Assembly (NCBI RefSeq): GCF_000622245.1
Contig: NZ_JHXW01000015.1
Location: 1 to 46,914 of the forward strand
Length of the DNA stretch: 46,914 bases
Reading direction: 5' to 3'
Origin: Fusobacterium perfoetens ATCC 29250
Lineage (GTDB): Bacteria > Fusobacteriota > Fusobacteriia > Fusobacteriales > Fusobacteriaceae
Shown piece by piece: positions 1-46,914 of this stretch. Within the stretch, counting starts at the first letter, position 1; each line of letters begins with the position of its first letter. The notes below the pieces were generated by a model. It searched no databases. It was given only the letters and a program-made list of their open reading frames with translations, and had not been told where the DNA came from. The position numbers and the translations under genes were made by a program.

Positions 1-124
1 AGCGGGAAACTGACTTTAAGATAAGTACTCTATAGACAACTTCGAGACTAGGAGTTAGATAGGTTGGGAGTGTAAGTGAAGTAATTCATTAAGCGGACCA
101 ATACTAATAAGTCGGAATCTTAAT
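1..124 (+). rRNA. 23S ribosomal RNA, 3' end (partial)
   Basis: The sequence matches the conserved 3' terminal part of bacterial 23S rRNA, including the late GACCAATACTAATAAG segment close to the 3' end. It is cut off by the window start. The exact 3' terminus is estimated from the last conserved bases before AT-rich spacer. A 5S gene follows about 50 bases later, the normal rRNA operon order. Confidence 0.9.
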
Positions 125-173
125 CAAGAGAAATTACTATGTAGTATTGAGTGTTTAAAAACTCAAAATATAA

Positions 174-290
174 GTTGGCAAGAAAAGCTACGAGGGTACA
201 CCTAGTAACATACCGAACCTAGCAGTTAAGCTCGTAAACGCTGAAAGTACTTGGGGGGCAGCCCTCTGGGAGGATAGGAACTTGCCAACT
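174..290 (+). rRNA. 5S ribosomal RNA
   Basis: About 117 bases bounded by complementary ends (GTTGGCA at the start, TGCCAAC at the end) that form helix I. Internal conserved 5S elements are present (CCGAACC; the G-rich CTTGGGGGGCAGCCCTCTGGG region; GATAGGAACTTGCC). It lies directly downstream of 23S. The closing stem is followed at once by a T-rich run (291-306), which could terminate the rRNA operon. Confidence 0.93.
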
Positions 291-300
291 TTTTTTATTT

Positions 301-623
301 TTTGAAAAAATAAAAAAAGAAAATATAAAATATTTAGAAATTAAAAAGTTATTATGAAAGAGTTATACAATAATTTATATTTTTTATTAATAGTATTTAA
401 TACAAAGTAATAAATGTAAAAATTAAAATAAGATTTAAAAAAATGAATTTATATTTTGATTGAAATATAAAAAATAGAGTAAAAGGATTTATCAAAGTTT
501 GCTAAGTTTTAAAAAATATATAAAGTATAATATAAAAATAAAAATTTTAATATAGATTTGTGATAAAAAATTAATAAATAAAATATTTTAAAAGTAGAAA
601 AAATTAAGATTAAGAAAAAAAAG
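301..623. other. AT-rich intergenic spacer with no gene seen
   Basis: Very AT-rich sequence between the rRNA operon and the HU gene. The only ORF noticed (ATG at 354, 18 codons) has no ribosome binding site. No tRNA, promoter of good quality or repeat was recognised before the terminator at 624. Confidence 0.6.
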
Positions 624-668
624 AACTGAGTAAAACATTTTTTGAAATGTTACTCAGTTTTTTTTATA
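624..668. terminator. Bidirectional terminator downstream of HU
   Basis: A hairpin with left arm from AACTGAGTA at 624 and right arm ending TACTCAGTT near 659, with a two-base bulge. It is flanked by A-rich sequence on the left and T8 on the right, so it can end transcription from either strand. It probably ends the minus-strand HU transcript and backs up rRNA termination. Confidence 0.75.
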
Positions 669-718
669 ACTTTAAATTTTTTAATAAAAATTATCTAAGT
701 TAAAGATAGAATTATATT

Positions 719-1057
719 TTATTTATTTTTTGATTTACGAGTTCTTTTTTTAGTAATTTTTTCTTGTTCTTTAGTGAAGTCATCAATTCTTTTATTGAAA
801 GTAGAAGCTGGTTTAAAATTAATTCTATATTTTGTTTCAGTCATAATCATTTCACCAGTTTTAGGATTTCTACCTTCTCTACCTTTTAAAATTCTTTTTT
901 CAAAATTTCCAAATTTTCTTAAAATAACAAGGTCATCTTTTTCCATAGCCACCTTCATAGTTTCCATAAATAATTCTACTTGTTGTGCTGCTACAGAAAA
1001 ACTTTCAATATTTCCCAATTCTTGATAAAGAGCAACAAAATCTTTCTTTTTCATCAT
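719..1057 (-). CDS. HU family DNA-binding protein
   Basis: A nucleoid-associated protein of the HU/IHF family that binds and bends DNA as a dimer. The 112-residue product has the family layout: two N-terminal helices (residues 1-45), the FGNFEKR segment (about 49-55), and the beta-arm signature GREGRNPKTGE (59-69) with the arm-tip proline, followed by FKPASTFNKRI. It exceeds the usual 90 residues because of a lysine/arginine-rich tail (about 95-112), which should add non-specific DNA contact. A GGGAGG site (1069-1074) precedes two adjacent in-frame ATGs (1057 and 1054); the first has the more usual spacing. The gene stands alone and is bounded by the terminator at 624-668. HU rather than IHF is a guess; no partner gene is seen. 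Confidence 0.93.
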   Translation of the reverse strand: MMKKKDFVALYQELGNIESFSVAAQQVELFMETMKVAMEKDDLVILRKFGNFEKRILKGREGRNPKTGEMIMTETKYRINFKPASTFNKRIDDFTKEQEKITKKRTRKSKNK

Positions 1058-1164
1058 AATATAGTTTTCCTCCCATTAAAAAATAATAAAAAAAATCAAA
1101 AAGTATTTTTTTAGAATATAATATCATATTTTAATGAAAAAAAAAAGAGAAAAATTAAAAAAAC

Positions 1165-1193
1165 TTTATAATCATGAGTTTATATGATAAAAT
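1165..1193 (+). promoter_or_regulatory. Candidate promoter for the HAD hydrolase gene
   Basis: TTTATA (1165-1170), a 17-base spacer and TAAAAT (1188-1193) preceded by an extended -10 TGA. The start codon is at 1230 behind GAGGAGGG. In such AT-rich DNA, matches of this quality can arise by chance. Confidence 0.45.
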
Positions 1194-1229
1194 AGTAAAA
1201 AATATATTCATAAGAAATGAGGAGGGTTA

Positions 1230-1949
1230 ATGATAGGGGCTTTTTTTGATATAGATGGTACTATATGTAGAAATTCACTTTTAACAGAACACTTTAAAAA
1301 GATGATTAAATATGAATTAATTGACCCTTTAGTTTATGAAGGAAAAGTTAAAGAAACTTTTAGATTATGGACTGAGAGAGTAGGAGATTATGATGGATAT
1401 TTATTAACTCTTACAGAAAGTTATGTAAATGCTATGATTGGAATTTCAGAAAAAGATAATGAGTTTGTATCAGAACAGGTAATGAAATTGAAAGGAAATA
1501 GAGTTTATAAATATACAAGAGAAAGAATAAAATGGCATAAAGAGCAAGGACATAAAGTAATTTTTATATCTGGAAGTCCTGATTTTCTAGTAAGAAGAAT
1601 GGCTGAAAAATGGGGAGCTAATGATTATCAAGGTTCGATTTATCATATAAAAGATGGAAAATTTTCTGGTGAAATATCTCCTATGTGGGATTCTAAAAAT
1701 AAAATTAAAAGTTTAAATAAATTTTGTGAAAAATATGATATTGATTTAGAAAAAAGTTTTGCTTATGGAGATACTAGTGGTGATTATTCAATGTTGAAAT
1801 CTGTTGGGAATCCTATAGCAATTAATCCATCTAAAGAATTTTTAGATAAAATAAGAAATGATAAAGAAATTGCACAAAAGGTAAAAATAGTAATAGAAAG
1901 AAAAGATGTAATATACAAAGTTAATATAAATGTAGAAACTATAGATTAA
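1230..1949 (+). CDS. HAD-superfamily hydrolase, subfamily IB (SerB-like phosphatase)
   Basis: A cytosolic Mg-dependent phosphatase of the haloacid dehalogenase superfamily. The visible motifs are I, DIDGT at 7-11 (nucleophile D7, acid/base D9); II, the serine in FISGSPD (S114); III, a lysine near 157-159; and IV, GDTSGD at 180-185. The helical cap between motifs I and II and the 239-residue length fit the IB group, which includes phosphoserine phosphatase and small-molecule or lipid phosphatases. Substrate cannot be decided; adjacency to a Nudix hydrolase suggests a metabolite-salvage or clean-up role, but that is inference. The start is set by GAGGAGGG (1219-1226) with tight spacing. Confidence 0.85.
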   Translation: MIGAFFDIDGTICRNSLLTEHFKKMIKYELIDPLVYEGKVKETFRLWTERVGDYDGYLLTLTESYVNAMIGISEKDNEFVSEQVMKLKGNRVYKYTRERIKWHKEQGHKVIFISGSPDFLVRRMAEKWGANDYQGSIYHIKDGKFSGEISPMWDSKNKIKSLNKFCEKYDIDLEKSFAYGDTSGDYSMLKSVGNPIAINPSKEFLDKIRNDKEIAQKVKIVIERKDVIYKVNINVETID

Positions 1950-1962
1950 TTTGGGAGGAATA

Positions 1963-2460
1963 ATGGAGGAATTTGTATTTTTAAAACCAAGAAAAATGAA
2001 ACATCCAGTTAATGGGATGACTTTAGAATACTTAGAGAAGCAAAGTGCAATAGCAGCACTTTTAGTTTCTAATGATGGGAAAAAAGGATATTTTGTAGAA
2101 CAATTTAGACCTGGCATTAAAGAAAATTCTTTAGAAGTTATAGCAGGACTTATAGATGAAGGTGAAGTACCAGAAGATGCTTTATATAGAGAAGTAAGAG
2201 AGGAAGGAGGATATTCTAGGGAAGATTATGATATTATTTATGAGGAAAAGAAACCTTTAGCAATATCTCCTGGATATACTGAAGAAAAATTGAGTTTATA
2301 TATTTTAAAATTAAAAGATAAAGCAAATCAAAAAGAATTAAAGTTAGATGAAGGAGAAGATTTAACAGGAAAATGGTTTGATTTTGACGAAATTTTAGAG
2401 AAATCTCAGGATTTCAAAACTTTTTATTTAGTAAAAATATATAAATATTTAGGAAAATAA
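1963..2460 (+). CDS. Nudix hydrolase, ADP-ribose pyrophosphatase-like
   Basis: Hydrolyses nucleoside diphosphates linked to another moiety; the subtype most resembles ADP-ribose pyrophosphatases. The Nudix box is complete at residues 62-84: G62, five residues, E68, seven residues, then REVREEGGY, matching GX5EX7REUXEEXGU. Length is 165 residues from the ATG at 1963, which has GGGAGG at 1953-1958. An in-frame TTG at 1951 overlaps that site and is not the likely start. The stop overlaps the start of the next gene by one base (TAATG), so the HAD, Nudix and YgjP genes probably form one operon. Confidence 0.88.
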   Translation: MEEFVFLKPRKMKHPVNGMTLEYLEKQSAIAALLVSNDGKKGYFVEQFRPGIKENSLEVIAGLIDEGEVPEDALYREVREEGGYSREDYDIIYEEKKPLAISPGYTEEKLSLYILKLKDKANQKELKLDEGEDLTGKWFDFDEILEKSQDFKTFYLVKIYKYLGK

Positions 2461-3128
2461 TGAATAAATTAAAATTACCAGATAGTTTAAAAGATATTGA
2501 AGTAGTTATTAATAGAAAAAAAATAAAAAATATAATAATAAAAATAGATGATGAGTGTAAAATAAAAATTTCCTTACCTTTTGGAGTACCAAATAATTAT
2601 GTAGAAAAAATTATTGAAAAAAGGGAAAAATGGATATTAGAAATAATTAGTCAAAAGAAAAAAATAAAAAATAATTTTGATGAAAATTTTATTTATTTAG
2701 GAAAAAGTTATCAAATACAAATAAATAATTCTATGGAAGAATTTTGTCAATTAAAAAATGGAAAATTTTATATAAATATTCAGAAAAATTCTTTTGAAAA
2801 TAGAAAAAAATTAATTGATAAGTGGATATGTGAAAATTTTTATGATTTAATGATAGAGTTAACTATGACTATAGGAGAAAAAATAGGATATACTCCAATT
2901 AAAATAAAATTTAGAGATATGAAAACTAGATGGGGTTCTTGTAATTCTATGAAAAAAAGTATTACCTACAATCATCAGTTGTATAAGAAATCTATTTATT
3001 TTATAGAATATGTTGTATTACATGAGTTAGCTCATATTCCATATCCTCATCATCAAAAAACTTTTTGGGAATTTATTGAAAAAATTATGCCTGATTGGAA
3101 AGAAAGAAAAAAATTAGGAAATATTTGA
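2460..3128 (+). CDS. YgjP/DUF45-type zinc metallopeptidase-like protein
   Basis: A 222-residue protein of the YgjP (DUF45) family, relatives of M48 and SprT-like zinc peptidases. The family marks are RWGSC (157-161) and the zinc-binding HELAH (188-192) with further histidines at HPYPHH (192-198) that supply the third ligand. There is no signal peptide or membrane segment, so it should be cytosolic. Its substrate is not known for the family. It has no strong ribosome binding site and starts by one-base overlap with the Nudix stop, implying translational coupling. It is very lysine- and asparagine-rich, like the rest of the window. Confidence 0.85.
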   Translation: MNKLKLPDSLKDIEVVINRKKIKNIIIKIDDECKIKISLPFGVPNNYVEKIIEKREKWILEIISQKKKIKNNFDENFIYLGKSYQIQINNSMEEFCQLKNGKFYINIQKNSFENRKKLIDKWICENFYDLMIELTMTIGEKIGYTPIKIKFRDMKTRWGSCNSMKKSITYNHQLYKKSIYFIEYVVLHELAHIPYPHHQKTFWEFIEKIMPDWKERKKLGNI

Positions 3129-3135
3129 TAAAATT

Positions 3136-3164
3136 TTGTTAAAAAAATAAAAATATAATAAAAT
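3136..3164 (+). promoter_or_regulatory. Candidate promoter for the LuxR-type regulator gene
   Basis: TTGTTA (3136-3141), 17 bases, TAAAAT (3159-3164), followed by GGAGG and ATG at 3189. A TATAAT at 3154 lies too close to this -35 to pair with it. Confidence 0.5.
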
Positions 3165-3188
3165 TGAAAAATTTTATTAGGAGGTTTT

Positions 3189-4289
3189 ATGAAACCTAAA
3201 AATATGGGACAAATAAATTTTTTTACTGAAATGTCAGAACATCAAATTTCAGCACAAGAATTTTTTGGAAATGTTTTATTAGAATCAATTAAGAGAAATT
3301 TTGGGTTAAAAAAAATAGTTATTTTCTTTTTTGATGTTCAAGGAAAATTTTTATCTTTGATAAATTCAGAAGATACTAAAAAAAATGATACCAAACATCC
3401 TTATAAAGAATTTGTATTAATAGATATTATAAGACATATAATATTTCAGGATGCTGTAAGAGATAAATTAACTTATTTTGATGTAACTCCTAGAATATAT
3501 AAATCAACAGACATTATAAGTAAAAGTGACTATAATAAATCTTCATATGTAGAGTTTTTGGAAAAGAATTTTAATGCACATTATAGTTTAACAGTACCTT
3601 TTGGAATAAATGCTTATATTCAAGTAAGTTTTTTTAAATCTTATGATGAGGGAGATTTTTCAGAAGAAGAAACAGAAGAATTAAAAAAGATATATGTATA
3701 TATAGCAAATTCTTATAAAAATTTTAAGAAATATGAACAAGCTAAAATAATAGCTAATATTCAAAATGAAATAATAGCACGTGGAGAAAAGGCATATTTA
3801 ATTACAGATGATTTTATGCATATTTTAAGTTATAATGAGCTTGCTAAGGATTATTTAAAAGATATATTTGGAGAAGCTGTTACAGAACAGATAAATAGTG
3901 AAATTCCTTGTTATTGGTTACCTTTTTTATTAGGAGATGATATGTCTAATGATGAAAAGGATATTAAGACAAGAATTATAAAAAATTGTATATTTAAAAT
4001 TTATACATATAATCAAACTTACTCAAATGGAATTGTAGATAAATATCATTGGATAACTATTTCTCAAAAAATACCTATTAAAAAAGAGTTTAGTTCTTCA
4101 GAAGATAAATTAACAAAAACAGAGGAAAGAATAGTAGAATTATTACATAAAGGATTAACTTATAAAGAAATATCAAATGAATTAGTAGTAAGTTATCACA
4201 CAGTGAAAAAGCACATTCAAAATATTTATACAAAATGTGGAGTAAATAGTCGTTTTGAATTATATAAATGGATAGAAGAAAGAGAATAA
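3189..4289 (+). CDS. LuxR-family transcriptional regulator with N-terminal sensor region
   Basis: A 366-residue DNA-binding regulator. The last 60 residues are a typical LuxR/GerE helix-turn-helix, starting LTKTEERIVELLHKGLTYK and continuing through the recognition helix SYHTVKKHIQNIYTKC. The first 300 residues are not a receiver domain (no phospho-aspartate pattern). Two stretches look like GAF- or PAS-type sensor folds (about 15-175 and 195-290), but I cannot assign a ligand. It lies upstream of the glycyl radical gene set on the same strand, with a terminator and a 180-base operator-rich gap between, so it is the obvious candidate regulator of that operon. This role is inferred from position only. 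Confidence 0.8.
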   Translation: MKPKNMGQINFFTEMSEHQISAQEFFGNVLLESIKRNFGLKKIVIFFFDVQGKFLSLINSEDTKKNDTKHPYKEFVLIDIIRHIIFQDAVRDKLTYFDVTPRIYKSTDIISKSDYNKSSYVEFLEKNFNAHYSLTVPFGINAYIQVSFFKSYDEGDFSEEETEELKKIYVYIANSYKNFKKYEQAKIIANIQNEIIARGEKAYLITDDFMHILSYNELAKDYLKDIFGEAVTEQINSEIPCYWLPFLLGDDMSNDEKDIKTRIIKNCIFKIYTYNQTYSNGIVDKYHWITISQKIPIKKEFSSSEDKLTKTEERIVELLHKGLTYKEISNELVVSYHTVKKHIQNIYTKCGVNSRFELYKWIEERE

Positions 4290-4309
4290 AAAATAAATAA
4301 AAAAGTAAA

Positions 4310-4343
4310 AATCCTATTAGATTTATCTAATAGGATTTTTTTG
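4310..4343 (+). terminator. Intrinsic terminator after the LuxR-type gene
   Basis: A near-perfect 12-bp inverted repeat (ATCCTATTAGAT at 4311-4322, ATCTAATAGGAT at 4325-4336) followed by T7. It separates the regulator gene from the glycyl radical operon. Confidence 0.9.
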
Positions 4344-4351
4344 ATTATTTT

Positions 4352-4394
4352 TTACTCAAAAAACGAATATAAATTACTCTCTAAAAAACGAATA
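4352..4394. repeat. Pair of direct repeats, possible regulator-binding sites
   Basis: TTACTC followed by AAAAAACGAATA occurs at 4352-4369 and again at 4374-4394, with three extra bases inside the second copy. The TTACTC parts are 22 bases apart, about two helical turns, which suits two regulator dimers on one DNA face. Position upstream of the glycyl radical operon suggests regulation; the protein that binds is unknown. Confidence 0.5.
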
Positions 4395-4395
4395 A

Positions 4396-4423
4396 TTAAT
4401 ATAAGGAATATTCCTTATATTAA
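4396..4423. promoter_or_regulatory. Perfect 28-bp palindrome, candidate operator
   Basis: TTAATATAAGGAAT (4396-4409) is followed at once by its exact reverse complement (4410-4423). The central GGAATATTCC makes it more than simple AT symmetry. There is no loop and no T run after it, so it is not a terminator. It lies about 50 bases before a TTGACA box and 115 bases before the activase start, as expected for an operator or activator site. Confidence 0.65.
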
Positions 4424-4474
4424 AATAGTATCAATGGCTACTTGTGTGTAAAAATAATAGTTGCTAAAATATTA

Positions 4475-4509
4475 TTGACAATGTGTTATTTTATAAAACA
4501 ATATAAAAT
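4475..4509 (+). promoter_or_regulatory. Candidate promoter of the glycyl radical operon
   Basis: A consensus -35 TTGACA (4475-4480) has only poor -10 partners: CAATAT at 4499 with 18-base spacing, or the better TATAAA at 4502 with 21. A strong -35 with an off-consensus or badly spaced -10 fits a promoter that needs an activator. The palindrome and direct repeats lie just upstream. Confidence 0.4.
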
Positions 4510-4538
4510 ACTAGAAAAAATATTTGGGAGGAATATTT

Positions 4539-5486
4539 GTGCAAGAGGGAATAGTTTTTAATATCCAAAGATTTACAATACATGATGGTCCTGGATTAAG
4601 AACAGAACTTTTTTTAAAAGGTTGTCCTTTGAGATGTGATTGGTGTAGTAATCCTGAAAGTTGGAGTATTAATATACAACCAGGAGTTTATAAGAAAAAA
4701 TGTATCTCTTATAAGAAATGTGCAGAATGTGAGACAGCTTGTCAAGAAAAAAATGTTCTTAAGTTTTATAGAGGAAAACTTATAGAAATAGATAGGGAAA
4801 AATGTTCTAATTGTATGAAATGTACTGATGCCTGTCCTTCAGAAGCTATAAAGCAATGGGGTAAAAAGATGTCAGTAGAAGAATGTATGGAAATAATTAG
4901 AAAAGATAAAGGATATTATGAACGTTCTGGTGGAGGAGTTACAGTTTCAGGTGGAGACCCTTTAGTTCAAAGTGATTTTGTATTAGAACTTTTTAAAAAA
5001 TGTAAAGAAGAAAATATTCAGACTTGTTGTGAATCAACATTTTATTCTGATTGGAAAAATATAGAAAAACTATTACCATATACAGATTTAATAATATCAG
5101 ATATAAAATTTATGGATAGAGAAAAGCATAAACAATATACAGGAGTATATAATGATTTGATTTTAGAAAATTTAAAAAAATTGTCGAAAGAAAAATCAGA
5201 AATTATATTGAGAATACCTGTAATACCAAATATAAATGATGATATGGAAAATATAAAATCAACAGCAGATTTTATTTTAAATGAAATGAACAATTCAGTT
5301 AGAACTTTACAATTATTAAGTTTTATGAGATTGGGTGAAGAAAAATATACTTCTTTAGGTATTCCTTATAAAATGGAAAATGTAAAAATAAATAGACGAA
5401 GTTTTCAAAAAAAAGTAAATGAAATAGCTAAGTATTTTAATGAACGTGGAATTCATTGTTTAGTAGGAACAAAAGAAAAAGAATAA
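4539..5486 (+). CDS. Glycyl radical enzyme activase (radical SAM)
   Basis: Cleaves S-adenosylmethionine with a [4Fe-4S] cluster to place the glycyl radical on its partner enzyme, encoded next door. The radical SAM motif CX3CX2C is at C29, C33 and C36. Two further four-cysteine groups (55, 61, 64, 68; 89, 92, 95, 99) form the ferredoxin-like insert typical of activases of dehydratase-type glycyl radical enzymes and absent from PflA. SGGDPL (GGE-type SAM-binding motif) follows. The start is GTG at 4539, seven bases after GGGAGG (4526-4531); an upstream TTG at 4524 has no such site. Length is 315 residues. It is the first gene of a three-gene set, 34 bases before the enzyme gene. Confidence 0.92.
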   Translation: MQEGIVFNIQRFTIHDGPGLRTELFLKGCPLRCDWCSNPESWSINIQPGVYKKKCISYKKCAECETACQEKNVLKFYRGKLIEIDREKCSNCMKCTDACPSEAIKQWGKKMSVEECMEIIRKDKGYYERSGGGVTVSGGDPLVQSDFVLELFKKCKEENIQTCCESTFYSDWKNIEKLLPYTDLIISDIKFMDREKHKQYTGVYNDLILENLKKLSKEKSEIILRIPVIPNINDDMENIKSTADFILNEMNNSVRTLQLLSFMRLGEEKYTSLGIPYKMENVKINRRSFQKKVNEIAKYFNERGIHCLVGTKEKE

Positions 5487-5520
5487 AATAAATTTAAGAT
5501 AAATAAAATGGAGGTAAATT

Positions 5521-8040
5521 ATGGCAGAGATTCATACAACTGCAAGTGGTGTAGAAAAATTTGATCATATTTATTGTTTAGGATATCAAGTTAATCATGA
5601 AGATTGGTCTCCTTTTAAAAGAGTAAATTATTTAAGACAAACTTTTTTAGATCGTTCTTATGATGTTGATGTAGACCGTTTAAGATTAGTTACAGAAGCA
5701 TATAAAAAACATGAAAAAGAATCTAAAAAATTACAATGTGCATATGCTTTTGAAAATATATTATTAAATACAAAATTATATATTTATCCAGAAGATTTAA
5801 TTTTAGGGGAAATAGCAGCTCCAGCTAAAGCAGCTCCTATTTATCCAGAATTTTCTGTAGATTGGATAATAGATGAAATATTACATTCTCCTTTTGAAGA
5901 ACGTGCTCATGACCAATTCTATATAAGAAATGATGAAGAAAGAAAAGAAATTGTAGAATTATGTAGATACTGGCAAGGAAAAACAGTTGAAGATATAATT
6001 AACTCAAGATTAGAAGAGGAACAAACTAAAGGGTCACAATTAGGTAAAAAAATATTTCAAACAAATGTTTATCATTATGCAGGAGTAGGACATTTAGCTA
6101 TTGATTATGGAAAATTAATGAAAGTTGGATATAATGGTTTAATTAATGAAGCTAAAGAAAAATTAAATAAATTAGATAAAAAAGACCCTTATTATGGAGA
6201 CAAAAGAGATTTTTACAATGCTTTAATAATTATGCATGAAGCTGCTAAAAAATATATATTAAGATATGCAAATCTATCTGAGGAATATGCTAGTAAAGAA
6301 GAAAATTTAGTTAGAAAACAAGAATTAGAACAAATGGCTAAAAATTGTTATGAAATAGCAGGAGAACCACCAAAAACTTTTTGGCAAGCTTTACAATTAT
6401 TTAATATAGCAACAACATTGATTCAAATTGAAGGAAATGGACATTCAATTTCTTACGGACGTATGGACCAATGGTTATATGAATTTTACGAAAAAGATAT
6501 AAATGAAAAAAGAATTACAAAAGAATTTGCTTTAGAACTTCTTGAAGTTCAATATGTAAAAATGAATAATCCAACAAAATTAAAAGATAAAGGAACAGTA
6601 GTAGTTCGTAATGGACGTGGTTTTGGAGGAGAAAGTCTTACTATAGGTGGAGTAGACCGTGATGGAAATGATGTAACAAATGATTTAACAATTTTAATGT
6701 TAGAAGCTTCTGCACATACTCGTATGATGAATCCATGGGTTTGTGTACGTATGCATGAAAATACTCCTTATGAATTAAAAGTAAAAACTGTAGAATGTAT
6801 TCGTGCTGGTTATGGACATCCAAAAATTTTTAATGATACAAGTGCAATAAAAGCCATGTTACGTAAAGGAATGACTTTAGAAGAGGCTAGAGATTATTGT
6901 GTAGTGGGATGTGTTGAACCAGATTTACCAGGAAAAGAATATGGATGGCATGATGCTGCTTATGTAAATACAGCAAAAATGATGGAAATGGTAGTAAATG
7001 GAGGTCGTTGTTTAGACTGTGGACCACATTGTATGAGATGGGCTAAATGTGGTGCTTTAGGAAAACAATTAGGACCAAACACAGGTTCATTAGAAACATA
7101 TAAATCTTTTGAAGAAGTATTAGAAAGTGTTGATAAACAATTTGCTTATTGGACTGACCAAATGTGTAGTAGTATGAATATTATAGATTTAGCTCATAGA
7201 GAGAGAAAACCATTACCATATGTATCAGCATTTTATGAGGACTGTATAGAGAGTGGTAAAGATTTAACAGAAGGAGGAGCTAAATACAATGGAATAGGGC
7301 CACAAGCTAGTGGAATAGCAACTTGTGCTGATAGTTTAGCAACTATTAAACAACTTATGTTCGATGAAAAACGTTTTACAGGAAAAGAATTATTACAAGC
7401 TATTAAAGATAACTGGGTAGGACATGAAAAATTATATGCTTTAGTAAATAGTTCAAAAGTTCATCACTATGGAAATGATGATGACTATGCTGATGATTTA
7501 TTTAAATTTATGTTTGAATGTTATTGTTGTCATATAAGAGGAAGAAAAACTACACGAGGAGGAGAATTTAGTCCTGGAGTTTATTCAGTAAATGCTAATG
7601 TTGGAATGGGATTATTTACAAATGCTTCTTTAGATGGAAGAAAAGTAGGAGAAGCAATATCAGATAATATGGGGCCTGTTCATACTGATGGAGGTTCACA
7701 TGATATAAGTGGACCTACAGCTATAGTAAACTCAGTAGCTAAGGTAGACCATAGTCTTGCAAGTAATGGAACATTATTAAATCTGAGATTCCCTCAAGAA
7801 GCAGTAGCAGGAATAGAAGGTAGAGATAACTTAATAAGTTTTATAGAAGAATATATTTCTAAAAAAGGAATGCATGTTCAATTTAATATAATGAGTTCTG
7901 CAACAATGAGAGCAGCACAAAAGAAACCAGAATTATATAAAGATATGTTAGTTCGGGTGGCTGGATACAGTGCTTACTTTGTAGAATTAGGAAAACCATT
8001 ACAAAAAGATTTAATTCAACGTACAGAATTACATTTTTAA
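5521..8040 (+). CDS. Glycyl radical enzyme, dehydratase/lyase type (PFL2 family)
   Basis: An 839-residue oxygen-sensitive glycyl radical enzyme. The radical loop RVAGYSA carries G815; the catalytic cysteine and base are in GCVEP (C464, E466). Residues aligning by spacing with B12-independent glycerol dehydratase are kept: H191 in GVGH, H308-S309 in NGHS, and D478 in GWHD, twelve residues after E466. This favours a diol dehydratase (glycerol, propane-1,2-diol or a sulfonated diol such as dihydroxypropanesulfonate) over choline lyase, which has a threonine near that aspartate. It is about 50 residues longer than glycerol dehydratase, so an isethionate-lyase-like or new substrate is not excluded. 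The next gene, an iron alcohol dehydrogenase, would reduce the aldehyde product. GGAGG at 5511 sets the start. Confidence 0.88.
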   Translation: MAEIHTTASGVEKFDHIYCLGYQVNHEDWSPFKRVNYLRQTFLDRSYDVDVDRLRLVTEAYKKHEKESKKLQCAYAFENILLNTKLYIYPEDLILGEIAAPAKAAPIYPEFSVDWIIDEILHSPFEERAHDQFYIRNDEERKEIVELCRYWQGKTVEDIINSRLEEEQTKGSQLGKKIFQTNVYHYAGVGHLAIDYGKLMKVGYNGLINEAKEKLNKLDKKDPYYGDKRDFYNALIIMHEAAKKYILRYANLSEEYASKEENLVRKQELEQMAKNCYEIAGEPPKTFWQALQLFNIATTLIQIEGNGHSISYGRMDQWLYEFYEKDINEKRITKEFALELLEVQYVKMNNPTKLKDKGTVVVRNGRGFGGESLTIGGVDRDGNDVTNDLTILMLEASAHTRMMNPWVCVRMHENTPYELKVKTVECIRAGYGHPKIFNDTSAIKAMLRKGMTLEEARDYCVVGCVEPDLPGKEYGWHDAAYVNTAKMMEMVVNGGRCLDCGPHCMRWAKCGALGKQLGPNTGSLETYKSFEEVLESVDKQFAYWTDQMCSSMNIIDLAHRERKPLPYVSAFYEDCIESGKDLTEGGAKYNGIGPQASGIATCADSLATIKQLMFDEKRFTGKELLQAIKDNWVGHEKLYALVNSSKVHHYGNDDDYADDLFKFMFECYCCHIRGRKTTRGGEFSPGVYSVNANVGMGLFTNASLDGRKVGEAISDNMGPVHTDGGSHDISGPTAIVNSVAKVDHSLASNGTLLNLRFPQEAVAGIEGRDNLISFIEEYISKKGMHVQFNIMSSATMRAAQKKPELYKDMLVRVAGYSAYFVELGKPLQKDLIQRTELHF

Positions 8041-8064
8041 TATAACTAAGGAGATGGAATATTT

Positions 8065-9213
8065 ATGAAAGATTTTGGATTTAAAATACCTCAAAATATA
8101 GAATTTGGAATTGGAAGTTTAAAAAAACTTCCTAAGATTTTAGAAGAAAGTAGATCAAAAAATGTTTTATTAATTTCAGACAGAGGACTTGAGAAATTAG
8201 GAGTAGTAGCAAAAGTATCGAATATAATAAAAGAAGCTGGAATAAAATGTACAGAATTTTTAGATGTAGTACCTAATCCAACTGTAGATGTAGTTAATGA
8301 AGCAACAGAAATATATAAAAATGTAGAAGCAACAAGTATAATAGCTTTAGGTGGAGGAAGTCCTATGGATGTAGCTAAAGCTGTAGGAGTATTAGCAAAT
8401 TTTGGTGGAAAAATTACTGATTATGAAGGAAATCATAAAGTTCCAGGAAAAGTAGTTCCAATTATAGCAATACCAACAACAGCAGGAACTGGAAGTGAAG
8501 TAACAGCTTCTGCTGTAATAACTGATGAAAGTCGTAATTATAAGTTTTCAGTATTTAGTTATGAAATTTTACCATCATATGCTGTATTAGATCCAGAATT
8601 AATAATGACAGCTCCTGCTTCAATAGCTGCTTCTTGTGGAGTAGACGCTTTAATTCATGCTATGGAGGCTTATATATCAAATAATGCTACACCTTTTTCA
8701 GATGCAATGGCTGAGAAAGCTATGGAATTAATAGGAAGAAATCTTCGTGCTTTTGTAGCTAATAGACAAAATGTAGATGCAGCATGTGCAATGATGTTAG
8801 GTTCTACATTTGCTGGAATTTCTTTTGCTTGGGCAAGATTAGGAAATGTTCATGCAATGAGTCATCCAGTAAGTGCTTATTTCCATGTACCTCATGGAGT
8901 AGCAAATTCAATATTACTTCCAACAGTATTTGAATATAATGCTTTAGCTGATAGAGGACGTTATGAAGTGATTTATAACTATATATGTGAAGGAAAAGAA
9001 AAAGTTAAAAACTTTAAACCACAAATGTTAGTTGATGAAATAAGAAAATTAAATAATGACTTAGGAATTCCTAAATCATTATCAGAAGTTGGAGTTACGG
9101 AAGATATGATACCAGCAATGGCTGAAGATGCTATGAAGAGTGGAAATATTCCAGCTAATCCTCGTCAAACTTCTCTAAAAGAAATTACTGAGTTATATAA
9201 AAAAGCTCTATAA
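8065..9213 (+). CDS. Iron-containing alcohol dehydrogenase (group III)
   Basis: An NAD(P)H-dependent aldehyde reductase of the FucO/DhaT family, 382 residues. The nucleotide-binding GGGSPMDVAK (97-106) and the phosphate/metal-proximal PTTAGTGSE (137-145) are present. Metal ligands by family spacing are D194, H198, H263 and H277. It begins 24 bases after the glycyl radical enzyme with an AAGGAG site and is followed by a terminator, so it is the last gene of the operon. Its likely job is to reduce the aldehyde made by the neighbouring enzyme (3-hydroxypropionaldehyde, propionaldehyde or a sulfo-aldehyde) and regenerate NAD+. The set lacks microcompartment shell genes, so the aldehyde is handled free in the cytosol. 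Confidence 0.9.
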   Translation: MKDFGFKIPQNIEFGIGSLKKLPKILEESRSKNVLLISDRGLEKLGVVAKVSNIIKEAGIKCTEFLDVVPNPTVDVVNEATEIYKNVEATSIIALGGGSPMDVAKAVGVLANFGGKITDYEGNHKVPGKVVPIIAIPTTAGTGSEVTASAVITDESRNYKFSVFSYEILPSYAVLDPELIMTAPASIAASCGVDALIHAMEAYISNNATPFSDAMAEKAMELIGRNLRAFVANRQNVDAACAMMLGSTFAGISFAWARLGNVHAMSHPVSAYFHVPHGVANSILLPTVFEYNALADRGRYEVIYNYICEGKEKVKNFKPQMLVDEIRKLNNDLGIPKSLSEVGVTEDMIPAMAEDAMKSGNIPANPRQTSLKEITELYKKAL

Positions 9214-9243
9214 TTAAAAAGTTAAAAAGGTATATTGAAATAA

Positions 9244-9286
9244 AAAAGAACTACTGTTTATAAAATTAAGCAGTAGTTCTTTTTAT
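9244..9286. terminator. Bidirectional terminator between convergent operons
   Basis: A 13-bp inverted repeat (AAAAGAACTACTG at 9244-9256, CAGTAGTTCTTTT at 9271-9283) with a 14-base loop. It sits between the plus-strand alcohol dehydrogenase and the minus-strand racemase operon and can end both. Confidence 0.85.
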
Positions 9287-9334
9287 ATTGTAAGAGAATA
9301 CTATTAAATTTATAGTACTTAACAATTCTTATTA

Positions 9335-10381
9335 TTAAATTAAAATTCTAGGAATTTTATTAGATAAGATAGATAAAACTTCACACATATTCATTTTTAA
9401 ATAATTTCTAGTTGAAGAAAAATCATAATAAAGTTGTACAGAATCATTTATACAAACACTATCATCAACTTCTATTAAAGTAGTATCCATCATAACAGAA
9501 ATAATTTTAAATTGACGATTATTAATTAAAGCAAATGAACCTTCATTTATTTTTAAAAAACCATCACCATATCCTATTTTAATAATAGCTACTTTTGATA
9601 AAGTCATAGGTAGATTTTTTTTTAAATTGTAAGTAAGATATTTTAAAGAAGAAATATCTCTTATATTTATTATTTTTCCTTTTAAAGAAAAAACTTTTTG
9701 TAAATTATTTTCAAAAGCTCCTTCTTCATAAAAACCAAAAACAAACATACCAGGTCTTAAATGGGTAGATATTGGAATACTTCCATATCTTGTAATACCT
9801 AAACTATTTTGAAGATGTATCATTTGAAAATTATCTTTACCTAATTCTTTTACTATTTCAGTGAAGTTATTTATAATCTTTATTCCATCTTCATATTCAA
9901 CAGAAAAAAGATGTGTAAAAATTCCAGAAAATTTTAAATTAGATTTAATTATTAAATTTCTTAAAACATCTATATTTTTATAAAAAATTCCGTTTCGTCC
10001 AAAACCAAAATCTATTTTTAATTGAATTTGATTTGAAGAAATTCCAGATTTTAAATATAGAGATAAATCTTCTAAAGAATTTGCTGAAATTAAAAGTTGA
10101 GAATTACTAATAATTTCTTTTAGATAATTAGATTCTATAGATTCAAAAATTAATATCTTAAAATTTTTATCATAATTTATATGTTTTAAAATTTCTAAAG
10201 CTTCAAAAATTCTAGCAACAGCACAAATATTTATTTTATATTTTAAAAGTAATTTAGATATTATTTTTATATCATGTCCATAAGCGTTAGCTTTAATAAC
10301 AGGAATAATATCTTTATTATATTTAAGTTTTAATAAATTTATATTGTGGATAAAATTTTTTTCTGAAATAAAAATATTCAT
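9335..10381 (-). CDS. alr: Alanine racemase
   Basis: A PLP enzyme that interconverts L- and D-alanine, supplying D-alanine for peptidoglycan. The PLP lysine is K30 in VIKANAYGH and the second catalytic base is Y271 in KIGYGDGF. The PLP-phosphate-side arginine is in LRPGMFVFG (209-216). At 348 residues it is slightly shorter than the usual 360-380, mostly in the C-terminal beta domain. The otherwise well-kept TIM barrel is unusually rich in N, I and K. It is the last gene of a three-gene minus-strand operon, 14 bases after an alarmone synthetase. Other amino-acid racemases of this fold are possible, but the catalytic Lys/Tyr pair fits Alr. Confidence 0.88.
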   Translation of the reverse strand: MNIFISEKNFIHNINLLKLKYNKDIIPVIKANAYGHDIKIISKLLLKYKINICAVARIFEALEILKHINYDKNFKILIFESIESNYLKEIISNSQLLISANSLEDLSLYLKSGISSNQIQLKIDFGFGRNGIFYKNIDVLRNLIIKSNLKFSGIFTHLFSVEYEDGIKIINNFTEIVKELGKDNFQMIHLQNSLGITRYGSIPISTHLRPGMFVFGFYEEGAFENNLQKVFSLKGKIINIRDISSLKYLTYNLKKNLPMTLSKVAIIKIGYGDGFLKINEGSFALINNRQFKIISVMMDTTLIEVDDSVCINDSVQLYYDFSSTRNYLKMNMCEVLSILSNKIPRILI

Positions 10382-10395
10382 AATTACTCCAAAAT

Positions 10396-11169
10396 CTATT
10401 TAAATTTATTATCAAGCTCTCTATCAGAAAAAGGACCAAACCCTTCACTAACAGTAGGTTTTAAATTTTTTATAAATGTTCCCATTTCATCAGCACTACC
10501 TACAATTCTATTAAATATACTTAAATATTCATTTAAAATGGGATTATTTAAATCATAAGGATATCTGATAATATGGTCTATTTCACTCCAAGCTTCTTCA
10601 AAAACAGTTCTAACTTGCATTTCAGTATAAACAATATCATCAATTTCTTCAATATAATTTTCTATTAAATAGTGAACAGAACGATAACCATGCTCTCTTA
10701 TTATTAACTCACAGTTAAGATTAGCTAAAGTTTTCTTCAATAATTCAGTATTATAATCTCCTGGTCTAACATTTACTTGAGGTGTCTCAGCAACATCCCA
10801 ATTACTTAAAATCTCTTTGTGAACTTCAATCCAATCTTCTTTAAAAAGATGAAGAACTCTGACCCCAATAAGGTCAGTAATAATTTTTTTATAGTTGTTA
10901 ACATTTATATTTTTTTCATTATATTTTTTACCCTTTCTAATTATTTTTTCTATGAGATGATATGGTTTTTTAACTCTTCTTCTAACTGAATGAACAGCTT
11001 TAGAATCTATTAATTCAAAAGTAAATTCATCAGCCTTTTTTTCTAAAAAGGGAATGATTTTAATATAATCATCATAAATTTCCTCTAAATCTTTCCATTG
11101 AAGTCCAGTAGCTAAAAAAGTTTCTTCACTAATAGAAAATTCTTTCAGAAATTTATCTTTATTAAGCAT
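10396..11169 (-). CDS. Small alarmone synthetase-like protein (RelA/SpoT synthetase domain)
   Basis: A stand-alone (p)ppGpp synthetase-type domain, 257 residues, with no HD hydrolase, TGS or ACT domain. The family motifs are present: the basic SVRRRVKKPYHLIEKI segment (61-76), DLIGVRV (99-105), GYRSVHY (161-167) and EMQVRT (183-188), which supply metal- and GTP-binding residues. The flanking sequence differs from RelQ and RelP as I know them. Its ATG overlaps the stop of the upstream SIR2-like gene by one base (TAATG), so the two are translationally coupled. A bifunctional Rel is also encoded at 24238, so this is a second alarmone source. A toxSAS-type role was considered, but no small antitoxin ORF is adjacent. 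Confidence 0.82.
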   Translation of the reverse strand: MLNKDKFLKEFSISEETFLATGLQWKDLEEIYDDYIKIIPFLEKKADEFTFELIDSKAVHSVRRRVKKPYHLIEKIIRKGKKYNEKNINVNNYKKIITDLIGVRVLHLFKEDWIEVHKEILSNWDVAETPQVNVRPGDYNTELLKKTLANLNCELIIREHGYRSVHYLIENYIEEIDDIVYTEMQVRTVFEEAWSEIDHIIRYPYDLNNPILNEYLSIFNRIVGSADEMGTFIKNLKPTVSEGFGPFSDRELDNKFK

Positions 11170-13109
11170 TAAATTTCACCTCTTAATTTTTTTAGGTAAA
11201 TAGTACAAACTTTTCTTTTACCTATAATTTTATCTTCACTAACATCTTTTTCAGAAACAGGAGATTTTAAAATAATTGTTTCTTCAATTAGATTTTTCTT
11301 ATCTAAATGATGTAAACGTTTAAAAGTAACTTTATCTTGACTATGTAAATAAGATTTATCAACCTCATAATCACACCAAGTTGAAATAGATTCTTTTTTT
11401 AATAGAAGTTCAAGGTTAAGTAAATAGAAAATATTTTCTATATCTTCTAATTTATTCATTTGTATTTTTAAATTTTCTTCTTTAGCAGTAGTAAATAATG
11501 AGTAGATAGTTTTTATTTTAACAACTTCAGAAATATTATTTAAAATAATTTTTCCAGATAAATTTTTAAAAGAAAATTCCATAGGTATTCCAGAGAATAA
11601 AGACTCTAACATTTTTAAAACTACAATAGTTCTTCCAAGAGTAGTGGAAGAAGAAATTTCATAATAGAAGTAATCACTTGTAACTTTAATTGTTTCAGGA
11701 GTATCATTTACAATACTAACTCTTAACTTAAAATCTCTACTTTTAATTTCCAAAAGAGAAATATTATTTTCTTTATTAGAAAGAACTCTTATAAAACAAT
11801 TACTAAAAAATTCTCCTATTTTCATCTCAGCATTTCCAACAATTCCAATATCATCAAAAGAAATATTTTCAGGTAAATTAGTAGAAATTATAGGAAATTT
11901 ATTAAGAGATAGTGATGAATATTTTTTCTCTAATCCTGTCTCTAAAGAAAATTCATTATTTTCTAATATTATATCTTTAGGAATATATTTTTCTTTTTCT
12001 TCTTTTGGATTCTCACTAGAAATATTATCAAATAAAGAAAATTGAATTTCTTTATTTACTTCCTCATCAGAAGTTTCAAACTCTAGAGTATTTTCTATAT
12101 TATTTTCAAATTCAGAAGTATTGTCTTTTATTTTAGTTTCGATATTTTCTTCTTTTTTTTCTTCAAAAAATAACTTATTTTTTATTTCTTCTGTGAAAGT
12201 TGGGGCTTCTACTACAGTTTTTTCAAATAAATTAGATTGAGCTTCAGGAATAATTTCTGTATTTTCTTCTTCAAGATTAATTTCAACATTATTATCTTTT
12301 GATATATTTTCAATAGTTTCTTCTTTTATTTCAGATTCTAAAGAATCATCTATATTATTAAAACAATTATAAAGTTTTTTTATAAATTTAGAAGAATCAT
12401 AATTTAGAACTTTAATATTATATTTTTTTATAAAATCTAAAACTCTAGAGTTTATAATAGGTTCATCTGTAACTAAATATATATCTTTTAGTAAGTTTGG
12501 AAAATCTCCAAATATAAATTCTAGTATTTCAAAGAAATCAGAATCTCTTAAATCAAAAGCACAGATAATATTTGTTCTTAGTTTTAAATCATAACGAATA
12601 CTATTAAAATAATTTTTATAGAAAGGAAGAACTTTTAATTTTTTTAAATCTTGACTTGTAATAATACAAGTATCAATAGAATCTAATTCGCCTAAAGGTT
12701 TATAAAGTTTTGTTTTTCCGATAGCAAAGGTATCTTTATCAAATGGAGAAAGTTTTTTTATTCTTTCATTATTATAAAGTAAATTATCATAGTTAATATT
12801 AAGAATTGATGAAATTCTATCTTCTTTTATAAGAGATTCAAGGTATTGAATATTCATATCTTTTTCAAAATAAAGAGATTGAATATTTTTAAATATATTT
12901 TGTTTTGTAGATACAACTTTATCTACAAAAATTTGAGATACCTCTAATAAAGAATTTTTTTCTATATCATCAATATTTGAAAAATTAAAAGTTTCTATAA
13001 GAAAATTAGATAATTCATTTCTACTAGGGTAAGAATCTAAATTTTTATAAAAATTTTCTGTTATTAAATTTATTTTTTTTTCTAGTTTTATATTTTCAAA
13101 AAAGTCCAT
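11169..13109 (-). CDS. Unrecognised 646-residue protein with a degenerate SIR2-like N-terminal domain
   Basis: I do not recognise this as a named family. Residues 10-250 follow the order of SIR2-like domains: INLI (13-16) and YPSRNEL (27-33) where active members have the GAGxS loop and PSW; ILNINYDNLL (102-111) like the TNYD motif; LYKPLG (135-140) like YKxHG; CIITSQDL (148-155); ICAFDLRDSDF (182-192) like the FIGYSxxD strand; and a terminal NIKVLNYD (231-238). The glycine-rich NAD loop is missing and the catalytic histidine position is leucine (L139), so it is probably not an NADase. A long acidic, low-complexity linker (about 257-400) joins a C-terminal domain of unknown fold (about 400-646). 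No signal peptide or membrane segment. It leads the operon with the alarmone synthetase and alr. The SIR2 reading is inference. Confidence 0.6.
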   Translation of the reverse strand: MDFFENIKLEKKINLITENFYKNLDSYPSRNELSNFLIETFNFSNIDDIEKNSLLEVSQIFVDKVVSTKQNIFKNIQSLYFEKDMNIQYLESLIKEDRISSILNINYDNLLYNNERIKKLSPFDKDTFAIGKTKLYKPLGELDSIDTCIITSQDLKKLKVLPFYKNYFNSIRYDLKLRTNIICAFDLRDSDFFEILEFIFGDFPNLLKDIYLVTDEPIINSRVLDFIKKYNIKVLNYDSSKFIKKLYNCFNNIDDSLESEIKEETIENISKDNNVEINLEEENTEIIPEAQSNLFEKTVVEAPTFTEEIKNKLFFEEKKEENIETKIKDNTSEFENNIENTLEFETSDEEVNKEIQFSLFDNISSENPKEEKEKYIPKDIILENNEFSLETGLEKKYSSLSLNKFPIISTNLPENISFDDIGIVGNAEMKIGEFFSNCFIRVLSNKENNISLLEIKSRDFKLRVSIVNDTPETIKVTSDYFYYEISSSTTLGRTIVVLKMLESLFSGIPMEFSFKNLSGKIILNNISEVVKIKTIYSLFTTAKEENLKIQMNKLEDIENIFYLLNLELLLKKESISTWCDYEVDKSYLHSQDKVTFKRLHHLDKKNLIEETIILKSPVSEKDVSEDKIIGKRKVCTIYLKKLRGEI

Positions 13110-13142
13110 ATTTTACCTCTTAAAATTATTCTTTACATAATA

Positions 13143-13171
13143 AGTATATACTAATTTTCTGAAATTCTCAA
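13143..13171 (-). promoter_or_regulatory. Promoter of the SIR2-like / alarmone synthetase / alr operon
   Basis: On the minus strand, TTGAGA (13166-13171), a 17-base spacer and TATACT (13143-13148). The first start codon is at 13109 behind AAGAGG. It is divergent from the cardiolipin synthase promoter. Confidence 0.65.
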
Positions 13172-13190
13172 TTAAAATTTTGAAAAAAAG

Positions 13191-13199
13191 TGATATAAT
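13191..13199 (+). promoter_or_regulatory. Extended -10 promoter for cardiolipin synthase
   Basis: TGA followed by a perfect TATAAT (13194-13199). No good -35 box was found, which is acceptable for an extended -10 promoter. GGAGAG follows at about 13211 and the start is at 13225. Confidence 0.5.
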
Positions 13200-13224
13200 A
13201 TAGAAAAAAAGGAGAGTAAAGAAT

Positions 13225-14670
13225 ATGTTACATATACTAGGAGAATCACTTTTTTATATAAATATTATATTTGCTCTGATAGTTATTTTCTTTGAAAGAA
13301 AGAGACCTATGTATACTTTACTGTGGATAACTCTTCTTTTATTAACTTCATATTTAGGTTTTTTAGCCTATTTATTTTTTGGATTAAAATTTTATAAAAA
13401 AAGAAAAGTTACAAAATTTTATTCAAGAACTTTTTTTAAAGAGTTATATCAAACAGATGGATATAAATTAAAACTTGTAGAAAAAAGAAATCAAATGATA
13501 AATTATATAAATAATACAGTTGGAAGTAAGGTAACTTATTATAATAATGTTTTTTTTTATAAAGAAGGAAATAGTTTTTTTAAAGATATGTTAGAAGATA
13601 TAAAAAATGCTAAAGAAAGTATTAATATGGAATTTTTTATTTTTAGTGATGATGAATTTGGAAAAATTATATATGATGAATTAGAAAAAAAATCTCTTGA
13701 AGGAGTAAGTGTAAAAATTATAGTAGATGGTGTAGGAACTAGATGTCTAACAAGAGCAAGAAAAAAATCTTTAAAGAAAAATAATATAGAATTGAAAGTA
13801 TTTTTTCCATCTACTTTTCCTTTTATAAAAATTGGAAATATAAGAGCTAATTATAGAGACCATAGAAAAATATGTATAATAGATAGTCTAATATCATATA
13901 CAGGTGGATTTAATATAGGAAAAGAATATATAGGAAAGGGAAAATTAGGAAGTTGGAGAGATACTGGAGCTAGAATAGAAGGAGAGGCTTCAATAGATAT
14001 TGAAAGAGAATTTTATATAAATTGGAGTTTTTTACAAAAAAAACATTTAGATTATGCAGAAACAGATAAAATCCTTAGAAAGAAAATAAACAAAGTTCAT
14101 GAGAATTTAAAAAAATATGATGTAAATGGGGTACAATTAGTAAGTAGTGGACCGAATTATGAAACAAGAACAATTAGAGATTGTTATATTAGAATGATAA
14201 TGGAAGCTAAAAGAAGTATCTATATAGAAACTCCATATTTTGTGCCAGATGATTTTCTTTTAGATTGTTTAAGAATGGCTTTAAAATCAGGAGTAGAAGT
14301 AAAAATAATTATACCTTTTTATCCAGACCACCCATTTGTACAATGGGCTAATCAGAACTTTTCAATAGAAATGTTAAAAGAGGGAGCAGAAGTATATAAA
14401 TATAAGGAAGGATTTTTACATAGTAAACTTTTAATAATTGATAATGAAATTCTTTCTTTTGGTAGTGCAAATTTTGATTATAGAAGTCTTTATCAAAATT
14501 TTGAAATGAATTGTATAGTTTATGATATAGAATTGATAGGATATTTAAGAGAAGTATTTTTTGAAGATATTTCAAAAAGTGTAAGATTAACTAAAGATAA
14601 AATAAATAATAGAGGAAAAATAGAGAAAATAAAAGAAGCAATTTGTAGATTAATGTCCCCAATTATTTAG
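13225..14670 (+). CDS. cls: Cardiolipin synthase
   Basis: Membrane enzyme that joins two phosphatidylglycerols into cardiolipin and glycerol. It has two N-terminal membrane helices (about 5-22 and 30-55) and two phospholipase D HKD motifs: H213-x-K with RDHRKICIID, and H399-x-K with LHSKLLIID, each followed by the usual GGFN or GSANFD segment. The 481-residue length is standard. The PHP gene begins 13 bases after its stop, so they are probably co-transcribed. A paralogous PLD-family enzyme is possible, but the two-helix, two-HKD architecture is that of bacterial Cls. Confidence 0.93.
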   Translation: MLHILGESLFYINIIFALIVIFFERKRPMYTLLWITLLLLTSYLGFLAYLFFGLKFYKKRKVTKFYSRTFFKELYQTDGYKLKLVEKRNQMINYINNTVGSKVTYYNNVFFYKEGNSFFKDMLEDIKNAKESINMEFFIFSDDEFGKIIYDELEKKSLEGVSVKIIVDGVGTRCLTRARKKSLKKNNIELKVFFPSTFPFIKIGNIRANYRDHRKICIIDSLISYTGGFNIGKEYIGKGKLGSWRDTGARIEGEASIDIEREFYINWSFLQKKHLDYAETDKILRKKINKVHENLKKYDVNGVQLVSSGPNYETRTIRDCYIRMIMEAKRSIYIETPYFVPDDFLLDCLRMALKSGVEVKIIIPFYPDHPFVQWANQNFSIEMLKEGAEVYKYKEGFLHSKLLIIDNEILSFGSANFDYRSLYQNFEMNCIVYDIELIGYLREVFFEDISKSVRLTKDKINNRGKIEKIKEAICRLMSPII

Positions 14671-14683
14671 TTAGGAGGAGATT

Positions 14684-15430
14684 ATGGAATTACAAAAATT
14701 AAATGAATTTTTTAGAGAATTTTATGTAGAAAAAAATAGTAAAGAAAAAGTTATAGATTTGCATATACACACTAATTATTCAGATGGATTTATAAGTTGT
14801 AAAGCATTAGAACATCATTTAAGAGATAAAAGTTATTTATTAGCAATAACAGATCATAATGCTATTGGTGGAAATATTATGCTTAGAAAAATGGGGATAA
14901 ATGTAATTCCTGGTATAGAATTAGGTTGTGTTGATGGTTTTGAAATGTTAGTATATTTTAAAACAGAAGATGATTTAATATATTTTTATAAATCTTTTGT
15001 TGAACCAAATAAAAATAAATATAGAATGGCAAAAACTCATCAAGATATTCATTATTATTTAAGAGCATTAGAGAATTTTAAATGTTATAAATCTATACCT
15101 CATATAGCTGGTCTTGCTCAAAAAAATTTTTTAAAAAATAAGGATTATATTTATAATGTTATTGCTAGAGTTGATGCTATTGAAATACATAATCATGCTC
15201 TTCCAAATTTTAGAAATTTAATAGCTGAAGATGTACAAAAGAAATATGAAAAAGAATTAACTTTTGGTAGTGATGCTCATTTTATGGAAGAATTAATAAA
15301 ATTTTCTAAACGTATAAATCATTTAGAAAAAAATAATTTATTTAGAGAATATTCATCTAAAATAAAATTAATAAGTTGGTTAGGTAGAAAACATTTAGCT
15401 TATGGGATAAAAGGAATGTTAGAAAAATAA
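14684..15430 (+). CDS. PHP-domain metal-dependent phosphoesterase
   Basis: A 248-residue stand-alone PHP (polymerase and histidinol phosphatase) domain. Metal-binding motifs are HIHTNYSDG (H27, H29, D34), the TDHNA motif (D57, H58), PGIELG (glutamate ligand), the HIAG region and SDAH near the end. Such proteins include histidinol phosphatase, 3',5'-nucleoside bisphosphate phosphatase (TrpH/YciV) and DnaE-like exonuclease relatives. I cannot choose between them; the LHIHTNYSDG start resembles the YciV group. It has a strong GGAGGAG site, follows cls by 13 bases, and ends just before the promoter of the tRNA gene. Confidence 0.82.
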   Translation: MELQKLNEFFREFYVEKNSKEKVIDLHIHTNYSDGFISCKALEHHLRDKSYLLAITDHNAIGGNIMLRKMGINVIPGIELGCVDGFEMLVYFKTEDDLIYFYKSFVEPNKNKYRMAKTHQDIHYYLRALENFKCYKSIPHIAGLAQKNFLKNKDYIYNVIARVDAIEIHNHALPNFRNLIAEDVQKKYEKELTFGSDAHFMEELIKFSKRINHLEKNNLFREYSSKIKLISWLGRKHLAYGIKGMLEK

Positions 15431-15440
15431 AAATAGAGAC

Positions 15441-15468
15441 TTGCAATTTTTTATAAATATTGTATAAT
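15441..15468 (+). promoter_or_regulatory. tRNA-Arg promoter
   Basis: TTGCAA (15441-15446), 16 bases, TATAAT (15463-15468), ending 14 bases before the tRNA 5' end, so transcription would start a few bases upstream of the mature tRNA. Confidence 0.75.
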
Positions 15469-15482
15469 AGAAAATGGAAAAA

Positions 15483-15559
15483 GATTCTGTAGCTCAGTTG
15501 GATAGAGCGACGCCCTCCTAAGGCGTAGGCCATGCGTTCAATTCGCATCAGAATCGCCA
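15483..15559 (+). tRNA. tRNA-Arg, anticodon CCT
   Basis: Folds as a complete cloverleaf: acceptor stem GATTCTG with CAGAATC, D arm with AGCTCAGTTGGATAGAGC, anticodon stem ACGCC/GGCGT around loop CTCCTAA (anticodon CCT, reading AGG), and a T arm with GTTCAATTC. Discriminator G and an encoded CCA end follow. It has its own promoter and terminator, so it is a single-gene unit. Confidence 0.95.
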
Positions 15560-15571
15560 TATAAAAAAATT

Positions 15572-15600
15572 AAACTGGTAGAAATACCAGTTTTTATTTT
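15572..15600 (+). terminator. Terminator after tRNA-Arg
   Basis: AAACTGGTA (15572-15580), GAAA tetraloop, TACCAGTTT (15585-15593), then a T-rich run. A textbook intrinsic terminator. Confidence 0.92.
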
Positions 15601-15713
15601 AGAAAAAATAAAAAATATAATAAAAGTATTTTTTTATAGTGAATTTTATACAAAGATAAAAATAAATAATTAATATTTTTTTAGTAAATAGTATTAAAAA
15701 ATCAATATTTTTC

Positions 15714-15742
15714 TTTACAAATCAGCTTAAATATAATATAAT
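15714..15742 (+). promoter_or_regulatory. Promoter for the exported protein / recO cluster
   Basis: TTTACA (15714-15719), 17 bases, TATAAT (15737-15742). This is the best candidate for driving the long cluster from 15806 onward. The interval between the tRNA terminator and this promoter is AT-rich and holds nothing else recognisable. Confidence 0.55.
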
Positions 15743-15805
15743 TGTATATCAAATATAAATTATAAATTAGTACTAAATTTTAGTAAAAAATAAAAAGGAG
15801 AAAAC

Positions 15806-16369
15806 ATGAAAAGAGTAATCACTTTACTTTTTTTTATATTTATTTCAGTTTTTAGTTTTTCAGAAGATTATAGGGATATAAATAATATTAAAACTTTAAA
15901 AATGTTAGTTAATGAAAAAAATTTTAATAATAATAAGTCAACTGAAAAAACTTATGATATTTTATACAAGTTGCCAAATATGTTAAAGAAAACTATGTTA
16001 GAACCTAAAAGTCATAAAGGAGAAATTTTTATATATAAAGATAATAAGAAAATAGTATATTTACCAATATTTAACCAGCTAATAGAAGAAAATAATGTAG
16101 AAGAGGAAAATTATATTGTAGATACAATAACTTTTTTTCAAAAAAAATATAAAAATGATTCTGAATTTAAAAAAATATATAATACTAAAAATAAATTTCA
16201 AGTGAAAAAAGAAAATTTAAATTTAAATATTTTAAAAATGGAAAACATAGAAGGATATAGATTACCTGTTGAGATAAAAATTTATGATAAAGATATTTTA
16301 ATAGCTCATTTAAAATTATCAAATATAACAATAAATAAAAATATTTCTGAAAGTGAGTTTAAAATTTAA
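15806..16369 (+). CDS. Exported protein, LolA-like fold suspected
   Basis: A 187-residue protein with a clear Sec signal peptide (MKRVITLLFFIFISVFSFSE, cleavage near residue 19-20). The mature part contains MLEPKSHKGEIFIYKDNKK followed by YLP, which resembles the strand pattern of LolA-type lipoprotein carriers and related periplasmic proteins (basic strand, then a G-x-I-x-Y strand, then a Y-x-P strand). It would then act in the periplasm on lipoprotein transport. The similarity is at pattern level only. It precedes recO with a one-base overlap (TAATG), so it heads the cluster. AAGGAG precedes the ATG. Confidence 0.6.
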   Translation: MKRVITLLFFIFISVFSFSEDYRDINNIKTLKMLVNEKNFNNNKSTEKTYDILYKLPNMLKKTMLEPKSHKGEIFIYKDNKKIVYLPIFNQLIEENNVEEENYIVDTITFFQKKYKNDSEFKKIYNTKNKFQVKKENLNLNILKMENIEGYRLPVEIKIYDKDILIAHLKLSNITINKNISESEFKI

Positions 16370-17082
16370 TGACAGAATTTATAAAGGTAGAAGGAATAAT
16401 TATTAAAAAGAAAGATATAAATGATTCAGATAGATTACTTACAGTATTCACTAACTCATTAGGAAAACAAAATATTATTTATAAGGGAATAAACAAAAGT
16501 AAAAAAAGGGATAAAAATGCTTCAGATATTTTAAGCTATTCTAAATTTATTCTCTATAAAAAAGGTGAAAATTATATTGGGAGTAATATAGACTTAATAG
16601 AAAATTTTGAAAATATCAAAAAAGATATGGAAAAAATAGGAATTTCATTATATATATGTTTTATTTTAATAGAAGTTTTAAGATTTGGAGAAAGAAATAG
16701 TAAGCTTTATGATTTGTCTTTAAATAGTTTAAAATATATTAATAAGGAAACTGAGAAAGAAAAATACTATTTATTGCTAGTATATTATCTTTATAAAATT
16801 TTAGTAGAAGAAGGATTAAATTTTAATTTAGAAGAAGGTAAATATTTTTCTATTAAAGAGGCTTATTTTGGAAAAAAATTAAAAGAGGATAGTATTTTTT
16901 TAAATGATTTTCAAGTAAATATAATTCAAAAAATTTATTATGGAAAAATTAAAGAATTATTAAAAGAAAAATTGAAAGTAGAAGATATAAAGAGTGTACT
17001 TGAATTATTTGAAAATTATTTTAATTATCATTTGGAAGAAAATTTAAATTTTAAGAGATATATTTGGGAGGAAAAAGAATGA
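16369..17082 (+). CDS. recO: DNA repair protein RecO
   Basis: RecO loads RecA onto SSB-coated DNA with RecR in the RecFOR pathway. The N-terminal OB-fold is visible in FIKVEGIIIKKKDINDSDRL and in the segment SLGKQNIIYKGINKSKKR, and a helical C-terminal domain follows. The 237-residue length fits. The zinc-binding cysteines found in some RecO proteins are absent here (only one cysteine). It starts by one-base overlap with the preceding gene and its last codons contain the ribosome binding site of the EIIA gene, which it overlaps by four bases (ATGA). Confidence 0.87.
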   Translation: MTEFIKVEGIIIKKKDINDSDRLLTVFTNSLGKQNIIYKGINKSKKRDKNASDILSYSKFILYKKGENYIGSNIDLIENFENIKKDMEKIGISLYICFILIEVLRFGERNSKLYDLSLNSLKYINKETEKEKYYLLLVYYLYKILVEEGLNFNLEEGKYFSIKEAYFGKKLKEDSIFLNDFQVNIIQKIYYGKIKELLKEKLKVEDIKSVLELFENYFNYHLEENLNFKRYIWEEKE

Positions 17083-17552
17083 TAGATATAGTTAGAATAA
17101 CAGACTATATGAAAGAAGATTTAATTGAACTTCAATTAAAAGGGAAAACCAAAGACAGCATATTAGATGAACTAGCAAGTTTATTAACAAAATCACCAAA
17201 TATTACTACAGATAAAGAAAATATAAAAAAAGCTTTATTTGAAAGAGAAGAGCTTGGTAGTACAGGGATAGGCAAAGGAATAGCTATTCCTCATGCAAAA
17301 ACTGAAAATGCTGAGCATTTAACAATTGCTTTTGGAATTAGTAAAGAGAAAATAGACTATAATGCTATTGATGAAGAACCTGTAAGAATATTTTTTACTT
17401 TTGCTTCCCCTTTAAAAGACAATAGAATATATTTAAAAGTTTTAGCAAGAATTTCAAGATTAATAAGGAGTGAAAATTTTAGAACTAAATTATTAAATTG
17501 CAAAACTCCGACAGAAGTAATAAAATGCATCTCAGAAGAAGAAGCTATTTAA
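17079..17552 (+). CDS. PTS EIIA domain protein (fructose/PtsN type)
   Basis: A single-domain phosphotransferase EIIA of the fructose/mannitol/Ntr family, 157 residues. The phosphorylated histidine is H72 in GIAIPHAKT, preceded by the family segment REELGSTGIG. No EIIB or EIIC gene is nearby, so a regulatory PtsN-like role is more likely than sugar uptake. The start is the ATG at 17079, with GGGAGG at 17066-17071 inside the end of recO; an in-frame TTG at 17064 overlaps that site and is rejected. Its place between recO and nrdR suggests constitutive housekeeping expression. Confidence 0.87.
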   Translation: MIDIVRITDYMKEDLIELQLKGKTKDSILDELASLLTKSPNITTDKENIKKALFEREELGSTGIGKGIAIPHAKTENAEHLTIAFGISKEKIDYNAIDEEPVRIFFTFASPLKDNRIYLKVLARISRLIRSENFRTKLLNCKTPTEVIKCISEEEAI

Positions 17553-17564
17553 AAGGAGGATTAT

Positions 17565-18020
17565 ATGAAATGTCCATTTTGTAATAGTGGTGATACAAAA
17601 GTTGTAGATAGTAGGGAATTTATAAATGGAAATTCTATCAAAAGAAGAAGAGAGTGTTTGGTTTGTAAAAAAAGATTTACAACTTATGAAAAAATAGAAG
17701 AGAGAGCTCTTTATGTAATAAAAAAAGATAATAGTAGGGAAAAATTTGATAGAAATAAAATAATAAGAGGATTGACTATAGCAACAAGTAAGAGAAATAT
17801 TAGTAGAGATGAAATAGAAGAATTTGTTTTAAAAATTGAGAGAAAATTACAAAATTCTTTAGAAAGTGAAATTAGTACTAAGTATGTAGGTGAACTTGTA
17901 ATGGAAGAATTAAAAAAATTAGATGAAGTTGCCTATGTAAGATTTGTATCTGTATATAAAGAATTTAAGAACATAAAGGATTTTATAGAAATAATAGAAG
18001 ATATTAAAGGAAATAAATAG
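17565..18020 (+). CDS. nrdR: Transcriptional repressor NrdR
   Basis: Represses ribonucleotide reductase genes by sensing ATP and dATP. The product is 151 residues, exactly the family size. The zinc ribbon has C3, C6, C31 and C34 with the RRRREC-type DNA-contact arginines (here KRRRECLVC). An ATP-cone domain follows from residue 49 (VIKKDNSREKFDRNKI). It sits 12 bases after the EIIA gene with AAGGAGG, and 17 bases before fmt. Confidence 0.95.
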   Translation: MKCPFCNSGDTKVVDSREFINGNSIKRRRECLVCKKRFTTYEKIEERALYVIKKDNSREKFDRNKIIRGLTIATSKRNISRDEIEEFVLKIERKLQNSLESEISTKYVGELVMEELKKLDEVAYVRFVSVYKEFKNIKDFIEIIEDIKGNK

Positions 18021-18037
18021 GAGGTAAATAAAAATAT

Positions 18038-18970
18038 ATGAGAATCTTATTTATGGGAACTCCAGAATTTGCAGTACCAAGTTTGGATGTTTTAGTAAAG
18101 TATCATGAAGTAATAGGAATTTTTACTAAAGTTGATAAAATAAATAAAAGAGGAAAAAAAATAGAATACTTACCTGTAAAACAATATGCAATAGATAAAA
18201 ATATTCCTATATATCAACCAGAATCTTTAAAAACAAAAGAAATTCAAAATATTATAAAGGAACTAAATCCAGAATTAATTGTAGTAGTGGCTTATGGAAA
18301 AATAATTCCAAAAGAGATAATAGAAATTCCTAAATATGGAATTATAAATGTTCATTCTTCTTTACTTCCAAAATTTAGAGGAGCAGCCCCTATAAATGCT
18401 GCTTTAATAGAAGGAGAAGAAAAATCAGGAGTAACTATAATGTATATTGCTGAAGGATTAGATACAGGAGATATTATATTATCAAAAGCAACAGAAATTA
18501 CAGAAGAAGATGACTTTTTATCTTTGCATGATAGATTAAAAGAGATAGGAGCTGAAGTTTTAAAAGAGGCTGTAGATTTAATAGGAAAAGGTCAAAATGA
18601 AAGAATACCTCAAGATGAGGAAAAAGCGACTTTTGTAAAACCATTCAAAAAAGAAGATTTAAAAATAGATTGGAATAATTCAAAAGAAAAAATATTTAAT
18701 TTTGTAAGGGGGCTTAGTCCTATTCCTTGTTCATGGACTTACCATGAAGATAAAATATTAAAAGTATATCAAGTAAAAAAACAAGATAAAATTTATGAAA
18801 ATGGAGAAATAGGGGAAGTAGTAGATAAAGTAAAAGGAAAAGGACCAGTTGTAAAAGTAAAAAATGGTTCTATAATAATTACAAGTGCAAAACCTGAAAG
18901 TAAAAAAATATTATCAGGAGCTGACCTTTTAAATGGTAATTTTGTAAAAATAGGCGATATATTAAAATAG
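18038..18970 (+). CDS. fmt: Methionyl-tRNA formyltransferase
   Basis: Transfers a formyl group from 10-formyl-THF to initiator Met-tRNA. The start MRILFMGTPEFAVPSL is diagnostic, and the catalytic region INVHSSLLPKFRGAAPI plus the GVTIMYIAEGLDTGDI segment are intact; length is 310 residues. GGAGG (18020-18024) is 13 bases from the ATG, rather long, but the family N-terminus fixes the start. The next gene, folD, makes the same folate cofactor pool, and fhs lies further along the window. Confidence 0.96.
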   Translation: MRILFMGTPEFAVPSLDVLVKYHEVIGIFTKVDKINKRGKKIEYLPVKQYAIDKNIPIYQPESLKTKEIQNIIKELNPELIVVVAYGKIIPKEIIEIPKYGIINVHSSLLPKFRGAAPINAALIEGEEKSGVTIMYIAEGLDTGDIILSKATEITEEDDFLSLHDRLKEIGAEVLKEAVDLIGKGQNERIPQDEEKATFVKPFKKEDLKIDWNNSKEKIFNFVRGLSPIPCSWTYHEDKILKVYQVKKQDKIYENGEIGEVVDKVKGKGPVVKVKNGSIIITSAKPESKKILSGADLLNGNFVKIGDILK

Positions 18971-18984
18971 GAGTTGACTTATTT

Positions 18985-19836
18985 ATGACTATACTAGATG
19001 GAAAAAAACACTCAGAAGAAATATTAAATGATATAAAAAATCAAGTTGAAGAGTTAGAAAAAATAGGAAAAAGAAAGCCAGGACTTGCTGTAATAATAGT
19101 TGGAGAAAATCCTGCTTCAAAAATATATGTAAATTCAAAAGTAAAAGCTTGTGAAAAAGTTGGGATATATAGTGAAAAAATCACTTTACCAGAAAATATT
19201 ACACAAGAAGAAATTTTAAAAGAGATAGATAAATTAAATAATAGTGAGAAAATAGACGGTATTTTAGTACAATTACCTTTACCAAAACATTTAGACGAAG
19301 AGAAAATTTGTAATGCTATATCTACAAAAAAAGATGTAGATGGCTTTAAGGCAGAAAATTTAGGGAAATTAGTTTTAGGAAAAGAAGAAGGATTAGTTCC
19401 TTGTACTCCACAAGGTATTATGTATCTTTTAGACACTATTAAAGACATAAATTTATATGGAATGAATGCTGTAGTTATAGGAAGAAGTAACATAGTTGGA
19501 AAACCTATAGCATCTTTTCTTATAAATAGAGGGGCAACAACAGTAGTTTGTAATAGTAAAACTAAAAATATAGAAGAAATTATAAAAGAAGCAGATATTA
19601 TTATTGCTGCTTTGGGTAAAGCAAAATTTGTAACAGAAAATATGGTAAAAGAGGGTGCTATTGTTATAGATGTAGGAATTAATAGAATAGACGGAAAATT
19701 ATATGGAGATGTAGATTTTGAAAATGTTTCAAAAAAATCTTCATATATAACTCCTGTACCAGGTGGAGTAGGGCCAATGACTATAGCAATGCTTTTAAAT
19801 AATACTATAAAAGCTTATAAAGGAAAGGGGGTATAA
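18985..19836 (+). CDS. folD: Bifunctional methylene-THF dehydrogenase/cyclohydrolase
   Basis: Interconverts 5,10-methylene-THF, 5,10-methenyl-THF and 10-formyl-THF using NADP. Diagnostic segments are VGENPASKIYVNSKVKAC (with the YxxxK catalytic pair), the DGILVQLPLPKH segment, GRSNIVGKP and PVPGGVGPMT; 283 residues is standard. It lies 14 bases after fmt with an AGGAG site. The ACT-domain gene begins one base after its stop codon. Confidence 0.96.
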   Translation: MTILDGKKHSEEILNDIKNQVEELEKIGKRKPGLAVIIVGENPASKIYVNSKVKACEKVGIYSEKITLPENITQEEILKEIDKLNNSEKIDGILVQLPLPKHLDEEKICNAISTKKDVDGFKAENLGKLVLGKEEGLVPCTPQGIMYLLDTIKDINLYGMNAVVIGRSNIVGKPIASFLINRGATTVVCNSKTKNIEEIIKEADIIIAALGKAKFVTENMVKEGAIVIDVGINRIDGKLYGDVDFENVSKKSSYITPVPGGVGPMTIAMLLNNTIKAYKGKGV

Positions 19837-19837
19837 A

Positions 19838-20410
19838 ATGGCTAGACCAGGAAGACCAAAAAAAAATCAAACTATTGAAGAAAAAAATATTGAAATAAGA
19901 GAAAATAAAAAAAATAAATTAAATAAAAAAGAAAAAAGTATTGATGAAAAAATAAAAGAAGTTCAAAAAGCTGATAAGAAAGAATATTATATAGTTGATA
20001 AAAGAATATTACCAAGTTCTATAAAGAATGTACTTTTAGTAAATGATTTAGTACAAAATGAAAAAATGTCAAAATATGAAGCTATAAAAAAAGTAGGGCT
20101 TAGTAGAAGTACTTATTATAAATATAAAGATTATATAAAACCATTCTTTGAGGGGGGACAAGAAAAAGTCTTTAGTATTCATTTAGCTTTAAGAGATGAA
20201 CCAGGGATACTTGCTAGAATTTTAGATGTAATAGCAAGTCATGATATGAATATATTAACAATAATCCAAAATATTTCTATTGATGGTATTGGAAGAGCTA
20301 CCATATCTGTTCAAACTAATCAAGATACTTTAAGAAAAGTTGAGGGAGTATTAGAATTAATAAGTGAAATAGATGGAGTAAAAGAATTAAGAATAATAGG
20401 AAGTAATTAA
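19838..20410 (+). CDS. ACT-domain protein (PheB/UPF0735 type) with AT-hook-like N-terminus
   Basis: A 190-residue protein with three parts. Residues 1-50 are highly basic and begin MARPGRPKKNQ, close to the AT-hook core (GRP flanked by basic residues). Residues 50-105 contain a small helix-turn-helix-like unit (KYEAIKKVGLSRSTYYKYKD). Residues 110-190 are an ACT domain (FSIHLALRDEPGILARILDVI), a fold that usually binds amino acids. The HTH plus ACT arrangement is that of UPF0735/PheB proteins of Firmicutes, where the role is poorly defined. The extra basic tail is not usual for the family. It could be an amino-acid-sensing regulator; that is inference. It lies between folD and accB. Confidence 0.8.
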   Translation: MARPGRPKKNQTIEEKNIEIRENKKNKLNKKEKSIDEKIKEVQKADKKEYYIVDKRILPSSIKNVLLVNDLVQNEKMSKYEAIKKVGLSRSTYYKYKDYIKPFFEGGQEKVFSIHLALRDEPGILARILDVIASHDMNILTIIQNISIDGIGRATISVQTNQDTLRKVEGVLELISEIDGVKELRIIGSN

Positions 20411-20419
20411 GGAGATATA

Positions 20420-20866
20420 ATGGAAAATATAAGTTTAGAATTAATAGAAATGTTGGCAAAAAAAATGAATGAAAGAGAATTAAATGAAATTACTTTAGAA
20501 AAAGGTGATGAAAAAATTACTTTAAAAAAAGAAATAAAATATATAACTAAAGAAGTTATAAATGATAAACCAATTTCTAAAGAAAAAAAGGGAAATGTTG
20601 TTTCAACAAAAACTTCTGAAGAAAAAGCAAAAGGAAATATAGTAATAGCTCCAATGTCAGGAACATTTTATAGATCACCAGCTCCTGGAGAGCCTCATTT
20701 CGTACAAGAAGGAGATGAAGTAAATAGTGGTGATGTTGTATGTATTATAGAGGCTATGAAAATGATGAATGATGTAATTTGTAAGTATTCAGGAAAAGTA
20801 GTAAAAATTTTAGTAGAAAATGGAGAGATTGTACAAAAAGGAGATAAACTTTTTGTTATAGAATAG
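20420..20866 (+). CDS. accB: Biotin carboxyl carrier protein (AccB-like)
   Basis: Carries carboxybiotin, most likely for acetyl-CoA carboxylase. The C-terminal biotinyl domain has the conserved EAMKMMN with biotinylated K114, and the APMSGTFYRSPAPGEP segment (77-92) typical of AccB rather than of decarboxylase carriers. The N-terminal 30 residues match the AccB opening, followed by a flexible lysine-rich linker; 148 residues is normal. No biotin carboxylase or carboxyltransferase gene is adjacent, so the partner subunits must be elsewhere; a decarboxylase or other biotin enzyme is a less likely alternative. Confidence 0.9.
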   Translation: MENISLELIEMLAKKMNERELNEITLEKGDEKITLKKEIKYITKEVINDKPISKEKKGNVVSTKTSEEKAKGNIVIAPMSGTFYRSPAPGEPHFVQEGDEVNSGDVVCIIEAMKMMNDVICKYSGKVVKILVENGEIVQKGDKLFVIE

Positions 20867-20899
20867 CTCTAAATTAATTTTAAGGAAGGTGTAGATATA

Positions 20900-22189
20900 T
20901 TGGACACGTATCGGGATTTGATTTTATTAGCAATTTTAATTATGTTATCAGGTTTTTTTTCTGCTTCAGAAACAGCTTTAACAGCTTTTTCTAGTATTTA
21001 TTTAGAAGATATTGTTGAAAAAAGCCCTAAAAAAGGGGAGTTATTAAAAAGGTGGTTAAAAAAACCAACAGATATTTTAACTGCATTATTATTAGGGAAT
21101 AATATAGTAAATATTTTTTCAACATCATTAGCAACAGCTTTAATAACTAAATTTTTAACTAATAGAGGAACAGAATCACAAGGAAGAGCAGTTTTAATTT
21201 CTACATTAGTAATGACTTTAGTTATATTAATATTTGGAGAAATAACTCCAAAAATAATAGCTAAAAATCATTCTACTTTAATTTCTAAAAAAGTTATTGT
21301 TCCAATACATATAATGACAAAAGTATTTAAGCCTTTTATTATTATATTAACTTCAATTTCTAAACTTTTAAGTAGATTAATGGGAATTGAAATAAAAGAT
21401 AATGCAGTAACAATAACTGAACAAGATATTATTTCATATGTAAATGTTGGAAAAGCTGAAGGTGTAATAGAAAACGAAGAAAAAGATATGATAGAATCAA
21501 TTGTAACTTTTGGAGATACTTTAGCAAGAGAAGTTATGACACCTCGGACAGCTGTTTATGCTTTTGATGGTGAAGAAAGAGTAGAAGATATATTAGATAA
21601 AGTTATAGAAAAAGGATTTTCAAGAATACCTGTTTATAATGAAGGAATAGATGATATTATAGGTATTTTATATGCTAAAGATTTATTAGTAGCTATGAAA
21701 GAAGGAAAGAAAGATTCAAAGGTTAAAGAATTTGTCAGAAAAGCTTTTTTTATTCCAGAAACAAAATCTGTTTTGAGTATACTTGAAGATTTCAAAAAAG
21801 ACCATGTTCATATGGCTATAGTTGTAGATGAATATGGAGGAACAGTTGGAGTAGTTACTATAGAAGATGTGATAGAAGAAATTTTTGGTGATATAAGAGA
21901 TGAGTATGATTTAAATGAAAAAGATACAATAAAACAAATATCAGAAAATACATATGAAGTGGACGGAATGATAGATGTAGAAGAATTAAATAAAGAGTTG
22001 AATATAAATCTTCCAGAATCTGATGATTATGACAGTTTAGGTGGTCTTATTTTAAATGAATTAAATGAAATTGCCAAAAAAGATGATATTATAAAAATAG
22101 AAAATATAGAATTAAAAGTTTTAGAAGTAGATAAAGTAAGAATTTCTAAAGTATTATTACATATAGGAGGAAAGGAAGAGGAATGTTAA
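20900..22189 (+). CDS. CNNM/CorC-type membrane protein (DUF21, CBS pair, transporter-associated domain)
   Basis: A 429-residue inner-membrane protein with the hemolysin C/CorC layout: a DUF21 membrane domain with three to four helices (about 5-150), opening LSGFFSASETALTAFS; a CBS pair (about 200-330) including REVMTPRT and VVDEYGGTVGVVTIEDV; and a C-terminal CorC_HlyC domain. The family is linked to Mg2+ and other cation export, though some members are called hemolysins on weak grounds. The start is TTG at 20900 behind AAGGAAGG; no better ATG fits the conserved N-terminus. It overlaps the DUF502 gene by seven bases. Confidence 0.88.
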   Translation: MDTYRDLILLAILIMLSGFFSASETALTAFSSIYLEDIVEKSPKKGELLKRWLKKPTDILTALLLGNNIVNIFSTSLATALITKFLTNRGTESQGRAVLISTLVMTLVILIFGEITPKIIAKNHSTLISKKVIVPIHIMTKVFKPFIIILTSISKLLSRLMGIEIKDNAVTITEQDIISYVNVGKAEGVIENEEKDMIESIVTFGDTLAREVMTPRTAVYAFDGEERVEDILDKVIEKGFSRIPVYNEGIDDIIGILYAKDLLVAMKEGKKDSKVKEFVRKAFFIPETKSVLSILEDFKKDHVHMAIVVDEYGGTVGVVTIEDVIEEIFGDIRDEYDLNEKDTIKQISENTYEVDGMIDVEELNKELNINLPESDDYDSLGGLILNELNEIAKKDDIIKIENIELKVLEVDKVRISKVLLHIGGKEEEC

Positions 22190-22851
22190 AAGTTATAAGA
22201 ACCTATTTTTATGCTGGAATGATAGTACTATTGCCTATATTTTTTACTATATATATTATAAATTGGCTTATAAATATAGTAATAGGATTAACTTTAGATT
22301 CTTTTATGGTATCAATTATAAATAATATTATTAAAACTTTAGGAGTAGAACAAAATGATAGAATAGTTTTAGTGATATATTTGGTATATTTATTAATGAT
22401 TTTAGTTTTTATACTTTTAATTGGATTAATAACAAAAAATATAGTAGGAAAAAGACTAAAAAAGAGAATGGATGATTTAATTTGTAAACTTCCTATAATA
22501 AAACAAGTCTATTCTACAATGTTGCAAATAGTTGCATTAGTATCATCAAATAAAAATTCAGGATATAAAAAAGTTGTTTCAGTAGAATATCCTAAAAAGG
22601 GAATATATAGTATTGGATTTTTAACTGCTGAAAAAAATGAAGCAATTACTAAATGTTATGGAAAAGAAGTTTATAATGTTTTTATTCCAACATCACCAAA
22701 TCCTACTTCTGGAATGTTTATTTGTGTACCAATAGAAGATGTACATGAATTAGATATGAGTGTAGAAGATGGTGTAAAATTAATTGTTTCTGGAGGAGTT
22801 ATAGCTCCAGGGATAGAATATGATTTGGACGAAAATGATGATGAGAAATAA
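22183..22851 (+). CDS. DUF502 family membrane protein
   Basis: A 222-residue protein with two hydrophobic segments (about 7-30 and 62-85) followed by a soluble domain containing the family pattern FIPTSPNPTSGMFICVP. DUF502 proteins are widespread in bacteria and have no firm biochemical role. Its start overlaps the CorC-type gene by seven bases, and the two membrane proteins may be made together. The end is acidic (DLDENDDEK) and overlaps the start of the TPR lipoprotein gene. Confidence 0.86.
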   Translation: MLKVIRTYFYAGMIVLLPIFFTIYIINWLINIVIGLTLDSFMVSIINNIIKTLGVEQNDRIVLVIYLVYLLMILVFILLIGLITKNIVGKRLKKRMDDLICKLPIIKQVYSTMLQIVALVSSNKNSGYKKVVSVEYPKKGIYSIGFLTAEKNEAITKCYGKEVYNVFIPTSPNPTSGMFICVPIEDVHELDMSVEDGVKLIVSGGVIAPGIEYDLDENDDEK

Positions 22852-23707
22852 AATTATTTGTATATTAACTTTAATTACTTTAGGGTGTAGTTCATATAAT
22901 AAAAGAGAAAATATAAATAATAATCTAGAAAAACCTGAGTATGTTCTCTTAAAAGGGATAAATTTAAAACAAAAAGGAGAGTATTCAGAAGCTTTAGTAA
23001 TTTTTGAAGAAATTTTAAAAGAAGATTCTAAGAATAAAGTTCTTTTAGAAGAAATAGCAGAATCATACATAAAATTGGGAGATTATAAAAAAGCTGTATT
23101 TTATTATGAAGAAGCTATGAGATACAGTGAGAGGGATGTTAGATTAATAAAAAATTTAGCATATACTTATTATTTAGATAAAAATTATAAAAAATCTTTA
23201 GAATATTTAGAAAAGCTATATGAAAAAGAAAATGATATAGAAACTAAAAAATTAAAAGTTTTTCTTTTGACAAAAAATAATTTTGAGATTTCAAAAGAAT
23301 ACTTTAAGGAAATAGAAAATCAAATAGAAAGTTTTGATATCGATTTTTATAATATGTATATAAAATTTTTGGATGAAAATAATTTAGATAAGGAAATCCA
23401 AAATATATTAAATAGTTTTCCAGAAAGATTTTATTCAGATTCAAAAGCTATGGATTTTTATTTTCAATTAAAATATAAATATTCTAATAATTATAATGAA
23501 CTTGAAAAAGAATTAAAAAAATATATAGTTATAAATAATAATAGAGAAATTGGAGATAATATTTATATCTTATTAGGGGAGATAGAATATAAATTAAAAA
23601 ATTATAATGAATCAAAAAATATTCTTAAGTTTGTTTCTAAAGATGGGAAACAAGATAAGAAATATTTAGAGCTAATAAGGAGTTTAAATAATGAAAATAG
23701 ATTATAA
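22835..23707 (+). CDS. TPR-repeat lipoprotein
   Basis: Starts with three consecutive methionine codons (22835, 22838, 22841) and then [17 protein letters not shown], a lipoprotein signal with lipobox ITLGC. Tandem TPR motifs follow, clearest at [18 protein letters not shown] and [16 protein letters not shown], with further weaker helices to the end. An earlier in-frame ATG at 22820 would put charged residues before the signal. No strong ribosome binding site is seen, and the gene overlaps the end of DUF502, so coupling is likely. It overlaps apt by 17 bases. Probably a lipid-anchored scaffold at the cell envelope; partner unknown. Confidence 0.82.
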
Positions 23708-24212
23708 AAAATATGTTACAGCTATAGAAAATTTTCCAATAGAGGGAGTTACTTTTAGAGACATAACATCATTTATACAAAATGGAGAAGCTTTTAAAAA
23801 TGCAATAGAGGAATTTTCTGATTTTGCAAAAAAAAAGAAAGCTGATATAATAGTTGGACCAGAGTCAAGAGGATTTATGTTTGGATGCCCAGTAGCTTTT
23901 AATTTGGGAATAGGTTTTGTACCTGTAAGAAAACCTGGAAAATTACCAAGAGAAGTTATTTCTTTTGATTATGATTTAGAGTATGGAAAAAATACTTTAG
24001 AAATGCATAGAGATGCTATAAAAAAAGGACAAAAAGTTATAATAATAGATGACTTATTAGCAACAGGAGGAACTACATTAGCTACTATAAAATTAGTGGA
24101 AGAATTAGGTGGAGAAGTAGTTGGAATTTGTTATTTGATAGAATTAAAAGAAGAATTTAATAGTAGAAAAAAATTAGAGGGATATGATGTATTTACTTTA
24201 ATAGAATACTAA
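23691..24212 (+). CDS. apt: Adenine phosphoribosyltransferase
   Basis: Converts adenine and PRPP to AMP in purine salvage. The PRPP loop [13 protein letters not shown] is intact, and the N-terminal [14 protein letters not shown] and [11 protein letters not shown] segments match Apt; 173 residues is standard. Its ribosome binding site (TAAGGAG) and first 17 bases lie inside the TPR lipoprotein gene. It is followed by rel, the same apt-rel order found in many Firmicutes and Fusobacteria, linking purine salvage with alarmone metabolism. Confidence 0.96.
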
Positions 24213-24237
24213 TTTTTTTCTATGAAAGAGGGTAAAT

Positions 24238-26412
24238 ATGGATTATTTGAAGGAACTTCTAGAAGAAATAGAAAAACAAAAACTTGATGTAGACATAGAA
24301 AAAATAAAACTTGCTTTTTCATTGGCTGAAGAAGCTCATATTGGGCAATTTAGACAGTCTGGAGAAAATTATATATTACACCCTGTACAAGTTGCCAAAA
24401 TAATTATTAGAATGAGAATGGATACAGATTCAATTATAGCTGGAATTTTACATGATATAGTTGAAGATACTCTTATTACTTTAGCTGATATAGAATATAG
24501 TTTTGGAAAAAGTGTGGCCAATTTAGTAGATGGTGTTACTAAATTAAAAAAATTACCTAATGGAACAAAACAACAAGATGAAAGTATCAGAAAAATGATT
24601 CTAGCTATGTCTAAAGACATAAGAGTTATTATTATAAAATTAGCTGATAGATTACATAATATGAAAACTTTAAATTTTGTGCCAGAGGAAAAACAACTTA
24701 GAGTATCTAAGGAAACTTTAGCTATATATGCTCCATTAGCTCATAGATTAGGAATGGCTAAAATAAAATCTGAATTGGAAGATTTATGTTTCTTATATAT
24801 CTATCCTGATAAATATGTAAAAGTAAGAGATTTTGTTAACTCTAAAAAAGAAGAGAGAGATGAATATATAAAAGGTGTAGAAAATACAATAAAAGAACTA
24901 TTAGATAAATCGGGGATAGAAGGAAATATAAAAGGAAGATTTAAACATTTTTATAGTATTTATAAGAAAGTTTATGAAAAAAATAGAAGTTACGAAGATT
25001 TATATGATTTGATGGGGATAAGAATTATTGTTAAAGATGTAACCACTTGTTATCATACTTTAGGAGTAATTCATGAAAAATTTAGTCCTGTTCCTGGAAG
25101 ATTTAAAGATTATATAGCAGTTCCAAAATCTAATAACTATCAATCCATTCATACAACAATAGTTGGGCCAGAAGGAAAATTCGTTGAAATACAAATAAGA
25201 ACAGAAGAAATGGATAGGATAGCAGAAGAGGGAGTTGCTGCTCACTGGAGTTATAAAGAAAAAGTAAAAGTTGGAAAAAAAGACAAAGTTTATTCATGGC
25301 TTAGGGATATAATCGAATTAAACAAAGAAGCTGATAGTGCTGAAGATTTTGTTACTTCTATAACAGGGGATATTATAGAGGAAACTATATTTACATTTTC
25401 TCCAAGAGGGGATATTTTAGAATTAAAAACAGGTTCTACTCCAATAGATTTTGCTTTTGCTATTCACTCTGAAGTTGGATGTAAATGTATAGGTGCTAAG
25501 GTAAATGGTGATATAGTACCACTTGATTATAAATTAAAAAGTGGTGATAGAGTAGAAATAATCACATCTAAAAATGCTAAAGGTCCTGGAAATGACTGGC
25601 TTGATATAGTTGTTACACAAGGAGCTAAAAGTAAGATTAGAAAATGGTTAAAAGATAAAAAATGGGAAGAAAATATAAAATTAGGTAAGGATGTTTTAGA
25701 AAAAGAAGGGGCTAAATTACCTGTTCCTATGACTTTAAAAGAGATAGAGGAATCTCCTGTAACTAAAAAACATATGGAAAAACATAATATAGCAACATTA
25801 GATGATTTTTATTTTATTATGGGAGAAAAAAGAAGTAAGGCAGAAATTTTTGTTGATAAGTTAAAAGATTATATAGAAAATATAAAAGAGAAAGAAATAT
25901 TAACAAAAAATGTAGTTCCTACTCAAATTAAAAATTCTAGAAAGAAAAATGATTATGGAATTATAATAGAGGGAATAGAAAATACTCTTATAAGATTTGC
26001 AAAATGTTGTACTCCTTTACCAGGTGATGAAATAGGAGGATATATAACAAAACTTACAGGAATAGCTATTCATAGGAAAGATTGTAAAAATTTCCAAAAT
26101 ATGATAGAACTTGAGCCAGAAAGACAAATAAATGTTAAATGGGATACAGATGTCATTGATAAGAAAATGAATAAATATCAATTTAAATTTTCAATAATAG
26201 CTGAAGATAATAAAAGTCTTGTAATGGAAGTTGTAAATTTAATAGGAAATCATAAAATAGTTCTTACAGATATAAACTCTATGAATATTTCTAAAAATAG
26301 TAAAAAATATTTAAAAATAAAAGTTGCTGTAGAAATTTCTAATAAAAAAGATTACAGTATGCTTATTGAAAATATTAAGAAAATTAAATATGTAATAGAG
26401 GTTGAAAGATAG
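24238..26412 (+). CDS. rel: Bifunctional (p)ppGpp synthetase/hydrolase
   Basis: The long Rel enzyme, which makes and degrades (p)ppGpp. Domain order is complete in 724 residues: HD hydrolase with H48 and HDIVED (72-77); synthetase with YDLMGIRI and YQSIHTT; TGS domain starting near TFSPRGDI; zinc-finger-like region with FAKCCTPLPGD; and C-terminal ACT from about residue 648. The synthetase has RFKD at 288-291, the RXKD form found in bifunctional Rel rather than the EXDD of synthetase-only RelA, so hydrolase activity is expected. A second, stand-alone synthetase lies at 10396. Confidence 0.96.
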   Translation: MDYLKELLEEIEKQKLDVDIEKIKLAFSLAEEAHIGQFRQSGENYILHPVQVAKIIIRMRMDTDSIIAGILHDIVEDTLITLADIEYSFGKSVANLVDGVTKLKKLPNGTKQQDESIRKMILAMSKDIRVIIIKLADRLHNMKTLNFVPEEKQLRVSKETLAIYAPLAHRLGMAKIKSELEDLCFLYIYPDKYVKVRDFVNSKKEERDEYIKGVENTIKELLDKSGIEGNIKGRFKHFYSIYKKVYEKNRSYEDLYDLMGIRIIVKDVTTCYHTLGVIHEKFSPVPGRFKDYIAVPKSNNYQSIHTTIVGPEGKFVEIQIRTEEMDRIAEEGVAAHWSYKEKVKVGKKDKVYSWLRDIIELNKEADSAEDFVTSITGDIIEETIFTFSPRGDILELKTGSTPIDFAFAIHSEVGCKCIGAKVNGDIVPLDYKLKSGDRVEIITSKNAKGPGNDWLDIVVTQGAKSKIRKWLKDKKWEENIKLGKDVLEKEGAKLPVPMTLKEIEESPVTKKHMEKHNIATLDDFYFIMGEKRSKAEIFVDKLKDYIENIKEKEILTKNVVPTQIKNSRKKNDYGIIIEGIENTLIRFAKCCTPLPGDEIGGYITKLTGIAIHRKDCKNFQNMIELEPERQINVKWDTDVIDKKMNKYQFKFSIIAEDNKSLVMEVVNLIGNHKIVLTDINSMNISKNSKKYLKIKVAVEISNKKDYSMLIENIKKIKYVIEVER

Positions 26413-27582
<1,170 letters not shown>

Positions 27583-27591
27583 TTTTATAAA

Positions 27592-27620
27592 AAGTGGCTG
27601 GTTATCCAGTCACTTATTTT
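27592..27620 (+). terminator. Terminator closing the recO-tgt cluster
   Basis: AAGTGGCTGG (27592-27601), TTAT loop, CCAGTCACTT (27606-27615) with one G-T wobble pair, then T-rich sequence. It sits just before the ribosome binding site of the YibE/F gene. Confidence 0.85.
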
Positions 27621-27636
27621 TAAAAGAGGTATATTT

Positions 27637-28746
27637 ATGAAAAAAATATTTTTAATATTATTTTTTATTTTTTCTTTAATTTCTTTTGGAAAAGAAGAGT
27701 ATTTTAGAGGTAAAGTTTTAGAAAGAGTAGGGAGTAAAATGGAAAATTCCTTAACAACTAATATAGAAGTAGATGGAGAAGAAATAAAAGATGTTGAATT
27801 ATTTAAAGTGAGAATAAAGAATAAAGAGTATATAATTGAATCTCCTATTTATGTTGAAGAGGCTTACAATATAAATATTTCAAAAGGGGATTGTGTTGTT
27901 GTTTATAAAAATGATAGTGATGGAAAATTATATATTTCAGATATAGATAAAAGATTTAGTTACTTTTGGATGATTGGAATATTTTGTGGATTGGCGTTAT
28001 TACTAGCTCGTAAAAAAGGTTTAAAATCTTTAATGGCTTTAGGAGCAACAGTTTATATGATATTTTATTATTTCATTCCATCAATAGTTAAAGGAGAATC
28101 TCCAATAATTATTTCAGTTATTATTGCACTATTATCTTCTTGTATAACCATTTTTTTAGTTGCTGGTTTTACTCATAAAGGAGTTGTTGCAATAATAGGA
28201 AGTATAGGGGGAACTATTTTTTCTGGAATTTTATCTTATATTTTTGTTAATAAAATGAGTTTTAGTGGATATCCTACATTAGATGCTATTACATATGTAG
28301 ATATTTTAAAAAATATTAAAGTTAAAGAATTAATATCTTCGGGAATAATATTAGGAAGTATGGGAGCTATAATGGATGTTTCTATGTCTATTTCATCAGC
28401 TATAACAGAATTGAGAGAAAATAGTATAAATTTAGGTTCTAAAGAGTTATTTAAATCTGGAATTAATATAGGAAAAGATATGGTAGGAACAATGATAAAT
28501 ACTTTAATATTAGCATATATAGGAAGTTCATTGTTTGATATGATTATTATATATAAAAATCTTGAAAATTTACCGCTTACTAGATTATTAAATTATGAAT
28601 TTATAGCAGTAGAAATTTTAAAATCTTTTACAGGAAGTATTGGAATACTTATTTCAATTCCCATAACAGCTTATTTAGGAGCTCATTTACATAAAAGATA
28701 TAGAGATGTAAAAACTTTAAAAGAAAAATTTTTCCTAAAGAAATAA
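27637..28746 (+). CDS. YibE/F-like membrane protein
   Basis: A 369-residue protein with a signal peptide (MKKIFLILFFIFSLISFG), an extracytoplasmic beta-rich segment (about 20-105), and then six to eight membrane helices. The membrane part, with GLKSLMALGATVYMIFYY, the motif FVAGFTHKG-like LVAGFTHKG, and GAIMDVSMSISSAI, matches the YibE/F family (PF07907). Its function is not established. It is monocistronic: a terminator precedes it and another follows at 28881. AAGAGG is the ribosome binding site. Confidence 0.85.
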   Translation: MKKIFLILFFIFSLISFGKEEYFRGKVLERVGSKMENSLTTNIEVDGEEIKDVELFKVRIKNKEYIIESPIYVEEAYNINISKGDCVVVYKNDSDGKLYISDIDKRFSYFWMIGIFCGLALLLARKKGLKSLMALGATVYMIFYYFIPSIVKGESPIIISVIIALLSSCITIFLVAGFTHKGVVAIIGSIGGTIFSGILSYIFVNKMSFSGYPTLDAITYVDILKNIKVKELISSGIILGSMGAIMDVSMSISSAITELRENSINLGSKELFKSGINIGKDMVGTMINTLILAYIGSSLFDMIIIYKNLENLPLTRLLNYEFIAVEILKSFTGSIGILISIPITAYLGAHLHKRYRDVKTLKEKFFLKK

Positions 28747-28880
28747 AAAATATGATAAACTTAGTTTACTTCAATGAGATTAAAAATAAAGAAAAATAAT
28801 TAAATCTAGTAATAAAAAATAAGTTTATAAGTGAAAAGTTAGAAAAAATGAAATAAAATAATAATATAAATTGAAATAAA

Positions 28881-28910
28881 AAAAACGGCAATAAAGCCGT
28901 TTTTTATTTT
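28881..28910. terminator. Bidirectional terminator between YibE/F and the fusion gene
   Basis: AAAAACGGC (28881-28889), six-base loop, GCCGTTTTT (28896-28904), with A run and T run on either side. It ends the minus-strand fusion gene and serves the plus strand too. The 130 bases between 28747 and here are AT-rich with nothing recognised. Confidence 0.9.
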
Positions 28911-31263
28911 AATAAATAGGGTTAATCATATATTCTGTAATATCTCTTACAATAGCTGCAGTTTTTAAACTCTTATCATAAACTGGGTTATACTCAACAA
29001 TATCAACAGAAGTTATAAAGTAATTTTTGAATAGATATTTAAATGTTTTGAAAATATCATCTTCATCAAATCCATTTTTTACAGGAGTACTTACTCCAGG
29101 AGCAAATTTAGGATTTAAAGAGTCTACGTCAAAACTTATATGAATATCAGAAACCTTTAAATAATCTCCAATTTCGTCAAGTACAGCATCTATTCCTTTA
29201 CGCATAACATCATCATAAGGAATAACTTTTACTCCAAGTTTTTCAATAACATCATATTCTCTAACATCAATATCTCTAGCACCTAAAATAATAACATTTT
29301 CAGGTTTTATTTTAGCTCCTTCAAAGTAACAGTTAACCATATCAGTATCTCCCTCACCTTGTAAGAAAGCTAAAGGCATTCCATGAATATTTCCACTGAT
29401 AGTAGTCTCTTCTGTATTCATATCAGCATGAGCATCTATCCAAACAACTCCAAGATTAGGGTTAGATTTAGCAACTCCAGATATAGTTCCTAAAGCAATT
29501 GAATGGTCTCCTCCAATTGTTATTGGTCTATATCCATCTTCTATAGATTCATCTACAAGTTTTGCTATTTTTTCACAAGTATTTAATATAGTATTTTTAT
29601 ATTTCATCATAGGAACATTGAAATCTTCTCTTTGTTTTTCAATATCAACCATTTCAATTTCATCAAATGTATCAGAGAAGTTTTCTACAAGAACATCTAT
29701 ACCAAATTCAATACCAGACCTATCAGCTCCTAAATTTAAAGGAACTCCAAATATTCTGTTTTTCATTTTCTCTGTATATAAATACATAGCATCTTCATCT
29801 TCAATGATATTTATATATTCAAGATTAGGGTCTTCCATACCTTGTAAATGTGTTTTTTGTTCACGAAGTTCTTCTATATAATTGATAACTTCTTTACTAA
29901 TTCTTTCTCCAGGAATGATAATAGGGATACCAGGTGGATATGCCATTATCATTTCAGCACAAATTTTTCCTAAACTTTCAGAGAAAGGAACTTTTGAAGT
30001 TTCACTATAAAAAGCTTCCCTTGGGATAAGTTCTTGTTCAGGAATAGCAGGTATTCTTGAATTTCTTATTTTTTTAATTTCTTTTGTATTGAAATATCTA
30101 TCACTGATATCTTGTAAAGCTTTTATTAAAGTATCAACACTTTCTTTTGTATCTCCAATTGTAATAAGTCCTAAAACATTATAGAAATCAGAAAGTTCAA
30201 CTTGAATATTATATTCATCTGTTAATATAGTTTCTAAGTCAAATCCAGTTATTCCTAAAGCTTTTGCAGATACAGTTAATTTAGTAGGGTCAAAGGCAAA
30301 TATTCCCTCTTTTCCAACTATCTCTTCTCCAAAAGAATACATTCCAGGAATTTTATTTATTTCAGCTCTAGCATAGTTAGCTAGTTCAATAGTTCTAGAT
30401 AAAAGTTCTCTTCCATGAATAGCTATTTGTCTTCTAGCACAGTCTAAAGAAGCCATTAATGGATAAGATGGTGATGTTGTATGAAGTAAACTTAAAATTT
30501 GTTGAACTCTTGTAGGGTCAACTCTATCAGAATTAACATGTAATAAAGACATTTGAGTCATTGCTCCAAGAATTTTATGAGTGCTTTGACAACAAATATC
30601 AGCTCCAGCATCAACAGCTGACATTGGTAAATCTTCATGGAAATGAAGATGAGGACCATGAGCTTCATCAACTATTAAAGGAATATCATGTCTGTGTACA
30701 ATAGCAGCTATTTTTTGAATATCAGTAGCTACACCATAGTAAGTAGGGTTAATAATAAGTACAGCTTTTGCATCAGGATGTAATTCTAACATTTTTTCAA
30801 CAGTACTAGGTCTAACTCCATGAGCTATTCCTAAATCATTGTCTATAACAGGATTCATGTATACAGGTATTGCTCCAGCTAAAATAATTCCAGCAGAAAC
30901 TGATTTATGAACATTTCTAGGAATTAATATCTTTTCTCCAGCTTTTACAACTGAAAGAATCATGGCCTGAATAGCACCAGATGTTCCATTTACAGCAAAG
31001 AAACTCTTTTTAACTCCATAGGCATCAGCAGCTAATTCTTGAGCTTCTTTAATACAACTTTTAGGATGGTGTAAACCATCAACCATTTTAAAAATAGTTA
31101 CATCAATTTTTAAAGGATTTTCTCCAATAAAATTTAAAAATTCTTCATCCATTCCTTTACCTTGTTTGTGTCCAGGTACATGGAAAGGTGTGATATTTCT
31201 TTTAGCATATACATCTTTCAGTACAGTAAATAATGGTGTCAAATTTTGGTCTAATTTAGCCAT
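28909..31263 (-). CDS. Fused Orn/Lys/Arg decarboxylase - arginase
   Basis: Two complete enzymes in one 784-residue chain. Residues 1-480 are a fold-III PLP basic amino-acid decarboxylase of the Bacillus SpeA type: PFHVPGHKQG (26-35), DEAHGPH (199-205), PLP lysine K230 in STHKILGA. Residues 500-784 are an arginase-family domain: GVPLNLGADRSG (506-517), GGDHS (H587), DAHAD (D610, H612, D614), GNIHGMPLAFL and FDVDSLNP (D712, D714). The NIHGMP loop favours arginase over agmatinase. The pair would turn arginine into ornithine and putrescine, or via agmatine if the second domain is an agmatinase. GGAGG (31278-31282) is 14 bases before the ATG at 31263; an in-frame ATG at 31284 lacks a site upstream. 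Single-gene unit. Confidence 0.9.
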   Translation of the reverse strand: MAKLDQNLTPLFTVLKDVYAKRNITPFHVPGHKQGKGMDEEFLNFIGENPLKIDVTIFKMVDGLHHPKSCIKEAQELAADAYGVKKSFFAVNGTSGAIQAMILSVVKAGEKILIPRNVHKSVSAGIILAGAIPVYMNPVIDNDLGIAHGVRPSTVEKMLELHPDAKAVLIINPTYYGVATDIQKIAAIVHRHDIPLIVDEAHGPHLHFHEDLPMSAVDAGADICCQSTHKILGAMTQMSLLHVNSDRVDPTRVQQILSLLHTTSPSYPLMASLDCARRQIAIHGRELLSRTIELANYARAEINKIPGMYSFGEEIVGKEGIFAFDPTKLTVSAKALGITGFDLETILTDEYNIQVELSDFYNVLGLITIGDTKESVDTLIKALQDISDRYFNTKEIKKIRNSRIPAIPEQELIPREAFYSETSKVPFSESLGKICAEMIMAYPPGIPIIIPGERISKEVINYIEELREQKTHLQGMEDPNLEYINIIEDEDAMYLYTEKMKNRIFGVPLNLGADRSGIEFGIDVLVENFSDTFDEIEMVDIEKQREDFNVPMMKYKNTILNTCEKIAKLVDESIEDGYRPITIGGDHSIALGTISGVAKSNPNLGVVWIDAHADMNTEETTISGNIHGMPLAFLQGEGDTDMVNCYFEGAKIKPENVIILGARDIDVREYDVIEKLGVKVIPYDDVMRKGIDAVLDEIGDYLKVSDIHISFDVDSLNPKFAPGVSTPVKNGFDEDDIFKTFKYLFKNYFITSVDIVEYNPVYDKSLKTAAIVRDITEYMINPIY

Positions 31264-31404
31264 TCTTTTCTTTCTTACCTCCATATTTTAATTTTTTTAT
31301 TTTTATGTTATAATTTTATTACATTACGATATTTTATGTTTTTTTTAAAATTTAGTCAATCTTTTTTTTATTTTTTTTTAAATTTGTTTCAAAGGAGTAT
31401 AATC

Positions 31405-32001
31405 TTGAAAAAAATTTTAATTTTTTTATCAAATGGAATTGAGATATTAGAAGTAGCTCCCTTTATAGATATTTTTGGTTGGAATTCAGTAGTTGGAGAT
31501 AAAAAAGAAAAAATTAAAGTAGAAACTATGTCTTTTGGAAAAATAAAAAGTACATGGAATTTATCAATAGAAACAGAACTAAATTTTGAAACTAAAGAAA
31601 TAAATATAGAAGAATACAATGCTTTAGTTATTCCTGGAGGTTTTGGAATGGCTGGTTTTTTTATAGATGGAAAAAAAGAAAAAATTCAAAATTTGATTAG
31701 AGAATTTTATAAAAAAAATAAAATGATAATAGGAATATGTACAGGCGCTATAATATTAGGAGAAGCAGGAATATTAAAGAATAAAAAAGCTACTACATAT
31801 TTTTTAGATAATAAAAGATATTTTAATCAATTAAAAAAATTTGGAGCTATAGAAATAGAAAAGGATATAGTGAGAGATGAAAATATTATTACATCAGCTA
31901 ATCCAAAATCAGCTTTAGAAGTGGCTTTTTATCTTTTAGAAATATTGACTTCTAAAGAAAATAGTCAGATAGTAAAATATAATATGGGATATAAATTTTA
32001 A
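31405..32001 (+). CDS. DJ-1/PfpI family protein
   Basis: A 198-residue class I glutamine amidotransferase-like protein of the DJ-1/PfpI group. The nucleophile-elbow cysteine C112 is in GICTGA, the conserved N-terminal glutamate lies in GIEILEVAP, and VIPGGFG precedes the elbow. The group includes redox-sensing, deglycase-like and chaperone proteins, and I cannot choose among them. The start is TTG at 31405, seven bases after AAGGAG (31392-31397); the upstream ATG at 31336 would add a hydrophobic, Phe-rich stretch without a ribosome binding site. An untranslated AT-rich leader separates it from the divergent fusion gene. Confidence 0.85.
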   Translation: MKKILIFLSNGIEILEVAPFIDIFGWNSVVGDKKEKIKVETMSFGKIKSTWNLSIETELNFETKEINIEEYNALVIPGGFGMAGFFIDGKKEKIQNLIREFYKKNKMIIGICTGAIILGEAGILKNKKATTYFLDNKRYFNQLKKFGAIEIEKDIVRDENIITSANPKSALEVAFYLLEILTSKENSQIVKYNMGYKF

Positions 32002-32028
32002 AAAATAATGAGAAAATTAAAAAAAGTA

Positions 32029-32037
32029 TGGTATACT
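32029..32037 (+). promoter_or_regulatory. Extended -10 promoter for the SlyD-like gene
   Basis: TGG followed by TATACT (32032-32037), in the wider context AGTATGGTATACTATAA. No good -35 box. Similar TGTGGTAT elements appear upstream of the GrdX gene (minus strand) and the AGCS gene. Confidence 0.5.
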
Positions 32038-32071
32038 ATAACATATAAATAAAATAAAACGAGGTGTAAAA

Positions 32072-32695
32072 ATGACTAAAGATTTAGAAAAAGAATGTTG
32101 CTGTGGTGAGCATGACCATCATCATGAAGATGGATGTTGTTGTGGACATACAGACGAAAAAAAAATACAAGAACTTAGAGAAAAATTAGCTCAAGAAAGA
32201 GCTAAGGGAAATACAAATAGTGTTTCTGAAGGAAAAGTAGTAACTGTAGAGTTTAAAGTTTATGATAATGATACAAATGAATTATTAGAAGATACTAGAG
32301 AAGTTGGACCTTTCTTCTATATTCAAGGAATGGGAGCTTTTGTTCCTAAAATAGAAGAAGCATTAACAGGAAAAAAAGCAGGATATAAAGATACAATTAC
32401 TTTAACTGTTGAAGAGGGATATGGAGAGCGTGACGAAGAGTTAGTAGTAGAGATGGATAGAAAAGACTTTGTAGAATTTGAAGATATCTATATAGGTCTT
32501 GATTTTATAGCTGACTTAGAAGATGGTTCTGAACAATCTTTTGTTATTACTAAAATAGAAGATGATGTAGTAACTGCTGATGGAAATCATCCATTTGCTG
32601 GAAGAAATGTAAGATTTGAATTAGAATTAATAGGTGTTAGAGAAGCAACAGAAAAAGAATTAGAATTTGGAGAGCCTTTATTTGAAGGATTTTAA
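32072..32695 (+). CDS. SlyD-like FKBP peptidyl-prolyl isomerase with N-terminal metal-binding segment
   Basis: A cytosolic prolyl isomerase and chaperone of the FKBP/SlyD type, 207 residues. The FKBP part starts near residue 52 (GKVVTVEFKVYDNDT), with PFFYIQGMGAFVPKIEEAL, the insert-in-flap region EEGYGERDEELVVEM, and NHPFAGRNVRFELEL, which is very typical of SlyD. Unusually, a Cys/His cluster lies at the front: CCCGEHDHHHEDGCCCGH at residues 9-26. In E. coli SlyD the metal-binding tail is at the C-terminus, and here the C-terminus is plain. Nickel, zinc or copper binding is likely but not shown. A short acidic/basic helix (28-48) links the two parts. Confidence 0.9.
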   Translation: MTKDLEKECCCGEHDHHHEDGCCCGHTDEKKIQELREKLAQERAKGNTNSVSEGKVVTVEFKVYDNDTNELLEDTREVGPFFYIQGMGAFVPKIEEALTGKKAGYKDTITLTVEEGYGERDEELVVEMDRKDFVEFEDIYIGLDFIADLEDGSEQSFVITKIEDDVVTADGNHPFAGRNVRFELELIGVREATEKELEFGEPLFEGF

Positions 32696-32715
32696 TTAAG
32701 AAAAAGGAGAGAAAA

Positions 32716-33144
32716 ATGAAAATAGCCTTAGGTTGTGACCATGGTGGATATGAGTTAAAAGAAACTGTAAAAAAACATTTATTAGAAAAAGGATATAAAG
32801 TTTTAGATTTAGGATGTCATTCTACAGAATCCGTAAATTATCCTATATATGGAAAAGCTGTGGGAGAAGCTGTAGTTAAAAAAGAGGCTGATTATGGAAT
32901 TGTAATTTGTGGTACAGGAATTGGAATTTCAATAGCAGCTAATAAAGTAAAAGGAGTAAGAGCTGCTCTTTGTATGAATACAACAATGGCTAGACTTACA
33001 AGAGAGCATAATAATGCTAATGTTCTAGCTTTTGGGGCAAGAATGGTTGGAGATGTATTAGCTCTTGAAATGGTAGATACATTTTTAACTACAGATTTTG
33101 CTGGAGGAAGACATACAGCAAGAGTTGAAATGTTAGAAGATTAA
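32716..33144 (+). CDS. rpiB: Ribose-5-phosphate isomerase B
   Basis: Interconverts ribose 5-phosphate and ribulose 5-phosphate in the pentose phosphate pathway. Signature segments are IALGCDHGGYELK, the GIVICGTGIGISIAANK active-site region and REHNNANVLAFGAR; 142 residues matches RpiB. Allose or galactose-6-phosphate isomerases are relatives, but no sugar operon is present. It follows the SlyD-like gene by 20 bases and precedes the HIT gene by 17, a likely three-gene operon. Confidence 0.94.
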   Translation: MKIALGCDHGGYELKETVKKHLLEKGYKVLDLGCHSTESVNYPIYGKAVGEAVVKKEADYGIVICGTGIGISIAANKVKGVRAALCMNTTMARLTREHNNANVLAFGARMVGDVLALEMVDTFLTTDFAGGRHTARVEMLED

Positions 33145-33161
33145 TAATTTAGGAGGAAATT

Positions 33162-33500
33162 ATGGCTACAATTTTTACTAAAATAATTAATAGAGAAATA
33201 CCAGCAAATATAGTTTATGAAAATGAAAAGGTTATAGCTTTTAAAGATATAAATCCACAGGCTCCTGTTCATATATTAGTTGTTCCTAAAAAAGAGATAC
33301 CAACTATAAATGATATTACAGAGGAAGATAAAGAGTTAATAGGAGAAATGTATTTAGCTATAGGAAAAATAGCAAAAGAATTAGGAATAGCAGAAGAGGG
33401 ATACAGAGTAATTACAAATTGTAATGAGTTTGGTGGACAAGAAGTGTTTCATATACATTTTCATCTTTTAGGTGGAAAAAAATTAGGAACATTAGTATAA
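33162..33500 (+). CDS. HIT family purine phosphoramidase (HinT-like)
   Basis: A 112-residue nucleotide-binding hydrolase of the histidine triad family. The triad is in VFHIHFHLLGG near the C-terminus, and the N-terminal TIFTKIINREIPANIVYE is typical of HinT, which cleaves adenosine phosphoramidates. It ends the slyD-like / rpiB set; the consensus nhaC promoter begins only 17 bases after its stop, and no terminator was seen between them. Confidence 0.93.
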   Translation: MATIFTKIINREIPANIVYENEKVIAFKDINPQAPVHILVVPKKEIPTINDITEEDKELIGEMYLAIGKIAKELGIAEEGYRVITNCNEFGGQEVFHIHFHLLGGKKLGTLV

Positions 33501-33516
33501 AAAATAAAAAAAAGTA

Positions 33517-33544
33517 TTGACATATGTATTTTTTAGTGTATAAT
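33517..33544 (+). promoter_or_regulatory. Consensus promoter of the nhaC leader
   Basis: TTGACA (33517-33522), 16 bases, TATAAT (33539-33544): both boxes are perfect, making this the strongest-looking promoter in the window. Start of transcription near 33551 gives a leader of about 275 bases before nhaC, consistent with RNA-level control. Confidence 0.82.
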
Positions 33545-33570
33545 ACTGATTGAAATAAAGAATAGCAAAA

Positions 33571-33756
33571 ATAAAGATCGCTTAGTTTTATTTATAATTG
33601 TTAGTTTTAAATTATAATTAAGAAAAAAGCGAGGGACCCATTTATTCGGTTTGTGCCGTAGCTAACCTCGTCATCAATAGACAGAGGGAAAATGGTTTGT
33701 CCAGTATAATTGTGTGTTATATGCCATTAGTCCTAATCTAATGGCATTTTTTATTT
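33571..33756 (+). ncRNA. Structured nhaC leader: candidate riboswitch of uncertain class
   Basis: The leader can fold into a long AT-rich hairpin (TCGCTT with AAGCGA, about 33578-33632) and then a three-way junction: P1 GGACCCATTT (33634-33643) with AAATGG and GTCC (33690-33702, TTT bulge); P2 CGG/CCG (33647-33658); P3 CCTCGTC with GACAGAGG (33666-33687). The joining segment TAGCTAA is single-stranded. AGCTAACCTCG is also a hallmark of the ydaO (cyclic di-AMP) riboswitch, but the second half of that fold is not seen here. A sodium-sensing RNA is another option given the Na+/H+ antiporter downstream. A terminator follows. A cis-regulatory RNA is likely; the ligand is open. Confidence 0.65.
33721..33756 (+). 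terminator. Terminator at the end of the nhaC leader RNA
   Basis: ATGCCATTAG (33721-33730), seven-base loop, CTAATGGCAT (33738-33747) and a T-rich run. It lies upstream of nhaC and downstream of the folded leader, as in a transcriptional riboswitch expression platform. Confidence 0.85.
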
Positions 33757-33826
33757 AATAAAATTAAAAAACGAGGTGATATTTGAAATTTTAATGAAAA
33801 TTAAAATTCTAAATTAAGGAGGAAAA

Positions 33827-35293
33827 ATGAAAAAAGAAACAACATCAAAAGTAGTCAAAGAAACAAAATTTATTCATGCACTAATACCATTGGTATTCTT
33901 AATAATATCTTTAGGATATACAATAAGGTATACTAATGCAGCTCCCCATATTCCAATTATAATTTCTGGGATGTTAGCCGCTTGTATAGCTATGTTCTTT
34001 TTAAATTATAGGTGGGAAGTAATACTTGAAGGAATATTAGAAACAATAAAATCTTCAATGGAAGCAGCTTTAATATTGTTAATAATAGGAATGGTAGTAG
34101 GAAGTTGGATTATATCTGGTGTTGTTCCTACAATGATTTTTTATGGATTAAAAATAATGTCTCCAAGTATATTTTTACCAGCAACTCTTTTACTTTCTTT
34201 GATTGTGGCAATAGCTACAGGAAGTTCTTGGAGTACGGCAGCCACAATAGGAATTGCTTTAATGGGAGTTGGAGCTGGTTTAGGAATACCGTCTCCTATA
34301 ACAGCTGGAGCGATAATTTCAGGAGCATATATGGGGGATAAATTATCACCATTATCTGATACAACAAACTTAGCTCCAGCAATGGCAGGTTCAGATTTAT
34401 TTGACCATATAAAAGCTATGTTATTTACAACAATACCAGCTTTTGTGATTACAATAATTTTATTTTCTATAATAGGAATGAAATATTCTCAAATAGAGGT
34501 AGATGCCTCAGTATTAAATTCAATTTTAATAACTTTAGATGAACAATTTTATATAAGTCCTATATTATTTGTTGTTCCATTAATAACAATAGGATTGGTA
34601 GTAAAAAAAGTTCCAGCTATTCCAGGACTTTTATTTGGAAGTATAATAGGAGGAATAGCAGCTGTTGTTTTTCAAAAAGTTCCATTAAAAGATTTTATAA
34701 CAAGTTTACAAGTTGGATATGTTTCTAATTCAGGAAATGAAATGGTAGATGCGTTATTAACTCGTGGTGGAATGAATAGTATGATGTGGACAGTAGCTTT
34801 GATAGTGTGTGCTCTTTTCTTAGGTGGAGTAATGGAAAAAACAGGAATGTTAAATGTTTTAGCTATGAAAATTTTGAGTATAGCAAATTCAACAGGAAGT
34901 CTAATATTAGCTACTTTATTAACAGCTTTAGCTGTAAATATTTTGGCAGCAGAACAGTATCTTTCAATAGTAATAACAGGAAGAATATTTAAAGATGTAT
35001 ATAAGGAAAAAAATTTACATCCAGTAACTTTATCAAGAGCATTAGAAGATTCAGGAACAATGACTTCTCCACTTATTCCTTGGAATAGTTGTGGAGCTTA
35101 TATGATAGCAACTTTAGGAATAGCTCCTTGGACATATGTTCCCTATTGTTTTATGAATATTATTAGCCCAATTATTTCATGTATTTATGGATATACAGGA
35201 TTTACAATAAAATATCTTAATAAAGAGGAAAAAAGAGAAAAAAATAATTTAAAGCAAAGAGTAGCAACTATAATAGGAGCTGTAACTAAATAG
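33827..35293 (+). CDS. nhaC: NhaC family Na+/H+ antiporter
   Basis: A 488-residue inner-membrane antiporter with about 11-12 helices. Family segments include the TGSSWSTAATIGIALMGVG stretch, GAIISGAYMGDKLSPLSDTT and the second-half GTMTSPLIPWNSCGAYM. NhaC members exchange H+ for Na+; some exchange malate/lactate or lysine-related substrates, so the exact couple is not certain. It has a GGAGG site and is under a structured leader with a terminator, so transcription should respond to a ligand, ion or osmotic signal. A terminator follows at 35299. Confidence 0.9.
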   Translation: MKKETTSKVVKETKFIHALIPLVFLIISLGYTIRYTNAAPHIPIIISGMLAACIAMFFLNYRWEVILEGILETIKSSMEAALILLIIGMVVGSWIISGVVPTMIFYGLKIMSPSIFLPATLLLSLIVAIATGSSWSTAATIGIALMGVGAGLGIPSPITAGAIISGAYMGDKLSPLSDTTNLAPAMAGSDLFDHIKAMLFTTIPAFVITIILFSIIGMKYSQIEVDASVLNSILITLDEQFYISPILFVVPLITIGLVVKKVPAIPGLLFGSIIGGIAAVVFQKVPLKDFITSLQVGYVSNSGNEMVDALLTRGGMNSMMWTVALIVCALFLGGVMEKTGMLNVLAMKILSIANSTGSLILATLLTALAVNILAAEQYLSIVITGRIFKDVYKEKNLHPVTLSRALEDSGTMTSPLIPWNSCGAYMIATLGIAPWTYVPYCFMNIISPIISCIYGYTGFTIKYLNKEEKREKNNLKQRVATIIGAVTK

Positions 35294-35298
35294 AGAAA

Positions 35299-35336
35299 AA
35301 AGCTGATTAGAAATTTTCTAGTCAGCTTTCTTTTTT
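35299..35336. terminator. Bidirectional terminator after nhaC
   Basis: AAAGCTGATTAGAAA pairs with TTTCTAGTCAGCTTT across a minimal loop, with one wobble pair, then a T run. The stop codon of the minus-strand EAL-like gene (35322) lies inside the stem, so the same hairpin serves both convergent units. Confidence 0.85.
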
Positions 35337-35972
35337 GTGAAGATAAATAAAATCAATTCCTTTATTTAAAAAATCAGAATTATCTAAATTACTTTCATCT
35401 ATTGTTTTAAAAATAATTTTACTTTTAATATTTGTATTATTTTTTATTTTTTTTAAAGTTTCAAAAGAAGAAATTTCAATAAATTCAGGGTCTAAATTTT
35501 CAATAATATTAAAATTTAATGGATTATGTTTATCCTCTTTAAAAATTAGAGGAATATTATCATCAAAATAATTAAGAAAATCACTAATTGAATCCCATCC
35601 TTCAATTCCTTTGATTTCAAAAATTAAATTTTCTAATTTTATATTAAAATTTGAAATTAAATTTTTTACACTTTCAAAGAAAAAATCAGGGTCATCTATA
35701 TAATTAACATGTAAAGTATAAAATAATTTTTTCTTATTATAATTTTTTTCAAAAGCAATTTTATAAGATTTTTCTTGTAATTTAAAAGTAAAAAATTCAA
35801 AAAGCCCATTTTTAGAAGCCAATTTGTAAACAGCCTCACTATCTTCAAAGCCAGTATTTGAAAAATCTTTAATAATTTTATAACCATAAATTTCTTTAGT
35901 TTTTATATCAATAACAGGAATAAAATGAAAGGAAACTTTTTCTAAAATTTTTTTAAAGTTTATATTAATCAT
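35322..35972 (-). CDS. Degenerate EAL-domain-like protein
   Basis: A 216-residue protein that follows the strand-helix order of EAL domains: FHFIPVIDIKTKEIYGYKII resembles the first strand and EAL region, LHVNYIDDPDFFFESVKNLI resembles the NLS segment, and LIFEIKGIE resembles the LEITE strand. The EAL triad itself reads GYK, and the metal-binding glutamate and aspartate residues are not kept, so it should not cut cyclic di-GMP. It may act as a binding or scaffold protein. The assignment is by pattern and could be wrong. It is 14 bases downstream of the GrdX-like gene, in one operon. Confidence 0.55.
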   Translation of the reverse strand: MININFKKILEKVSFHFIPVIDIKTKEIYGYKIIKDFSNTGFEDSEAVYKLASKNGLFEFFTFKLQEKSYKIAFEKNYNKKKLFYTLHVNYIDDPDFFFESVKNLISNFNIKLENLIFEIKGIEGWDSISDFLNYFDDNIPLIFKEDKHNPLNFNIIENLDPEFIEISSFETLKKIKNNTNIKSKIIFKTIDESNLDNSDFLNKGIDFIYLHKKES

Positions 35973-35985
35973 AAAACACCTCTAT

Positions 35986-36375
35986 TTATAAATTTAAATT
36001 TTTTAATTCTTTGATTCCATTTATAAGTAAGTTTAAATCTATAAATTTATATTCTTCTAAAGATTCTTTAGATAGCTCTTTTATTGAAATATTTGGTAAC
36101 TTTTTAGATATATTGAGAGCTCCTTTAATTAAATTTAATGAAGCTATATTTTCTGTAGTAAAATTTTTAGAAACTATAATTGATTTAAAGGGATTATTTG
36201 AATTTTCAATATTTGATATGATAGGGTCACTAAGAAGTTTATGCCCTTTTAATATACATTTATATGTTTCTAATAAAACTCTTTCTATACTTTCATTTTC
36301 TAATAATACTACTTCATCAGTTTCTTTATAAAAATTAAAAACTTTTTTATTGTTAGTAACTATTGTAAAAGACAT
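35986..36375 (-). CDS. GrdX-like protein
   Basis: A 129-residue protein from the ATG at 36375, which has GGAGG (36381-36385) just upstream. MSFTIVTNNKKV at the start and KGHKLLSDPIISNIENSNN followed by PFKSIIVSK match the GrdX family pattern. GrdX is named for its place at the head of glycine reductase operons in amino-acid fermenting anaerobes; its role is not known. No glycine reductase genes are in the window. Next on the minus strand is the degenerate EAL protein, and divergent is an alanine/glycine symporter, which fits amino-acid fermentation. A longer reading from 36429 would pass through the promoter region and is rejected. Confidence 0.75.
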   Translation of the reverse strand: MSFTIVTNNKKVFNFYKETDEVVLLENESIERVLLETYKCILKGHKLLSDPIISNIENSNNPFKSIIVSKNFTTENIASLNLIKGALNISKKLPNISIKELSKESLEEYKFIDLNLLINGIKELKNLNL

Positions 36376-36408
36376 TTTATCCTCCTTAAAAAAATATATG
36401 TACATTAT

Positions 36409-36417
36409 AGTATACCA
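36409..36417 (-). promoter_or_regulatory. Extended -10 promoter for the GrdX-like gene
   Basis: On the minus strand, TGG followed by TATACT (36414 down to 36409), 34 bases before the start at 36375. No -35 of note. Confidence 0.45.
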
Positions 36418-36585
36418 CATAAAATACAATATAGTATAAAAAAAATAAAAAAGTATTATAAAAAATAAAAAAATTTTTCCTTTGTATTAATATTGTATGT
36501 ATAATATTAAAATGGCATATTTTAAAAAATAATAAATAAAAAATATAAAAAAAACAAAAAAAGTATTCCAAAAAATAAATATATG

Positions 36586-36594
36586 TGGTATCAT
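36586..36594 (+). promoter_or_regulatory. Possible extended -10 promoter for the AGCS gene
   Basis: TGG followed by TATCAT (36589-36594), within ATATGTGGTATCAT. A second TATAAT lies at 36500-36505 without a good -35. Either could drive the symporter gene. Confidence 0.35.
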
Positions 36595-36626
36595 TTAGTA
36601 AATTTTTTTTATTTTGGAGGAGAAGA

Positions 36627-37976
36627 ATGGAAAACTTAAATTTATTGGTACAGAATGTTAGTGGATTTGTTTGGAATAAGATTTTAATTTTATTACTTAT
36701 TGGAACAGGGGTATTTTTCACAATAGTGTTAAAATTTATACAGGTTAGAAAATTTGGAGAGGGTTATAAGAGAGCTGTAAGAGGAGCTAATTTGAATGGA
36801 GAAAGTGCAGGAGCTGATGGAATGAGTTCATTCCAATCTTTAGCTACAGCAATAGCAGCTCAAGTAGGAACAGGAAATCTTGCCGGAGCAGCTACAGCAA
36901 TAGCTTCAGGGGGACCAGGAGCTATATTTTGGATGTGGGTCAGTGCATTTTTTGGAATGGCCACTGTATATGCTGAGGCTGTGTTAGGACAATTATATAA
37001 GAAAAGAGTTGAAGGGGAGATTATAGGAGGACCAGCTTATTATATAAGTGAGGGATTAGGAAATAATAAATTTAGTAAAGGATTGGCTGTATTTTTTGCT
37101 TTATCATGTGTATTAGCTTTATCATTTATGGGGAATGCTGTACAAGCCAATTCAATAGCTTCAGCTTTTAGTAATGTATTTGAAGTAAAACCTATGTATA
37201 TAGGATTACTTGTAGCAGTAGTTTCAGGATTTATTTTTTGGGGAGGAACACAAAGAATAGCTTCTTTCACAGAAAAAATAGTTCCTTTAATGGCTGGACT
37301 TTATGTGGGAGCTTCAATATTAATAATGATTTTTAATTTTTCAGAAATTATTCCTGCTTTTAAAATGATAATAATGGGAGCTTTTAATCCTTCATCAGTT
37401 TTAGGAGGAGCTGCTGGAATAACAGTAAAAGAAGCTGTAAGATATGGAGTAGCTAGAGGATTATTTTCAAATGAAGCTGGAATGGGTTCAACACCTCATG
37501 CTCATGCTGTGGCTAAAGTAGATGACCCTAGTCATCAAGGAGCTGTAGCTATAATAACAGTATTTATAGATACATTTGTTGTATTAAACTGTACAGCTTT
37601 TGTAATTATAATGACAGGTGGAGTAGGAAGTGGACTTACTGGAATAACATTGACACAATCTGCTTTTAATAAAGTATTAGGAAGTTGGGGAGGAGTCTTC
37701 ATAGCTGTTTGTTTATTCTTCTTTGCTCTATCAACTATAATAGGATGGTACTATTTTGGAGTGGCAAATATAAAATATCTTTTTGGAGAAAAAGGTATGA
37801 ATCCATATAAAATAATAGTATTATTGTTTATAATATTAGGTTCAATGGCTAAAGTAGACTTAGTTTGGAATTTATCAGATTTATTTAATGGATTAATGGC
37901 TTTACCAAACTTAGTTGCTTTAATTGCTCTATATAAACTTGTAAAAAATGTGGCTATTGAAAATAAAAATAAGTAA
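36627..37976 (+). CDS. AGCS family alanine/glycine:cation symporter
   Basis: A 449-residue sodium- or proton-coupled amino-acid symporter with about 10-11 helices. Family segments are MSSFQSLATAIAAQVGTGN, followed by LAGAATAIASGGPGAIFWMW, then GGPAYYI, and the long loop VARGLFSNEAGMGSTPHAHA, all typical of AGCS. The start is the ATG at 36627 behind GGAGGAG; an in-frame upstream ATG at 36585 lies in the promoter and has no ribosome binding site. Alanine and glycine are the usual substrates. It is single-gene, followed by the ZTP riboswitch of fhs with no clear terminator between. Confidence 0.93.
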   Translation: MENLNLLVQNVSGFVWNKILILLLIGTGVFFTIVLKFIQVRKFGEGYKRAVRGANLNGESAGADGMSSFQSLATAIAAQVGTGNLAGAATAIASGGPGAIFWMWVSAFFGMATVYAEAVLGQLYKKRVEGEIIGGPAYYISEGLGNNKFSKGLAVFFALSCVLALSFMGNAVQANSIASAFSNVFEVKPMYIGLLVAVVSGFIFWGGTQRIASFTEKIVPLMAGLYVGASILIMIFNFSEIIPAFKMIIMGAFNPSSVLGGAAGITVKEAVRYGVARGLFSNEAGMGSTPHAHAVAKVDDPSHQGAVAIITVFIDTFVVLNCTAFVIIMTGGVGSGLTGITLTQSAFNKVLGSWGGVFIAVCLFFFALSTIIGWYYFGVANIKYLFGEKGMNPYKIIVLLFIILGSMAKVDLVWNLSDLFNGLMALPNLVALIALYKLVKNVAIENKNK

Positions 37977-37984
37977 AAAATAAA

Positions 37985-38013
37985 TAGACAAAATAAAAAA
38001 AATATGATAACAT
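37985..38013 (+). promoter_or_regulatory. Candidate promoter of the ZTP riboswitch / fhs
   Basis: TAGACA (37985-37990), 17 bases, TAACAT (38008-38013). Transcription would start about at the first riboswitch helix. Moderate match only. Confidence 0.45.
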
Positions 38014-38020
38014 TAAAACA

Positions 38021-38092
38021 AGTTATACAACTGACGGAAGTGGAACTGACCACAGGGAGTATAACTATTAATTAAGCCGACCGTCTGGGCAA
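38021..38092 (+). ncRNA. ZTP riboswitch (pfl motif)
   Basis: Matches the pfl/ZTP aptamer. P1 is AGTTATAC (38021-38028) with GTATAACT (38059-38066). Inside are the GTGG/CCAC hairpin (38040-38053) and the conserved ACAGGGAG bulge. The linker leads to CCGTCTGGGC (38081-38090), whose CCGTC forms the pseudoknot with GACGG (38033-38037). ZTP accumulates when 10-formyl-THF is short, and the downstream gene fhs makes 10-formyl-THF, the classic ON-switch logic. Confidence 0.92.
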
Positions 38093-38118
38093 AATAAGCC
38101 TAGTCTGTCGGATTTTTT
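38077..38118 (+). terminator. Terminator overlapping the ZTP aptamer
   Basis: CCGAC (38077-38081) pairs with GTCGG (38107-38111) around a GGGC/GCC inner stem, followed by ATTTTTTAT. Its left arm shares the CCGTCTGGGC bases that the ligand-bound pseudoknot uses, so ligand binding would prevent termination. Confidence 0.85.
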
Positions 38119-38150
38119 ATTTAAATTAATAATTTTAGGAGGAAGTGATT

Positions 38151-39815
38151 ATGAAAACAGATATCCAAATAGCTCAAGAAGCGAATCTTTTACCAATTAG
38201 TAAAATAGCTGAAAAAATAGGACTTACTGAAGATGATTATGAATTATATGGAAAATATAAAGCAAAAATAGATTTTAATTTATTACACAAATTAGAAAAA
38301 AAAGAAAATGGAAAATTAGTTTTAGTTACAGCTATTACTCCAACTCCAGCTGGTGAAGGAAAATCAACAGTAACAGTTGGACTTACTCAAGCTTTAAATA
38401 GAATGGGATATAATTCTATGGCAGCTCTTAGAGAGCCGTCTCTTGGACCTGTATTTGGAATAAAAGGAGGAGCTACAGGTGGAGGATATTCTCAAGTTGT
38501 TCCAATGGAAGATATAAATCTTCATTTTACAGGAGATTTACACGCTATAGGAGTGGCTCATAATTTAGTTTCAGCTGTAATAGATAATCATATAAAATTT
38601 GGAAATAAATTAAATATAGATATAACAAAAATAACTTGGAAAAGAGTTGTTGATATGAATGATAGAGCTTTAAGAAATACTGTGATAGGACTAGGGGGGG
38701 CTGCTTCAGGAATTCCTAGAGAAAATTCTTTCCAAATAACAGTTGCTTCTGAAATAATGGCTTCTCTTTGTTTAGCAAACTCTTTAAAAGATTTAAAAGA
38801 AAAAATTTCTAGAATAATATTTGGATATGATTTATCAGGAAAACCTCTTACAATAAATGATTTGAATATAACAGGAGCTGTAACAGCTTTATTAAAAGAT
38901 GCTATAAAACCAAATTTAGTTCAAACTTTAGAAAATACTCCTGTATTAATTCATGGAGGACCTTTTGCTAATATAGCTCATGGATGTAACTCATTAATAG
39001 CTACAAAATTAGCTTTAAAATTAAGTGATTATACAATAACAGAGGCTGGTTTTGCTGCTGATTTAGGAGCTGAAAAATTCTTAGATATAAAATGTAGACA
39101 AGGAAATTTATCTCCTAATTGTGTAGTAATAGTGGCTACAGTAAGAGCTTTAAAACATCACGGGGGAGCAAAAGAATTAAATGTTGAAAATTTAGAAGCT
39201 TTATCAAAAGGACTTGAAAATTTAGATAAACATATAGAAAATATGAAAAAATATAATCTTCCAGTAGTAGTAGCTATGAATAGATTTTTAACAGATACAG
39301 AAGCTGAGTTTGATTTAATAAGAGAAAGATGTAAGGCTCAAAATGTTCCAGTAGCTCTTTGTGATGTGTGGGCTAATGGAGGAGCTGGAGGAGAAGAATT
39401 AGCAAAATTAGTTATAGAGGAAATTGAAAAAAATAAAGGGGAGTATAAACCACTTTATGAACTTTCAAAATCTCCAAAAGAAAAAATTGAAACAATAGTT
39501 AAAGAGATATATGGTGGAAGTGGAGTTACATTCTCAGCAAAAGCTAAGAAAATGTTATCTCTTATAGAAGAAAATGGATATAATGAATTACCTATTTGTA
39601 TGTCAAAAACTCAAAAATCTTTATCTGATAAAGCTAATTTATTAGGAAGACCAACAGGATTTACAGTAGAGATAAATGAAATTAAAATAGCAGCAGGAGC
39701 TGGATTTATAATAGCAATGGCTGGAGATATTATAGATATGCCTGGATTACCAAAAGTACCAGCAGCTGAAACTATAGATATTGATGAATTTGGAAAAATC
39801 TCTGGATTATTTTAA
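38151..39815 (+). CDS. fhs: Formate-tetrahydrofolate ligase
   Basis: ATP-dependent synthesis of 10-formyl-THF from formate and THF. The P-loop region [20 protein letters not shown] and the [15 protein letters not shown] and [15 protein letters not shown] segments are diagnostic. Length is 554 residues from the ATG at 38151, eight bases after AGGAGG; a GTG at 38145 is rejected. It feeds purine synthesis and, with fmt and folD earlier in the window, formyl-Met-tRNA. It is controlled by the ZTP riboswitch and closed by a strong terminator. Confidence 0.97.
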
Positions 39816-39838
39816 AATTTTCTAAAAAACAAAAATAA

Positions 39839-39875
39839 AAAAACTGATTAGAGTAATTTCTAATCAGTTTTTTAT
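39839..39875 (+). terminator. Terminator after fhs
   Basis: AAACTGATTAGA (39841-39852), six-base loop, TCTAATCAGTTT (39859-39870), then TTT. Perfect 12-bp stem. Confidence 0.92.
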
Positions 39876-40080
39876 ATATAAAATAATATAATAGATTTTT
39901 ATAAATTTATAATTATAAAAAATAAAAATTAAATAAATAAAAAGTTAAGTAAAAATTATTACTTTTCAATAATTTTTTATTTATAAATTTTGAAAATATT
40001 TTTAAAAAATAAAATTATTTTAAATTTTTTTGTTGATAAATTTTATTATGTATAATAATCTATAAAATTAAAAATTTAGA
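39876..40080. other. AT-rich intergenic region, nothing recognised
   Basis: Between the fhs terminator and the ferredoxin terminator the sequence is almost pure A and T. No ORF with a ribosome binding site, no tRNA and no repeat was found. Confidence 0.6.
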
Positions 40081-40112
40081 AAATAAAAAAGGTTCAGTAT
40101 TTACTGAACCTT
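40081..40112 (-). terminator. Terminator of the ferredoxin gene
   Basis: AGGTTCAGTA (40090-40099) and TACTGAACCT (40102-40111) form a stem; read on the minus strand it is followed by T6 (A-rich 40081-40090 on the plus strand). Confidence 0.88.
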
Positions 40113-40125
40113 TAGTGATATTCGA

Positions 40126-40299
40126 TTACTCTCCTGCAGATATAGCGCTAACTGGACATCCACCAGCACAAGCTCCACAATCAATACAAGTATCTCCTAT
40201 AGTGAATTTTCCATTGTCGTTAGCTGATATTGCTCCAACTGGGCAAGTTCCTTCACAAGCTCCGCATCCAACACAAGTTTCTTGATCTATTACGTGCAT
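40126..40299 (-). CDS. 2[4Fe-4S] ferredoxin
   Basis: A 57-residue clostridial-type ferredoxin, translated by eye because it is short. The first cluster motif is C9xxC12xxC15xxxC19 followed by proline (CVGCGACEGTCPVGAI). The second is C38xxC41xxC44xxxC48 followed by proline (CIDCGACAGGCPVSAI). The two halves are near-repeats, as in all such ferredoxins. It starts MHVIDQET behind a perfect AGGAGG (40307-40312). It is a single-gene unit with its own strong promoter and terminator. It would serve as low-potential electron carrier in the cytosol, for example for pyruvate:ferredoxin oxidoreductase or hydrogenase; the partners are not in the window. Confidence 0.96.
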   Translation of the reverse strand: MHVIDQETCVGCGACEGTCPVGAISANDNGKFTIGDTCIDCGACAGGCPVSAISAGE

Positions 40300-40356
40300 T
40301 TTCAATCCTCCTATTTTCTTTTAAAAAATTTTATTATTATTTCTAGTGACATGTTT

Positions 40357-40385
40357 AGTATACATTAACTTTTGGATTTTGTCAA
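40357..40385 (-). promoter_or_regulatory. Ferredoxin promoter
   Basis: On the minus strand, consensus TTGACA (40380-40385), exactly 17 bases, TATACT (40357-40362). A strong promoter, fitting an abundant electron carrier. Confidence 0.85.
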
Positions 40386-40612
40386 GATATTTTTTCTAAA
40401 ATGTTTTAATATGAAACAAGAAAATTTTGGTTATCAAAATATTATAAAACTGTGAATCTTTAAGGAAAAAAATATATATTTTGAATATTAAAATTTATGG
40501 TGAAAGATATTTTTACGAAAAACGAACATAAAAAATATCTTTTTAGTTTGATATATTCTAATATTTATTATATAATAAATATAAGTAATTTTATAAAAAC
40601 CTAAGGAGAAAA
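40386..40612. other. Intergenic region with a 12-bp inverted repeat
   Basis: AAAGATATTTTT (40503-40514) and AAAAATATCTTT (40531-40542) flank a loop containing AAAAACGAACATA (40518-40530), similar to the AAAAAACGAATA repeats at 4358 and 4383. The T run after it is short and no plus-strand gene ends here, so it is not an obvious terminator. It could be a regulatory site for the exonuclease/recQ pair. The remaining sequence is plain AT-rich. Confidence 0.4.
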
Positions 40613-41209
40613 ATGAAAAATAAGATAGTTCCATTGATAATTTTTGATACAGAAACAAATGGGTTAACTAAAAATGATTCTGTTTTATCAATATCAGCTG
40701 TAAAAGTTTTTTATGATATTGAAAATGAAAAATTTTTAAAAGATTATGAGGAATATGATAGATATTATTTTATAAAAGATGGAGAAGAAGAAAATAAAGA
40801 GGCCATAAATGTAAATGGACTAACTAGAAATGAAATAGAAAAAAGAAGAGGGGATAATGCTTATCCTAAATTTTTCTATGAGGATATAGAAAGTTTTAAA
40901 AAGTTTTGTGCTGGGGTAAATCATTTTATAGGTCATAATATTAATTTTGATTTAAAATATATAAATGACTATATAGAGGTTAAATATACTTTTGATACTA
41001 TGTTTTCAAATAGATATATAATGAAAATACCTTGTAGTTATGGATATAAAAATCCAAGATTATCAGAAGCAGCAGAATTTTATCAAATAGATGTAAATCA
41101 ATATAGTTTTCACTCTAGTTTAGATGATGTGAAAATAACAGCGAAAGTCTTTAGAAAAATGTGTAAAAATAGAGAAAAATCAGCTATAACTTTTATTAAT
41201 AAAAATTAG
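40613..41209 (+). CDS. DnaQ-like 3'-5' exonuclease (DEDDh)
   Basis: A 198-residue exonuclease domain of the DnaQ/RNase T group. The acidic motifs are ExoI FDTETNGL (D12, E14), ExoII GHNINFDLKYI, and ExoIII with histidine and aspartate in HSSLDDVKIT. There is no polymerase or BRCT part. It may act as a DNA polymerase proofreading subunit, an oligoribonuclease-like enzyme or a repair nuclease; I cannot tell which. It begins behind AAGGAG and ends 14 bases before recQ, so repair together with RecQ is a reasonable inference. Confidence 0.87.
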   Translation: MKNKIVPLIIFDTETNGLTKNDSVLSISAVKVFYDIENEKFLKDYEEYDRYYFIKDGEEENKEAINVNGLTRNEIEKRRGDNAYPKFFYEDIESFKKFCAGVNHFIGHNINFDLKYINDYIEVKYTFDTMFSNRYIMKIPCSYGYKNPRLSEAAEFYQIDVNQYSFHSSLDDVKITAKVFRKMCKNREKSAITFINKN

Positions 41210-41223
41210 AAGGATTTTATGTA

Positions 41224-43143
41224 ATGAAAAAAGAAGCAATAGTTTTATTGAAAAAAATATATGGATATGATTCTTTTAGAAAAGGACAAGATTATATAGT
41301 AAATAGTATTTTAAATAGGAGAGATACAATAGGAATAATGGCAACAGGGGGAGGGAAATCTATTTGTTATCAAATTCCCTCTTTGATTTTTGATGGGGTA
41401 GGAATTGTAATTTCTCCACTTATTTCATTGATGAAAGACCAAGTAGATGCTTTGAAAGTTTTAGGGATAAAAGCTATATATATAAATTCTACTTTAACGA
41501 AAGAGGAATTTATAAAAGCTATCAATGAATTGAGATACAATAATGTAAAACTTTTATATCTAGCTCCTGAAAGAATAACTAATGAGAAATTTATAAAATT
41601 GATAAGAGAGATAAATATCTCGTTTATAGCAGTAGATGAAGCACATTGTATTTCACAATGGGGACATGATTTTAGAAAAAGTTATTTGGAAATTCCTAAA
41701 TTTATAAAGGCTATGAATAAAAAACTTCCAATATTAGCTTTGACAGCTACAGCAACTCCAAGAGTTGTAGAAGATATTGAAAAATTTTTAGAGATGGAAA
41801 ATCCTTTTAAATATATAAGTGGATTTGATAGAGAAAATATATTTTTTAAGGTTGAAAAATCTGTAATTGCTGATGCCTATATAAGTAAATATATTAGAAG
41901 TCATAAAAATATGTCGGGAATAATTTATGCCAATACAAGAAAAGAGGTAGAAGGACTATATCAATATTTAAAAGAGGTAAAAGGGTATAATGTAGGAAAA
42001 TATCATGCTGGTCTTTCTAAAGAAGAGAGAAGTGAAATGCAAGAGGCTTTTTTAAAAGATGATATAGAGATAATGGTAGCTACTAATGCTTTTGGAATGG
42101 GGATAGATAAATCTAATATAAGATATGTTATCCATAAAAATATTCCTAGAGATTTGGAAAGTTATTATCAAGAAGCTGGAAGGGCTGGAAGAGATGGACT
42201 TCCAAGTGAGGCTATTTTAATTTTTAATGAGGAAGATATAGCAACACAAGAATTTTTTATAGAAGCTAACGAAGAAACAAGTGATGAGCAAAGAAAAATT
42301 AAAAGAAGAAAACTTGATGAAATGGTAAGATATGCTAATTTAACAAGTTGTTATAGAGAATTTATATTAAAATATTTTGGAGATAAGAGAATAAAAAATT
42401 ATTGTGGAAATTGTGGAAACTGTAGAAATATAAAAGATGTAGAAGATTTAACAATTGAAGCAAAAAAAGTAATATCTTGTATAGGTAGAGCTAAAGAAAA
42501 AATAGGAACTTCTACTTTGATTAATATTTTATTAGGAAAAGCTGATACAAAAATTGAAAGAAAAAAATTAAATGAAATAACAACCTTTGGATTGATGAAA
42601 GAAAAAAGTCAAGAGTGGCTTGAAGAATTTGTAAATTTTCTGATAGCAGAAAATTATATAGAGCTTACTGCTGGTAGTTTTCCAATAGTTCAATTAAATA
42701 AAAATTCTTTTGATATTTTAAAAAATTTAAAAACTATAAAAAGAAAAGTAAATGAAGTAATATCTTTTGATTATTATGAAGATACTTTATTTAAAGAGTT
42801 AAATTTTTTAAGAAAAAAAATAAGTGAAAAAGAAGAGGTTGCTCCTTATATAATATTTTCTGATACTTCTTTATTGGAAATGGCTGAAAAAAAACCTAAA
42901 AATAGATGGGAGATGTTGAAAATTAAAGGAGTAGGAAATCAAAAATTTAAAAATTATGGTGAAGAATTTTTAAAAACTATAAATAAATTTACAGATGAAG
43001 ATATAAAAAAAATAAAAATAGAAAATTTTATTGATGAAAAGTATTTAGATATAGAGAAAATAGAAAATCTTAAAAAAGATTTAAACTTGAAAATAGATAC
43101 AGAATTATTAAAAGATATATTAATAAAAAATTTATTTTTATAA
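41224..43143 (+). CDS. recQ: ATP-dependent DNA helicase RecQ
   Basis: A 3'-5' superfamily 2 helicase acting in recombination and fork repair. Helicase core: YGYDSFRKGQ (motif 0), Walker A ATGGGKSICYQ, the AVDEAHCISQWGHDFR Walker B and aromatic loop, ALTATATP (motif III), and QEAGRAGRDG (motif VI). The RQC zinc site follows with CYREF, then CGNCGNC, then a winged helix. The C-terminal third contains an HRDC-like helical domain (LLEMAEKKPKNRWEMLKIKG). The 639-residue length is normal. It has a weak AAGG site and follows the exonuclease gene by 14 bases. A terminator lies at 43233. Confidence 0.95.
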   Translation: MKKEAIVLLKKIYGYDSFRKGQDYIVNSILNRRDTIGIMATGGGKSICYQIPSLIFDGVGIVISPLISLMKDQVDALKVLGIKAIYINSTLTKEEFIKAINELRYNNVKLLYLAPERITNEKFIKLIREINISFIAVDEAHCISQWGHDFRKSYLEIPKFIKAMNKKLPILALTATATPRVVEDIEKFLEMENPFKYISGFDRENIFFKVEKSVIADAYISKYIRSHKNMSGIIYANTRKEVEGLYQYLKEVKGYNVGKYHAGLSKEERSEMQEAFLKDDIEIMVATNAFGMGIDKSNIRYVIHKNIPRDLESYYQEAGRAGRDGLPSEAILIFNEEDIATQEFFIEANEETSDEQRKIKRRKLDEMVRYANLTSCYREFILKYFGDKRIKNYCGNCGNCRNIKDVEDLTIEAKKVISCIGRAKEKIGTSTLINILLGKADTKIERKKLNEITTFGLMKEKSQEWLEEFVNFLIAENYIELTAGSFPIVQLNKNSFDILKNLKTIKRKVNEVISFDYYEDTLFKELNFLRKKISEKEEVAPYIIFSDTSLLEMAEKKPKNRWEMLKIKGVGNQKFKNYGEEFLKTINKFTDEDIKKIKIENFIDEKYLDIEKIENLKKDLNLKIDTELLKDILIKNLFL

Positions 43144-43232
43144 AAAATAAACTTTTTTGCAAAAAAACTGTCTAAATGGCATAACGATATAAATATTGTT
43201 ATATAAATTTCTCTCCCCAAAAAGAAATAAAT

Positions 43233-43265
43233 AAAAATCCACTTCGAAAGAGGTGGATTTTTATT
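43233..43265. terminator. Bidirectional terminator between recQ and mnmH
   Basis: AAAAATCCACTT (43233-43244) pairs with AGGTGGATTTTT (43251-43262) with one wobble pair, then T-rich sequence; A-rich on the other side. It serves both convergent genes. Confidence 0.88.
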
Positions 43266-43268
43266 TTA

Positions 43269-44303
43269 TTATTCATTTTCATATCCTTTTTCTTTTAAAA
43301 ATTCAATTACTTTATCAACTGCCTCATCAATATTAGAATAATTGATTTCTAAATCGTAAGTATGTTTATCTATTCCTTTATCATAAAGAGGGTCATAATA
43401 TTCTTTCATAAGAATTTCACTAAGTTCAGCTAATTTATTTTCTATTAATAGTGAATGATATCTATTATATCTTTCTTTACTTATATATCTAGCTACTTTT
43501 AATAAACATTCTTCTAATTCAGGGATAGAAGCTTTTGAATAATCTTCTAAAATAATTTTTACTCTATTTTCCATAGATGTACTTATAAAAATATGAGTAC
43601 CAGTTAATATAGAATTATATATAGGTTCTGGTACATAAAGGTCGCCAATTCTTTTACTTTCACTTTCAACTAAGAAATATCCTTTTTTATTATTGACTAA
43701 ATAATTAAAAATTTCTCCGTCAAATCTTTTTTGACTTTGTTTTTTTTCCTCACAAAGTCCACCAAAGAAAGAACCTTTATGGTCAGCTAATCTTTCTAAA
43801 TTTAAAACTGAATAACCTTTTTCTTCTAATTTTTCTAAAATCTTAGTTTTTCCCTCTCCAGTTCTTCCATGAAGTACAATATATTTTATATTTTCATTTT
43901 TATTTGCTATATTATTTAAAATATATTGACGATAAGCTTTATATCCACCTTCTAATTTAAGAGTTTTATAACCAAGACTATTAAAAAGAACTTCTAAAGT
44001 AGTACTTCTCATTCCACCTCTAGCACAATAAAAAATAAGTTTATCGTATTTTTTAGAAAGTTCATTGATTTCTTTAAAAATTAAAGGTAATCTTTTTGAA
44101 ATTTTTTCTATTCCTATTTCTTTTGCTCTTTCCTTTGAAATTCTAACATAGGCAGTACCTACTTCAGCTCTTTCATCATCTAAAAGAGATGGAATATTAA
44201 TAGCTCCTGGAATAAGTTCTTCGCTATATTCCTTTGGACTTCTTACGTCTATTAAAATATAATTTTTTAATTTTAAAACATCTTCGAAAGAAATTTCTCT
44301 CAT
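43269..44303 (-). CDS. mnmH: tRNA 2-selenouridine synthase
   Basis: Replaces sulfur by selenium at the wobble 2-thiouridine of certain tRNAs, using selenophosphate, by way of a geranylated intermediate. The N-terminal rhodanese domain carries the catalytic cysteine C93 in FYCARGGMRS. A P-loop domain follows with GRTGEGKT (146-153), the binding site for the prenyl or nucleotide group. Length 344 residues is typical of MnmH (SelU, YbbB). The start has AAGGTGG upstream. The gene implies that the organism makes selenophosphate, although selD is not in the window. It has its own promoter inside a perfect inverted repeat. Confidence 0.92.
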   Translation of the reverse strand: MREISFEDVLKLKNYILIDVRSPKEYSEELIPGAINIPSLLDDERAEVGTAYVRISKERAKEIGIEKISKRLPLIFKEINELSKKYDKLIFYCARGGMRSTTLEVLFNSLGYKTLKLEGGYKAYRQYILNNIANKNENIKYIVLHGRTGEGKTKILEKLEEKGYSVLNLERLADHKGSFFGGLCEEKKQSQKRFDGEIFNYLVNNKKGYFLVESESKRIGDLYVPEPIYNSILTGTHIFISTSMENRVKIILEDYSKASIPELEECLLKVARYISKERYNRYHSLLIENKLAELSEILMKEYYDPLYDKGIDKHTYDLEINYSNIDEAVDKVIEFLKEKGYENE

Positions 44304-44331
44304 TTTAAAACCACCTTAAATAAAAAAATTC

Positions 44332-44373
44332 TTAATTGATATTATAAACTAAAAAAGAAATAATATCAATTAA
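44332..44373. promoter_or_regulatory. 13-bp inverted repeat spanning the mnmH promoter
   Basis: TTAATTGATATTA (44332-44344) and its perfect complement TAATATCAATTAA (44361-44373), 16 bases apart. On the minus strand the -35 (TTGATA, 44364-44369) lies in one arm and most of the -10 (TATAAT, 44341-44346) in the other, with 17-base spacing. A dimeric repressor bound here would block mnmH, or the symmetry may be a by-product of the two promoter boxes in AT-rich DNA. Confidence 0.55.
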
Positions 44374-44384
44374 TAAAATAACTA

Positions 44385-44413
44385 TTGCCAAACTCTATTT
44401 TATAAGCTATAAT
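44385..44413 (+). promoter_or_regulatory. pckA distal promoter (P1)
   Basis: TTGCCA (44385-44390), 17 bases, TATAAT (44408-44413). It would give a leader of about 200 bases before pckA. No riboswitch-like fold was recognised in that leader. Confidence 0.6.
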
Positions 44414-44510
44414 GTAGAGTGGAGTAAAAATAATTAAAATGTAAAGATATTAAAAGATTATGATTATTTTCGTAAAAAATAAATAAAAATATAAAAAAAG
44501 AAAATAAAAA

Positions 44511-44539
44511 TAGACTAAAAATAAAAAAAACAGTATAAT
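44511..44539 (+). promoter_or_regulatory. pckA proximal promoter (P2)
   Basis: TAGACT (44511-44516), 17 bases, TATAAT (44534-44539), 84 bases upstream of the start codon. Weaker -35 than P1 but better placed. Confidence 0.5.
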
Positions 44540-44622
44540 ATTTTTATAAAAAATATTATTTTTTACACAAAAATAGATTAAAAAATAATCTAAAATTACA
44601 GAAATTATGAGGAGGTTACACT

Positions 44623-46299
44623 ATGGCTACAAAAACATACTATAAGACAGAGGAAATAGGAGCAAATAAACCAGGATTTTCTAGAACTCGTTCTATAATA
44701 GAAGCGGCTTTTTATGGGAACAATGTAACAAAAGTTACAACAGTAAAAGAAGCTTATAAATTAGCAAAGGCATCTCCTGGAACAATAGTAACAGATTTAC
44801 CTGTTTATAAAGGTGAAGAATTTGGATTAGAACCTGATACAAAAGTTTTGTTATTTAATGATGGACCAATTACAGGACGTTTTGCTGCAGCTAGAAGAAT
44901 AGTAGGAGACCCAGATATTGATAAGGAAAGATTAGATAAAACTTTAATGAATGCTGTTTATTATACAAGATTTAAAAAACTTTATCATGCTGAAGCATAT
45001 ATAGGATTAAATCCTGAATTTATGGTAAAAGCTCACTTATTAATACCTGAAGGTGAAGAAAACATAATGTATTCATGGATGTTAAACTTCCAATATTTAT
45101 CAACTGAATATTTAAAAATGTATAAAAATTCGAGAGTTCTTCCAAAAGAATCTGATATATATATTTTCTCAGACCCATTCTGGAAAGGAACTAGATATGT
45201 AGAAGCTGCTGACCCAGAATATTTAACATACTTTGACCCTGAAAATAACTGTGCTGCTATACTTGGAATGAAATATTTTGGAGAATTTAAAAAAGGAACT
45301 TTAACTTTAGCTTGGGCTATAGCTAATCGTCAAGGATATGTATCTTGTCATGGTGGACAAAAAAGATATAAATTACCAAATGGAGAATCATATGTTGCTT
45401 CATTCTTTGGATTATCAGGAACAGGAAAATCTACATTGACTCATGCTAAACATAATGGAAAATATGATGTAACAATTTTACATGATGACGCTTTTATTAT
45501 TAATACTGAAACTTGTTCATCAATAGCTTTAGAGCCAACATATTTTGATAAAACAAATGACTATCCAGCTGGAAGTCCAGACAATAAATATCTATTAACA
45601 GTTCAAAACTGTTCAGCTACTTTAGATGAAGATGGAAGAGTAGTTATAGTAACAGAAGATATAAGAAATGGAAATGGTAGAGCTATAAAATCTAAATTAT
45701 GGTCACCAAATCGTGTAGATAAAATAGATGAGCCTGTAAATGCTATATTCTGGTTAATGAAAGACCCTACATTACCACCAGTTATAAAATTAAAAGGGGC
45801 TTCTCTAGCTTCTGTAATGGGAGCAACTCTTGCTACTAAGAGAAGTAATGCTGAAAGATTAGCTCATGGAGTAGACCCTAACGCACTAGTAGTTGAACCT
45901 TATGCAAACCCATTTAGAACTCATCCATTATCAGATGACTATAATAAATTTAAAAAATTAGTTGGAGATAAAAATGTAGATTGCTATATTTTAAATACAG
46001 GAGAGTTTATGGGTAAAAAAGTAAAAGCTCAAGATACTCTTGGAATATTAGAAAAAATAGTTGATAAAGAAGCTGTATTTAAACCTTGGGGACCATTCTC
46101 TGATATAGAAATATTTGAATGGGAAGGATTTGTACCTAATTTAGAAGATGAAAACTATCTAAGTGCTTTAAAGGCTAGAATGAATGATAGATTAGAATTT
46201 GTAAAATCTAGAGAAACATTTAAAGGTGGAAGAGATAGACTTCCTGAAGATGCTTTAGAAGCTATAGAAAAAGTTGTAAAAGAAATAAATTCTATTTAG
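44623..46299 (+). CDS. pckA: Phosphoenolpyruvate carboxykinase (ATP)
   Basis: Interconverts oxaloacetate plus ATP with PEP, CO2 and ADP. In anaerobes it often runs toward oxaloacetate and makes ATP. The P-loop FFGLSGTGKSTLTH, the following HDDAF metal motif and the RNGNGRAIKSKLWSP region mark the ATP-dependent class. At 558 residues it is slightly longer than the E. coli enzyme (540). It has GGAGG eight bases from the start. The gene stands alone with two candidate promoters and a terminator at 46331. Codons such as CGT and AAC are more common here than nearby, as in strongly expressed genes. Confidence 0.95.
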   Translation: MATKTYYKTEEIGANKPGFSRTRSIIEAAFYGNNVTKVTTVKEAYKLAKASPGTIVTDLPVYKGEEFGLEPDTKVLLFNDGPITGRFAAARRIVGDPDIDKERLDKTLMNAVYYTRFKKLYHAEAYIGLNPEFMVKAHLLIPEGEENIMYSWMLNFQYLSTEYLKMYKNSRVLPKESDIYIFSDPFWKGTRYVEAADPEYLTYFDPENNCAAILGMKYFGEFKKGTLTLAWAIANRQGYVSCHGGQKRYKLPNGESYVASFFGLSGTGKSTLTHAKHNGKYDVTILHDDAFIINTETCSSIALEPTYFDKTNDYPAGSPDNKYLLTVQNCSATLDEDGRVVIVTEDIRNGNGRAIKSKLWSPNRVDKIDEPVNAIFWLMKDPTLPPVIKLKGASLASVMGATLATKRSNAERLAHGVDPNALVVEPYANPFRTHPLSDDYNKFKKLVGDKNVDCYILNTGEFMGKKVKAQDTLGILEKIVDKEAVFKPWGPFSDIEIFEWEGFVPNLEDENYLSALKARMNDRLEFVKSRETFKGGRDRLPEDALEAIEKVVKEINSI

Positions 46300-46330
46300 T
46301 AAAAAGTAAAAAAAATAAAAATAAAAATAA

Positions 46331-46368
46331 AAAGCCACTGTGTAAAAACAGTGGTTTTTTATTTTTTT
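46331..46368 (+). terminator. Terminator after pckA
   Basis: AAAGCCACTGT (46331-46341) pairs with ACAGTGGTTT (46348-46357) with a wobble pair, followed by T-rich sequence. Confidence 0.9.
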
Positions 46369-46479
46369 ATAAAAGAAAATTATAATAAAATCTCAATTTT
46401 TAGTTTTATAAAATATTATATTATAGTTTTAAAGCTTCCATATCAAAATAAAGATAATATTAAATTAATAAAAAGGGGA

Positions 46480-46509
46480 TTGATTTTTTTTTTTTTTTTG
46501 AGATATACT
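46480..46509 (+). promoter_or_regulatory. Adhesin-gene promoter with a T16 tract in the spacer
   Basis: TTGATT (46480-46485) and TATACT (46504-46509) are 18 bases apart. The spacer is fourteen T plus GAGA; counting the end of the -35 box, the homopolymer is sixteen T (46484-46499). Loss of one T gives the optimal 17-base spacing. Homopolymer slippage in a -35/-10 spacer is a known way to switch surface-protein genes on and off. Confidence 0.6.
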
Positions 46510-46634
46510 TTTATTAAGAAATAGATACAATGACTGCAATTTAAGAAGATATAAAAAAAACGAGAGTTTTTATATATCTGTTTTAGATTGCTTTTTTTTT
46601 ACAAAAAATTTATTTGTTATTATGGAGGTGTACT
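46510..46634 (+). other. Leader of the adhesin-like gene with hairpin
   Basis: About 120 bases of untranslated leader. AGATATAAAAA (from 46548) can pair with TTTTTATATATCT (ending about 46579), and a T9 run follows at 46592-46600. This might be a weak attenuator, but the stem is AT-only and the T run is displaced from it by about 12 bases. GGAGG at 46624-46628 precedes the start codon. Confidence 0.4.
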
Positions 46635-46914
46635 ATGAAAGATAATATTAAAAAAAGTTTAAAAAGATTGCTAAAAAGAAAAGTAAAAATAACTTTAGGA
46701 ATAATAATTGCTTTTATGATAACAGGAGTAGTAAGTTATTCTAATGATGATGTAATAAGTGAAAGTGTAACTGTAAAAATTAATTCAAATGGAATATATA
46801 ATGAAGGAGTAATAGAAAGTTTAGAAAACTTTGAAATAATAGTAGGAAGTAATAATGGAATATATAATAATCAAGGTGGAACAATAGGAAGTCTAGAAAA
46901 CTTTGGAATAATAG
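46635..46914 (+). CDS. Autotransporter/adhesin-like surface protein, N-terminal part (partial)
   Basis: The gene runs off the window end; 93 codons are visible. It opens with a long basic leader (MKDNIKKSLKRLLKRKVKIT) and a hydrophobic core ending near VVSYS, the extended signal peptide seen in fusobacterial type V secreted proteins. The mature part is made of 22-residue repeats with the pattern NGIYN-x-G-x-I-x-SLENF-x-II-x-GS; the second copy begins 66 bases after the first. Such N/G-rich repeats build beta-helical passenger domains. A C-terminal barrel cannot be seen, so the class is inferred. It lies behind the T16 promoter, which suggests phase-variable surface expression. Confidence 0.75.
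   Translation, partial: MKDNIKKSLKRLLKRKVKITLGIIIAFMITGVVSYSNDDVISESVTVKINSNGIYNEGVIESLENFEIIVGSNNGIYNNQGGTIGSLENFGII
46788..46914 (+). repeat. 66-bp tandem repeat within the adhesin-like gene
   Basis: AATGGAATATATAAT recurs at 46788 and 46854, and the AGAAAACTTTG-x-AATAATAG segment recurs with the same 66-base offset. Two copies are visible before the window ends. The unit is a multiple of three, so copy-number changes keep the frame. Confidence 0.75.

Follow-up and report, generated by a model that had tools for sequence, protein, structure and literature searches.

A SIR2-like domain that has lost its catalytic residues, paired with an undescribed C-terminal domain, is core in Fusobacteriaceae

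The window (the whole stretch of DNA that was analysed, 46,914 nucleotides of contig NZ_JHXW01000015.1 from Fusobacterium perfoetens ATCC 29250, with a G+C content of 25.5%) contains an open reading frame for a 646-aa protein in which we distinguish a SIR2-like domain (N domain), an acidic linker and a C-terminal domain (C domain). The ORF lies between a gene for a small alarmone synthetase and a divergent gene for a cardiolipin synthase. The relevant features are:

11169-13109, minus strand: whole ORF, 646 aa, with SIR2-like domain, acidic linker and C-terminal domain (ORF list)
12345-13109, minus strand: SIR2_2/ThsA-type domain, residues 1-255, catalytic residues lost (profiles, structure model, dN/dS 0.15)
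13044-13058, minus strand: E18-K22 (ENFYK), counterpart of the GAGLS of ThsA (profile alignment)
12792-12794, minus strand: N106, position of the catalytic Asn, retained (profile columns)
12693-12695, minus strand: L139, position of the catalytic His (profile columns; His in 10 of 10 controls)
12000-12344, minus strand: acidic, weakly conserved linker, residues 256-370 (charge -22; pLDDT; dN/dS 0.68)
11172-11999, minus strand: C-terminal alpha/beta domain, residues 371-646, which most relatives have as a separate protein (AlphaFold2 model)
10396-11169, minus strand: small alarmone synthetase, 257 aa (PF04607, E 6.6e-19; PDB 6ewz, E 2.4e-11; one-base overlap with the stop of the ORF)
13225-14670, plus strand: cardiolipin synthase (cls), a divergent neighbour conserved near the N-C pair (TIGR04265, 404.9 bits)

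A good ribosome binding site (AAGAGG, 13121-13116) precedes the 646-aa ORF. The promoter scan placed a TTGAGA-17-TATACT site just upstream too, to which we give no weight since the scan returned 40 sites against 35.6 expected. At the other end, the final base of the stop codon TAA (11171-11169) is also the first base of the synthetase ATG (TAATG), and a second AAGAGG is found at 11184-11179. Between the ends of the two domain profiles the linker measures 104 aa, with a net charge of -22 and 30% D+E, and the block means of pLDDT stay below 40 across residues 261-370 of the AlphaFold2 model. The acidic linker of the initial annotation is hence real.

We established the identity of the N-terminal domain from profiles and from predicted structure. 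SIR2_2 (PF13289) matches residues 101-235 with 34.5 bits (gathering cut-off: 24.5; E 2.6e-8), and matches all 31 aligned relatives as well. When the profile of the family (31 relatives) was searched against the PDB, the top match was ThsA 6lhx (E 5.6e-13), and below it came more ThsA proteins and SIR2 proteins of the KomC type (~1e-7). The full-length AlphaFold2 model was built from a seven-row alignment and has a mean pLDDT of 66.5, with much of the first 100 residues under 60; its residues 1-253 align with SeThsA 7uxt (Z 17.6, rmsd 3.3, 239 residues aligned), with BcThsA (Z 17.3) and with FAM118B (Z 13.0). With this model, Foldseek hits (E 4e-7 to 1.3e-6) comprised DSR2, KomC and ThsA. The SIR2-like order of motifs previously read over residues 10-250 is thus borne out by both approaches: SIR2 families are detected by profile, and the predicted fold is a ThsA-like Rossmann/SIR2 fold. 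By these profile and model comparisons, membership of the SIR2_2/ThsA-type fold family is confirmed for the N domain.

Of the 51 genomes that have an N match, 46 were then used to count residues at the catalytic columns; the controls were ThsA and nine SIR2 proteins from the phylum. The motifs K-x-H-G and N-Y/F-D are present in the ten controls, all from outside the family. Within the family, the catalytic His and the GAG loop are absent from each of the 46 homologues. The His column holds Leu (24), Phe (10), Met (6), Asn (3) or Tyr (3); the catalytic Asn column holds Asn in 29 of 46 and Asp in 13; and the column of the ThsA GAGLS reads mostly GDFLx, combining Asp or Glu with a bulky residue. 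In the window ORF, N106 stands at the position of ThsA N112, whereas L139 replaces the catalytic His (ThsA H152), as seen both in the profile column and in the pairing with the ThsA His. The initial annotation was therefore correct on the His-to-Leu change and on the retained Asn of INYD. It was right, too, about the loss of the GAGxS loop, but not about the exact residues: it read the loop as TENFY (17-21), one position off from E18-N19-F20-Y21-K22 as paired by the profile. The clade of the window itself (G000, G031, G032 and G035) is the most diverged, having also lost the first loop glycine and the GxDL glycine. As read from these residues, a catalytically dead window protein is well supported. 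Asn retained in 29 rows could allow for some unusual residual activity, while ordinary NAD binding is unlikely where the former pyrophosphate loop carries an acidic residue (Asp or Glu) together with a bulky one. Judged by its residues, this is a family with a SIR2_2 fold that is not among the NAD hydrolases.

Loss of catalytic residues could reflect a decaying pseudogene, an explanation that is ruled out by the dN/dS of the N domain: 0.15 and 0.11 in the two species pairs for which it was computed. For the C domain the values are 0.17 and 0.17, for the linker 0.68 and 0.56, and for the neighbouring genes 0.04 and 0.09 (synthetase), 0.07 and 0.11 (cls), and 0.23 and 0.27 (alr). The N domain has also acquired a new set of invariant residues (D63, Q153 and L161 in 46/46, Y164 in 44/46 and S53 in 43/46), at positions where most controls differ. 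Low dN/dS together with this new set indicates that the domain has been re-purposed and is not decaying; the conservation of the new invariant residues is typical of a domain that has taken on another role. With the chemistry gone family-wide and selection on the domain still strong, a second use of the fold is what the data point to.

The C domain, folded alone, gives an AlphaFold2 model with a pLDDT of 87.5 from five sequences. Its profile found no match among PDB chains, ThsA included, which leaves a distant fold relation possible; PHROG gave no match, and the search of 20 rows against Pfam gave no consistent family. DUF7424 was hit by 1 of the 20 rows (E 8.8e-4, below the family cut-off), and the other Pfam families were unrelated to one another and matched by single rows or pairs; we took all of these as chance. 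Foldseek searches of the model against the PDB and BFVD returned nothing at E <= 0.001, and a lipocalin-type barrel (VIA, best Z 4.0, 86 aligned, rmsd 4.1) was too weak to use. The new C-terminal domain announced by the initial annotation stands up in the Pfam, PDB-profile and PHROG searches, and we regard it as a previously undescribed family with a confident predicted model, bearing in mind that an absent match does not prove a new fold.

Fusobacteriaceae are a family of gut and mouth bacteria. Both domains are widespread in it, with N in 51 of 61 genomes and C likewise in 51 of 61. The C-domain search covered 389 genomes and its 51 matches are all from Fusobacteriaceae (0 of 328 others). 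When the N domain was searched in 98 genomes of the phylum, strong matches (E <= 2.2e-45) were confined to Fusobacteriaceae, and weak ones (E >= 2.0e-13), which are other SIR2 proteins, occurred in 8 of the 37 genomes from outside the family. None of 66 pattern matches in viral contigs is a relative. A scan of genome contigs gave at least four loci (Fusobacterium sp., Cetobacterium sp. 2A, F. mortiferum and an uncultured Cetobacterium), whose names point to Fusobacteriaceae. The N-C pair is core in Fusobacteriaceae. It sits at a conserved locus, and its neighbours (cls, alr, lon, synthetase) are of housekeeping types.

A gene that is single, nearly universal and stably placed does not resemble a defence gene, and a role in anti-phage defence, hinted at in the initial annotation, is not supported in view of this core distribution and of the family-wide loss of catalytic residues. 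The PADLOC models gave no match to the window protein, although 17 of 31 relatives match a ThsA model. The TIR domain that a Thoeris partner would have was not found when the ORF and five neighbouring proteins were scanned. A further SIR2_2 match is lacking in 39 of the 51 N carriers, the window genome included, and present in 12. One such second protein, encoded by a 282-aa frame in the window's genus (L108, genome G033), looks active (GAGIS, TNYD, KFHGD); its patchy distribution makes it probably a defence gene.

The fusion of N and C seen in the window is not the basic state, as the halves are separate genes in most relatives. Among 43 genomes labelled as fused or split (of 46; G012, G017 and G046 carry no label because of contig ends), 30 carry N and C as two genes side by side and 13 as a single gene. 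Mapped on the N-domain tree, a quick tree with long branches, this state switches 5 times, and starred branches force at least 3 of the switches. N and C are adjacent in 46 of the 48 genomes where both reach the E-value limit, the other two having them at contig ends; and in G052, missed by the whole-genome search, searching the frame directly showed that the gene adjoining N also fits the C profile. In the 13 fused genomes the tether spans 85-583 aa with a net charge of -17 to -88, with the exception of G002, which has no tether. The fused proteins of genus g12 (L047, L048 and L049) are 941-1143 aa long, of which 390-583 aa make up the acidic middle (net -79 to -88). Of the 30 split genomes, 25 likewise have an acidic stretch ahead of the C domain, in a frame with a provisional start codon. 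Repeated fusion of neighbours is good evidence that N and C are physically associated, and from these gene arrangements it is strongly indicated that they form one functional unit, made either of two proteins or of one tethered chain.

Other neighbours are less constant. The product of the gene behind the ORF has PF04607 (RelA_SpoT) over residues 64-206 of 257 and no other Pfam family reaching its cut-off; it is, by its RelA_SpoT domain without HD, TGS or ACT, a small alarmone synthetase. RelA_SpoT matches in the whole genome amount to two, both in the window: this synthetase and a long Rel (HD, RelA_SpoT, TGS, ACT) at 24238-26412 on the plus strand. Where a genome has both C and the synthetase, the latter follows C on the same strand within 1 kb in 37 of 46 cases. 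Yet the three genomes of genus g12 have the pair and lack the synthetase, in g8, g13, g14 and G046 the synthetase is away from the pair, and in five genomes it occurs without the pair. The translational coupling proposed at the outset hence holds in the window, where the genes overlap, but not as a fixed partnership, and the function of the pair cannot consist solely in controlling the synthetase.

The deeper-branching genera have a gene of Lon size (792-793 aa) immediately upstream of the SIR2-like gene and in the same orientation (L050, L065, L052 and L058); Pfam confirmed it as Lon in the three neighbours tested (L050, L052 and L058). By lineage, lon is upstream of N in g8, g13 and G046. 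An orthologue of cls is found in 27 of 38 fetched loci, and a gene for formate-tetrahydrofolate ligase follows in 2 of the 3 loci of g12. Neighbours thus vary among lineages, and N has no constant partner but C.

Most SIR2_2 proteins are NADases of defence systems, KomC and DSR2 (also so named in PDB titles) among them, and in Thoeris the NAD hydrolase ThsA has a C-terminal SLOG-type sensor and a TIR partner gene. The window protein resembles ThsA in its fold over residues 1-253, its top profile match and its motif order, but its family lacks the catalytic His and GAG, the ORF and its five scanned neighbours show no sign of a Thoeris system, and the C-terminal part is another domain, without a PDB profile match. 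KomC and DSR2 share the SIR2_2-type domain (Foldseek E 4e-7 to 8e-7), and KomC (264 aa) consists of a SIR2 part alone, an arrangement it has in common with the split N protein; the present family differs in being without the His and core in Fusobacteriaceae. A search of open-licence papers found no description of the dead SIR2-like/C-domain family. Another comparison is with FAM118A/B, human noncanonical sirtuins of the SIR2_2 type without a zinc module, which were co-opted for a cellular role and work as partners; they form filaments and process NAD, whereas the present family has lost the catalytic residues (PMC12700824). As for the synthetase, the fpRel listed next to Rel for Fusobacteria is a candidate counterpart of window 10396-11169, being RelA_SpoT-only in a genome that also has a long Rel, with the difference that the available passages on fpRel mention no SIR2-like neighbour (PMC3153485).

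We lean towards a domesticated pseudo-NADase whose role would be that of a scaffold or sensor within a housekeeping stress regulator of two parts. A ThsA-type SIR2 NADase would have entered the core genome of an ancestor of Fusobacteriaceae and lost its chemistry, the pyrophosphate-binding GAG loop turning mostly into GDF and the catalytic His into a hydrophobic residue or Asn/Tyr, as new residues became invariant. The SIR2-like part would now serve as a scaffold or ligand-sensing module instead of an NAD hydrolase, the C domain as the reader or output part, and the flexible acidic tether or tail would let both meet yet stay mobile. In translationally coupled lineages this putative stress regulator would probably determine how abundant or how active the small alarmone synthetase is; other lineages have it downstream of lon. 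A more specific version, in which the SIR2_2 defence fold was domesticated once in the ancestor as a two-part nucleotide-stress sensor with an alarmone- or Lon-linked output depending on the genus, is one we put forward tentatively, as conceivable but doubtful. Either way, a pseudo-NADase regulator would represent a second bacterial use of a fold usually studied as an NAD-destroying suicide effector, comparable to that of TIR folds in animals; it is core in Fusobacterium and relatives, and nature offers both split and fused versions of it.

The gene order N-C-synthetase, the TAATG overlap and the linkage in 37 of 46 genomes would also fit a dedicated partner of the synthetase, an inhibitor or activator whose old NAD-pocket residues bind (p)ppGpp or the enzyme itself. 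We consider this unlikely, because of the g12 pairs that lack a synthetase, the unlinked genes of g8, g13 and g14, and the synthetases that stand alone in five genomes. The true partner might instead be another neighbour, Lon protease (upstream of N; 3 of 3 by Pfam) or cardiolipin synthase (divergent or downstream; 27 of 38 loci); but Lon is absent beside the pair in the fetched loci of other lineages and cls lies mostly on the opposite strand, making this less probable still.

We give little credence to two further explanations. A protein that is still an active enzyme or a defence effector, despite its unorthodox residues, would account for the Asn in 29 of 46 rows and the PADLOC ThsA matches of 17 of 31, and would agree with the habit of most SIR2_2 proteins; it is highly improbable in a core gene at a conserved place whose His and GAG are missing throughout, and with a window protein that PADLOC does not recognize. 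Equally hard to sustain is a dominant-negative role, in which the protein would join assemblies of active SIR2 NADases in its own cell and act as a brake on them: the PDB lists ThsA, KomBC and FAM118B as helices or filaments, which an inactive subunit could poison, and 12 of the 51 carriers do have another SIR2_2 protein, yet the remaining 39, among them the window genome, have no other SIR2_2 match.

Elsewhere in the window, the minus strand at 28909-31284 encodes a 791-aa protein with an Orn/Lys/Arg decarboxylase domain (16-484) and an arginase/agmatinase-family domain (511-785), a fusion that suggests conversion of arginine or agmatine to polyamine in one chain. On the plus strand, 4524-9213 holds in a row a radical SAM activase, a PFL-like glycyl radical enzyme and an iron alcohol dehydrogenase, with a LuxR-type regulator just before them.

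What the first reader, a model, noticed from the sequence alone, without database searches (positions are those of the whole stretch)
46480..46509. Probable phase-variable promoter: T16 tract between -35 and -10 of a surface-protein gene
TTGATT and TATACT are separated by 18 bases that are almost entirely one T run. It is the longest homopolymer I noticed in the window, and it sits in the one place where a change of one base would change promoter strength. The downstream gene encodes a repeat-rich exported protein, the usual target of this kind of switching. Promoter-spacer slippage is established for other bacterial surface genes (for example opc and porA of Neisseria); its use here is inference.
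Basis: partly seen in the sequence, partly recalled or inferred. Interest (0 to 1): 0.72.

Follow-up and report, generated by a model that had tools for sequence, protein, structure and literature searches.

The report
Slipping T-tract promoter switch, Fusobacterium adhesin
A run of 16 Ts sits exactly between the two halves of the promoter of a surface-protein gene in a Fusobacterium relative, and the same layout, with run lengths that differ between close relatives, recurs in front of other surface-protein genes, so these bacteria probably turn surface proteins up and down by copying slips in the promoter.

Summary
In detail: TTGATT (46480-46485), T16 (46484-46499), TATACT (46504-46509), 18-nt spacer, upstream of an autotransporter-like gene (ATG 46635) cut off by the contig end. 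T16 is the longest homopolymer in the window.

It is not a one-off. All five A/T runs of 12 or more in this 2.1-Mb genome, and all six in sister species G002, lie between a TTG -35 and a TANNNT -10; among ordinary 6-10-nt runs this holds for 19 of 2132 run orientations. Most of the genes encode autotransporters or other exported/surface-structure proteins. Four of five orthologous tracts differ in length (spacers 13-22 nt) around conserved boxes; ordinary runs differ in 13 of 422. In Leptotrichiaceae genome G074, two nearly identical paralogous promoters differ T16/T18; two 98.8%-identical loci (G026/G027) differ T14/T16.

Best reading: a promoter-spacer slippage switch (the opc / Mycoplasma vlp kind), one of a set in Fusobacteriales. 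Hypermutability is supported by comparison; the effect on transcription, and variation within this species, are inferred. The mechanism is known; its use here appears unreported in the library searched. A conserved terminator-like hairpin lies between promoter and start codon.

The parts
44623..46299 (+). pckA (phosphoenolpyruvate carboxykinase), upstream neighbour
   Evidence: 558-aa ORF, tblastn relatives 71-93% identical; same neighbour in G002
46335..46366 (+). pckA terminator hairpin and T-rich tail, separate from the T16 run
   Evidence: stem CCACTGT/ACAGTGG 46335-46354 (scan reports it on the minus strand; T-rich on both sides)
46480..46485 (+). predicted -35 box TTGATT
   Evidence: TTG kept in all 12 tract promoters of G000/G002
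46484..46499 (+). T16 tract, proposed slippage site (18-nt spacer with GAGA 46500-46503)
   Evidence: ortholog in G002 has T13
46504..46509 (+). predicted -10 box TATACT; transcription start expected near 46516 (inference)
46536..46600 (+). terminator-like leader hairpin (46536-46591) followed by T9 (46592-46600)
   Evidence: RNA fold of the leader z -2.7; conserved in five leaders with pairing kept
46624..46629 (+). Shine-Dalgarno GGAGGT
46635..46914 (+). autotransporter-like surface-protein gene, 5' part only; contig ends inside it
   Evidence: NF033175 fuso_auto_Nterm E 2.8e-7, 30.7 bits against cut-off 55; syntenic G002 gene has PF03797

Best explanation
The T16 run is the slippage site of a phase-variable sigma-70-type promoter driving an autotransporter-like surface protein. 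Replication slippage adds or removes T; each step changes the -35 to -10 distance by one base (T15 gives 17 nt, T16 gives 18, T17 gives 19) and so turns transcription up or down. T16 should be an ON or near-ON state. It is one of five tract promoters in this genome, each able to drift independently, so a clonal population should carry mixtures of surface proteins. Shown: the anatomy, the exclusive placement of long A/T tracts in promoter spacers, and length divergence between close relatives. Inferred: slippage within this species and its effect on transcription.
For: All A/T runs of 12 or more in G000 (5) and G002 (6) lie in promoter spacers, versus 19 of 2132 orientations of 6-10-nt runs; reversed-pattern control 0 against 8 in these two genomes. 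Orthologous tracts differ T16/T13, T19/T11, T12/T16, T20/T12 with boxes kept, ordinary runs in 13 of 422. G074 paralogs, one substitution in about 130 nt upstream and none in 200 nt downstream, differ T16/T18. G026/G027, 98.8% identical, differ T14/T16. Genes are mainly autotransporters and exported proteins.
Against: No reads, sibling colonies or strains of this species could be examined. No transcription start is mapped. Fusobacterium nucleatum promoters have a pronounced -10 and weaker -35 (PMC11005410), so spacing may matter less. One orthologous pair (A16/A17, both 19-nt spacers) differs only by a substitution, and five G023 tracts are all T14. Other genomes of the genus lack the layout. 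mutS is intact.
Confidence: 0.84

Rival explanations
1. A fixed promoter that needs a T tract for structure (bent or stiff spacer, or a protein-binding site); length drift is a side effect of any long tract and has no switching role.
For: Long tracts mutate wherever they are; the E-locus pair keeps a 19-nt spacer; G023 copies are all T14.
Against: Spacers from 13 to 22 nt at orthologous promoters with both boxes kept do not fit one fixed working geometry; long A/T runs are absent elsewhere in the genome, and the genes are those usually switched.
Confidence: 0.1
2. The tract changes transcription, but not through -35/-10 spacing: for example by moving a regulator site or an upstream-element-like stretch, as discussed for other promoter tracts.
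For: The -35 box is weak in F. nucleatum promoters (PMC11005410); a promoter-region poly-T that varies is known at H. pylori sabA, where the study read here left its effect on transcription open (PMC2715451).
Against: The TTG is directly at the tract edge and TANNNT 2-4 nt beyond it at all 12 sites, the signature expected for core-promoter spacing.
Confidence: 0.04
3. Chance run, assembly artefact, or the U-run of a terminator.
For: The genome is about 25% GC and a few runs of 16 or more are expected genome-wide under a simple model; exact counts in draft assemblies can be off by one or two (general knowledge).
Against: The same site has a tract in G002; every long tract is in a promoter spacer; the pckA terminator is separate, about 120 nt upstream.
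Confidence: 0.02

Closest known systems
Mycoplasma hyorhinis vlp genes (adenine tract in the promoter region of every vlp gene)
   Same: Homopolymer in the promoter of each member of a surface-protein family, on/off by insertion and deletion in the tract (PMC10502178; the position between -35 and -10 is from general knowledge); family with common leader and divergent repetitive bodies.
   Different: Lipoproteins in a wall-less bacterium; here outer-membrane autotransporters, mostly T on the gene strand, scattered loci rather than one cluster, and a hairpin leader; switching not yet measured.
Neisseria opc and porA promoters
   Same: Homopolymer between -35 and -10 whose length sets transcription of an outer-membrane protein (general knowledge).
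   Different: C or G tracts, single loci; here T/A tracts, at least five loci per genome.
Helicobacter pylori sabA promoter T tract
   Same: Poly-T of 13-19 in an adhesin promoter region with mixed lengths within strains (PMC2715451).
   Different: sabA also has a coding CT repeat; that study left the effect of the promoter tract open.
Suggested phase variation of Fusobacterium nucleatum autotransporters (Desvaux 2005, cited in PMC6346709)
   Same: Same order and protein class.
   Different: The 2005 paper is not held, so what mechanism it proposed was not read; no promoter-spacer mechanism in Fusobacterium was found in the library searches.

Membership tests
Promoter-spacer homopolymer phase variation (opc / vlp kind) | Long homopolymer lying between -35 and -10 boxes | tested here: met
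   T16 between TTGATT and TATACT; same at all long tracts of G000/G002
Promoter-spacer homopolymer phase variation (opc / vlp kind) | Tract length differs between near-identical copies | tested here: met
   Met for the class: G074 T16/T18, G026/G027 T14/T16. For the window's own tract only between species, T16/T13
Promoter-spacer homopolymer phase variation (opc / vlp kind) | Tract length differs within the species or a clone | not testable with these tools
   One genome per species, no reads
Promoter-spacer homopolymer phase variation (opc / vlp kind) | Tract length changes transcription from this promoter | not testable with these tools
   Needs transcripts or reporters
Promoter-spacer homopolymer phase variation (opc / vlp kind) | Controls a surface-exposed protein | tested here: met
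   Autotransporter leader; PF03797 in the syntenic G002 gene; surface location itself is inferred
Fusobacterial autotransporter (type Va) | Fusobacterial autotransporter N-terminal domain (NF033175) | tested here: inconclusive
   E 2.8e-7, 30.7 bits, below the curated 55; only positions 1-43 of 120 match
Fusobacterial autotransporter (type Va) | C-terminal beta-barrel (PF03797) | tested here: inconclusive
   Not in the window (contig ends). The syntenic G002 gene has it (E 2.2e-36), and contig C8 begins with a barrel-like end EWTVGMGIGYKF next to the expected downstream neighbour

The most novel reading that the evidence does not exclude
Fusobacteriales, in both the Fusobacterium and Leptotrichia families, use slippage of promoter-spacer T/A tracts as their main simple-repeat switch: each such genome carries a small set of independently drifting, graded promoters for adhesins and surface polysaccharide, while long homopolymers are purged from nearly everywhere else.
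Probability: 0.4. Interest if true: 0.72.

Novelty: new member of a known kind. Interest (0 to 1): 0.56.

Why it matters
Fusobacterial autotransporters are adhesins for biofilm bridging and tissue attachment, and isolates differ in binding for unexplained reasons; phase variation has been offered as a possible explanation without a demonstrated mechanism (PMC6346709). A promoter-spacer tract gives a concrete site that can be counted by sequencing. It predicts that expression differences between isolates or colonies follow tract length, and that studies of a single colony may misjudge adhesin expression.

Tried and rejected
Chance or artefact: rejected by genome-wide placement and the G002 ortholog. 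Terminator U-run of pckA: the real terminator is at 46335-46366. pckA as bait for more species: only one Fusobacterium record came back, without the autotransporter next to it. Rfam on the region: only sub-threshold matches. Leader pattern in viral contigs: none. Loss of mismatch repair as driver: mutS is intact; mutL not checked. Poly-G switches: only two G runs of 8 or more in the genome, not followed up. Literature: no report of promoter T-tract switching in Fusobacterium or Leptotrichia in ten searches of an open-access library; subscription papers, including Desvaux 2005, could not be read.

Full report
OBSERVATION. The sequence is as described: TTGATT at 46480-46485, T16 at 46484-46499, GAGA, TATACT at 46504-46509. 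The spacer is 18 nt. T16 is the longest homopolymer in the window (next A10). The two hexamers by themselves are unremarkable in such AT-rich DNA (4 promoter-like matches, 5.8 expected). Under a first-order model a T16 is expected 0.007 times in the window but a few times in the genome, so length alone is not decisive.

SURROUNDINGS. Upstream is a 558-aa pckA with its own terminator at 46335-46366. Downstream, after a predicted 119-nt leader, a Shine-Dalgarno (46624-46629) and ATG (46635) open a gene with the fusobacterial autotransporter leader (NF033175, E 2.8e-7, below its curated cut-off because only part of the domain is matched), followed by repeats. The window is a whole contig (C11) and ends inside this gene. 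In sister species G002 the same place after pckA holds a 954-aa autotransporter with a PF03797 barrel, followed by a phosphoesterase-like gene. In G000 that gene starts at C8:733 and is preceded by a barrel-like C-terminus, so C8 probably carries the end of the window's gene (inference from synteny).

THE TRACT IS ONE OF A SET. Pattern searches listed every A/T run of 12 or more in G000 (five) and in G002 (six). Each lies between a TTG -35 and a TANNNT -10 in front of a gene: autotransporter genes at three loci in each species (one of the G002 tracts is T11); a small exported protein followed by a further gene with the autotransporter N-terminal domain; an Imm17-like gene cluster (A tract on the gene strand); in G002 also a flippase-glycosyltransferase cluster and a TRAP-type lipoprotein gene. 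In the same DNA, runs of 6-10 satisfy the same criterion in 19 of 2132 orientations, runs of 11 or more in 12 of 12. These are not 12 independent events: there are about seven loci and at least three unrelated promoter sequences. The reversed-pattern control gave 0 against 8 in these two genomes. About 70 runs of 12 or more would be expected by composition, so long runs are missing elsewhere.

WIDER OCCURRENCE. Five other genomes of the same genus do not show it. More distant ones do: G023 (TTGCA/TTGTA-T14-GA-TACAAT before one autotransporter-like gene and four genes with YadA-head-like starts), G026/G027, G035 (before an autotransporter leader MKDNLEKSLKRYLKRKVKVTLG), G036, G048, and Leptotrichiaceae-like G074 (family f4). 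A combined -35/tract/-10 pattern hit 13 against 0 for the reversed control across 96 genomes of the order. A looser pattern gave 56 against 23, so outside these genomes part of the looser signal is background.

LENGTH CHANGES. Orthologous pairs G000/G002 have T16/T13, T19/T11, T12/T16, T20/T12 and A16/A17, i.e. spacers 18/15, 21/13, 14/18, 22/15 and 19/19, with the boxes kept. The last pair differs only by a substitution. Ordinary runs of 5-9 nt in aligned orthologous DNA differ in 13 of 422. Closer comparisons are cleaner. In G074 two paralogous promoters have one substitution over about 130 nt upstream and none over 200 nt downstream, and differ T16/T18. In G026 and G027 (98.8% identical over 1.3 kb) the tract is T14/T16, although two other small indels lie nearby. 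This supports hypermutable tracts. Retention of both boxes at spacings from 13 to 22 nt, several of which should be poor promoters, fits alternation between states better than a fixed promoter.

MECHANISM. Most likely slipped-strand mispairing changes the T number, and with it the -35 to -10 spacing and promoter strength; at T16 the spacing is 18 (near the usual optimum), and loss of one T gives 17. That spacing controls output is established for other bacteria, not measured here. Fusobacterium nucleatum promoters are reported to have a pronounced -10 and weaker -35 (PMC11005410), which could make the response shallower. mutS is intact; this does not exclude slippage in long mononucleotide tracts.

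A SECOND ELEMENT. Between promoter and start codon lies a long hairpin (46536-46591) followed by T9. It is present in five leaders of G000/G002 with pairing kept through nearly all base changes (fold z -2.7). The G002 gene at the pckA locus lacks it: identity runs through pckA into the T tract, stops there, and resumes at the leader peptide. The hairpin looks like an intrinsic terminator and may attenuate transcription; this is inference.

KNOWN OR NEW. The kind of switch is known: Mycoplasma hyorhinis vlp (A tract in the promoter of each vlp gene; PMC10502178), Neisseria opc/porA (general knowledge), and the H. pylori sabA promoter T tract with mixed lengths within strains (PMC2715451). For Fusobacterium the library holds statements that phase variation of autotransporters has been suggested (PMC6346709 citing Desvaux 2005) but no promoter-spacer mechanism was found. 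I file it as a new member of a known kind, with the wider point that it looks like a recurrent device in Fusobacteriales.

LIMITS. No reads, strains or transcripts were available; exact tract lengths in draft assemblies may be off by one or two; 'Fusobacterium relative' rests on the autotransporter family and on the nearest named record (L072, Fusobacterium sp., pckA 93%).

Noticed in passing
window 46536-46600: Conserved terminator-like leader hairpin followed by T9 between the promoter and the start codon, shared by five autotransporter leaders of G000/G002 and absent from the G002 gene at the same locus. Possible attenuator.
   Followed up: partly
L214 (G000:C8) 1-255 and window 46914: Contig C8 starts inside an autotransporter barrel end like that of the C13 gene of G002, next to the neighbour expected after the window's gene: the contig break is probably a repeat shared by autotransporter genes.
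   Followed up: partly
L180 (G002:C28), reverse strand, gene from 5050: The TRAP-type substrate-binding lipoprotein gene behind the A13 promoter has an in-frame stop after 77 codons in this assembly.
   Followed up: no
L174 2113-2553 and L181 2843-3283: A16/A17 promoter-spacer tract in front of an Imm17-family gene, 12 nt after an XRE-type regulator gene: a switch-like promoter in a possible immunity cluster rather than an adhesin.
   Followed up: partly
L155, L160 (G003:C64): Sequence resembling a mammalian (carnivore-type) SINE in a contig of genome G003, probably host contamination; identified from memory, not tested.
   Followed up: no
L217, L219 (G023): Two YadA-like genes share an identical promoter, leader and signal-peptide start (T14 in both) and diverge after it, which suggests duplication or gene conversion of the switch cassette.
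   Followed up: no
G000 whole genome: About 70 A/T runs of 12 or more are expected from composition but only five exist, all in promoter spacers: long runs seem to be selected against elsewhere.
   Followed up: partly
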